A stretch of DNA of 32,159 nucleotides from Deltaproteobacteria bacterium. Its GTDB lineage: Bacteria > Desulfobacterota > Syntrophobacteria > Syntrophobacterales > Syntrophobacteraceae. The notes beneath the pieces were generated by a model. It was not told the DNA's origin and ran no database searches. It worked only from the letters and a program-made list of their open reading frames with translations. The position numbers and the translations under genes were made by a program. Below, piece after piece: positions 1-32,159 of this stretch; the first letter of the stretch is position 1, and every line of letters starts with the position of its first letter. The DNA lies in the NCBI GenBank assembly GCA_021793275.1, contig JAJYTC010000036.1, forward strand, positions 1 to 32,159, in the 5' to 3' direction.

Positions 1-2466
1 CTTCAGCCTTTGCGCCTCCCCGCCCGAAAAAGTGCTAAGAGGCTGGCCCATGCGGATATAATCGAGGCCTATCGCCGTCACGGGCTCAAGTGCATCGGCA
101 AGCTGACGGTTTTCGGGGAAAAGGTCCAGGATTTCCCGCGAGCTCATATCGAGCATGTCGCCGATAGACGCCCCCCGCAGCTTAATATCCAGCACCTCCT
201 GCTTGAACCTTTTCCCGCCGCATTGCGGACAGCGCACCAGGACGTCTGCCAGAAACTGCATCTCCACGCGCTGGAAGCCCTCGCCGGAACATGTTTCGCA
301 CCTTCCCCCGGGCACGTTGAACGAAAAATGCTTCGCCGAAAAACCTTTTGCCATGGCTTCAGGTGAGGCCGCGAGCATCTTTCGCAGCGGGTCGAGCGCC
401 TTGGTATATGTCAGAAGGTTCGCTCTCGGAGTTCGACCGACCGGCTGCTGGTCGACGAGTATCACTTCGGCGAGGTTTTCCGCCCCGGTGATGTCGTCGT
501 GAAGACCGGGGGCTTCGGCGGGCTTTCCCATCTTTCTAAGCCAGCCCTGGTACAATGTTTTTTCGACCAGGGTGCTTTTGCCCGAACCTGAAACTCCGCT
601 CACTCCGACCATGAGGCCCAGCGGAATGGAAACGTCTATTCCCTTGAGGTTGTTCTCGCGCGCACCGGTGACGGTGAGTTTTTTCCACGGGTGAGGCGGC
701 CGGCGGGAGATCGAATCGGTCAGCACCGACTTTTTGCCTGAAAGATACGCCCCCGTAAGGCTCTCAGTGGACCTTACGAGTTCTTCGGGCGGCCCCTGAA
801 ACATGACTTTGCCCCCGCGTTCGCCTGCGCCCGGCCCCATATCGATCACTTCGTCGCAAAAACGGATCATCCCGGGGTCGTGCTCGACCATGACGACGCT
901 GTTTCCCATCGTTACGAGCCTGTTCAACTGGTCCATCAGCCGCTTCTGGTCGCGCGCATGAAGGCCGACGCTCGGCTCGTCGAGCACATAGAGCACGTTG
1001 ACCAGCGCGGAGCCGAGCGCCTTTGTAAGATGCACCCGCTGGACTTCCCCGCCCGAAAGCGTTCTGGACTGACGGTCCAGTGAAAGATAATGAAGCCCGA
1101 CGGCCATGAGGAATTCGAGCCTGCTCCGGATTTCGTTTACCAGCAGGCGCGCCGCGGGGTCGTTCGCTATTTCCGGCCATTCGCCTCCGAAAAAACCGCT
1201 GAGCTTTCCGATGCTGAAAGAGGCAAGCTCGGCGATATTGGCGCCGCGCAGCCGGTATAGAAGAGTCGCGGGTTGAAAGCGCGAGCCTCCGCAGGTTTTA
1301 CAGGGGACGTAAGCGCGGTATCGCGACAGGTAGACCCGGACGTGCATTTTGTATGTCTTGGTTTCAAGCCACTCGAAAAACCCCTTTATTCCGTAATAGC
1401 CATTCGCGCCGTTTATGATTTTGCTTTTGGCGGACTCATCGAGGTCCCCGAATGGAATGTCTGTCGGGATCTTTTCTTTTTTGCAAAACTCGAGAAGCTC
1501 GAAATACTCCTCCCGCTCCGTGCCGAAAGGTTTGACCGCTCCACTGGCAATACTGAGGCCCCTGTCCGGAATGACCAGGTCGATGTCCACGCCGATCGTC
1601 CGGCCGAAGCCGCGACAAACCGGGCACGCCCCGATCGGACTGTTGAAGGAGAAAAGGTTCGGAGTCGCAGGCGGTAGCGGCGTATCGTTTCCGCAATCGG
1701 CGCATGAAAGCTCCGAGCTGAAACGTTTGATCCGGTCGGGCATGATTACCGCCGCGACCTGTCCGGCCCCGGCGGTATAAGCCGTGGTAATGGAATCGAG
1801 TATCCGCTCGCGAGGAGCACTCCCCCAGCGCAACCGGTCGACGATAACCAGGGCGGTGGGACCGCTTGCCGGGATTTCCTCGCCGCGGCGTGTCGCCGTT
1901 CGCTGCTCGTCAAGATCTTGCACGGCGCCGTTCACGAATATTCGCAGAAAACCCTGCGAAATGAGCCGCCCGCGCCAGTCCTCTTCCCGGTCCGTTCTGC
2001 AGGGAAAACAGATAAGCACCCTGTCTTCAGGGCCCAGATCGCCGAGCCTGGAGTAAATCGTCTCGGGCGTGTCCCTGGCCACTGGATTTCCGCACGTCGG
2101 ACAGGAAGGCACGGCGAGCCTTGCAAATAAAAGCTTCAGGTAGTCGTTAATTTCGGTTATTGTCCCAACCGTGGAGCGGGAACTGCGGACCGCCGTGCCC
2201 GATTCTATGGCGATGCTTGGCGGAATTCCCTCGATCAGGTCGGCTTCGGGCGGGTCCATCCGTTCCAGAAACTGGCGGGCGTAAGGGGAAAAAGTCTCGA
2301 CGTACCTGCGCTGCCCCTCGGCATAAAGGGTGTGCAGCGCAAGGCTTGATTTGCCGGATCCGCTGACCCCGGTAAGGGCGATCAGTCTGTTTAACGGAAT
2401 GTCCAGATCGAGGTCCTTGAGATTATGCTGGCGAACGCCGCGAAGGCGGATGACGTCCTGATCCAA
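1..2466 (-). CDS. uvrA: Excinuclease ABC subunit A (UvrA), 3' end cut by window edge
   Basis: Damage-recognition ATPase of nucleotide excision repair; it acts as a dimer that loads UvrB on lesions. The minus-strand frame is open over 822 codons and is cut by the left edge, with roughly 120 residues missing relative to the usual ~940. Visible features: first Walker A GVSGSGKSS at ~33-41; zinc motif C255-x2-C258-x22-C281-x2-C284; first ABC signature LSGGEVQR and Walker B VLYVLDEPS near the middle; second Walker A GVSGSGKST at ~624-632; second zinc module C723-x2-C726-x19-C746-x2-C749; second signature LSGGEAQR in the last visible residues. I chose the TTG at 2464-2466: an in-frame stop lies a few codons upstream, no ATG comes before the conserved start, and AGGGAG sits about 8 nt upstream. 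It is divergent from mutS. Identity is near certain; the start is likely. Confidence 0.96.
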   Translation of the reverse strand, partial: MDQDVIRLRGVRQHNLKDLDLDIPLNRLIALTGVSGSGKSSLALHTLYAEGQRRYVETFSPYARQFLERMDPPEADLIEGIPPSIAIESGTAVRSSRSTVGTITEINDYLKLLFARLAVPSCPTCGNPVARDTPETIYSRLGDLGPEDRVLICFPCRTDREEDWRGRLISQGFLRIFVNGAVQDLDEQRTATRRGEEIPASGPTALVIVDRLRWGSAPRERILDSITTAYTAGAGQVAAVIMPDRIKRFSSELSCADCGNDTPLPPATPNLFSFNSPIGACPVCRGFGRTIGVDIDLVIPDRGLSIASGAVKPFGTEREEYFELLEFCKKEKIPTDIPFGDLDESAKSKIINGANGYYGIKGFFEWLETKTYKMHVRVYLSRYRAYVPCKTCGGSRFQPATLLYRLRGANIAELASFSIGKLSGFFGGEWPEIANDPAARLLVNEIRSRLEFLMAVGLHYLSLDRQSRTLSGGEVQRVHLTKALGSALVNVLYVLDEPSVGLHARDQKRLMDQLNRLVTMGNSVVMVEHDPGMIRFCDEVIDMGPGAGERGGKVMFQGPPEELVRSTESLTGAYLSGKKSVLTDSISRRPPHPWKKLTVTGARENNLKGIDVSIPLGLMVGVSGVSGSGKSTLVEKTLYQGWLRKMGKPAEAPGLHDDITGAENLAEVILVDQQPVGRTPRANLLTYTKALDPLRKMLAASPEAMAKGFSAKHFSFNVPGGRCETCSGEGFQRVEMQFLADVLVRCPQCGGKRFKQEVLDIKLRGASIGDMLDMSSREILDLFPENRQLADALEPVTAIGLDYIRMGQPLSTFSGGEAQRLK

Positions 2467-2487
2467 TAGCGAAGCTCCCTTTTCAGT

Positions 2488-2570
2488 GATGAGTGATCAG
2501 TGATGAGTGATGAGGGGCGGTAGTCGGGTGTTTTCTCTCTTCACCGCTCACTCTTCACTGCTCACTGTTT
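2488..2570. repeat. Iterated 7-bp repeat palindrome between uvrA and mutS
   Basis: The left arm (about 2488-2515) is a run of the unit AGTGATG, four copies with one base change. The right arm (about 2540-2570) carries the reverse-complement-like units CTCACTC, TTCACTG and CTCACTG. The two arms could pair as an imperfect hairpin around a G-rich spacer. Architecture and sequence resemble the 8-bp-unit palindrome at 16931-17026. It lies between the divergent starts of uvrA and mutS, so it is not a terminator between converging genes here. Remaining gap sequence (2571-2643) is A+T-rich with TAATAC/TTATAT stretches that may hold promoters, but I cannot assign them. Confidence 0.6.
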
Positions 2571-2643
2571 TTAATCTGCAAGCATAATACATTATATCCG
2601 GCATGGAAAAGGGCCGGGTATTTCTTTCAGGCATGGAAAACGG

Positions 2644-5325
2644 ATGAACGATCTTACTCCCATGATGCGGCAGTACCTCGATATAAAATCGAAGTATCCG
2701 GGATCGCTTTTGCTCTATCGCATGGGCGATTTCTACGAACTGTTCATGGAAGATGCGCTCACCGCTTCCAAGGTGCTCGATATTGCCCTGACATCCCGGG
2801 ACAGGCAAGCGGAAAACCCCGTCCCGATGTGCGGCGTTCCCTATCACGCCGCCGAAGGCTATATAGCGAAGCTGGTCGCCGCTGGATACAAAATAGCGGT
2901 CTGCGACCAGGTCGAGGACCCGAAGAAAGCCAAGGGGCTGGTGCGCCGCGAGGTTACGAGGGTCCTTACCCCCGGCCTCATCGTCGATAATCAGAACCTC
3001 ACTTCCGATCAGCCCAATTACCTGGCCGCCGTGCGGCCGCCCGGCGGCCAGAAGCCGCTCGGCCTCGCCTTCCTGGATATCTCGACCGGCGAGTTCAGGA
3101 TCACTGAACTCGATTCGGAGGAAAGCCTGGTCGAAGAACTGCTGAGAATCGGCCCCAAAGAGGTCCTCATCCCGGAAGAATTCAGCTCCGAGTGGACCAG
3201 GACCCTAGAAAACCGGATCGAAGCGGCTTTTACGCACGTAGAAGAAGTCTATTTCGACAAACGCCGCTCTTTTGAACTGCTCACGTCCCATTTCCGCGTC
3301 CACTCGCTCGAAGGCTTCGGAGTCAACGGGATGGATTCGGCCGTTCAGGCAGCAGGGGCAGTCCTCGCCTATGCTCACGAAAACCTTTTCAGCGCCTGCG
3401 AGCACATCCGGCGGGTAATCCCTTACAGCCGCACCGAATTCATGGTCCTCGACGAGGCTACCGTGAGAAACCTGGAAATATTTTACTGCGCCGGCTTCCA
3501 GGGGAAGAAGGGCTCCCTGGCGGAGGTGGTCGATCATACGCGCACCGCGATGGGCGGACGAAAACTCAGGCAATGGCTGCGCTATCCGCTGCTGGATCTG
3601 GAGGAAATCGTCGAGAGGCAAAGCGCGGTGGCCGAATTGGTGGCGCAAAGCGATATGAGAGCTTCAGCGCTTGGTATTCTCGAGGGGATAAACGATATCG
3701 AGAGGCTCAATGCGAGAAACAGCACCGGCGTTTCTTCCCCCCGCGACCTCATAGGGCTTAAGAAGTCCCTGCAGGCGCTTCCGACCCTCGGACAGACTAT
3801 CTCGACATCAAAAAGCCCGCTTCTGGCCCGCATTTTTTCCCGGTGGGACAGCCTCGAAGAGCTTGCATCTCATCTGGAAGCGGCCCTGTGCGACCCGCCG
3901 CCGGCGACCCTTTCCAACGGCGGCGCCATCAACCCGGGCTTCGATCCCGCATTGGAGCACTATGTACGGCTTAGCCGCGACGCAAAAGGGTGGATGGCCG
4001 AATATGAAGCGGCCCAGCGGAGGGAGACCGGCATATCTTCTCTAAAGGTTCGCTTTAACAAGGTTTTCGGTTATTATATTGAGATATCCCGTGCGAATCT
4101 TTCGTCCGTGCCCCCGCATTATCACCGCAAACAGACCCTGGTCAACGCCGAACGGTTCATTACCGAGGAGCTCAAGGAATTTGAACAACAGGTCCTGGAG
4201 GCGGACGAAAAAAGGCTGGAACTCGAGGAGCGGCTTTTTGCCGAACTAAGGCAGGCTGTCGCCCGCGAAAGCGCAAGAATACAGCAGATGGCGGAGATAA
4301 TCTCCGACCTGGACTGCCTCGGCTCGCTGGCGGAGCTTGCGGCCAAATACGACTATTCCAGGCCGGAGGTCGATTCGAGCGATTCGATCCATATCCGGGA
4401 TGGAAGGCATCCCGTTATAGAACGGTTTCTGCCCGAAGGCTCCTTTGTGCCGAACGATCTGGACCTCGACCAGGAAAGCCAGCAGGTGATCATCATTACG
4501 GGCCCGAACATGGCCGGCAAATCCACCATTCTCCGGCAGGCCGCCCTGATCGTTTTGCTCGCCCAGATCGGCTCGTTCGTCCCGGCTTCCGAAGCGCGCA
4601 TCGGAATAGTGGACCGCATTTTCACCCGGGTCGGCGCCTCGGACGATCTTGCTCGCGGCAGGTCGACTTTCATGGTAGAAATGCACGAGACGGCAAACAT
4701 TCTGCACCAGGCTACCCCTCGGAGCCTCATCGTACTGGATGAAATAGGCAGAGGCACGAGCACCTTTGACGGCATGAGCATAGCTTGGGCGGTTGCCGAA
4801 TTTTTGCATGATTTCGACGGCAAGGGGGTTAAAACTCTTTTCGCCACGCACTATCATGAACTGATCGAACTGGCCCGGCACCGCCCCAGAGTTAAGAACT
4901 TCAATGTTGCGATCAGAGAATCGCAGCAGGAGATACTTTTTTTCCATAAATTGACGGCGGGCAGTTCGAGCAGGAGCTATGGAATCCAGGTCGCAAGGCT
5001 TGCCGGACTGCCGGCAGAAATTACGGAACGCGCAGGCGAAATCCTGGCTCAGCACGAGGGGATGGCCAGGGTGAGCGACGGACCGATTTTAAAGGCGATA
5101 GAGTTTACCTCGACAAAGGAGACGGTCGAGCCCCGCGTACAGTTGCCGCTTTTCACCGGGGCGCAGGACTGGCTGCGCGACAGGCTCCTTGAATTGGACC
5201 CGGACAACATGACCCCCATCTCGGCCCTGCAGACGCTTCATTCGTTGAAGGAGGAGATCCTCCAAAAGAGTGACGGCGCGCTTTCTCCTACAAAGAGACG
5301 AAGGTCCGGACAGAAGAAAATTTGA
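2644..5325 (+). CDS. mutS: DNA mismatch repair protein MutS
   Basis: Recognises base mismatches and small loops and recruits MutL. It is 893 residues long, slightly longer than E. coli MutS (853). The N-terminal mismatch-binding domain has the intercalating Phe-x-Glu motif as F30-Y31-E32 within RMGDFYELF. The connector, lever and clamp region follow. The C-terminal ATPase has Walker A GPNMAGKST at ~620-628, Walker B DEIGRGTSTFDG and the conserved ATHYHELIEL. The tail ends in a helix-rich dimerisation region and a basic end (KRRRSGQKK). The ATG at 2644 starts just before the conserved TPMMRQYL block; the ribosome site is weak. mutL is not visible in the window. A RNB exoribonuclease follows after 105 nt on the same strand. 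Confidence 0.97.
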   Translation: MNDLTPMMRQYLDIKSKYPGSLLLYRMGDFYELFMEDALTASKVLDIALTSRDRQAENPVPMCGVPYHAAEGYIAKLVAAGYKIAVCDQVEDPKKAKGLVRREVTRVLTPGLIVDNQNLTSDQPNYLAAVRPPGGQKPLGLAFLDISTGEFRITELDSEESLVEELLRIGPKEVLIPEEFSSEWTRTLENRIEAAFTHVEEVYFDKRRSFELLTSHFRVHSLEGFGVNGMDSAVQAAGAVLAYAHENLFSACEHIRRVIPYSRTEFMVLDEATVRNLEIFYCAGFQGKKGSLAEVVDHTRTAMGGRKLRQWLRYPLLDLEEIVERQSAVAELVAQSDMRASALGILEGINDIERLNARNSTGVSSPRDLIGLKKSLQALPTLGQTISTSKSPLLARIFSRWDSLEELASHLEAALCDPPPATLSNGGAINPGFDPALEHYVRLSRDAKGWMAEYEAAQRRETGISSLKVRFNKVFGYYIEISRANLSSVPPHYHRKQTLVNAERFITEELKEFEQQVLEADEKRLELEERLFAELRQAVARESARIQQMAEIISDLDCLGSLAELAAKYDYSRPEVDSSDSIHIRDGRHPVIERFLPEGSFVPNDLDLDQESQQVIIITGPNMAGKSTILRQAALIVLLAQIGSFVPASEARIGIVDRIFTRVGASDDLARGRSTFMVEMHETANILHQATPRSLIVLDEIGRGTSTFDGMSIAWAVAEFLHDFDGKGVKTLFATHYHELIELARHRPRVKNFNVAIRESQQEILFFHKLTAGSSSRSYGIQVARLAGLPAEITERAGEILAQHEGMARVSDGPILKAIEFTSTKETVEPRVQLPLFTGAQDWLRDRLLELDPDNMTPISALQTLHSLKEEILQKSDGALSPTKRRRSGQKKI

Positions 5326-5383
5326 AGCCCTTCATATGCCCGCAGCCCGGCGTAGGGGACATTATTTGTCAAATCTTTCCCCT

Positions 5384-5430
5384 GGCGCGCTCTGCGCCTC
5401 GGTGGTGGATTTTTTTTCACGGAGTTTCTC
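5384..5430 (+). repeat. CTCTGCGCCTCGGTGGTG-type intergenic sequence carrying the RNase ribosome site
   Basis: The stretch contains GGCGC-GCTCT-GCGCC (small hairpin), then CTCGGTGGTGGA, eight T residues and CACGGAG. From memory this looks like the dispersed intergenic 'CTCTGCGCCTCTGTGGTG' class of sequence found in several bacterial genomes. Only one copy is in the window, so the repeat nature is not shown here. Its end supplies the GGAG ribosome site 6 nt before the next ATG. The hairpin is too far from the T run to be a convincing terminator for mutS. Confidence 0.3.
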
Positions 5431-7470
5431 ATGAGTCGGAATGTGGGCCTCGAAATTGCGCCCGGCGACGTATTCGAATTCTATGAATCCAAGGAAATCC
5501 TTTGCGGCGTCGTTCTCGTCGTAAAGGACGGCCGGCTCAACGCCGTCTCGGAAAATAACCGGGAAGTGGCCCTCACTCTTTCCAGGATCGTTTACCGGGG
5601 AAAAACTTCCCTCGACCTTGCCAAGGGCCGTGACGAACTCACCCAAAGACTGCGGTCCATCTCCGAGAGCCGAAGAAACATCATGCAGCAGATCGACCTC
5701 GAGGAAATCTGGTCCCTGCTTCAATCGGAGGGAAACGGCTACGGAGCGGAAGAAATAGCCGAGTTCATTTTCAGCACTCCTGTTTCCGACGACCAGGCGG
5801 CGGCGGTCAAAAGAGCGCTTCTCTCGGACAAACTCTATTTTCAGGCCAAAGACTCAAGCTTCTATCCCAGGTCCGCGGAAAATGTCGAGGCTCGCCGTCT
5901 GGAACTGCAAAGGGAGGCGGAAAGGGAGCGCAGGCTTTCCGAAGGGGCAAGGTGGCTGACGGCCGTAAATGCGCGCAAGCAAAGCCCCCCGCAGATCGAG
6001 TTTCGCGAAGAACTGATCGCGGCGCTCAAGGATTTTGCTCTTTTCGGCCAGGAGGCGAAGGAGAGCGGTTTCGTCAAGGAGCTGCTCAAGCAGGCCGCCA
6101 TTCCCGTAACCCAGCAGGCCGCTTTCCGGGTCCTGGTGCGGTTGGGAGTGTGGCGTGAAGACGAAAACCTCCTGCTGCACGAGCACGGCATATCGGCCGA
6201 ATTCCCCGAGGATGCCATGGAACAGGCGCGGGAGCTGGCAAAGTTCAATCCGGCCGAAGCATGCGGAAACGGCCGCGAGGAACTTGGGGACCTGGATGTT
6301 TTTACGGTCGACAGCGCCTCGACCCGCGACTATGACGATGCGCTGAGCGTGCGGGAGCTTGAGGGCGGTCTTTTCGAAGTCGGCATACATATTGCCGATG
6401 CGGCCGAACTCGTCGAACAGGGCACACCTCTGGATCGGGAAGCCGAGGCGCGCGCAAGCTCGGTCTATCTGCCCGATGATCGGATATCGATGCTGCCACC
6501 TTTGCTCTCGGAGGGAATTTTGAGCCTGCAGGCGGGCAAAAAGCGGTTGGCCCTCAGTTTCCTCATCAGGATCGATTCCGAGGCCAATATAGTCGAAGCC
6601 AGGGTCTGCCCGAGCATGGTCATGGTCCGCCGGCAGCTCACCTATGAGCAGGTGAACGAATACATCGTAAGGGAAAGCGGGCTCAAAGCGCTTTACGATC
6701 TTGCCGTCAAGCTCCGGCAAAAAAGGATCGATTCGGGCGCCATAATTCTTCCGATCCCTGAAATCCAGGTCTACGTCAACGATGCGGGGATGATCCAGAT
6801 TACCCGCTACGACAAGGAAACCCCGAGCCAGGTCATGGTTTCGGAGTGGATGATACAGGCAAATGCGATTGCCGCAGGATATCTGGCCCGGCGGCAAATA
6901 CCCTCGCTCTACAGAAACCAGGCGGAATGCCGGTCTGAAACCGAATGCGTCCAGAGCGAGCACGAACTCTTTCATGTTTACCGCCAGAGGCGGCTCTTTT
7001 CACGGGCCGAGCTTTCAACCGAGGCCAAACCTCACTGCAGCCTGGCCATCGCACACTATACGACGGTCACCTCGCCCATCCGCCGTTACTCCGACCTCAT
7101 CGTACAGCGCCAGTTGAAACATGCCCTTACCGGCGGGAGCGGAACCTATTCCAAGGAACAGCTGGACGAGGCGGCAGGGCGGCTTTCCGCAGCCCAGGCG
7201 AAGGTTTTCCTGATCCAGCGCAAATGGACCAGGTACTGGATTCTCAAGTACATGGAACAGGAAGATATAGAAAACCTGAGCGCCCTGGTGTTGGACAAGA
7301 ATGCCCGCTACGCGCACCTTTTGATCCCGGACCTTCTGCTTGAGACAAACGCCCCCATGCCCGAAAACGCGAAATTCAACCAGGGCGACAAGGTCAAGAT
7401 CCGAATAGAAAAGACAATTCCACGCGAGGATGTGCTGAAAATCCAAATTTTGGACGCCGTGCCGAGGTAG
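5431..7470 (+). CDS. RNB-domain exoribonuclease (RNase II/R family)
   Basis: Predicted processive 3'-5' hydrolytic exoribonuclease for RNA decay; 679 residues. The N-terminal ~280 residues are a winged-helix/cold-shock-like lead-in without clear motifs. The RNB catalytic domain begins near 285 and shows the metal-binding aspartates D294, D300, D302 and D303 in DSASTRDYDDALS. The C-terminal part of the domain holds the conserved TSPIRRYSDL at about 547-556 with the substrate arginines. A short S1-like beta-barrel tail (GDKVKIRIEKTIP) ends the protein. It is the short RNase II-like type, not the ~800-residue RNase R with its long basic tail. GGAG is 6 nt before the ATG. It lies 105 nt after mutS and may be co-transcribed with it. 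Confidence 0.9.
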   Translation: MSRNVGLEIAPGDVFEFYESKEILCGVVLVVKDGRLNAVSENNREVALTLSRIVYRGKTSLDLAKGRDELTQRLRSISESRRNIMQQIDLEEIWSLLQSEGNGYGAEEIAEFIFSTPVSDDQAAAVKRALLSDKLYFQAKDSSFYPRSAENVEARRLELQREAERERRLSEGARWLTAVNARKQSPPQIEFREELIAALKDFALFGQEAKESGFVKELLKQAAIPVTQQAAFRVLVRLGVWREDENLLLHEHGISAEFPEDAMEQARELAKFNPAEACGNGREELGDLDVFTVDSASTRDYDDALSVRELEGGLFEVGIHIADAAELVEQGTPLDREAEARASSVYLPDDRISMLPPLLSEGILSLQAGKKRLALSFLIRIDSEANIVEARVCPSMVMVRRQLTYEQVNEYIVRESGLKALYDLAVKLRQKRIDSGAIILPIPEIQVYVNDAGMIQITRYDKETPSQVMVSEWMIQANAIAAGYLARRQIPSLYRNQAECRSETECVQSEHELFHVYRQRRLFSRAELSTEAKPHCSLAIAHYTTVTSPIRRYSDLIVQRQLKHALTGGSGTYSKEQLDEAAGRLSAAQAKVFLIQRKWTRYWILKYMEQEDIENLSALVLDKNARYAHLLIPDLLLETNAPMPENAKFNQGDKVKIRIEKTIPREDVLKIQILDAVPR

Positions 7471-7478
7471 GAAAATTG

Positions 7479-7607
7479 GTGGCCGCGCACTTGGGCAAGG
7501 CGGGTGGAAGCTCAACCTCGAGGGCCAAAACCGACGCCTCGCGGACGAACGGCAAACTGGGCGGCCGGCCGAAGAAACTGAGCCCTCATGCGGATGACAG
7601 GGCTTGA
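7479..7607 (+). CDS. GGRPKK-type micro-protein, 42 residues
   Basis: A short frame opens 8 nt after the RNase stop with GTG, preceded by TAGGA. It encodes 42 residues that include LGKAGGSSTSRAKTDASR and end in NGKLGGRPKKLSPHADDRA. This glycine/lysine pattern (LGK.GG, then a charged helix, then NGKLGGRPKK) recurs in small uncharacterised bacterial proteins and short DNA-binding proteins. That is recognition of a pattern, not an assignment of function. The net charge is basic, compatible with nucleic-acid binding. It could be translationally coupled to the RNase. Alternatively it is a remnant of a larger gene. Confidence is moderate because of its size. Confidence 0.5.
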   Translation: MAAHLGKAGGSSTSRAKTDASRTNGKLGGRPKKLSPHADDRA

Positions 7608-7670
7608 ATCGTGCGCGCCAGGTGGCAGAAGAATACACCGGAGGGCCTCGGTCGATCCGTACATATCATG

Positions 7671-7695
7671 GGACCGGTAAGATTATGACCGGTCC
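7671..7695. repeat. 8-bp perfect inverted repeat upstream of dnaK
   Basis: GGACCGGT (7671-7678) and ACCGGTCC (7688-7695) form a perfect hairpin with a 9-nt loop. No T run follows on either strand, so it is not a typical intrinsic terminator. It could still close the mutS-RNase transcript, or be an operator. The rest of the 7608-7779 gap shows no gene. Confidence 0.5.
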
Positions 7696-7779
7696 GTATG
7701 CCTCCAGTTGAAAGAAAAGCTCACTGCTCCCAGGCTGTCATGTTGCACTCCTCAATGGAACGGAAGCGGGCCGAAAAAA

Positions 7780-7806
7780 TTAGCACTCAATCGACTTAAT
7801 TGCTAA
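7780..7806. promoter_or_regulatory. CIRCE-like operator (HrcA site)
   Basis: TTAGCACTC (7780-7788), a 9-nt spacer and AATTGCTAA (7798-7806) reproduce the CIRCE consensus TTAGCACTC-N9-GAGTGCTAA. The left arm matches 9/9 and the right arm 7/9, with exact spacing. CIRCE is the binding site of the heat-shock repressor HrcA, usually in front of groES/groEL or dnaK operons. It lies 123 nt upstream of dnaK on the coding side. hrcA is not in this window. Confidence 0.85.
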
Positions 7807-7814
7807 CAAAAGCC

Positions 7815-7842
7815 TTGTTGCCCCTCTAACACGTGCTTATCT
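7815..7842 (+). promoter_or_regulatory. Possible sigma-70 promoter of dnaK
   Basis: TTGTTG (7815-7820) and TTATCT (7837-7842) are separated by 16 nt, just downstream of the CIRCE operator. The match to consensus is partial. The position relative to CIRCE makes a controlled promoter here plausible, but the start site cannot be fixed from sequence. Confidence 0.35.
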
Positions 7843-7929
7843 TAGGGAAACTTCGGGATTTACCGAGACGCGCGACGGCGGAACTCGGTCCGAAATGACC
7901 GGAGATTTCTTTCATGGGGAGGGATTCAA

Positions 7930-9858
7930 ATGGCTAAAGCAGTGGGAATTGATCTGGGTACTACCAACTCGGTCGCAGCAATCTGGGAGGAAGGAAAATC
8001 CACTGTCATCCCGAACGCCGAAGGATCCCGGCTGACACCATCGGTGGTGGCTTATACGCAGGATGGACAACGGCTGGTCGGACAGGTTGCAAGACGTCAG
8101 GCGATACTCAACCCGACGGCTACAATATATTCCGCAAAGAGGTTCATAGGCAGGAAGTGGGGTGAGGTGGACGAAGAGTCCAAGATAGTGTCCTATAAGG
8201 TGGTAAAAGGGCAAAGCGACGCGGTTCGCTTCGAGATTGGCGGCAAGCAGGTTTCTCCGGAGGAGGTCTCGGCCCTTGTGCTGCGCAAACTGGCCGAAGA
8301 CGCCTCGAAATATCTGGGAGAGAAGGTTAAAGAGGTAGTCATTACCTGCCCGGCGTATTTCAACGATGCCCAGCGCCAGGCGACGAAAAACGCCGGCGAA
8401 ATCGCGGGGCTCAAAGTACTGCGGGTCATAAACGAACCGACCGCCGCAGCCCTTGCCTACGGGATCGAAAAGAAAAAGAACGAGACCGTCATGGTCTTCG
8501 ACCTTGGGGGTGGCACGTTCGACGTTTCGATCCTCGACATCGGGGACGGAGTGGCTGAAGTCAGGGCGACCTCGGGTGATACGCATCTTGGCGGCGATGA
8601 TTTCGACAAAAAGGTCGTCGATTATATCGCCGAGGAGTTCCGAAAGGACAACGGCATCGAGCTTAGAGACGACCGCCAAGCCCTTCAGAGACTCTACGAG
8701 GCGGCGGAAAAAGCCAAGATCGAACTCTCGAGCACTTCCGAGACCCAGATCAATTTACCCTTTATCACTGCCGACGCCAGTGGGCCGAAGCATCTTGTCC
8801 TCAAGCTCACGCGGGCAAAATTCGAGGCCTTGACCCATGACCTCGTGCAGCGCTGCATGGGCCCGGTAAAGCAGGCATTGTCGGATGCGCGCCTAAGCGA
8901 AAAGGACGTAGATGAAGTCATACTGGTTGGCGGATCGACCCGCATCCCGGCGGTGCAGGAACTGGTGAGGAAGCTCACGGGCGGAAAAGAACCGAACATG
9001 AGCGTCAATCCCGACGAGGTTGTCGCGGTGGGCGCCTCGATCCAGGCAGCGGTGCTGAAGGGCGAGGTCGAGGATGTGGTGTTGCTCGACGTAACCCCGC
9101 TTTCGCTCGGGGTGGAAACGTTGGGTGGCGTCATGACCAAACTGATCGAAAGAAACACAACCATACCCGCGAGGCGCGAGGAAATATTTTCGACCGCCGA
9201 GGATGAGCAGACTGCGGTCGATGTAGTGGTGCTTCAGGGAGAGCGCGAGATGGCGAAGGACAACCGCGTTCTCGGCAGGTTCCGACTCGAGGGGATCCGC
9301 CAGGCGCCCCGCGGAATTCCGCAGATCAAGGTAACCTTCGATATCGACGCAAACGGAATTTTGAGCGTTACGGCGCGCGATCAGGAAACAGGGAAAGAAC
9401 AGGCCGTAACGATTTCGGAGTCCACCAATCTTTCGAAGGAAGAGGTGGACAAAATGGTGAGCGACTCCCGGGCCCACGCCGCTGAAGACAAGAACCGGCG
9501 CGAGACTGTCGAGGCGCGCAATACCGCGGACACTCTGGCCTACCAGCTGGAGCGCTCGCTGCGCGAACTTGGCGATAAGATCCCGGTGAATGAAAAAGCC
9601 AGGTCGGAAGCCCTGATCGAAGAGACCCGGAAGGCCGTTGAGGATGAGAGCACGATCCTGGAACGGTTCCGAGAGCTTGCAAGCGATCTGCGGCAGGCCT
9701 CGCAGATGATCGCTTCCACAGCCTATCGCCAGACCGAGGCAAGGGGCCGAGAGCGCGAATTCGAGGCCGGCGGCGGACATTATTCGCAGGGAGGATACGG
9801 ACCGCGTCCCGGCGGTGGCGGCGATGATGTAATCGACGCCGAATTCACCGAGCATTGA
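7930..9858 (+). CDS. dnaK: Molecular chaperone DnaK (Hsp70)
   Basis: ATP-driven Hsp70 that binds exposed hydrophobic segments and passes aggregated clients to ClpB; 642 residues, standard length. The N-terminal ATPase has the phosphate-1 loop GIDLGTTNS at ~6-14, the conserved [12 protein letters not shown], the phosphate-2 loop [10 protein letters not shown] and the adenosine motif [11 protein letters not shown]. The linker [14 protein letters not shown] joins the substrate-binding domain and helical lid. The end is the canonical acidic [11 protein letters not shown] after a Gly-rich stretch. GGGGAGGG precedes the ATG at good distance. It heads a cluster with a J-protein and clpB and lies under a CIRCE-like site. 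No grpE is present in the cluster. This may be one of several dnaK copies in the genome. Confidence 0.97.
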
Positions 9859-10048
9859 CAGGCACACTATCTCACGGTAAAGATAGGAAAAAAAGGGATA
9901 GCGGCGTCCATTGCCGCCAACGCGAGGCGATGTGACGGGTCTGATTTTTTGTGCGCCTCTTAAGCTTTCGTTACCTTTGTGCGCAGGCGCCAGGTCCGTT
10001 TTCACCGGATTGCGCTGCAATTAAATTGAAGGGGCGTGTCGTTGCTTT

Positions 10049-11050
10049 ATGGCTGTCAAATACAGAGACTACTACGAAATACTTGGAGTCAAGAGGTCGG
10101 TCGGCCAGGACGAGATCCAGCGGGCGTACAGGAAACTTGCGCGCAAATACCACCCGGACGTCAACAAGGCCTCAAATGCCGAAGACAAATTCAAGGAAAT
10201 AAACGAGGCCTACGAGGTCCTGAAAGATCCCGAAAAGAGAAAAATGTACGATCAATTGGGATCGAACTGGAGGGCCGGTCAGGATTTCAGGCCTCCTCCG
10301 GGATGGCAGGCCCGTGATTTCGGCCAGGGCGGCGGCGGCGCTTACCAGACTGAATTTCACTGGGGCGGCGGCGGCCCCGGCGGTGGCGGGTTCAGCGACT
10401 TTTTCGAATCCCTGTTTGGAGGCATGGGTTTCAGGCAGGCCCGTGGCGGGGCTGGGCCGGGAGGTTTCGGACGCGGAGGGGTGCTTCGCCAGGCCGGGGC
10501 CGACCAGGAGACCTCCATTCGGATCTCTTTGGAAGAGGCTTTTCACGGCGGCGCCAAGCCCATCGTGCTCCAGAGCAGGACGGTAAGCCCCCAGGGCCAG
10601 TTGGAGGTCAAGGAAAAACGCTATGATGTGAAAATTCCGGCCGGCATTTTGCCCGACCAGAAGATTCGTCTTTCGGGGCAGGGTGAAGAGGGGACAGGCG
10701 GCGGCCCGAGGGGCGACCTGTATCTGAAGGTGGAAATCGAGCCGCACCCGGTTTTTCGCCTCAATGGACGCGACATCACGATGGACCTTCCGATTGCGCC
10801 CTGGGAAGCGGTGCTTGGCACAGAAGTGCGGGTGTCCGCGCTTTCAGGCGGTATAGACCTCAAAATTCCGCCCGGTACCCAGGGCGGCCGGAAACTGCGG
10901 CTGCGGGGCAAAGGGATGCCGAATCCGAAAGGAACGGCCGGAGATTTGTACATAACGATCATGGTCAAAGTTCCAACGCATCCTTCCAAGAAGGAACTGG
11001 AACTGTTCGAGGAATTGAAGAAAAGCTCGAAGTTCGATCCAAGAGCTTAA
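10049..11050 (+). CDS. cbpA: DnaJ-family co-chaperone, CbpA type (no zinc finger)
   Basis: Hsp70 co-chaperone that stimulates DnaK ATPase and delivers substrates; 333 residues. The J-domain covers ~1-72 with the essential HPD at 35-37. A Gly/Phe-rich linker follows at about 85-160 (GGGGPGGGGFSDFFESLFGG). Two beta-sandwich client-binding domains complete the C-terminus (e.g. VKIPAGILPDQKIRLSGQGEEG and IPPGTQGGRKLRLRGKGMP). The four CxxCxGxG zinc repeats of classical DnaJ are absent, so this is the class B/CbpA type. It follows dnaK by 190 nt. That gap contains no gene and only a weak hairpin (GCGGC/GCCGC). In many genomes a small MerR-like modulator follows this gene type; here only a short remnant-like stretch does. 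Confidence 0.93.
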   Translation: MAVKYRDYYEILGVKRSVGQDEIQRAYRKLARKYHPDVNKASNAEDKFKEINEAYEVLKDPEKRKMYDQLGSNWRAGQDFRPPPGWQARDFGQGGGGAYQTEFHWGGGGPGGGGFSDFFESLFGGMGFRQARGGAGPGGFGRGGVLRQAGADQETSIRISLEEAFHGGAKPIVLQSRTVSPQGQLEVKEKRYDVKIPAGILPDQKIRLSGQGEEGTGGGPRGDLYLKVEIEPHPVFRLNGRDITMDLPIAPWEAVLGTEVRVSALSGGIDLKIPPGTQGGRKLRLRGKGMPNPKGTAGDLYITIMVKVPTHPSKKELELFEELKKSSKFDPRA

Positions 11051-11169
11051 GGCTGCGGGAGTTATAGCCGGCATGTCTGAAAGACGTTTCTTCGATCGAG
11101 GCGCTTGAAAGCCGGGTGAGAGAGCTTGAAAACGCGAGGTCTCGTGAATCGTCGGTGAGCATTGAATAA
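11047..11169 (+). pseudogene. Possible remnant of a MerR/CbpM-like regulator tail
   Basis: In the frame starting at 11047 the sequence reads LRLREL, then a TAG stop at 11065, then PAC and LKDVSSIEALESRVRELE, ending at TAA 11167-11169. This pattern (RLREL..., LKDV, then a coiled-coil helix) is like the end of the DNA-binding domain and the dimerisation helix of MerR-type proteins. A CbpM/HspR-like MerR gene often sits directly after cbpA-type dnaJ. There is no proper start codon and the recognition-helix half is missing. I infer a decayed or deleted modulator gene; chance similarity of a short frame remains possible. Confidence 0.4.
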
Positions 11170-11223
11170 AAAAACGAGGCGGACGAGTTTTTCGTGTGCG
11201 CCGCCTTTGAAGGACTTTTCTCT

Positions 11224-13854
11224 ATGGATATCAACAAATTCACGACCAAGTCTCAGGAAGCCTTGCAGGCCGCGGAAACCAAGGCGATCCGCTTCGGCCA
11301 TATCGAGGTCGACGGCGAGCATCTTCTGCTGGCGTTGCTGGAACAGCCCGACGGGCTGGCGACGCGGCTTTTCAAAAAGATGGACATTCCCTTGGAGAGC
11401 ATGCGGCAACGGCTGGAAGAGGGGCTTAACAGGAAACCACGCGTCAGCGGACCAGGGGTCGAACCGGGCAAAATCTACATAACCAACCGTTTGAACCGGC
11501 TTCTTACCGAAGCGCAAGAGCAGGCCAAAAGGCTAAAGGATGAATACGTATCGGTAGAACACATCCTGCTTGCTTTCCTCCAGGAGGGAACGAGCACTCC
11601 CGCCGGCCAGACGCTCCAGCAATTCGGAGTGACGAGGGACTCGCTTCTTAAGACCCTCACCTCTATTCGCGGAAGCCAGCGGGTAACAAGCGCAACGCCC
11701 GAATCCGCCTACGAGGCGCTTCAGAAATACGGGCGCGATCTGGTCGACGAGGCGCGAAGCCAGAAGCTCGACCCGGTCATCGGCAGGGATTCCGAAATAC
11801 GGCGCGTTATCCGCATTCTCAGCCGCAAGACCAAGAACAACCCGGTGCTCATAGGCGAGCCGGGAGTCGGCAAAACCGCCATCGTGGAGGGTCTGGCTCA
11901 TCGCATTGTCAGGGGCGACGTTCCCGAAGGGCTGAAGGATAAGACCATCTTCGCGCTGGATATGGGGTCTTTGGTCGCGGGGGCGAAGTTTCGGGGCGAA
12001 TTCGAAGAGAGGCTGAAAGCGGTTTTAAACGAGATAAAGGAAGCCCAGGGCAGGATTTTGCTCTTCATCGACGAGCTGCACACAATAGTTGGCGCGGGGA
12101 AAGCCGAAGGCTCCATGGACGCCGGCAACATGCTAAAACCCATGCTTGCCCGGGGTGAGCTGCATTGCATAGGCGCGACCACGCTGGACGAATACCGCAA
12201 GCACATCGAAAAAGATGCGGCCCTGGAGCGGCGTTTTCAGCCGGTGGTCGTCGATCAGCCCACGGTCGAAGACACGATTTCCATACTGCGTGGCTTAAGA
12301 GAACGCTTCGAGGTCCATCACGGCGTTAAAATCCAGGACATCGCCATGGTTGCCGCCGCGGTGCTCTCCAACCGCTACATCTCCGACCGTTTTCTGCCCG
12401 ACAAGGCAATCGACCTGGTCGATGAAGCCTGCGCCATGATCAGGACGGAAATCGATTCGATGCCCTCCGAACTCGACGAAGTGGAAAGACGGGCGAGACA
12501 GCTTGAAATCGAGGAGGTGGCGCTCGCCAAGGAGCAGGATAAGGCCAGCAGGGAAAGACTCCAGGCGTTGCGGAAGGAACTGGCCGAGCTGCGGGATAAG
12601 GCCGATTCGATGAAAGTCCAGTGGGAGGCCGAAAAGGAGTCGATCAAGAAAGTACAGGCCCATAGAGGGGAGATTGAAAAGGTCCGTCACGAAATCGAAG
12701 CCTCCGAGCGTGAATTCAACCTGCAGAGAACCGCCGAATTGAAATACGGCGTGCTCCCCGAGCTCGAAAAGAAGCTGCGGGAGGAGGAAGAAAGGCTCTC
12801 GAACAGGCAGGGGGGCTCGCGCCTCCTTCGCGAAATGGTGACCGAGGAAGAAATAGCCGATATCGTGTCGCGCTGGACCGGCATTCCGGTAACCAGGCTG
12901 GTTGAAGGAGAAAGGGAAAAGCTGCTGAGGCTCGACGAAGTGCTGCACAAGCGGGTTATAGGCCAGGATGAAGCCGTTCAGCTCGTTGCAAACGCGGTTA
13001 TACGCGCCCGGTCGGGAATAAAAGACCCCAGGCGCCCGATCGGCTCTTTCATCTTTCTCGGTCCGACCGGCGTTGGCAAAACGGAGCTTGGGAAAACCCT
13101 GGCGGAAGCCCTCTTCGATACCGAAGAAAACCTGGTGCGGATCGATATGAGCGAGTACCAGGAACGCCACACGGTTTCCCGCCTGATCGGGGCGCCTCCC
13201 GGCTATATCGGATACGAAGAAGGAGGACAACTGACGGAGGCCGTGCGCCGAAAGCCGTATTCGGTTATCCTGTTCGACGAAATCGAAAAGGCCCACAGGG
13301 ACGTCTTCAATACGCTTCTCCAAATCCTGGACGACGGCAGGCTGACCGACTCCCAGGGGCGAACGGTCGATTTCAAGAACACGGTGATAATCATGACGAG
13401 CAATATCGGTTCGGAATACCTTCTCCAGGGGGTTACGAAGGAAGGAGAAATCCGCGAAGACGCAAGGTCGAGCGTAATGGGCGCCCTGAGGCATCATTTT
13501 ATGCCGGAATTTCTGAACAGGGTCGATGAAATTATAATGTTCAAGCCGCTGACTCTAGGCGAGATAGAGAAGATCGTCGATCTTCTCGCGGGAGATTTGA
13601 ACCGGCGGCTCAAAACGAGGCGCCTCACGCTGCGCCTGAGCGACCAGGCGCGCGAGTTCATCGCCAAGGCCGGCTACGATCCGGTCTACGGCGCAAGACC
13701 TCTTAAGCGGTTCATGCAGCGGGAAGTGGAAACCAGGATAGGCCGGGCCATAATAGCCGGGGCAATCATGGACGGTTCCACCATAACCGTCGACTCGACG
13801 GACGGCGAACTCGTGGTGACGCATGCCGCCGAGCCGGAGGCGGTTGAAGTGTAA
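11224..13854 (+). CDS. clpB: ATP-dependent disaggregase ClpB (Hsp100)
   Basis: Hexameric AAA+ machine that pulls proteins out of aggregates together with DnaK/DnaJ; 876 residues from the chosen start. The N-terminal Clp domain has two repeats (~1-145). The first AAA+ module has Walker A GEPGVGKT at ~211-218 and Walker [11 protein letters not shown] coiled-coil middle domain typical of ClpB (not ClpA/ClpC) spans about 400-520. The second AAA+ module has Walker A GPTGVGKT at ~613-620, then [10 protein letters not shown]. The C-terminal D2-small domain is intact. A longer frame begins at a GTG at 11194, but the ATG at 11224 has AAGGA 9 nt upstream and begins at the conserved [14 protein letters not shown]. 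It probably shares the heat-shock regulation of dnaK. Confidence 0.97.
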
Positions 13855-13926
13855 TAAAGATCAGGAGCGCGGGGAGCTGTGCCCCCCGCACCCCCACGGG
13901 ACACGAAGACATAACGGACGGAATGC

Positions 13927-14469
13927 ATGGCTGAAATAAAGAGCACTCTCGAACTGGTAATGGAGAGGACACAGCACCTTCACATGACCGAGGAAGACAA
14001 GCGAAGGCAAGCTGACGAGGAATTTACGGAGGCCGTTTGCAGGCTCGTGTCTAAACGGTTGGACGGGCAGATCGGCATGGACAGGTTTAAGACCGAGTTG
14101 AACCGGCTTAGCGAAATGGACGGCGCCTGCCAAATGCGCGCAGCCGTCGAGATTTTAAGAAGGATCGATCCCCTCACCGATAACTCTCCCCTGTTGGATT
14201 TAATGGAACACGGCCTTGGCCTCGACATTTCCAGCATCGAGGCGGCATTGAAACAGTTCGGCGAGCGGCTCCATAGCGAACAAGACCGGGCGGTCGAGCG
14301 AACCAGGGCCGATCTGTTCAAAAAAGGAGTCTCGGGCGGCGCTGTTATTCCCAACGTCGAAGCGGACGCGGAGTGGCAAGAGAAGCGAAGGCAAATGCTC
14401 GAAACCGTAAAAGAGGAACTGGCCCCGGACTTGGTCCGGGGCCGGGCGGGAACTCGTTACTGGCCCTGA
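13927..14469 (+). CDS. Unknown protein, 180 residues, downstream of clpB
   Basis: I do not recognise the family. The protein is highly charged and predicted almost wholly alpha-helical, without signal peptide or membrane segments. The first ~150 residues are rich in Glu/Arg/Lys with heptad-like hydrophobics. The end includes the WQEKRRQMLETVKEELAPDL helix. It starts 72 nt after clpB with GGACGG before the ATG, and a GCGGGG/CCCCGC hairpin lies between the two genes. Its last codons overlap the convergent lipoprotein gene by 13 nt and contain a strong hairpin at 14421-14443, so the true C-terminus could have been altered by that element. Position suggests, but does not show, a link to the chaperone cluster. 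Confidence 0.75.
   Translation: MAEIKSTLELVMERTQHLHMTEEDKRRQADEEFTEAVCRLVSKRLDGQIGMDRFKTELNRLSEMDGACQMRAAVEILRRIDPLTDNSPLLDLMEHGLGLDISSIEAALKQFGERLHSEQDRAVERTRADLFKKGVSGGAVIPNVEADAEWQEKRRQMLETVKEELAPDLVRGRAGTRYWP
14421..14443. terminator. 10-bp perfect hairpin at convergent gene ends
   Basis: GGCCCCGGAC (14421-14430) and GTCCGGGGCC (14434-14443) flank a 3-nt loop. It lies inside the last codons of the plus-strand gene and 13 nt beyond the stop of the minus-strand lipoprotein gene. There is no direct T run, so it is a hairpin of terminator or RNA-end-stabilising type rather than a classical intrinsic terminator. Confidence 0.5.
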
Positions 14470-14810
14470 AGGCCCTTTACCTTCGTGCTGATCCGGAAAA
14501 TCTGATCACTGGTCTTGTCGAGCATTTTGTTTATAGCTTCGGAATCCGCAGGCGTCAGCGGCCCGGCGGCCCGAAGCACGTCATACTTTTTCTTGATTTG
14601 CGCCAGCTTGGCGCGTATGGGTTTTGCCTGGGCGACGGTCATTGCCTTGGCTGTGATGTCCTTGTCAATCCATCTCTGCTGGTCGGCGATTCTTTGCGCT
14701 AGGGGAATTACCCTGGGCTTTAGCAGGGGTTTTATGTCGGGCATGCACGAAACGCAAGATACACAGGCCGCGACTAATAAAACCGGCATTAAGAAACTGA
14801 TTTTTCGCAC
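14457..14810 (-). CDS. Small putative lipoprotein, unknown function
   Basis: A 117-residue protein with an N-terminal export signal: basic MRKIS, hydrophobic core FLMPVLLVAAC, and a lipobox-like VAAC giving a candidate lipidated cysteine at 16. CVSC repeats make an alternative cysteine possible. The mature part is helical and charged, with no recognised domain. I chose the GTG at 14808-14810: AGGA is 7 nt upstream and the signal peptide begins right there. The open frame continues upstream to 15089, but that part is not signal-like. Tail-to-tail overlap of 13 nt with the preceding plus-strand gene. Confidence 0.65.
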   Translation of the reverse strand: MRKISFLMPVLLVAACVSCVSCMPDIKPLLKPRVIPLAQRIADQQRWIDKDITAKAMTVAQAKPIRAKLAQIKKKYDVLRAAGPLTPADSEAINKMLDKTSDQIFRISTKVKGLQGQ

Positions 14811-14891
14811 ATCTGTTTCCTTTATTGGATGAAGGACAATCATTATCATAATGAAAGATGTGTGAGTATAATTCATATAGGAGGGAAGCGC

Positions 14892-15203
14892 ATGGAAAAA
14901 GAGCGGTACGAAGAGATTCTCGGGTGCTGCGCATGTGAAGATAAGATCGAGAAAACTTTCTCCGGCCTTACCTGTGCAGATAAGAAGAATATTTTTACGA
15001 GAAGGGAGCAGGATGTCCTGGCAAGGATAAGGGAATCTTCCCTTCGCGCCGGCGCTCTTAAAAAGGAAATCAACGGAGACGACGAGCACGGGCGGCGATC
15101 CGCGCGGCTCGAACTGGAGAATTTGAGGCTGATGAGGGCCGAACTCGAAAAGGAACGTTTGGCCGCCCGGGAAGAACGCATGCGTCTATTGGGACATTTG
15201 TAG
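14892..15203 (+). CDS. Unknown small coiled-coil protein with cysteine-rich N-terminus
   Basis: 103 residues from the ATG at 14892, which has AGGAGGG at ideal distance. The N-terminal third has CCAC and a further Cys in GLTCADKKN, enough for a metal site or disulfides but matching no motif I know. The rest is a charged helix (RLELENLRLMRAELEKERL) likely to form a coiled coil. It ends 20 nt before trpS and is probably in the same transcript. The function is unknown. It is divergent from the lipoprotein gene; the 81-nt space between them contains A+T-rich promoter-like sequence. Confidence 0.7.
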   Translation: MEKERYEEILGCCACEDKIEKTFSGLTCADKKNIFTRREQDVLARIRESSLRAGALKKEINGDDEHGRRSARLELENLRLMRAELEKERLAAREERMRLLGHL

Positions 15204-15223
15204 GAGGGTTTTCTCAAGTCACA

Positions 15224-16273
15224 ATGCCCCCTGAAAGAGGCACAGAGAGACCGAAGAGGATTCTGACCGGCGACCGGCCGACGGGCCGTTTGCACCTCGG
15301 TCACTGGGTGGGAAGCCTGGCCGCCCGGGTCAAACTCCAATACGAATACGAAACCATCGTGATAGTGGCCGATCTGCACATGCTGACCACGAAAAGGACC
15401 AGGCGGGATGTTGAACAGCTCCTTCCAAACGTCCGGGGCCTTGTGCTCGACTACCTGGCGTCGGGCATAGACCCCGAGAGGAGTTGCATATACCTTCAGT
15501 CGGCAGTGGCCGAGACGCATGAACTGCATACGTACCTCGCGAACTTCGCAAAGGTGGGCCGTCTCCTGCGCCTTCCGAGCATAAAGCAGATGGCGCATGA
15601 CGCCAGCATGGGGGACGAATCGCTTCCCTACGGTCTTTTAGGCTACCCCGTTCTCCAGGCCGCAGATATCCTGCTTGCCCGCGCGAACCTGACGCCGGTA
15701 GGCAAAGACAACCTCGCCCACGTCGAGATTGCTCGGGAACTGGCACGGCAATTCAACTCGACTTACGGGCCGGTATTTCCCGAACCCGAACCGCTTTTGA
15801 CCGATATTCCCGCTCTGGTCGGCACGGACAACCGTGGGAAAATGTCCAAATCGGCAGGAAACGCGATTTTTTTGAGCGACGACGAGCCGACAGTGGCGGC
15901 CAAAGTCCGGGGGATGTTCACCGATCCGAAGCGGATTCACCCGGACGTTCCGGGGACAGTCGAAGGCAATCCGGTCTTTGTTTATCACCGGATTTTCAAC
16001 GAAAACCGCTCGGAGGTAGATGAACTCGAAGAGCGATACCGGGCGGGGAAAGTGGGCGACAAAGAGGTGAAGGAAAAACTCGCCAGGGCCTTGAACGTCT
16101 TTCTCGGTCCTTTTCGTGAGCGTTTGGCCATATATGGAAACAAACCCGGTCTTATCGATGAGATCCTATGGAGCGGAACGCTCAAGGTTCGCCGGATCGC
16201 CGCCGAAACGATGCGGGAGGTAAGAGAAAGGATGGGGATAGAACGTGTCTGGAAAGCATTACGAGACCGGTGA
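15224..16273 (+). CDS. trpS: Tryptophan--tRNA ligase
   Basis: Class I aminoacyl-tRNA synthetase that charges tRNA-Trp in the cytoplasm; 349 residues, normal for bacterial TrpS. The Rossmann fold starts at RILTGDRPTGRLHLGHWVG, with the HIGH-type signature as HLGH near 24-27. The KMSKS loop is present as GKMSKSAGN with K206-M207-S208-K209-S210. The central PVLQAADILLA and VGKDNLAHVE segments match the tryptophan-binding family. The start ATG follows GGAGGG at about 20 nt and is close to the preceding small gene. The 3' end is directly followed by, or overlaps, a methyltransferase frame, which suggests a shared transcript. Confidence 0.96.
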   Translation: MPPERGTERPKRILTGDRPTGRLHLGHWVGSLAARVKLQYEYETIVIVADLHMLTTKRTRRDVEQLLPNVRGLVLDYLASGIDPERSCIYLQSAVAETHELHTYLANFAKVGRLLRLPSIKQMAHDASMGDESLPYGLLGYPVLQAADILLARANLTPVGKDNLAHVEIARELARQFNSTYGPVFPEPEPLLTDIPALVGTDNRGKMSKSAGNAIFLSDDEPTVAAKVRGMFTDPKRIHPDVPGTVEGNPVFVYHRIFNENRSEVDELEERYRAGKVGDKEVKEKLARALNVFLGPFRERLAIYGNKPGLIDEILWSGTLKVRRIAAETMREVRERMGIERVWKALRDR

Positions 16274-16292
16274 AAAGGCAGTGAGTGGGGAA

Positions 16293-16934
16293 ATGGGTGA
16301 ATCGACTGGAAGAATTGATTTCTATGCCATGGCGGCGCCATTTTACGACTTTCTGACGGCGCCGTTTCTCAAAGCCTCCCGCAGAGGCATTGTCCGGGCC
16401 GCAAAAGCGCAGCAATGCTGGCGCATCCTGGATGTTGCGTGCGGGACCGGGGAACTGGCCAGAATGCTTGCGAAAGCAGGCATCGAGGTCAACGGAGTAG
16501 ATCTCTCGCCCGCAATGCTTGCGGTGGCTCGGCGAAAAAGCCCTCCAACGGTTGCGTACTTTCGCGGGAACGCTGAAAATCTACCCTTCGAATCCGCTTG
16601 TTTCGACTGCGTGACTATCAGCCTTGCCCTGCATGAAATGCCGCATAAAATGAGCATCGGCGCCGCCGGTGAGATCCTTAGAGTTTTAAGCCCGGGCGGT
16701 AAACTGGTCGTTTTCGATTACGCCTCTCTTCACAACAGGGGCTCCGCTGTGGGCCTGGCGCTTATGGGTCTGGTAGAAAAAATTGCGGGCGGCGAGCACT
16801 TCAGAAACTTCGTCCGTTTTACCAGAAACGGAGGAATCGAACAATTTCTCGAACCCTTTCAACTAAAAACAATTAACAGCAGGCTCTCTTTTATGGGGGC
16901 CTTGCAGGTCGTAACGATGGAAAAACTGAGGTGA
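16293..16934 (+). CDS. Class I SAM-dependent methyltransferase (UbiE/Methyltransf_11 type)
   Basis: Transfers a methyl group from S-adenosylmethionine; the substrate is unknown. Motif I ILDVACGTGELA at about 45-56 binds SAM, the acidic GVDLSPAMLAVARRK follows, and the post-motif ISLALHEMPH and LSPGGKLVVFDY are typical of the UbiE/Methyltransf_11 group. The start is uncertain. The frame opens at a GTG at 16245 inside trpS, with another GTG at 16281; I use the ATG at 16293, giving 213 residues. The first codons lie in GTGAGTGG/ATGGGTGA sequence like the repeat found just after this gene, so the N-terminus may have been remodelled by repeat DNA. The stop codon lies inside the left arm of the palindrome at 16931. 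Confidence 0.82.
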   Translation: MGESTGRIDFYAMAAPFYDFLTAPFLKASRRGIVRAAKAQQCWRILDVACGTGELARMLAKAGIEVNGVDLSPAMLAVARRKSPPTVAYFRGNAENLPFESACFDCVTISLALHEMPHKMSIGAAGEILRVLSPGGKLVVFDYASLHNRGSAVGLALMGLVEKIAGGEHFRNFVRFTRNGGIEQFLEPFQLKTINSRLSFMGALQVVTMEKLR

Positions 16935-17026
16935 GTGGGTGAGTAGGTGAATGGGTGAGTGGCAAGGAAGGGACTCACCGACTCCTCCATTCACCCATTC
17001 ACCCATTCACCCATTCACCTACTCAC
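16931..17026. repeat. Iterated 8-bp repeat palindrome that ends two convergent genes
   Basis: The left arm is four tandem units of GTGARTRG (16931-16962). The right arm is four perfect units of CCATTCAC (16987-17018) plus the variant CTACTCAC (17019-17026). A 20-nt segment at 16939-16958 is the exact reverse complement of 17007-17026. The spacer is 24 nt. The methyltransferase stop (16932-16934) and the stop of the minus-strand hydrolase (17015-17017) both lie in the arms. Because the unit is 8 bp and contains TGA, stop codons fall in every frame as units repeat. Confidence 0.85.
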
Positions 17027-17728
17027 TACAACTGCCCTTACGGGCAAATGGTCGGAGGCCATCCGGCTGAGCGGTGTTTTGTGTGCCGAGAGGCTGACGA
17101 GCGATTCCACCGGCCTTACCCAGATTCTATCGAGCGGCAGAACGGGCATGAATGACGGAAAAGTTCTCAGGGGCGGAGATTTCCCGAAAAAATTATGTAC
17201 ATGATGGAGGTTCACCATCGGGACCCACTCGTTGAAATCACCCAGCATTATTTCCATCCGGTCGCGCTGCGCGCAAAAGACATCCAGCAGCCGCCTGATT
17301 TGCCTGCGGCGTTCTCCGAGACCGAGTCCCAGGTGAGCCACTATCACCCGGATGGTTTCTCCTTTTACGAGCAAATCGACGTCCAGCGCACCTCTAGGCT
17401 GCCTTCCGGCCACGCTCAAATCTATATACCTTACGTCCTTCACCGGGTAGGAAGTCACAAGGGCATTCCCAAAATTGGCGCGATTTCGCCGGGTCGGCCC
17501 CAGGACCACCTCCATGCCCGCTTTTTCCGAAAGCAGGCTGGCGCACTTTTCCATTTGAAAAAACAGGGAATCGATTTCCTGCAATCCGACGATTTCCGCC
17601 CTCAGCTCCCTTATTACCCGCGCTACGCGTTCTGGATCGAATACACCGTCGATTCCCCTGTACTTGTGAATATTATAGCTGGCAACCGAAAAGTCACCGC
17701 GTTCATATGCAATATTACGTCTTTTCAT
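17015..17728 (-). CDS. Endonuclease/exonuclease/phosphatase-family hydrolase
   Basis: Metal-dependent phosphoesterase of the DNase I-like fold; the substrate (DNA, phosphoinositide-like or other phosphodiester) cannot be told from sequence. It is 237 residues from the ATG at 17726-17728. The catalytic motifs are in order: ASYNIHKYRG with N19, VGLQEIDS with E51, VIVAHLGLG, LGDFNEW, and the C-terminal SDHLPVRAV with the Asp-His pair. The frame also has TTG/ATG at 17806/17803, which would add a Cys-rich 25-residue lead with no family support. The last residues VVVSR and the stop are encoded by the palindrome arm, so the original C-terminus may have been replaced. Confidence 0.85.
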   Translation of the reverse strand: MKRRNIAYERGDFSVASYNIHKYRGIDGVFDPERVARVIRELRAEIVGLQEIDSLFFQMEKCASLLSEKAGMEVVLGPTRRNRANFGNALVTSYPVKDVRYIDLSVAGRQPRGALDVDLLVKGETIRVIVAHLGLGLGERRRQIRRLLDVFCAQRDRMEIMLGDFNEWVPMVNLHHVHNFFGKSPPLRTFPSFMPVLPLDRIWVRPVESLVSLSAHKTPLSRMASDHLPVRAVVVSR

Positions 17729-18107
17729 CTTCGATCTCACGGAACGGATACAGCAGCCATCAGAGGCCATTTCAAACTCGTGCGCAATAAATCTTACGCA
17801 CATCAATTAATAATAATATTTATGGGATGCCAAGGCAAGGACGGCCCCCCTGCGCAGAAGCAAAGCGAAACCCATTGTAAGCGCACGAAGAAATGAAGGC
17901 CCCGAACGGGTTTAAGCAGACGCCTGTGCCTGGGGGTGGGGGGTTTGGGGGAGTGGGTAGCTCCCCGCGCTTGTGTACTTCACTCTTTTTCCGAAAGTAT
18001 TGCCACACCTGAAGCAACAACCTGCAGCCGGCCGTATCACTTTGCATTGCCCCCCGACGGATTCGAGACGGCTCACCCGTCTGCCGGGCGCCAAGCCCTT
18101 CCGCTGC
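17729..18107. other. Gene-free stretch with possible decayed repeat
   Basis: No convincing gene. Around 17840-17975 the minus strand reads like degenerate repeat DNA (ACAATGGGTTTCGCT, then C-runs). AGCGCGGGGAGCT on the minus strand (17959-17971) is identical to 13866-13878 after clpB, also followed by C-runs. An AGACGG/CCGTCT hairpin is present near 18067-18083, downstream of fliW on its strand. Confidence 0.4.
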
Positions 18108-18533
18108 TTACGGAAGCGAACTCTGGGGCATTGCCAGGTGGCCCTTGAGTTCATCGGTTTCCATTGTCCATTGATAGCCGACCCTTGCGGCAACATTGAA
18201 AAGGAGCGGACTTTTTACATGGAAATGTATGGCTTTGGTTTCCCGATCGAACGAGACTATATTGAGGACTACCAAATCTTCGTCTCGTTCCAGACCGATC
18301 AGCTTTTTCTTCGCATCCGGCGCCGAGTACACCATTCCCAGGTAATCCGGGGAGCAGACCACAAAAGCAACGCCGGGTTCCTCCACCGACTGGAGCCACT
18401 GGAAAGGACCGTTTTTATATTCCAGCAGGACAAAGCTTTTCAGATTTTCAAAGCCGGGAATTCCCCAGGGAAAGGTGATAAGTTCTTTTTCCTCTATTTG
18501 TATCGTTCCAAAACGGGTGGTCTTAACCTGCAT
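18108..18533 (-). CDS. fliW: Flagellar assembly factor FliW
   Basis: Protein antagonist of CsrA: it binds CsrA allosterically and, in flagellated bacteria, is titrated by flagellin so that flagellin translation follows export. It is 141 residues, near the usual ~150. Family features visible: the N-terminal TTRFGTIQIEEKELITFPWGIPGFE, the central FVVCSPDYLG, and the late beta strands with ETKAIHFHVKSPLLFN. GAGGAG sits 5 nt before the ATG. It lies 37 nt downstream of csrA on the same strand, the classic csrA-fliW pair. No flagellin or other flagellar gene is in the window. Confidence 0.95.
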   Translation of the reverse strand: MQVKTTRFGTIQIEEKELITFPWGIPGFENLKSFVLLEYKNGPFQWLQSVEEPGVAFVVCSPDYLGMVYSAPDAKKKLIGLERDEDLVVLNIVSFDRETKAIHFHVKSPLLFNVAARVGYQWTMETDELKGHLAMPQSSLP

Positions 18534-18570
18534 GGAAACTCCTCGATATAAAAGCTCACTACCGGTACGG

Positions 18571-18813
18571 TTAGCCCCCCTGCCGACTGCCGGTATACGT
18601 GTCGAGCAGATTTTCGAACTCCTCCTTACCGATAAGCGCCGCAGCCCGGTTCTCCTTTTGGATTCTCCGGTACAGCTCTTCCCTGTAAATAGGGACGTGC
18701 GCAGGGCTCTTTATTCCCACCCGCACCTTGTTCTGATCGATCGAGGTTATCGTTACCTCTATATCCTCGCCGATCAGAATCGACTCGCCCGTTTTTCTGG
18801 TCAGTATGAGCAT
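18571..18813 (-). CDS. csrA: Carbon storage regulator CsrA
   Basis: Small RNA-binding protein that represses or stabilises target mRNAs by binding GGA-containing sites. It is 80 residues from the ATG at 18811-18813, starting MLILTRKTGESI, the family's invariant first strand. The RNA-binding residues L4 and R44 (within YREELYRRI) are present. The C-terminus is ~15-20 residues longer than E. coli CsrA, as is common in FliW-regulated CsrA proteins, where that extension helps FliW binding. The open frame continues 11 codons upstream without homology. AAGGCGG is about 8 nt before the ATG. Confidence 0.95.
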   Translation of the reverse strand: MLILTRKTGESILIGEDIEVTITSIDQNKVRVGIKSPAHVPIYREELYRRIQKENRAAALIGKEEFENLLDTYTGSRQGG

Positions 18814-18903
18814 TGGGTTTTCCGCCTTCAAAATATTATCGGTCACCTGGACCGTTTGCTTTAATTTTTCGTGGCCCTACCACTGCGGAACGACACTGTT
18901 TGG

Positions 18904-18909
18904 ATTATA
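18904..18909 (-). promoter_or_regulatory. Perfect -10 box (TATAAT), probable csrA promoter
   Basis: On the minus strand TATAAT lies about 90 nt upstream of the csrA start, in A+T-rich DNA. No good -35 box is found at 17 nt. The region also has ACAGTG/CACTGT half-sites around it that could bind a regulator. It is divergent from the J-domain gene. Confidence 0.4.
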
Positions 18910-18998
18910 CAGTGTATGCTGCAAATGGTATATAGTTGTTTTTCAATAGGTTTTATCCTGCGCATACAGGTCGATAATCGAATGGGGACAAGCTGAGT

Positions 18999-20162
18999 AT
19001 GGCGCCCGAAGTTCATTTGGACGACGATTTTCGAGCACTTGGACTTGAACCGGGGGCCGAAGCCTCCGAGGTGAAACGGGCCTATCGGACGCTCGTCAAG
19101 AAGTGGCATCCGGACCGCCATCAATTGGAACCCTACGAATCCCGAGTATTAGCGGAAGAAAAGTTCAGGGAAATTGACGAAGCCTACCGGCGCATCTCGA
19201 AGAACCGGGGGAAAACCTCGCCATTTCGGCGCCCCGCCAGCGGGGATTTCAGCGCGGCAAGACCTGCCGCCCCGAAGCCCCGGACAGCCTTTCGTGTCAA
19301 CCGCCGACCCGGCGCCGGCGTCCGTTTGTTTACCCGAACATGGCGGGTGCAGCCCGCCACTTTGTCCCTGGCTTTGGCGGCATTTATCCTGGTCCTGCTC
19401 TTTCCGCTCCTTTTGGACATCGGTACTTACCGGCCTGTTCGCGTGCAGAAAAAGGCAAAACACCATCCGCCGATAGACGAGACTCATGCCCCGGCGCGAC
19501 CGCAAACGGCCCTGCCCGCCCGCGCTCCGCACCCTGCCCTGCCAAAATCCGGGCCGGCTGCGGCCGTGCATTTTTTCACCCTTGGATCGAGCGCTTTTCA
19601 AGTGCTGCAGGTCCAGGGAAGGCCGGGGCGAATGCTGGGCGACACCTGGATTTACGGGCTTTCAGACGTGCGTTTCAAGAACGGACGGGTGTGTGGATAC
19701 GACAATTTCGGCGGATCGCTGCGGGTGAGAATACTGCCCGGGGCTCACAAAGGGTCTTACCCGCATCACATTACCATCGGGTCAACCAAGCAGCAGGTCC
19801 TGCTGGTCCAGGGGACCCCTGCGCGAGTCGCAGGAAACCGCTGGTACTATGGCTTTGCCGAGCTTATCTTCATGAACGGACTTGTCACGGGATACGACAA
19901 CTACTTCGGGACCCTGAAAATGCGCCTCCTTCCTTCCACTCCGAGCGGCCACGGAAAACGCGCATCTTTTTTCACCAAGGGTTCGACTCCTGACGAGGTG
20001 CTTGCCGCTCAGGGGACGCCCACGGCGGTTCATGGCAACCGCTGGTCCTATAATTTCGACTACGTATTCTTTCGGGACGGCAAGGTGAGCGGAGTCCTCG
20101 ATGCCGATGGGGCGCTCAACTTCGCAAACCCTGCAAAATCCGGTCTTGCGGACAAACCGTGA
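18999..20162 (+). CDS. Membrane-anchored J-domain protein with three extracytoplasmic repeats
   Basis: 387 residues. The N-terminal J-domain (~9-70) has the intact HPD at 37-39, so it should stimulate an Hsp70. A basic, Pro/Ala-rich linker leads to one strong membrane segment at ~119-139 (TLSLALAAFILVLLFPLLLD), followed by a Pro/Ala-rich stalk. Three tandem repeats of ~65 residues fill the C-terminus (~191-247, 257-313, 323-375). Each has the pattern T.GS....VL..QG.P....G..W.Y....V.F..G.V.G. This pattern is like the BamE/SmpA-type fold (G....V...G.P, then W.Y and F..G.V). With positive residues before the membrane segment, the J-domain would be cytoplasmic and the repeats periplasmic. The partner Hsp70 is unknown. 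It is divergent from csrA. The architecture is clear; the biological role is not. Confidence 0.85.
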   Translation: MAPEVHLDDDFRALGLEPGAEASEVKRAYRTLVKKWHPDRHQLEPYESRVLAEEKFREIDEAYRRISKNRGKTSPFRRPASGDFSAARPAAPKPRTAFRVNRRPGAGVRLFTRTWRVQPATLSLALAAFILVLLFPLLLDIGTYRPVRVQKKAKHHPPIDETHAPARPQTALPARAPHPALPKSGPAAAVHFFTLGSSAFQVLQVQGRPGRMLGDTWIYGLSDVRFKNGRVCGYDNFGGSLRVRILPGAHKGSYPHHITIGSTKQQVLLVQGTPARVAGNRWYYGFAELIFMNGLVTGYDNYFGTLKMRLLPSTPSGHGKRASFFTKGSTPDEVLAAQGTPTAVHGNRWSYNFDYVFFRDGKVSGVLDADGALNFANPAKSGLADKP

Positions 20163-20234
20163 GCCGCCGGAACCTCCCTGTTTTACATGTTTACCGGGAC
20201 AAAAAGTGGCCCGGACCTTTGAGAGGGGTACGCT

Positions 20235-21947
20235 ATGATTATGGACAAAATTTACAGGGGTGAGTTCGACCCCGAACTTATCCGGGTCGGTCCTCCGAGC
20301 ATGGACGAAGCCAGGGTGGGCATGATCGTCGACCGGTACCGGGAGCTTTTGAAAGATTACCCGCCCGCCAGACTGGAAACCGACGGCGCCCTGCCTGCAG
20401 AACTCCTTCGTAAAATGGGCGACAGCGGCTTTTTCGGCCTCACCATCGATACCGAATACGGGGGCCTGGGCTTCAACCTGTGCGAATATTTAAAAGTGGT
20501 CGAGGAAATCGCCAGGCTGGATATCCCGGTCGCCTTCACGTTCCTTGCGCACCTTTCCATAGGAATAAAAGCGATCCAGCTTTTCGGAAACGAGGACCAG
20601 AAACGCAAATACCTGACCCGGGCGGCATCCGGGGAGATGATCTTCGCCTTCGCCCTGACCGAACCACGCATCGGCTCGGATGCCCAGCATATCGAAACAA
20701 CGGCGGTGCTGAGCGAAGATGAAACCCATTACGTGCTGAACGGTAAAAAGACCTATATTACGAACGCCAATTACGCAGGCGGTATGACCGTTTTTGCGCA
20801 GCTCGATCCCAAGGAACCCGGGTACATCGGGGCGTTCATAGTCGAAACCGACCGGGAGGGGGTGCAGGTAGGCAAAGACATGCCCAAAATGGGCCTGACG
20901 GCAAGCTCGACGGCTGCCGTCCAGTTCAGGAACGTGCGCATTCCGAAGGAAAACCTCATCGGGGCGCCGGGCGAGGGTTTCAAAATGGCCATGACCGTGC
21001 TCAATTTTGGCAGGCTGAGTTTGGGCGCCTCTTCTGCGTCATTGATGCGCGTCTCGGCCAGGGAGATGCTAAAGAGAGCTTCTTCGCGGATCCAGTTCCA
21101 GGTCCCGATCAGCAGCTTTCAGTTGATCCAGGAAAAGATCGTGCGCGCCCGGGTCAACGAGGCGGTCAGCTCCGCCATGAACAGCCTGGCTGCCGTGATT
21201 CTCCAGGACCAACCGTTTCTTCGCACGGCAATCGAAACTTCTCACTGCAAGCTATTCGGCACAACTCGGGCGTGGGACGCGGTCTATGACGCTCTACAGA
21301 CCGCAGGCGGCGCGGGCTACCTCAAAACCATGCCCTATGAAAAATGGATGCGCGACGTACGGGTGACGACGGTATTCGAAGGCACAACCGAGGTGCATTC
21401 AGTCTATCCGGCCCTTTGGGGCATGCGCATGATCGGCAAATCACTCAAAGAATCGGGGCGCTCTTACCTGTCGCTCGCCCCGGAGCTGCTAAAGCTCCTC
21501 GTAAAAGGCCTGAAATGGCCCTTTTTCTATGAAAACAGCATAATGCAGAAAGGGCTTCGCGAGGCGAAAAGATGCGCAAAAGCCACCAGGGTCCTTCTCC
21601 TGGGCGGGCTACTGGTCTACGGCAGGAAAATGGCGCACGGTAAAACGGCGAACAGGGAATTCCTGTTCCGCCGCATAACCACTCTTTCTCTTTATACTTT
21701 CGGGCTCCTCGCCCTGCTTCGCCAAACGGATATAAAGCGCAAAGCCGGCGCCATCGAGGCAGAGGACCTGCACATACTGCAATATTTCACCGCTGAAGCA
21801 AAACAGGCGCGTAAAAGCAACAGAAGGCTTTTCGATTCCAGGAACGAAAGGATGAATACCGCCCTGTTTCGAGAATATTCCAAATCGCAGTCTAACGGCG
21901 GAGAGCAAACAAGTCCCGAAGATCGGTCGACCACGGGCGATAAGTGA
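20235..21947 (+). CDS. Acyl-CoA dehydrogenase, long form
   Basis: FAD-dependent alpha,beta-dehydrogenation of an acyl-CoA (beta-oxidation), with electrons passing to ETF. It is 570 residues, longer than the ~380 of short/medium-chain enzymes; the extra ~170 C-terminal residues resemble the VLCAD-like group. Conserved parts: GFFGLTIDTEYGGLG, the FAD-contact segment FALTEPRIGSDA, NGKKTYITNA, and RDVRVTTVFEGTTEVHS, where E382 fits the catalytic base. The C-terminal extension is helical and basic (LLLGGLLVYGRKMAHGK), possibly membrane-associated. GAGAGGGG precedes the ATG at 20235; a second ATG lies two codons later. The chain-length preference cannot be read from sequence. Confidence 0.92.
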   Translation: MIMDKIYRGEFDPELIRVGPPSMDEARVGMIVDRYRELLKDYPPARLETDGALPAELLRKMGDSGFFGLTIDTEYGGLGFNLCEYLKVVEEIARLDIPVAFTFLAHLSIGIKAIQLFGNEDQKRKYLTRAASGEMIFAFALTEPRIGSDAQHIETTAVLSEDETHYVLNGKKTYITNANYAGGMTVFAQLDPKEPGYIGAFIVETDREGVQVGKDMPKMGLTASSTAAVQFRNVRIPKENLIGAPGEGFKMAMTVLNFGRLSLGASSASLMRVSAREMLKRASSRIQFQVPISSFQLIQEKIVRARVNEAVSSAMNSLAAVILQDQPFLRTAIETSHCKLFGTTRAWDAVYDALQTAGGAGYLKTMPYEKWMRDVRVTTVFEGTTEVHSVYPALWGMRMIGKSLKESGRSYLSLAPELLKLLVKGLKWPFFYENSIMQKGLREAKRCAKATRVLLLGGLLVYGRKMAHGKTANREFLFRRITTLSLYTFGLLALLRQTDIKRKAGAIEAEDLHILQYFTAEAKQARKSNRRLFDSRNERMNTALFREYSKSQSNGGEQTSPEDRSTTGDK

Positions 21948-22019
21948 CGCAAAAGGCCGGATGCAGAATCCAGCGCCGGTTGCAGCCTGGCTGCGCCAAG
22001 TCGATTCCGGCGCCAAGAG

Positions 22020-22110
22020 TTGCGGCCGCCGGTGATAGTGGCGGCCGCGACCTTATTCGAACCTCGCAAAACCTTCAGGCCTTTCCATCTCGCCGGGAAA
22101 ATCCGAAAAA
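22020..22110. repeat. 91-bp dispersed repeat, copy 1, with 9-bp palindrome
   Basis: It starts with GCGGCCGCC (22022-22030), a 9-nt loop and the exact complement GGCGGCCGC (22040-22048). It then continues for ~60 bp through the 3' end of the DUF4389 gene. Copy 2 lies at 24694-24784 in the same orientation. Over the aligned 89 bp I count 76 identities (about 85%), without gaps. On the minus strand the hairpin comes 5 nt after the DUF4389 stop codon, so it also marks the end of that transcript. Confidence 0.85.
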
Positions 22111-22361
22111 GGAAACGGTTTGGTGTTGTCGTTCAGCGTTATGTACCGTACAAGCCGGTACATATACACTGCGGCCTTGTTCGAAAAGGAGCGCAGCGGT
22201 TCGCTGTAGCTCCTGGTCAACAGCAGTATCACATATTGCATCAAGGCTATCATTTGGATCATGAAATTCATTAAGCTGAGGATTACTACGAATATAAGCG
22301 TGTACACAAGCCTCACGCCGATTTTGCCTCTTGGAATGCCGCTTTGTGCCAGTAGGTCCAT
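22053..22361 (-). CDS. DUF4389 membrane protein
   Basis: Small inner-membrane protein of the DUF4389 family, function unknown. From the ATG at 22359-22361 (GGGGGA 5 nt upstream) it has 102 residues. It contains the family pattern RLVYTLIFVVILSLMNFMIQMIALMQ (two long hydrophobic stretches), then LLTRSYSEPLRSF, YMYRLVRYITLN and the C-terminal KPFPFSDFP. Longer starts exist in the same frame up to 22490 but overlap the amidohydrolase region without support. Its last ~20 codons lie inside the dispersed repeat. It is 73 nt downstream of the amidohydrolase on the same strand. Confidence 0.85.
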   Translation of the reverse strand: MDLLAQSGIPRGKIGVRLVYTLIFVVILSLMNFMIQMIALMQYVILLLTRSYSEPLRSFSNKAAVYMYRLVRYITLNDNTKPFPFSDFPGEMERPEGFARFE

Positions 22362-22434
22362 TTTTTCCCCCGATTTGAAAATCCACATGTGCCGGGATCC
22401 AGCTCGCAAAGTAAAGTTCGATCCCCTCCGAATC

Positions 22435-23364
22435 TTACGGCGCAAAATGAACGGAAAAACGACACTTGTCAACAGTCGGTTTGAGACCAAACAGCTCGGC
22501 GGCGTTCCGGTTGAGGATCCTTTCCAGGTCCTCGGCGGAGAGCCCCGCGGTCTTCAGCCGTTTGAGCTCCCGGTCCCAGGCGTAGGGGATGTTAGGAAAA
22601 TCTGAGCCGTAGAGGAGCCTGTCTGTACGGTAACGGCTCAAATCGATGGTTTCCGCAAGCGGAAAGTAATTAGCCACCACCATGGTCGTATCCAGCCACA
22701 GATGGTCGTATTTCTCGATCAATCTGCGGTAGGCCGACAGTTCGTCGAATCCCAGATGCGGCACGCAGATCTTCAGTCCCGGGAAGTTTTTCAGGACCAG
22801 TTCCAGTTTATCGGCGCTGCACAGCCGGTAGGGATCGCAGCGGTAGGCCGTGCTGTTGGGCTCCCGGCCAACATGCATGAGGATCGGCTTGTCATTTTGG
22901 CGGCAGCATTCGTAGAGCGGATCCATGGCTGCCGAATTCATGTCGAAACATTGTACATGGGCATGGAGCTTCAGCCCTGCCAGTCCCGCAGCGAAAGCTT
23001 CCCGCAGAATCGCTTCGGCATTGTCCTCGCCGGGAAACACGGTGGCCAGACCGGTCACCTGCCCGGGGCGGGCCCGGCAGTGCTCCACCATATAGCGGTT
23101 CAAATCGGCTGCCATTCCCGGTTTGTGCGCATATTGCAAGGCAACGATATGATCGATCCCATGGGACAGGAGGAACTCAAACACCTCGGAAGTGGAGAGC
23201 TGATACCGGATGTGCCAGGCATTTTCATCAAACCACTGCCAGACGGCGGAAAAAATACCAGGCGGAAAAATGTGGACGTGAGCATCAGTCACCGCCGGCA
23301 ACCCGGCGGGGACTCCGGAATCTTCGGGATCATCAGGAGACGGCATATTCGGCTTCATGATCAT
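22435..23364 (-). CDS. Amidohydrolase-2 family metal-dependent hydrolase
   Basis: TIM-barrel hydrolase or decarboxylase of the amidohydrolase superfamily; the substrate is unknown. It is 309 residues from the ATG at 23362-23364, which has AAAGGTG 8-9 nt upstream. Other in-frame ATGs at 23373 and 23358 are possible, and the frame extends to 23481. Metal motifs: VTDAHVHIF with H29-x-H31, then GLKLHAHVQCFD, ILMHVGREP, CVPHLGFDE and the late aspartate in LLYGSDFPN. The pattern fits the COG2159-like group (aminocarboxymuconate-semialdehyde decarboxylase relatives). It lies upstream of the DUF4389 gene on the same strand. Confidence 0.88.
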   Translation of the reverse strand: MIMKPNMPSPDDPEDSGVPAGLPAVTDAHVHIFPPGIFSAVWQWFDENAWHIRYQLSTSEVFEFLLSHGIDHIVALQYAHKPGMAADLNRYMVEHCRARPGQVTGLATVFPGEDNAEAILREAFAAGLAGLKLHAHVQCFDMNSAAMDPLYECCRQNDKPILMHVGREPNSTAYRCDPYRLCSADKLELVLKNFPGLKICVPHLGFDELSAYRRLIEKYDHLWLDTTMVVANYFPLAETIDLSRYRTDRLLYGSDFPNIPYAWDRELKRLKTAGLSAEDLERILNRNAAELFGLKPTVDKCRFSVHFAP

Positions 23365-23581
23365 CGTATTCATCACCTTTACGGGAGGCGCCCCAACATA
23401 CATACGACCGCCACAACTTAACAGATGTGCTCGAACATAATTATAATAACAGATACAACCCATGAGTGGCAAACGTGCCAAAAACCGAAACCGGATACGC
23501 CGATAAGGTTACACGGAAGCCGCGAATGTGTTACAAATAAATGGAATCGGCCGGCACCGCATCAAGCACGCTTTCTTTTCG

Positions 23582-23629
23582 CTTCTGACATGCTATGATT
23601 GGTGCGGGACGGAGGTCGCATGTCAGAAG
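23582..23629. promoter_or_regulatory. 12-bp perfect inverted repeat around an extended -10 box
   Basis: CTTCTGACATGC (23582-23593) and GCATGTCAGAAG (23618-23629) are exact complements, separated by 24 nt. The spacer begins with TATGAT (23594-23599), preceded by TG and one base, an extended -10 promoter. The left arm is therefore upstream of the start site and the right arm downstream, as in a repressor operator. An alternative is a cruciform or RNA hairpin in a longer transcript. Confidence 0.6.
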
Positions 23630-23744
23630 TCAGGGGTTTTCTCCGACGCCTGACGCCCGATCTTCGCCATCCGCCAGCCCACCTCGCATTGAAGCCGGCT
23701 GCGTGAGTCCCGGAAAAGGCACCTTCCCCTTCCGGGATTTTTTT
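23606..23744 (+). ncRNA. Candidate small RNA or leader with its own terminator
   Basis: From the extended -10 at 23591-23599, transcription would start near 23606 and stop at the strong terminator ending at 23744, giving ~140 nt. Inside are a GTCAGG/CCTGAC stem (23629-23634 with 23649-23654) and the terminator stem. No protein frame with a ribosome site is visible. I could not match it to SRP RNA, 6S, tmRNA, RNase P or a riboswitch I know. It could also be an attenuator for the gene at 23967. Exact ends are inferred. Confidence 0.4.
23708..23744 (+). terminator. Intrinsic terminator
   Basis: TCCCGGAA (23708-23715) pairs with TTCCGGGA (23730-23737); inner AAGG/CCTT can extend the stem. It is followed immediately by seven T residues (23738-23744). 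No plus-strand protein gene lies directly upstream; the nearest gene upstream is on the other strand. Confidence 0.9.
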
Positions 23745-23966
23745 ATTGGCGGGGTGATCCGCGATGACCCGCCGCCGCCCTCATACCGGGAGCGCGTCGG
23801 CGACGATGTTGCGGGAGGGGATCAACCCCTGTCCCTGCGCTAAAAGTCTCGCCCCCGGCGGATTTCAGCGCGGGGAATCGAAGAGATTCGCTTCCGGACA
23901 AAGCGCACAAGAGCGGCGCCTCATCCGTTGCGAATGAAAGAAGAACGTAAACTTGTGGAGAATAGA

Positions 23967-24518
23967 ATGGCGAATGCAGAAGAATACACACATTACAGCA
24001 GCGGCCTGAGAGGCGCGGAAGCCGAGTTCGGCGCTCAGGCTGAAAAGTGGGGAATGAACGAAGTCACCTACACCTATGACGGCCACCAGCCTTCCCGGAC
24101 CAGGGGCCTGACGAAACTTTCCCCCGAAGAGATGACCCGAGGCGATATCAGTATGGAGATCGTCTGCACGCGGATGAACCGAAGCTATTCCAACGCGGAG
24201 GCCATCCGCAAGGTGATGCAGATGATCTTCCACATGGTGAATAAGGGCTTCCAGGTGTTCGTGGTGGGCTGGATCCAGCCAAACGACACCGTAAAAGGCG
24301 GGACCGGCTGGACTGTGGAGCTGGCCAAACTCTTCAACCGGCCCATCAGCGTCTTCGATCAGGACCGAAATCGCTGGTTCGACTGGAAAGACGGCCGCTG
24401 GATGGAAAGCACGCCGACCATCCAATACCGGACCTTCACCGGAACCGGCACCCGGTACCTGAGCGAAGAAGGAAAACAGGCCATTCACGACCTGTTCGAA
24501 CGCTCCTTTAAATCCTGA
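23967..24518 (+). CDS. Unknown protein, possible SLOG/Rossmann-like fold
   Basis: 183 residues from the ATG at 23967, which has GTGGAG 6-7 nt upstream; the frame can extend to 23928. I know no functional name. It begins with YSSGLRGAEAEFGAQAEKWG. The middle has FQVFVVGWI followed by GGTGWTVELAKLFNRPISVF, a glycine-rich turn and helix resembling the nucleotide-binding loop of SLOG/Rossmann-like proteins (compare GTAWTV in molybdenum-carrier-like families). The C-terminus is YLSEEGKQAIHDLFERSF. No signal or membrane segment. It stands alone between a terminator and repeat DNA. The fold assignment is inference; function unknown. The 220-nt sequence before it (23745-23966) holds no other gene. 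Confidence 0.75.
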   Translation: MANAEEYTHYSSGLRGAEAEFGAQAEKWGMNEVTYTYDGHQPSRTRGLTKLSPEEMTRGDISMEIVCTRMNRSYSNAEAIRKVMQMIFHMVNKGFQVFVVGWIQPNDTVKGGTGWTVELAKLFNRPISVFDQDRNRWFDWKDGRWMESTPTIQYRTFTGTGTRYLSEEGKQAIHDLFERSFKS

Positions 24519-24554
24519 CCTTTAAAGTTGCTCGCAGTGCGCGCAACACAAAAC

Positions 24555-24611
24555 GGCGCCGCGAAGCGCAAAAGCACGACGTGCCGAAACGCGCGGTGAG
24601 CCAGCGGCGCC
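24555..24611. repeat. GC-rich inverted repeat after the SLOG-like gene
   Basis: GGCGCCGC (24555-24562) and GCGGCGCC (24604-24611) are exact complements. Within the 41-nt spacer is a small palindrome GCACG-A-CGTGC. It may fold as a branched hairpin. There is no T run after it. Confidence 0.4.
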
Positions 24612-24693
24612 ATGGCTGCCTGCGGCATTGGGTCGGGCCGGCCACAACCCGATGAATGGGCCGCAAAGACCGGACAAGACCCGCGTCAAACAT

Positions 24694-24784
24694 TTGCGGC
24701 CGCCGGTGACATTGGCGGCCGCGACCTTATTCGTACCTCGTAAAATCTTCAGGCACTTCCCTCTCACGCGGAAAAGCGGAAAAA
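24694..24784. repeat. 91-bp dispersed repeat, copy 2
   Basis: Same structure and orientation as copy 1 at 22020-22110: GCGGCCGCC (24696-24704), a 9-nt loop, GGCGGCCGC (24714-24722), then ~60 bp of similar sequence. Most of the palindrome arms are unchanged, while the loop and the distal part carry the 13 differences. It stands in a gene-free stretch between the SLOG-like gene and iclR. Confidence 0.85.
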
Positions 24785-24786
24785 CT
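24727..24786 (-). pseudogene. Possible 3' remnant of a DUF4389-type gene
   Basis: On the minus strand copy 2 reads FPREREVPEDFTRYE then TAA, in the same frame and position as FPGEMERPEGFARFE-stop of the intact DUF4389 gene in copy 1. Upstream, an in-frame TGA ends the similarity after about 19 codons. Either the end of the gene was duplicated together with the palindrome, or the repeat itself supplied the C-terminus of the intact gene. Confidence 0.4.
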
Positions 24787-24892
24787 TCACTTCTTAAAGA
24801 GTGTCTCTCAGTATCTCTCATTTATCGCGACCACTGGCGGCCCGAGATCCGTGCGACAGTAAAGCTTTTCCGCTTCCTGCGCCGTTTGCAGG

Positions 24893-24928
24893 AAAAAAAG
24901 CCCCGGGATGTTTTACCCTGCCCGGGGC
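24893..24928 (-). terminator. Minus-strand intrinsic terminator
   Basis: GCCCCGGG (24900-24907) and CCCGGGGC (24921-24928) form an 8-bp stem. On the minus strand it is followed directly by seven T residues (24893-24899 read as A on the plus strand). No minus-strand gene is visible upstream of it (24929-25127), so it implies an unrecognised minus-strand transcript or marks old gene content. Confidence 0.75.
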
Positions 24929-24986
24929 AAGCGCGCCCGATGGCGAAGAAAATTAGCGCTCCCCGGGACAATAGCGAAAATATTTC

Positions 24987-25015
24987 TTGACAGCGGGGAT
25001 TGGTGGCGCTAAGAG
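24987..25015 (+). promoter_or_regulatory. Probable sigma-70 promoter of the iclR operon
   Basis: A perfect TTGACA (24987-24992) is followed after 17 nt by TAAGAG (25010-25015), a poor -10. A consensus -35 with a weak -10 fits a promoter that depends on or is tuned by a regulator. It lies 113 nt before the iclR start and just upstream of the CGGGAAC repeats. Confidence 0.5.
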
Positions 25016-25030
25016 GGGCAGATCGGTATT

Positions 25031-25057
25031 CGGGAACGCCGTTCCCGCAGCGGGAAC
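25031..25057. promoter_or_regulatory. 10-bp-phased CGGGAAC operator candidate
   Basis: CGGGAAC at 25031-25037, its complement GTTCCCG at 25041-25047, and CGGGAAC again at 25051-25057. Starts are spaced exactly 10 bp, one helical turn. IclR-family operators are often palindromes with GGAA...TTCC-like halves. The site is downstream of the TTGACA promoter and 71 nt before the iclR start, where a repressor would block transcription. Confidence 0.55.
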
Positions 25058-25127
25058 AAGCCGTGCCGAGGTGATAATCCGTGTTGCGGCGCGGTCTGCT
25101 TCTTTGGCCATCGGAGCTAGGGCTGGA

Positions 25128-25925
25128 ATGAACGAACAAAAACCTTCCATCATCCAAAATATTGGCAAGGCCCTTGAAGTGCTTTGCTGCTTTACCAGGT
25201 CCGAACCTGAACTGGGAATTTCCGAAGTTGCTGCTAAATTGAACATGTATAAGAGCACAACTTATCGGATATTAAAGACGATGGAGCACTATGGTTTTGT
25301 AGTACAAGGTATAGACAATCAGAAATATCGACTCGGTTTCAAGCTGTTCGACCTCGGTACTGTAGTAATATCCGGTCTGGAGGTTCGAGATGTTGCTCTT
25401 CCCTTTATGCGGAGCCTTTGCGAAAAAACAAATGAAACCGTTGCACTAAATATTATGGATGGTAACGATCGAGTTTGCATTGAAAAAGTTGACAGCTCTC
25501 AATCATTAAGAAATGTTATACCGATTGGTTTTCGCAATCCAATTTACCTAGCCGCAGCCGGAAAAGTTTTGTTGGCTTATTCTTCGAATGATATCATTCA
25601 TAAAATTATCTATCACAATGAACTTATCAATACAATGTCAGGAAAGATTATAGATCCTGACAAATTATATATTGAGCTTCAGGAGATTCGCGACCGCGGT
25701 TATACATTTAGCAATAAGGAAGTAAGTAATGATTCTTCTGCAGTAGCAGCGCCAATTCGCAATCATACTAACACAGTGGTAGCGTCGCTGAGCATACACG
25801 GCCCCGAACATAGATTTACGGATGAGCGAAAGAGATATTTTTTAAATGAATTAATAGCCACGGCACATAATATTTCAGTTCGCTCAGGATGGACCAAAAC
25901 AGACGATTCGACTACCTGCGAATAG
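25128..25925 (+). CDS. IclR-family transcriptional regulator
   Basis: 265 residues from the ATG at 25128. The N-terminal winged helix-turn-helix (~8-70) includes KALEVLCCF, LGISEVAAKLNMYKSTTYRIL and the wing GFVVQGIDNQKYRLG. The C-terminal effector domain (~85-255) has the usual AAAGKVLLAY, the ELQEIRDRGYTFSNKE loop and SIHGPEHRF. IclR proteins usually bind a small organic acid and control the adjacent catabolic genes and their own gene. It starts the operon with the ferredoxin gene 24 nt downstream. Codon and base use are more A+T-rich than in genes to its left and right. The ribosome site is weak (GGAG 12 nt upstream). Upstream frame extension to 24987 has no family support. The effector is unknown. 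Confidence 0.92.
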   Translation: MNEQKPSIIQNIGKALEVLCCFTRSEPELGISEVAAKLNMYKSTTYRILKTMEHYGFVVQGIDNQKYRLGFKLFDLGTVVISGLEVRDVALPFMRSLCEKTNETVALNIMDGNDRVCIEKVDSSQSLRNVIPIGFRNPIYLAAAGKVLLAYSSNDIIHKIIYHNELINTMSGKIIDPDKLYIELQEIRDRGYTFSNKEVSNDSSAVAAPIRNHTNTVVASLSIHGPEHRFTDERKRYFLNELIATAHNISVRSGWTKTDDSTTCE

Positions 25926-25949
25926 CAGCGGCGGAAGGAGGTGAATTCG

Positions 25950-26543
25950 TTGAAGACAATCCATCGCGTAGCGTTAGTGGATGAAGGTATTTGTAATGGT
26001 TGCGGCCTATGCTCCCGGATCTGTCCCGTCCTGGCCATCAATGTTGCAAAAATCGGAGAGAAAAAGTTAGCCGTGGTCGAGGCAGACAGTTGCCATGCCT
26101 GCACTATTTGCGTTACCCGATGTCCGCAACGGGCCGTAACCATGGCAGAGAGGCGGGTCCCTTTGGAGACGGGTATCGACGTCGCCTATGTCAGCAAAGA
26201 CATTGAAGATATCTGCCATGCTGCGCACATGTACCCGGACCAGATTATTTGTTACTGCCACAGGGTTCAGGCCAAAGAAGTGGTTAAAGCAATACTGGAT
26301 GGCGCTAAAACACCGGAAGCAATCGCTTCCAAAACCGGCGCCCGGACAGGCTGCGGGGTTCTGTGCATAACAGGTGTGATCCGACTTTTAGCGGCATCAG
26401 GGATCGAACTGGAAAAGGCGCCAGGCTATCAGTGGTATGGAGTTAAGGCTACGATTTGGGATATTTCCAAAGAAATAATGCAAAAATATCCACAATACTA
26501 TATGGCCGAGGACCTGGAAGCAATTAACGATATTTTCCCCTGA
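25950..26543 (+). CDS. Ferredoxin fused to BFD-like [2Fe-2S] domain
   Basis: 197 residues, a cytoplasmic electron carrier or small subunit of an oxidoreductase. The N-terminal 2[4Fe-4S] domain has C15-x2-C18-x2-C21-x3-C25-P and C48-x2-C51-x2-C54-x3-C58-P. The second half is BFD-like: C101-Y-C103 and, 32 positions later, C135-GVL-C139. BFD domains normally end in C-x2-C, so C-x3-C here is odd. The C-terminal ~55 residues are not recognised. I chose the TTG at 25950: AAGGAGG is 8 nt upstream. A GTG at 25941 overlaps that ribosome site and is unlikely. It is followed after 13 nt by the LarA-like gene. Its partner is probably that protein or an oxidoreductase elsewhere. Confidence 0.85.
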   Translation: MKTIHRVALVDEGICNGCGLCSRICPVLAINVAKIGEKKLAVVEADSCHACTICVTRCPQRAVTMAERRVPLETGIDVAYVSKDIEDICHAAHMYPDQIICYCHRVQAKEVVKAILDGAKTPEAIASKTGARTGCGVLCITGVIRLLAASGIELEKAPGYQWYGVKATIWDISKEIMQKYPQYYMAEDLEAINDIFP

Positions 26544-26556
26544 GGTAAAAAGGCAA

Positions 26557-28017
26557 ATGAGAGCACCAACTTTATCGCCGGAAAAGCCTCGAGTTTCGAT
26601 GTACAATATCAAACCGGAACTCTTGGAAGCCCGTGCCGCCGACCTGCCCGGAATGACAGGAGTTCGCGTACCCGAGCTTTTTCCTGATTCCCCCCGGCCG
26701 CTTGCGGCTGACTCCAAGGAGGCCGTGCGAAAACAAATCAGGGATTTGACCACTCGACAAATCGAAGAGATCGACCTTAGTAAGATACAAGCCGGGGATT
26801 CGGTTAATATACTGGCCTCTCACCACGGCTTCAGCATTTATGGCGGAGAGGCCTATGCCGAAATGATCCGCACCATACGAGACGAGGTGGAACGGCGCTG
26901 CCGCACAACCGATATCAGGCTATTTGCAGGTGTGGGGCTGCGTTTTCGGGAGACGGACGAATACATAGAACGGTTTGGACTCAAAGAATATTTCGGAGGC
27001 AAAGCTGCGGGGATAAGCCCGGTGGATGAAGGGGTTCCAATCCAAACGGAAATCGGCACCCTCTACGGCATAAAGCGCGCCTATAACGCCAAATGGATAA
27101 TCCATGCTCATAACAACGACATCAGGGAACTCCATTATCATCGACTGATCGGACGTATATTCAAACCGTTCGCCATGTCCTATGCCACTATCGAGACAAG
27201 GTCTGCTTATCATCAAAGCATGGGGCCACGAGCGGCCAACTTCTTGCCCAGGGCCATTTACGAGTCGCGGTTCGTGCAAGAAAAATTTGTTTGCTCATTC
27301 ATACTGCAAATAGCTCCTACCGGCATTATAGGTGTAAATGCCAACAATGATTTAGCGAAGCAAGATCTTGCTCTAGCTCGGCTGAGTCTTAACTGGTATG
27401 GCAAACTGATCACGTTGCTTGGCAGTATCAAAGAATGCATATTAGTTATAGATTATCCCGGTCCGATTCCTTACACAACTGCCGGCGGAATACTCTTCGG
27501 TAACTTTTTAAATGCTAATGTGGATGAATTCAATCTTGATATCCCGTTCACGGCTTTTACCCGCTACACAGATATGCTTTACACAGGAAAAGCTGTCCTG
27601 TCCAATAAGACTCCGCCTCCCAATCCAGCCATCAAAGCACTAATTATAAATTACTGTTCCAAGGGTTATCCCAGCACCTTTTTTGCCCAGCAAATCCCCA
27701 CTATGGTTATCGGGGCCCAGGCCGATTTATTGGGGACCTGCGAACAAAACACGACTTTCATGAATTATGCTATCCGTATAAACAAGTTGCAAAAAGCCCT
27801 GCAGTTTGCAATGCAGTTTTCCAAAACCTCTCATGTGCTGGCGTTTGATGGCGCAGTGGGTGGCTTCAATGCCAGTCAACCGCTTGCCGACGCCCTATAC
27901 GAGTTGGCCCCGAGTATTTCCAGGGAAGTTGATGAAACCTTGATGCCATTATGGTGTAAGCAAAGAGGAATCGTAAGTTTGCCCGTTGATCCGGTCGGAT
28001 CCATGGGTCAACTGTAG
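26557..28017 (+). CDS. Putative LarA/DUF2088-like protein, unknown activity
   Basis: 486 residues; no confident family name. The first ~230 residues resemble the nickel-pincer lactate racemase (LarA/DUF2088) N-terminal fold in layout: GDSVNILASHHGF, then DIRLFAGVGLRF, SPVDEGVPIQTEIGTLYGI, the aspartate/histidine-rich AHNNDIRELHYHR and KPFAMSYATIETRSAYH. The C-terminal half, e.g. CILVIDYPGPIPYTTAGG and VLAFDGAVGGFNASQP, is not recognised. LarA enzymes act on alpha-hydroxy acids. The ATG at 26557 follows AAAAAGG; ATG 26599 is an alternative. The context (IclR regulator, ferredoxin, Liv transporter) suggests an enzyme on an organic acid or amide. It could also be an unrelated enzyme. Base use is A+T-rich like iclR. 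Confidence 0.5.
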   Translation: MRAPTLSPEKPRVSMYNIKPELLEARAADLPGMTGVRVPELFPDSPRPLAADSKEAVRKQIRDLTTRQIEEIDLSKIQAGDSVNILASHHGFSIYGGEAYAEMIRTIRDEVERRCRTTDIRLFAGVGLRFRETDEYIERFGLKEYFGGKAAGISPVDEGVPIQTEIGTLYGIKRAYNAKWIIHAHNNDIRELHYHRLIGRIFKPFAMSYATIETRSAYHQSMGPRAANFLPRAIYESRFVQEKFVCSFILQIAPTGIIGVNANNDLAKQDLALARLSLNWYGKLITLLGSIKECILVIDYPGPIPYTTAGGILFGNFLNANVDEFNLDIPFTAFTRYTDMLYTGKAVLSNKTPPPNPAIKALIINYCSKGYPSTFFAQQIPTMVIGAQADLLGTCEQNTTFMNYAIRINKLQKALQFAMQFSKTSHVLAFDGAVGGFNASQPLADALYELAPSISREVDETLMPLWCKQRGIVSLPVDPVGSMGQL

Positions 28018-28069
28018 AATGGCCGTATTTATTTTTCAATTCGATCCCAACAAAAAAACTGGAGAATGA

Positions 28070-29329
28070 ATGGCAATGCGAAAAATCTTTTTTATCTTTT
28101 TTGTTGCGTCGTTGGTCGCGGTGGCCTGCAGGGCCGGGGCGACCGAGGTGCCGAAGCAGATAAAGATTGGCACCCTTTATGCCTCCTCGGGCACGTTTGC
28201 CCCCCTTTCCATGCCTGTGCATTACGGCCTCAAGTTGTGGGTCGACAGAATGAACGCCGAAGGTGGAGTGTATATCAAAGCCTATGGCAAAAGGATTCCG
28301 ATAAAGCTCATCTCCTATGACGACCAGAGCAACACCGCTACGGCCGCCTCGCTTTACGACCAGCTCATTACCCAGGACAAAGTAAACATCCTGATTGCCG
28401 ACGCAGGTTCGGTCCTCACTTCGGTCGCCCTGCCCATCGCCCGCGAACACAAGATGCTTTTGATAGACCCGATCGGCATAGGGGCGCCTTTTTTCACCCC
28501 CGACAGCCCCTACATCGTGCTGATTGGCGGTCCGGTTTCCACCATATGGTGCAAAAACATTCATGAATTCATCACTGATGAGGGGCCGAAACTGGGCATC
28601 AAACGCGTGGCCATCCTGTATTCGACAAACGACTTCACCGGCACGCAGGCGAACACGATTCGCAAAGCCATCGAAAAGAGCAGGACCGGGATCAAAGTGG
28701 TCTACGACCAAGGGGTTCCGACCAGCACTACCAGTTATACGGTGATCATCAACGGTATCAAGGCCGCCAAACCCGATGCGGTGATAGAGCTGGGCTATCC
28801 CATCAATGACATTTCATTTTTGCGCAACCTGCGGGAGAGCGGGGTCAAGTTCAAATGGCTTTTCACCAGCTATCCGGGCATGGAGACCGAACATTTCGAA
28901 AAGACGGTCGGCGTAAAGGGGCTCTATTATGTTTACACCGATATGCCCGCATCGATTATGAATTATAAGGCTGCCTTCGGGATGTCGCTCCCTGAATTTC
29001 ACGCCGCATGGAACAAGCAATATCCGGGAGGAAAGGTGGGCTTCGACTTTAACTCTGTGGTGGGCTACACCACCGGGCTGGTTCTGGAAAAGGCTCTGGG
29101 TTCAGCGGCGAGCATGGACCAACTCGCTCTTCGGCAGGCGATTGTCGGCCTGTCGGGAAAACTCAAAACCCTTGACGGCACCTTCGCGGTAGACCCGAAG
29201 ACAGGCGCCCAAATCGGCGAAACTATGCCCATCGGGCAGATCCTGCCGAGCGGCAAGGACGGCATCAAGTTGATCGTAGTCTATCCGAAACAACTGGCCA
29301 CGGGAAAACTCGTCTATCCTGCACCGTAA
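28070..29329 (+). CDS. livK: Branched-chain amino acid/amide-type ABC substrate-binding protein
   Basis: Periplasmic binding protein (type 1 fold, Peripla_BP_6/LivK family), 419 residues. Signal peptide: MRKIFFIFFVASLVAVACRAG with likely cleavage after ACRAGA or lipidation at the Cys. The mature part begins KQIKIGTLYASSG and has the LVDRMNAEGGV-like LWVDRMNAEGG, SVLTSVALPIA and a hinge region GIKRVAILYSTNDFTG. LivK is the nearest name, but members bind many ligands (amides, urea, aromatic acids), so the substrate is not set. GGAG precedes the ATG. It follows the LarA-like gene by 52 nt and returns to G+C-rich composition. Confidence 0.9.
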   Translation: MAMRKIFFIFFVASLVAVACRAGATEVPKQIKIGTLYASSGTFAPLSMPVHYGLKLWVDRMNAEGGVYIKAYGKRIPIKLISYDDQSNTATAASLYDQLITQDKVNILIADAGSVLTSVALPIAREHKMLLIDPIGIGAPFFTPDSPYIVLIGGPVSTIWCKNIHEFITDEGPKLGIKRVAILYSTNDFTGTQANTIRKAIEKSRTGIKVVYDQGVPTSTTSYTVIINGIKAAKPDAVIELGYPINDISFLRNLRESGVKFKWLFTSYPGMETEHFEKTVGVKGLYYVYTDMPASIMNYKAAFGMSLPEFHAAWNKQYPGGKVGFDFNSVVGYTTGLVLEKALGSAASMDQLALRQAIVGLSGKLKTLDGTFAVDPKTGAQIGETMPIGQILPSGKDGIKLIVVYPKQLATGKLVYPAP

Positions 29330-29355
29330 ACCGCTTTCCCGATAGGACTTGCCCG

Positions 29356-30231
29356 ATGCTCGGATATACGATCCTGGCCGGATTGCTGTTCGGCCTCTAT
29401 TTCAGCCTCGTAGGGCTGGGGCTCAACCTGGTGTTTGGCGTCGTGCGCATCGTAAACCTTGCGCACGGCGACTTTTTGATGCTGGGCGCCTTTTCGGCCT
29501 ATTGGCTTTTTTCCCTGTTCGCCGTCTCTCCTTTCATCTCGGTCGTACTGGTGTTCGTTGGATTTTCGATAATTGCCTGGCCTCTTTACTATCTGCTTGT
29601 GCCGCGCCTCATGGCGACTAAAGACCCGGAGATGCTGTCGCTCATCCTATTTTTCGGGTTTTCCCAGGTGATCGAGGCGCTCGCGACCATCGCCTTCGGG
29701 ACGAGCGATCGCTCGATCCCGGGGCGGGCGCTGCACATGGGGCCGTGCCGGCTGTTTGGTCAAAACTACCCGGCGTCCTGGATAGTGGGCGCGGTTGTGA
29801 GCGCTGCCGCCGTACTGTTCATCTATCTTTACCTGTATCATACCACCAAGGGGTACCTGTCTCGCGCCGTCATGGCGCATCGCGAGGAAGCCGTGGCCTC
29901 GGGCATCAACGTGAACAGGGTGTGCGCCATCGCTTTTTCGATCGGCGTCGGCCTGGCCGCGGCGGCCGGTGTGTTTGCCCCGTTTATTTTCGGCTCCATA
30001 AACCCGGCCATGGGGGTTAACATCACGATCACCTCGCTTACGGTGATCGTGGTGGGATCTCTCGGCAACCCGCTCGGTACTGTGCTGGGCGGGCTCACCT
30101 ACGGCATATCGCTCATGTTCATGCAAACCTATTTCAGTTCCTGGGCGAACCTGCTTGCCTATGTCATGCTCATTTTAATCCTGCTCATCCGCCCAAGCGG
30201 TCTGCTCGGCCGGAGCGTGCGCTATGCCTAG
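29356..30231 (+). CDS. livH: ABC transporter permease LivH
   Basis: Inner-membrane permease, 291 residues, with ~8 hydrophobic segments. The N-terminal LGYTILAGLLFGLYFSLVGL and GVVRIVNLAHGDFLMLGA are the classic LivH motif around the first helices. The C-terminal TVIVVGSLGNPLGTVLGGLTYG is conserved. Start ATG 29356 follows AGGAC. It overlaps livM by 8 nt (ATG inside the end of this gene). Confidence 0.93.
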   Translation: MLGYTILAGLLFGLYFSLVGLGLNLVFGVVRIVNLAHGDFLMLGAFSAYWLFSLFAVSPFISVVLVFVGFSIIAWPLYYLLVPRLMATKDPEMLSLILFFGFSQVIEALATIAFGTSDRSIPGRALHMGPCRLFGQNYPASWIVGAVVSAAAVLFIYLYLYHTTKGYLSRAVMAHREEAVASGINVNRVCAIAFSIGVGLAAAAGVFAPFIFGSINPAMGVNITITSLTVIVVGSLGNPLGTVLGGLTYGISLMFMQTYFSSWANLLAYVMLILILLIRPSGLLGRSVRYA

Positions 30232-31141
30232 AACCATGCGCCACATCCTTGTCGCCCTGGTCCCGGTGGCGGCCATGGCGCTACTCCCCCTGGTTTACAG
30301 CAACCAGTTGCTGCTGTTTAACTTCGTAGTTTTCATGATTCTGGCTCAGGGAATCAATGTAATCTACGGTTTTACAGGCTATCTGCCCTTCGGCTATTTC
30401 GGTTTTTTCGGAGCGGGCGCCTACGGCTTCGCTATTTCGATCATGCACCTGCGCATGACGCCTTTGCCGGCCCTGGGAATGGCGGCAATAGCAGCGGTTG
30501 TGCTGGCCCTGGTGCTCGTTCCGCTCTTCAGGCTCTCAGGCGCCTATTTTGCCATAGCCAATCTGGCGGCCGGACTGGCAGTCTACCAGGTGGTTTCCAA
30601 CCCAAGCCTGGACAATATCACCAAAGGACCCTACGGCATCAGTCTGCCCGCCGTATTCGATCCCAATTTTAGCTACGGGATCGCTCTTGTGCTGCTTGCA
30701 GCCACTATGATGACAGTCATCTATCTGCGCAATTCGAAGTTCGGGTTGTCGCTGCAAGCCATCCGGGATGATGCGGTCAGTGCAGCGATGGCCGGGGTGA
30801 ACGTCGTGCGCCTGCGTGTGATGGCGTGGCTGCTCAGCGCGGTTATCGCCGGCCTGGTCGGAGGGGTTTTCGCGTGGTACATTTCGGTTTTCTACCCGCA
30901 GACCGTATTCAGCCTGGACTTCAGCATATTCGCCATCGTATTCGCGCTGTTCGGTGGCATGACGACGATCCTCGGCCCCATTATCGGGGTGGTTATACTC
31001 TACGGCATCTATAACCTGATCGGTATTTCCACCCCTCAATATTTCGAGCTTGTTTACGGCCTTTTGATCATGGGACTGGTACTCTTTCAGCCCAACGGAG
31101 TGGTTGCGCTGTTCAAACGATGGGGGATCGATGTACCCTGA
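30224..31141 (+). CDS. livM: ABC transporter permease LivM
   Basis: Second permease of the Liv transporter, 305 residues, highly hydrophobic. Typical features: INVIYGFTGYLPFGYFGFFGAGAYG after the first helices, RLSGAYFAIANLAAGLAVYQ, and the cytoplasmic loop SLQAIRDDAVSAAMAGVNV that contacts the ATPases. The C-terminal LFGGMTTILGPIIGVVILYG is conserved. It overlaps livH at the start and livG at the end (livG ATG 31131 lies inside its last codons), so translation is probably coupled. Confidence 0.93.
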   Translation: MPRTMRHILVALVPVAAMALLPLVYSNQLLLFNFVVFMILAQGINVIYGFTGYLPFGYFGFFGAGAYGFAISIMHLRMTPLPALGMAAIAAVVLALVLVPLFRLSGAYFAIANLAAGLAVYQVVSNPSLDNITKGPYGISLPAVFDPNFSYGIALVLLAATMMTVIYLRNSKFGLSLQAIRDDAVSAAMAGVNVVRLRVMAWLLSAVIAGLVGGVFAWYISVFYPQTVFSLDFSIFAIVFALFGGMTTILGPIIGVVILYGIYNLIGISTPQYFELVYGLLIMGLVLFQPNGVVALFKRWGIDVP

Positions 31142-31877
31142 ACAACCACCGGGCAATGGAGAGCCGCTTCTTCGGATCGAGGCGCTGGTGAAGCGCTTCG
31201 GAGGTTTTCGCGCCCTGGACGGGTTGACTTTCGATTTGATGCCCGGCGAGATCGTGGGGCTGGTCGGTCCAAACGGGTCCGGCAAAACCACGTGCATCAA
31301 CGTGATTTCCGGGCTCTACAGTCCTGATGGAGGCGATGTAATTTACCATGGCCGCCCGATCAGCGGCATGCCTTCGCACAGGTTGGTCCAGATCGGCATC
31401 AACCGCACTTTCCAGGTGCCCAAACCGTTTCCGACTTTGACCGCCAGCGAGAATGTCCGGGTGGCGGCCGCACACGGGCGGTGTGATTGTACGGCCGTGG
31501 ATGTCGATGCTTTGCTGGCTTCGTTCGAACTTGACTGTTACGCCGGGCGTCCTGCGGCCGAACTGAACGCCGGGCAGCAGAAAATGCTCGACCTTGCCCG
31601 CGCTCTGGCCACGGGCCCGAGCCTTTTATGCATTGACGAACTTGCCGCAGGGCTCAACCCGGCGGAACTGGTCCGTGTGGCCGAAAGGTTGCGCGAGCTG
31701 GCGCGTTCGGGGATCACGCTCCTTGTGGTAGAACACTTGATGGGCTTCATCGATCAGGTCACCGACAGGGTGATCGTGCTCAACGCGGGGCGCGGGATCT
31801 TCGAGGGGCCGCTGCGAGGTGCGGTCACGGACCCAAAGGTGATCGAAGTCTTTCTGGGGACGGAAAATGGCGACTGA
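31131..31877 (+). CDS. livG: ABC transporter ATPase LivG
   Basis: ATPase subunit, 248 residues from ATG 31131 (GGGGGAT just upstream). Walker A GPNGSGKTT at 46-54; FGGFRALDGLTF and TFQVPKPFPTLTASENV are typical of LivG. The signature is degenerate, LNAGQQK with N146 in place of the usual serine. Walker B is LLCIDELAAGLNP with the catalytic Glu present but Leu in place of the usual Pro after it. The switch histidine (VEHLMGF) is present. It overlaps livF by 11 nt. Confidence 0.92.
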   Translation: MYPEQPPGNGEPLLRIEALVKRFGGFRALDGLTFDLMPGEIVGLVGPNGSGKTTCINVISGLYSPDGGDVIYHGRPISGMPSHRLVQIGINRTFQVPKPFPTLTASENVRVAAAHGRCDCTAVDVDALLASFELDCYAGRPAAELNAGQQKMLDLARALATGPSLLCIDELAAGLNPAELVRVAERLRELARSGITLLVVEHLMGFIDQVTDRVIVLNAGRGIFEGPLRGAVTDPKVIEVFLGTENGD

Positions 31878-32159
31878 ACTTTTTCGAGCCACTGACATCG
31901 AATCGGGCTACGGCCGCGTACAGGTATTGTGGGGGGCGGGCATTACGGTTTCGGAGAGCGAAAGCGTAGTGCTGCTGGGGGCCAACGGGGCGGGTAAGAC
32001 GACTCTTCTCAAGGTGTTGATGGGCATTGTCCAGGCCTGGCGGGGTGAAATTGTCTATTCGGGCCGAGACATCACCCGGATGCGCACCGACTTGCGGGTG
32101 CAAAGCGGCATAACCTATATGTCCGAGATTGGTTGCTTCCCCGGCCTGACCATCGAGGA
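31867..32159 (+). CDS. livF: ABC transporter ATPase LivF, 5' part only
   Basis: The first 97 residues of the second ATPase, cut by the right edge. It starts MATELFRATDIESGYGRVQVL with Walker A LLGANGAGKTTLLK, then the Q-loop region and YMSEIGCFPGLTIE. That segment corresponds to the usual YVPEGRRVFPxLTVEENL of LivF, here with Ser-Glu-Ile-Gly-Cys. ATG 31867 lies inside the end of livG. Confidence 0.9.
   Translation, partial: MATELFRATDIESGYGRVQVLWGAGITVSESESVVLLGANGAGKTTLLKVLMGIVQAWRGEIVYSGRDITRMRTDLRVQSGITYMSEIGCFPGLTIE

Follow-up and report, generated by a model that had tools for sequence, protein, structure and literature searches.

A conserved single-span J-domain protein with three putative BamE/BLIP-type repeats in the Syntrophobacterales

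Why would a J-domain protein carry, beyond a single membrane span, an array of three repeated modules? Membrane J-domain proteins are, to our knowledge, few, and how they recognize their clients is poorly understood. The gene that raises the question is an open reading frame with an ATG start and a 387-amino-acid product at 18999..20162 (+ strand) of the window, by which we mean the whole 32,159-nucleotide stretch of DNA analyzed. A first-pass annotation had read it as an HPD J-domain, one span, and three tandem modules, a layout that proved to be real and for which we found no description in the open-access literature searched.

Layout and conservation of the J-domain gene

The J-domain (residues 9-69; 19023..19205, + strand) scored 49.2 bits against the Pfam DnaJ model, which has a cut-off of 27.8 bits (E = 5.6e-13, match at residues 12-69), and its helices folded at a pLDDT of ~82 in a full-length model. 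The DnaJ model matched all 32 orthologs, and the HPD motif (residues 37-39; 19107-19115, + strand) is invariant in every one, bearing out the claim that the J-domain is intact. The Pfam search of the window protein and its orthologs returned only DnaJ and BamE; with an HPD J-domain present and the DnaJ_C and zinc-finger domains of classes A and B absent, the protein falls in class C. Because the genome also encodes two full-length Hsp70s and the HPD is invariant, recruitment of an Hsp70 by the J-domain is very probable.

In the window, dnaK is followed by a DnaJ/CbpA-type gene and then by clpB (7930-13854, + strand), ~5 to 11 kb upstream of the J-domain gene, and right behind clpB is a 180-amino-acid open reading frame without any Pfam match (13927-14469, + strand). 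A functional link through this dnaK (7930-9858) was considered and discarded as evidence because, among the genomes examined, the presence of an Hsp70 gene within 20 kb of the J-domain gene on the same contig is confined to the genus.

The J-domain is followed by a weakly conserved basic linker (residues 70-118; 19206..19352, + strand; mean pairwise identity 0.14), a predicted transmembrane helix at about residues 119-141 (19353..19421, + strand), and a variable proline-rich linker (residues 142-190; 19422..19568, + strand; mean pairwise identity 0.13, with an ortholog mean proline fraction of 0.19). The sole strongly hydrophobic segment is TLSLALAAFILVLLFPLLL, whose mean hydropathy of 2.67 is the peak value and within which the full-length run placed a helix at residues 123-138. 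The span was found in 32/32 orthologs (lowest hydropathy maximum, 1.47), and no further strongly hydrophobic segment was seen among the orthologs scanned, hydropathy outside the span being at most 0.52.

Full orthologs are present in 32 of the 39 genomes of the order, together with one fragment at a contig end, and all 32 distinct orthologs keep three repeats. An orphan or chance protein is ruled out by this identical layout; no paralogs were found in the gene's own genome. Conservation is concentrated at the two ends, with mean pairwise identities of 0.52 for the J-domain and 0.57 to 0.59 for each repeat versus 0.13 to 0.17 for the linkers and span. The dN/dS ratio, a simple Nei-Gojobori estimate, was likewise lower in the J-domain and repeats than in the linkers in four informative close pairs, several of them near saturation; a fifth close pair, with no synonymous change in the J-domain, was left out.

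On these sequence features, the protein would be a variant of the membrane-anchored class C J-domain protein whose layout is kept across the order. DjlB and DjlC are also membrane-anchored class C J-domain proteins. They are tail-anchored (PMC8215388) and thus have no large domain past the span, whereas here the span lies in mid-protein, with ~245 residues after it.

The repeats and their resemblance to BamE and BLIP

The repeats occupy residues 191-246 (19569..19736), 257-312 (19767..19934), and 323-378 (19965..20132), all on the + strand. Repeats 1 and 2 share 51% identity over 53 residues (BLASTP E = 4e-20) and repeats 2 and 3 share 51% over 41 residues (E = 2e-14), similarities far above chance. 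The first-pass annotation was right about three tandem copies, but its module size of ~65 residues is closer to the period: the conserved cores are 56 residues each, spaced 65 and 67 residues apart.

In a tree of the repeats, sequences from throughout the order group by position, each of the three forming its own cluster (two label changes, versus a mean of 46 after shuffling), indicating that the triplication predates diversification of the order. In family f59, which lies outside the order, repeats group with others of the family and in part with those of their own protein. Two f59 versions (L075:6712-7644 and L074:6415-7403) carry near-identical repeats inside one protein, a sign of recent copying; in L074 the repeat region is also interrupted by a stretch of unknown bases, and its reading frame is broken. 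Within the order, some positions are conserved mainly in one repeat class, such as N-F-D-G in repeat 1 and D-N-Y-F-G in repeat 2, a pattern compatible with separate contacts for each repeat.

The repeats had been called BamE-like from their letters, and several comparisons bear on that name. The Pfam BamE model (PF04355) matched repeat 2 at residues 258-285 with 26.8 bits, above its curated cut-off of 23.2, although the match spans only model positions 12-42 (31/71) and so falls short of a whole domain; a BamE match at E 0.01 was obtained in 24/32 orthologs. A single-repeat profile, which matches repeat 1, gave 22 weak matches to PDB sequences (E 0.011 to 0.96), 20 of which could be assigned to the BamE, OmlA, or OsmE type, either from their names or by our own identification. 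An hhalign comparison of the repeat profile with the single E. coli BamE sequence was weak (probability 36% over 30 columns).

For structure, AlphaFold was run on residues 186-387 with four homologs. The resulting repeat model is of moderate quality (mean pLDDT 67, pTM 0.39; one of five models folded), and the folded model has a helix and four strands in each repeat. The full-length run, good for the J-domain, left the repeats below pLDDT 50 and was for that reason kept out of the fold search. The top Foldseek matches in the PDB to the repeat model were a BLIP-like protein and BamE (5wam_B, probability 1.00). VIA-align placed BamE, OsmE, YjgB, and BLIP at Z 5 to 6, with 2 to 3 Å rmsd over ~50 residues in most of the single-module matches. 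The BamE matches within this set have rmsd 2.4 to 2.7 Å over ~52 residues, with 5wam_B reaching Z 6.0 over 53 residues on repeat 1 and E. coli BamE (7tsz_E) Z 5.8 over 52 residues on repeat 3; the model is moderate and these values lie under 8, a range in which Z by itself is not decisive.

Because the sequence and structure evidence agree, we accept, with moderate confidence, a BamE/BLIP-type fold for the repeats. Structure prediction, proposed in the first pass as a check of the assignment, placed BamE among the top matches; as the Pfam match is partial and tandem BLIP is also among the closest structures, "BamE-like" describes a probable fold and does not make the repeats BamE proper. The likeness to BamE/SmpA/OmlA (PF04355) and OsmE consists in a modeled helix followed by antiparallel strands and in the motif G-T/S-x-x-x-V-x-x-x-x-G-x-P ... 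W-x-Y. BamE is a single-domain outer-membrane lipoprotein of the BAM complex, whereas here three short tandem modules sit on a predicted inner-membrane span; no N-terminal hydrophobic signal was found, so that by sequence the protein would not be a lipoprotein. We dropped the idea that the repeats are ordinary BamE, given the partial Pfam match and the different anchoring. BLIPs are secreted inhibitors with two modules, and BLIP and BLIP-like proteins resemble the array in carrying tandem modules of related fold in one chain, with matches that cover two repeats (3d4e, 1jtg_B); the two-module superposition has an rmsd of 7 to 10 Å, so the relative arrangement of modules differs from that of BLIP. 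Both BamE and BLIP are protein-binding modules.

We also considered whether the protein replaces BamE. A search of the genome for the BamE family found no member at E 1e-4, but any BamE match was found in only 5/40 relatives, so its absence is general and proves nothing.

Orientation and spread of the repeat module

Net charge at the flanks of the span favors an N-inside orientation in 22/32 orthologs, opposes it in 5, and is tied in 5; over the longer segments, net charge is higher between J-domain and span than between span and repeats in 28 orthologs, with 3 the other way. The window protein, taken alone, is positively charged on either side of the span. Under the positive-inside rule, we infer that the J-domain is cytoplasmic and the repeats are periplasmic, in agreement with the single N-inside span initially proposed.

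The module is sparsely distributed, with the single-repeat profile matching 21/395 genomes of the phylum. The first-pass annotation had suggested looking for the architecture elsewhere, and it is indeed present outside the order: f59 members carry two or three repeats, and three are found in family f12 and in a genome of another phylum (G988, L133:4016-5158, - strand). In family f64, a Ser/Thr kinase takes the place of the J-domain. One such protein (G681, L124:4350-6194, - strand), found with a broader profile, has a kinase, one span, and three repeats, and another (G347) is a kinase-TM-TPR-one-repeat protein. Elsewhere, 4/294 genomes matched in the phylum of a Planctomycetota-labeled locus (L008), to which G988 and the genome G947 described below belong, and TM-helical-three-repeat proteins occur in 2/244 genomes of the phylum of locus L011, which we take to be cyanobacterial. 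We had expected a wide cyanobacterial spread beforehand and found matches in only 2/244 and 2/339 sampled genomes, the same two in both cases. A plasmid protein of Paenibacillus peoriae (L100:2164-3561, + strand) begins with an N-terminal region lacking any match, followed by a span and three repeats of the same family; its gene is near a Spo0E-type gene. Errors in MAG binning could affect single cases in this distribution.

The window protein resembles receptor-type Ser/Thr kinases in its predicted order of a cytoplasmic effector, one span, and tandem repeats outside, and differs from them in having a J-domain rather than a kinase as output. By sequence, the G681 protein would be a receptor-kinase counterpart of the J-protein, with three repeats of the same family. 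Because this repeat family also comes after a kinase span, it looks as though the array is an extracytoplasmic unit that can be exchanged between effectors, and the kinase fusions lend independent support to the order cytoplasm-span-outside. The position of the repeats after the span in the G681 and G347 kinases is likewise what one would expect of a part for extracytoplasmic recognition. More broadly, the module looks to be rare, mobile, and devoted to recognition, usually one span away from a cytoplasmic effector.

One fusion departs from this pattern. In G947 (L135:2231-4585, - strand), a J-domain, a zinc ribbon, one repeat, RDD, trypsin, and PDZ domains are joined in what seems to be an HtrA-like protease attached to a J-domain, and the single repeat comes before any membrane span, on the same side as the J-domain. 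The module is therefore not always outside, and the repeat between the J-domain and zinc ribbon and the first span would suit a reading in which the repeats, like DnaJ_C domains, bind clients on the side of the membrane where the J-domain lies, with the hydrophobic segment a mere anchor. We consider this very improbable for the window protein, as the span separates J-domain from repeats in every J-TM-repeat member read, and kinase from repeats in the kinases that carry them.

The pairing of the array with different cytoplasmic outputs, a kinase with three repeats in G681 and a kinase with TPR in G347, raises another reading, in which the protein is a receptor: an envelope ligand or misfolded protein would cluster or move the J-domains and so change DnaK activity in the cytoplasm, sending a signal inward. 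Regulatory neighbors, namely a divergent csrA and an HDOD-domain gene, are found in most loci of the order and would fit such a role. The kinase fusions, however, come from another family of the phylum, and the unconserved proline-rich linkers offer no obvious route for conformational coupling. We regard an inward signal as a serious alternative that is nonetheless rather unlikely.

Genomic neighborhood and proposed function

In the window, the J-domain gene is divergent from csrA (18571..18846, - strand; Pfam CsrA, 5.4e-24), beyond which lies fliW (18108..18533, - strand; Pfam FliW, 4.3e-25), and it is followed after a 72-base gap by an acyl-CoA dehydrogenase gene with Pfam Acyl-CoA_dh domains (20235..21947, + strand). 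The divergent csrA is kept upstream in 28/31 loci of the order, fliW in 27/31, and an HDOD-domain gene is nearby in 21/31. The acyl-CoA dehydrogenase gene is downstream on the same strand in 18/31, at gaps from -23 to 251, sometimes overlapping the stop codon. This synteny could mean that the protein is a dedicated co-chaperone for a neighbor, either the acyl-CoA dehydrogenase or the CsrA-FliW flagellin circuit. We think this improbable: neither neighbor supplies an evident periplasmic partner for the array, and the loci of G215, G149, G249, and G366 lack the csrA-fliW and acyl-CoA dehydrogenase neighbors. The conserved synteny may be structural.

The G215 locus has a gene order of its own. 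There, a J-TM-three-repeat gene (L073:7091-8092, - strand) lies between dxr and a gene for an rseP-like site-2 protease, all in one direction (the two flanking genes were identified by reading their sequences), which is a hint of an envelope-stress setting. Together with the BamE-type fold of the repeats and the association of Caulobacter crescentus DjlA with AcrA and several outer membrane proteins (PMC10754441), this gene order is what one might expect of a co-chaperone for export or assembly, whose J-domain would gather DnaK at the inner membrane during export and whose periplasmic modules would catch envelope proteins as they emerge, so that chaperone binding takes place on both sides. We consider such a role unlikely, because the loci of the order conserve csrA-fliW, HDOD, and acyl-CoA dehydrogenase genes instead of sec, bam, or lpt genes, to which no links were seen in those loci.

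The closest functional precedent is DjlA, a class C J-domain protein of E. coli that crosses the inner membrane once, has its J-domain in the cytoplasm, cooperates with DnaK, and is tied to envelope signaling: it activates Rcs signaling in a manner that needs its J-domain and DnaK, and it loosens the contact between IgaA and RcsD, an effect that depends on the J-domain (PMC11709261). DjlA has been described as having no specific substrate-binding domain (PMC11709261). It combines a short periplasmic N terminus, a TerB-like domain, and a C-terminal J-domain, whereas in the window protein the J-domain is N-terminal and a conserved array of ~190 residues lies past the span. In keeping with this, the NCBIfam DjlA model matched only at its J part (positions 198-265 of 267) with 37.8 bits, far below its 162-bit cut-off, placing the protein outside the DjlA family. 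By analogy, DjlA would serve as a precedent for an envelope-linked membrane co-chaperone.

The reading we tentatively favor, while holding it as somewhat short of probable, is that the protein is an inner-membrane class C J-protein that tethers DnaK beneath an envelope partner by means of its periplasmic array. The J-domain would lie in the cytoplasm and the three BamE/BLIP-type modules in the periplasm, where the array would most likely bind an envelope partner, probably a protein. The single span and the two long flexible linkers would hold the J-domain close to that partner, so that DnaK would be recruited and its ATPase triggered on cytoplasmic parts of the partner complex or on proteins passing there. 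We prefer tethering to a rigid conformational signal because the linkers are long and unconserved while the domains at both ends are conserved. The data show the anatomy of the protein, its conservation, and the sharing of the array with kinases; orientation, partner binding, DnaK recruitment, and the nature of client and ligand are all inferred in this scheme.

A conserved family with a defined extracytoplasmic array would offer a handle on what draws Hsp70 to the bacterial inner membrane. Should the protein instead act as a receptor, it would represent a bacterial route by which envelope information passes into the chaperone network. That J-proteins and kinases share such an array suggests that receptors of this kind are modular, with a cytoplasmic output that can be a chaperone in place of a phosphorylation signal.
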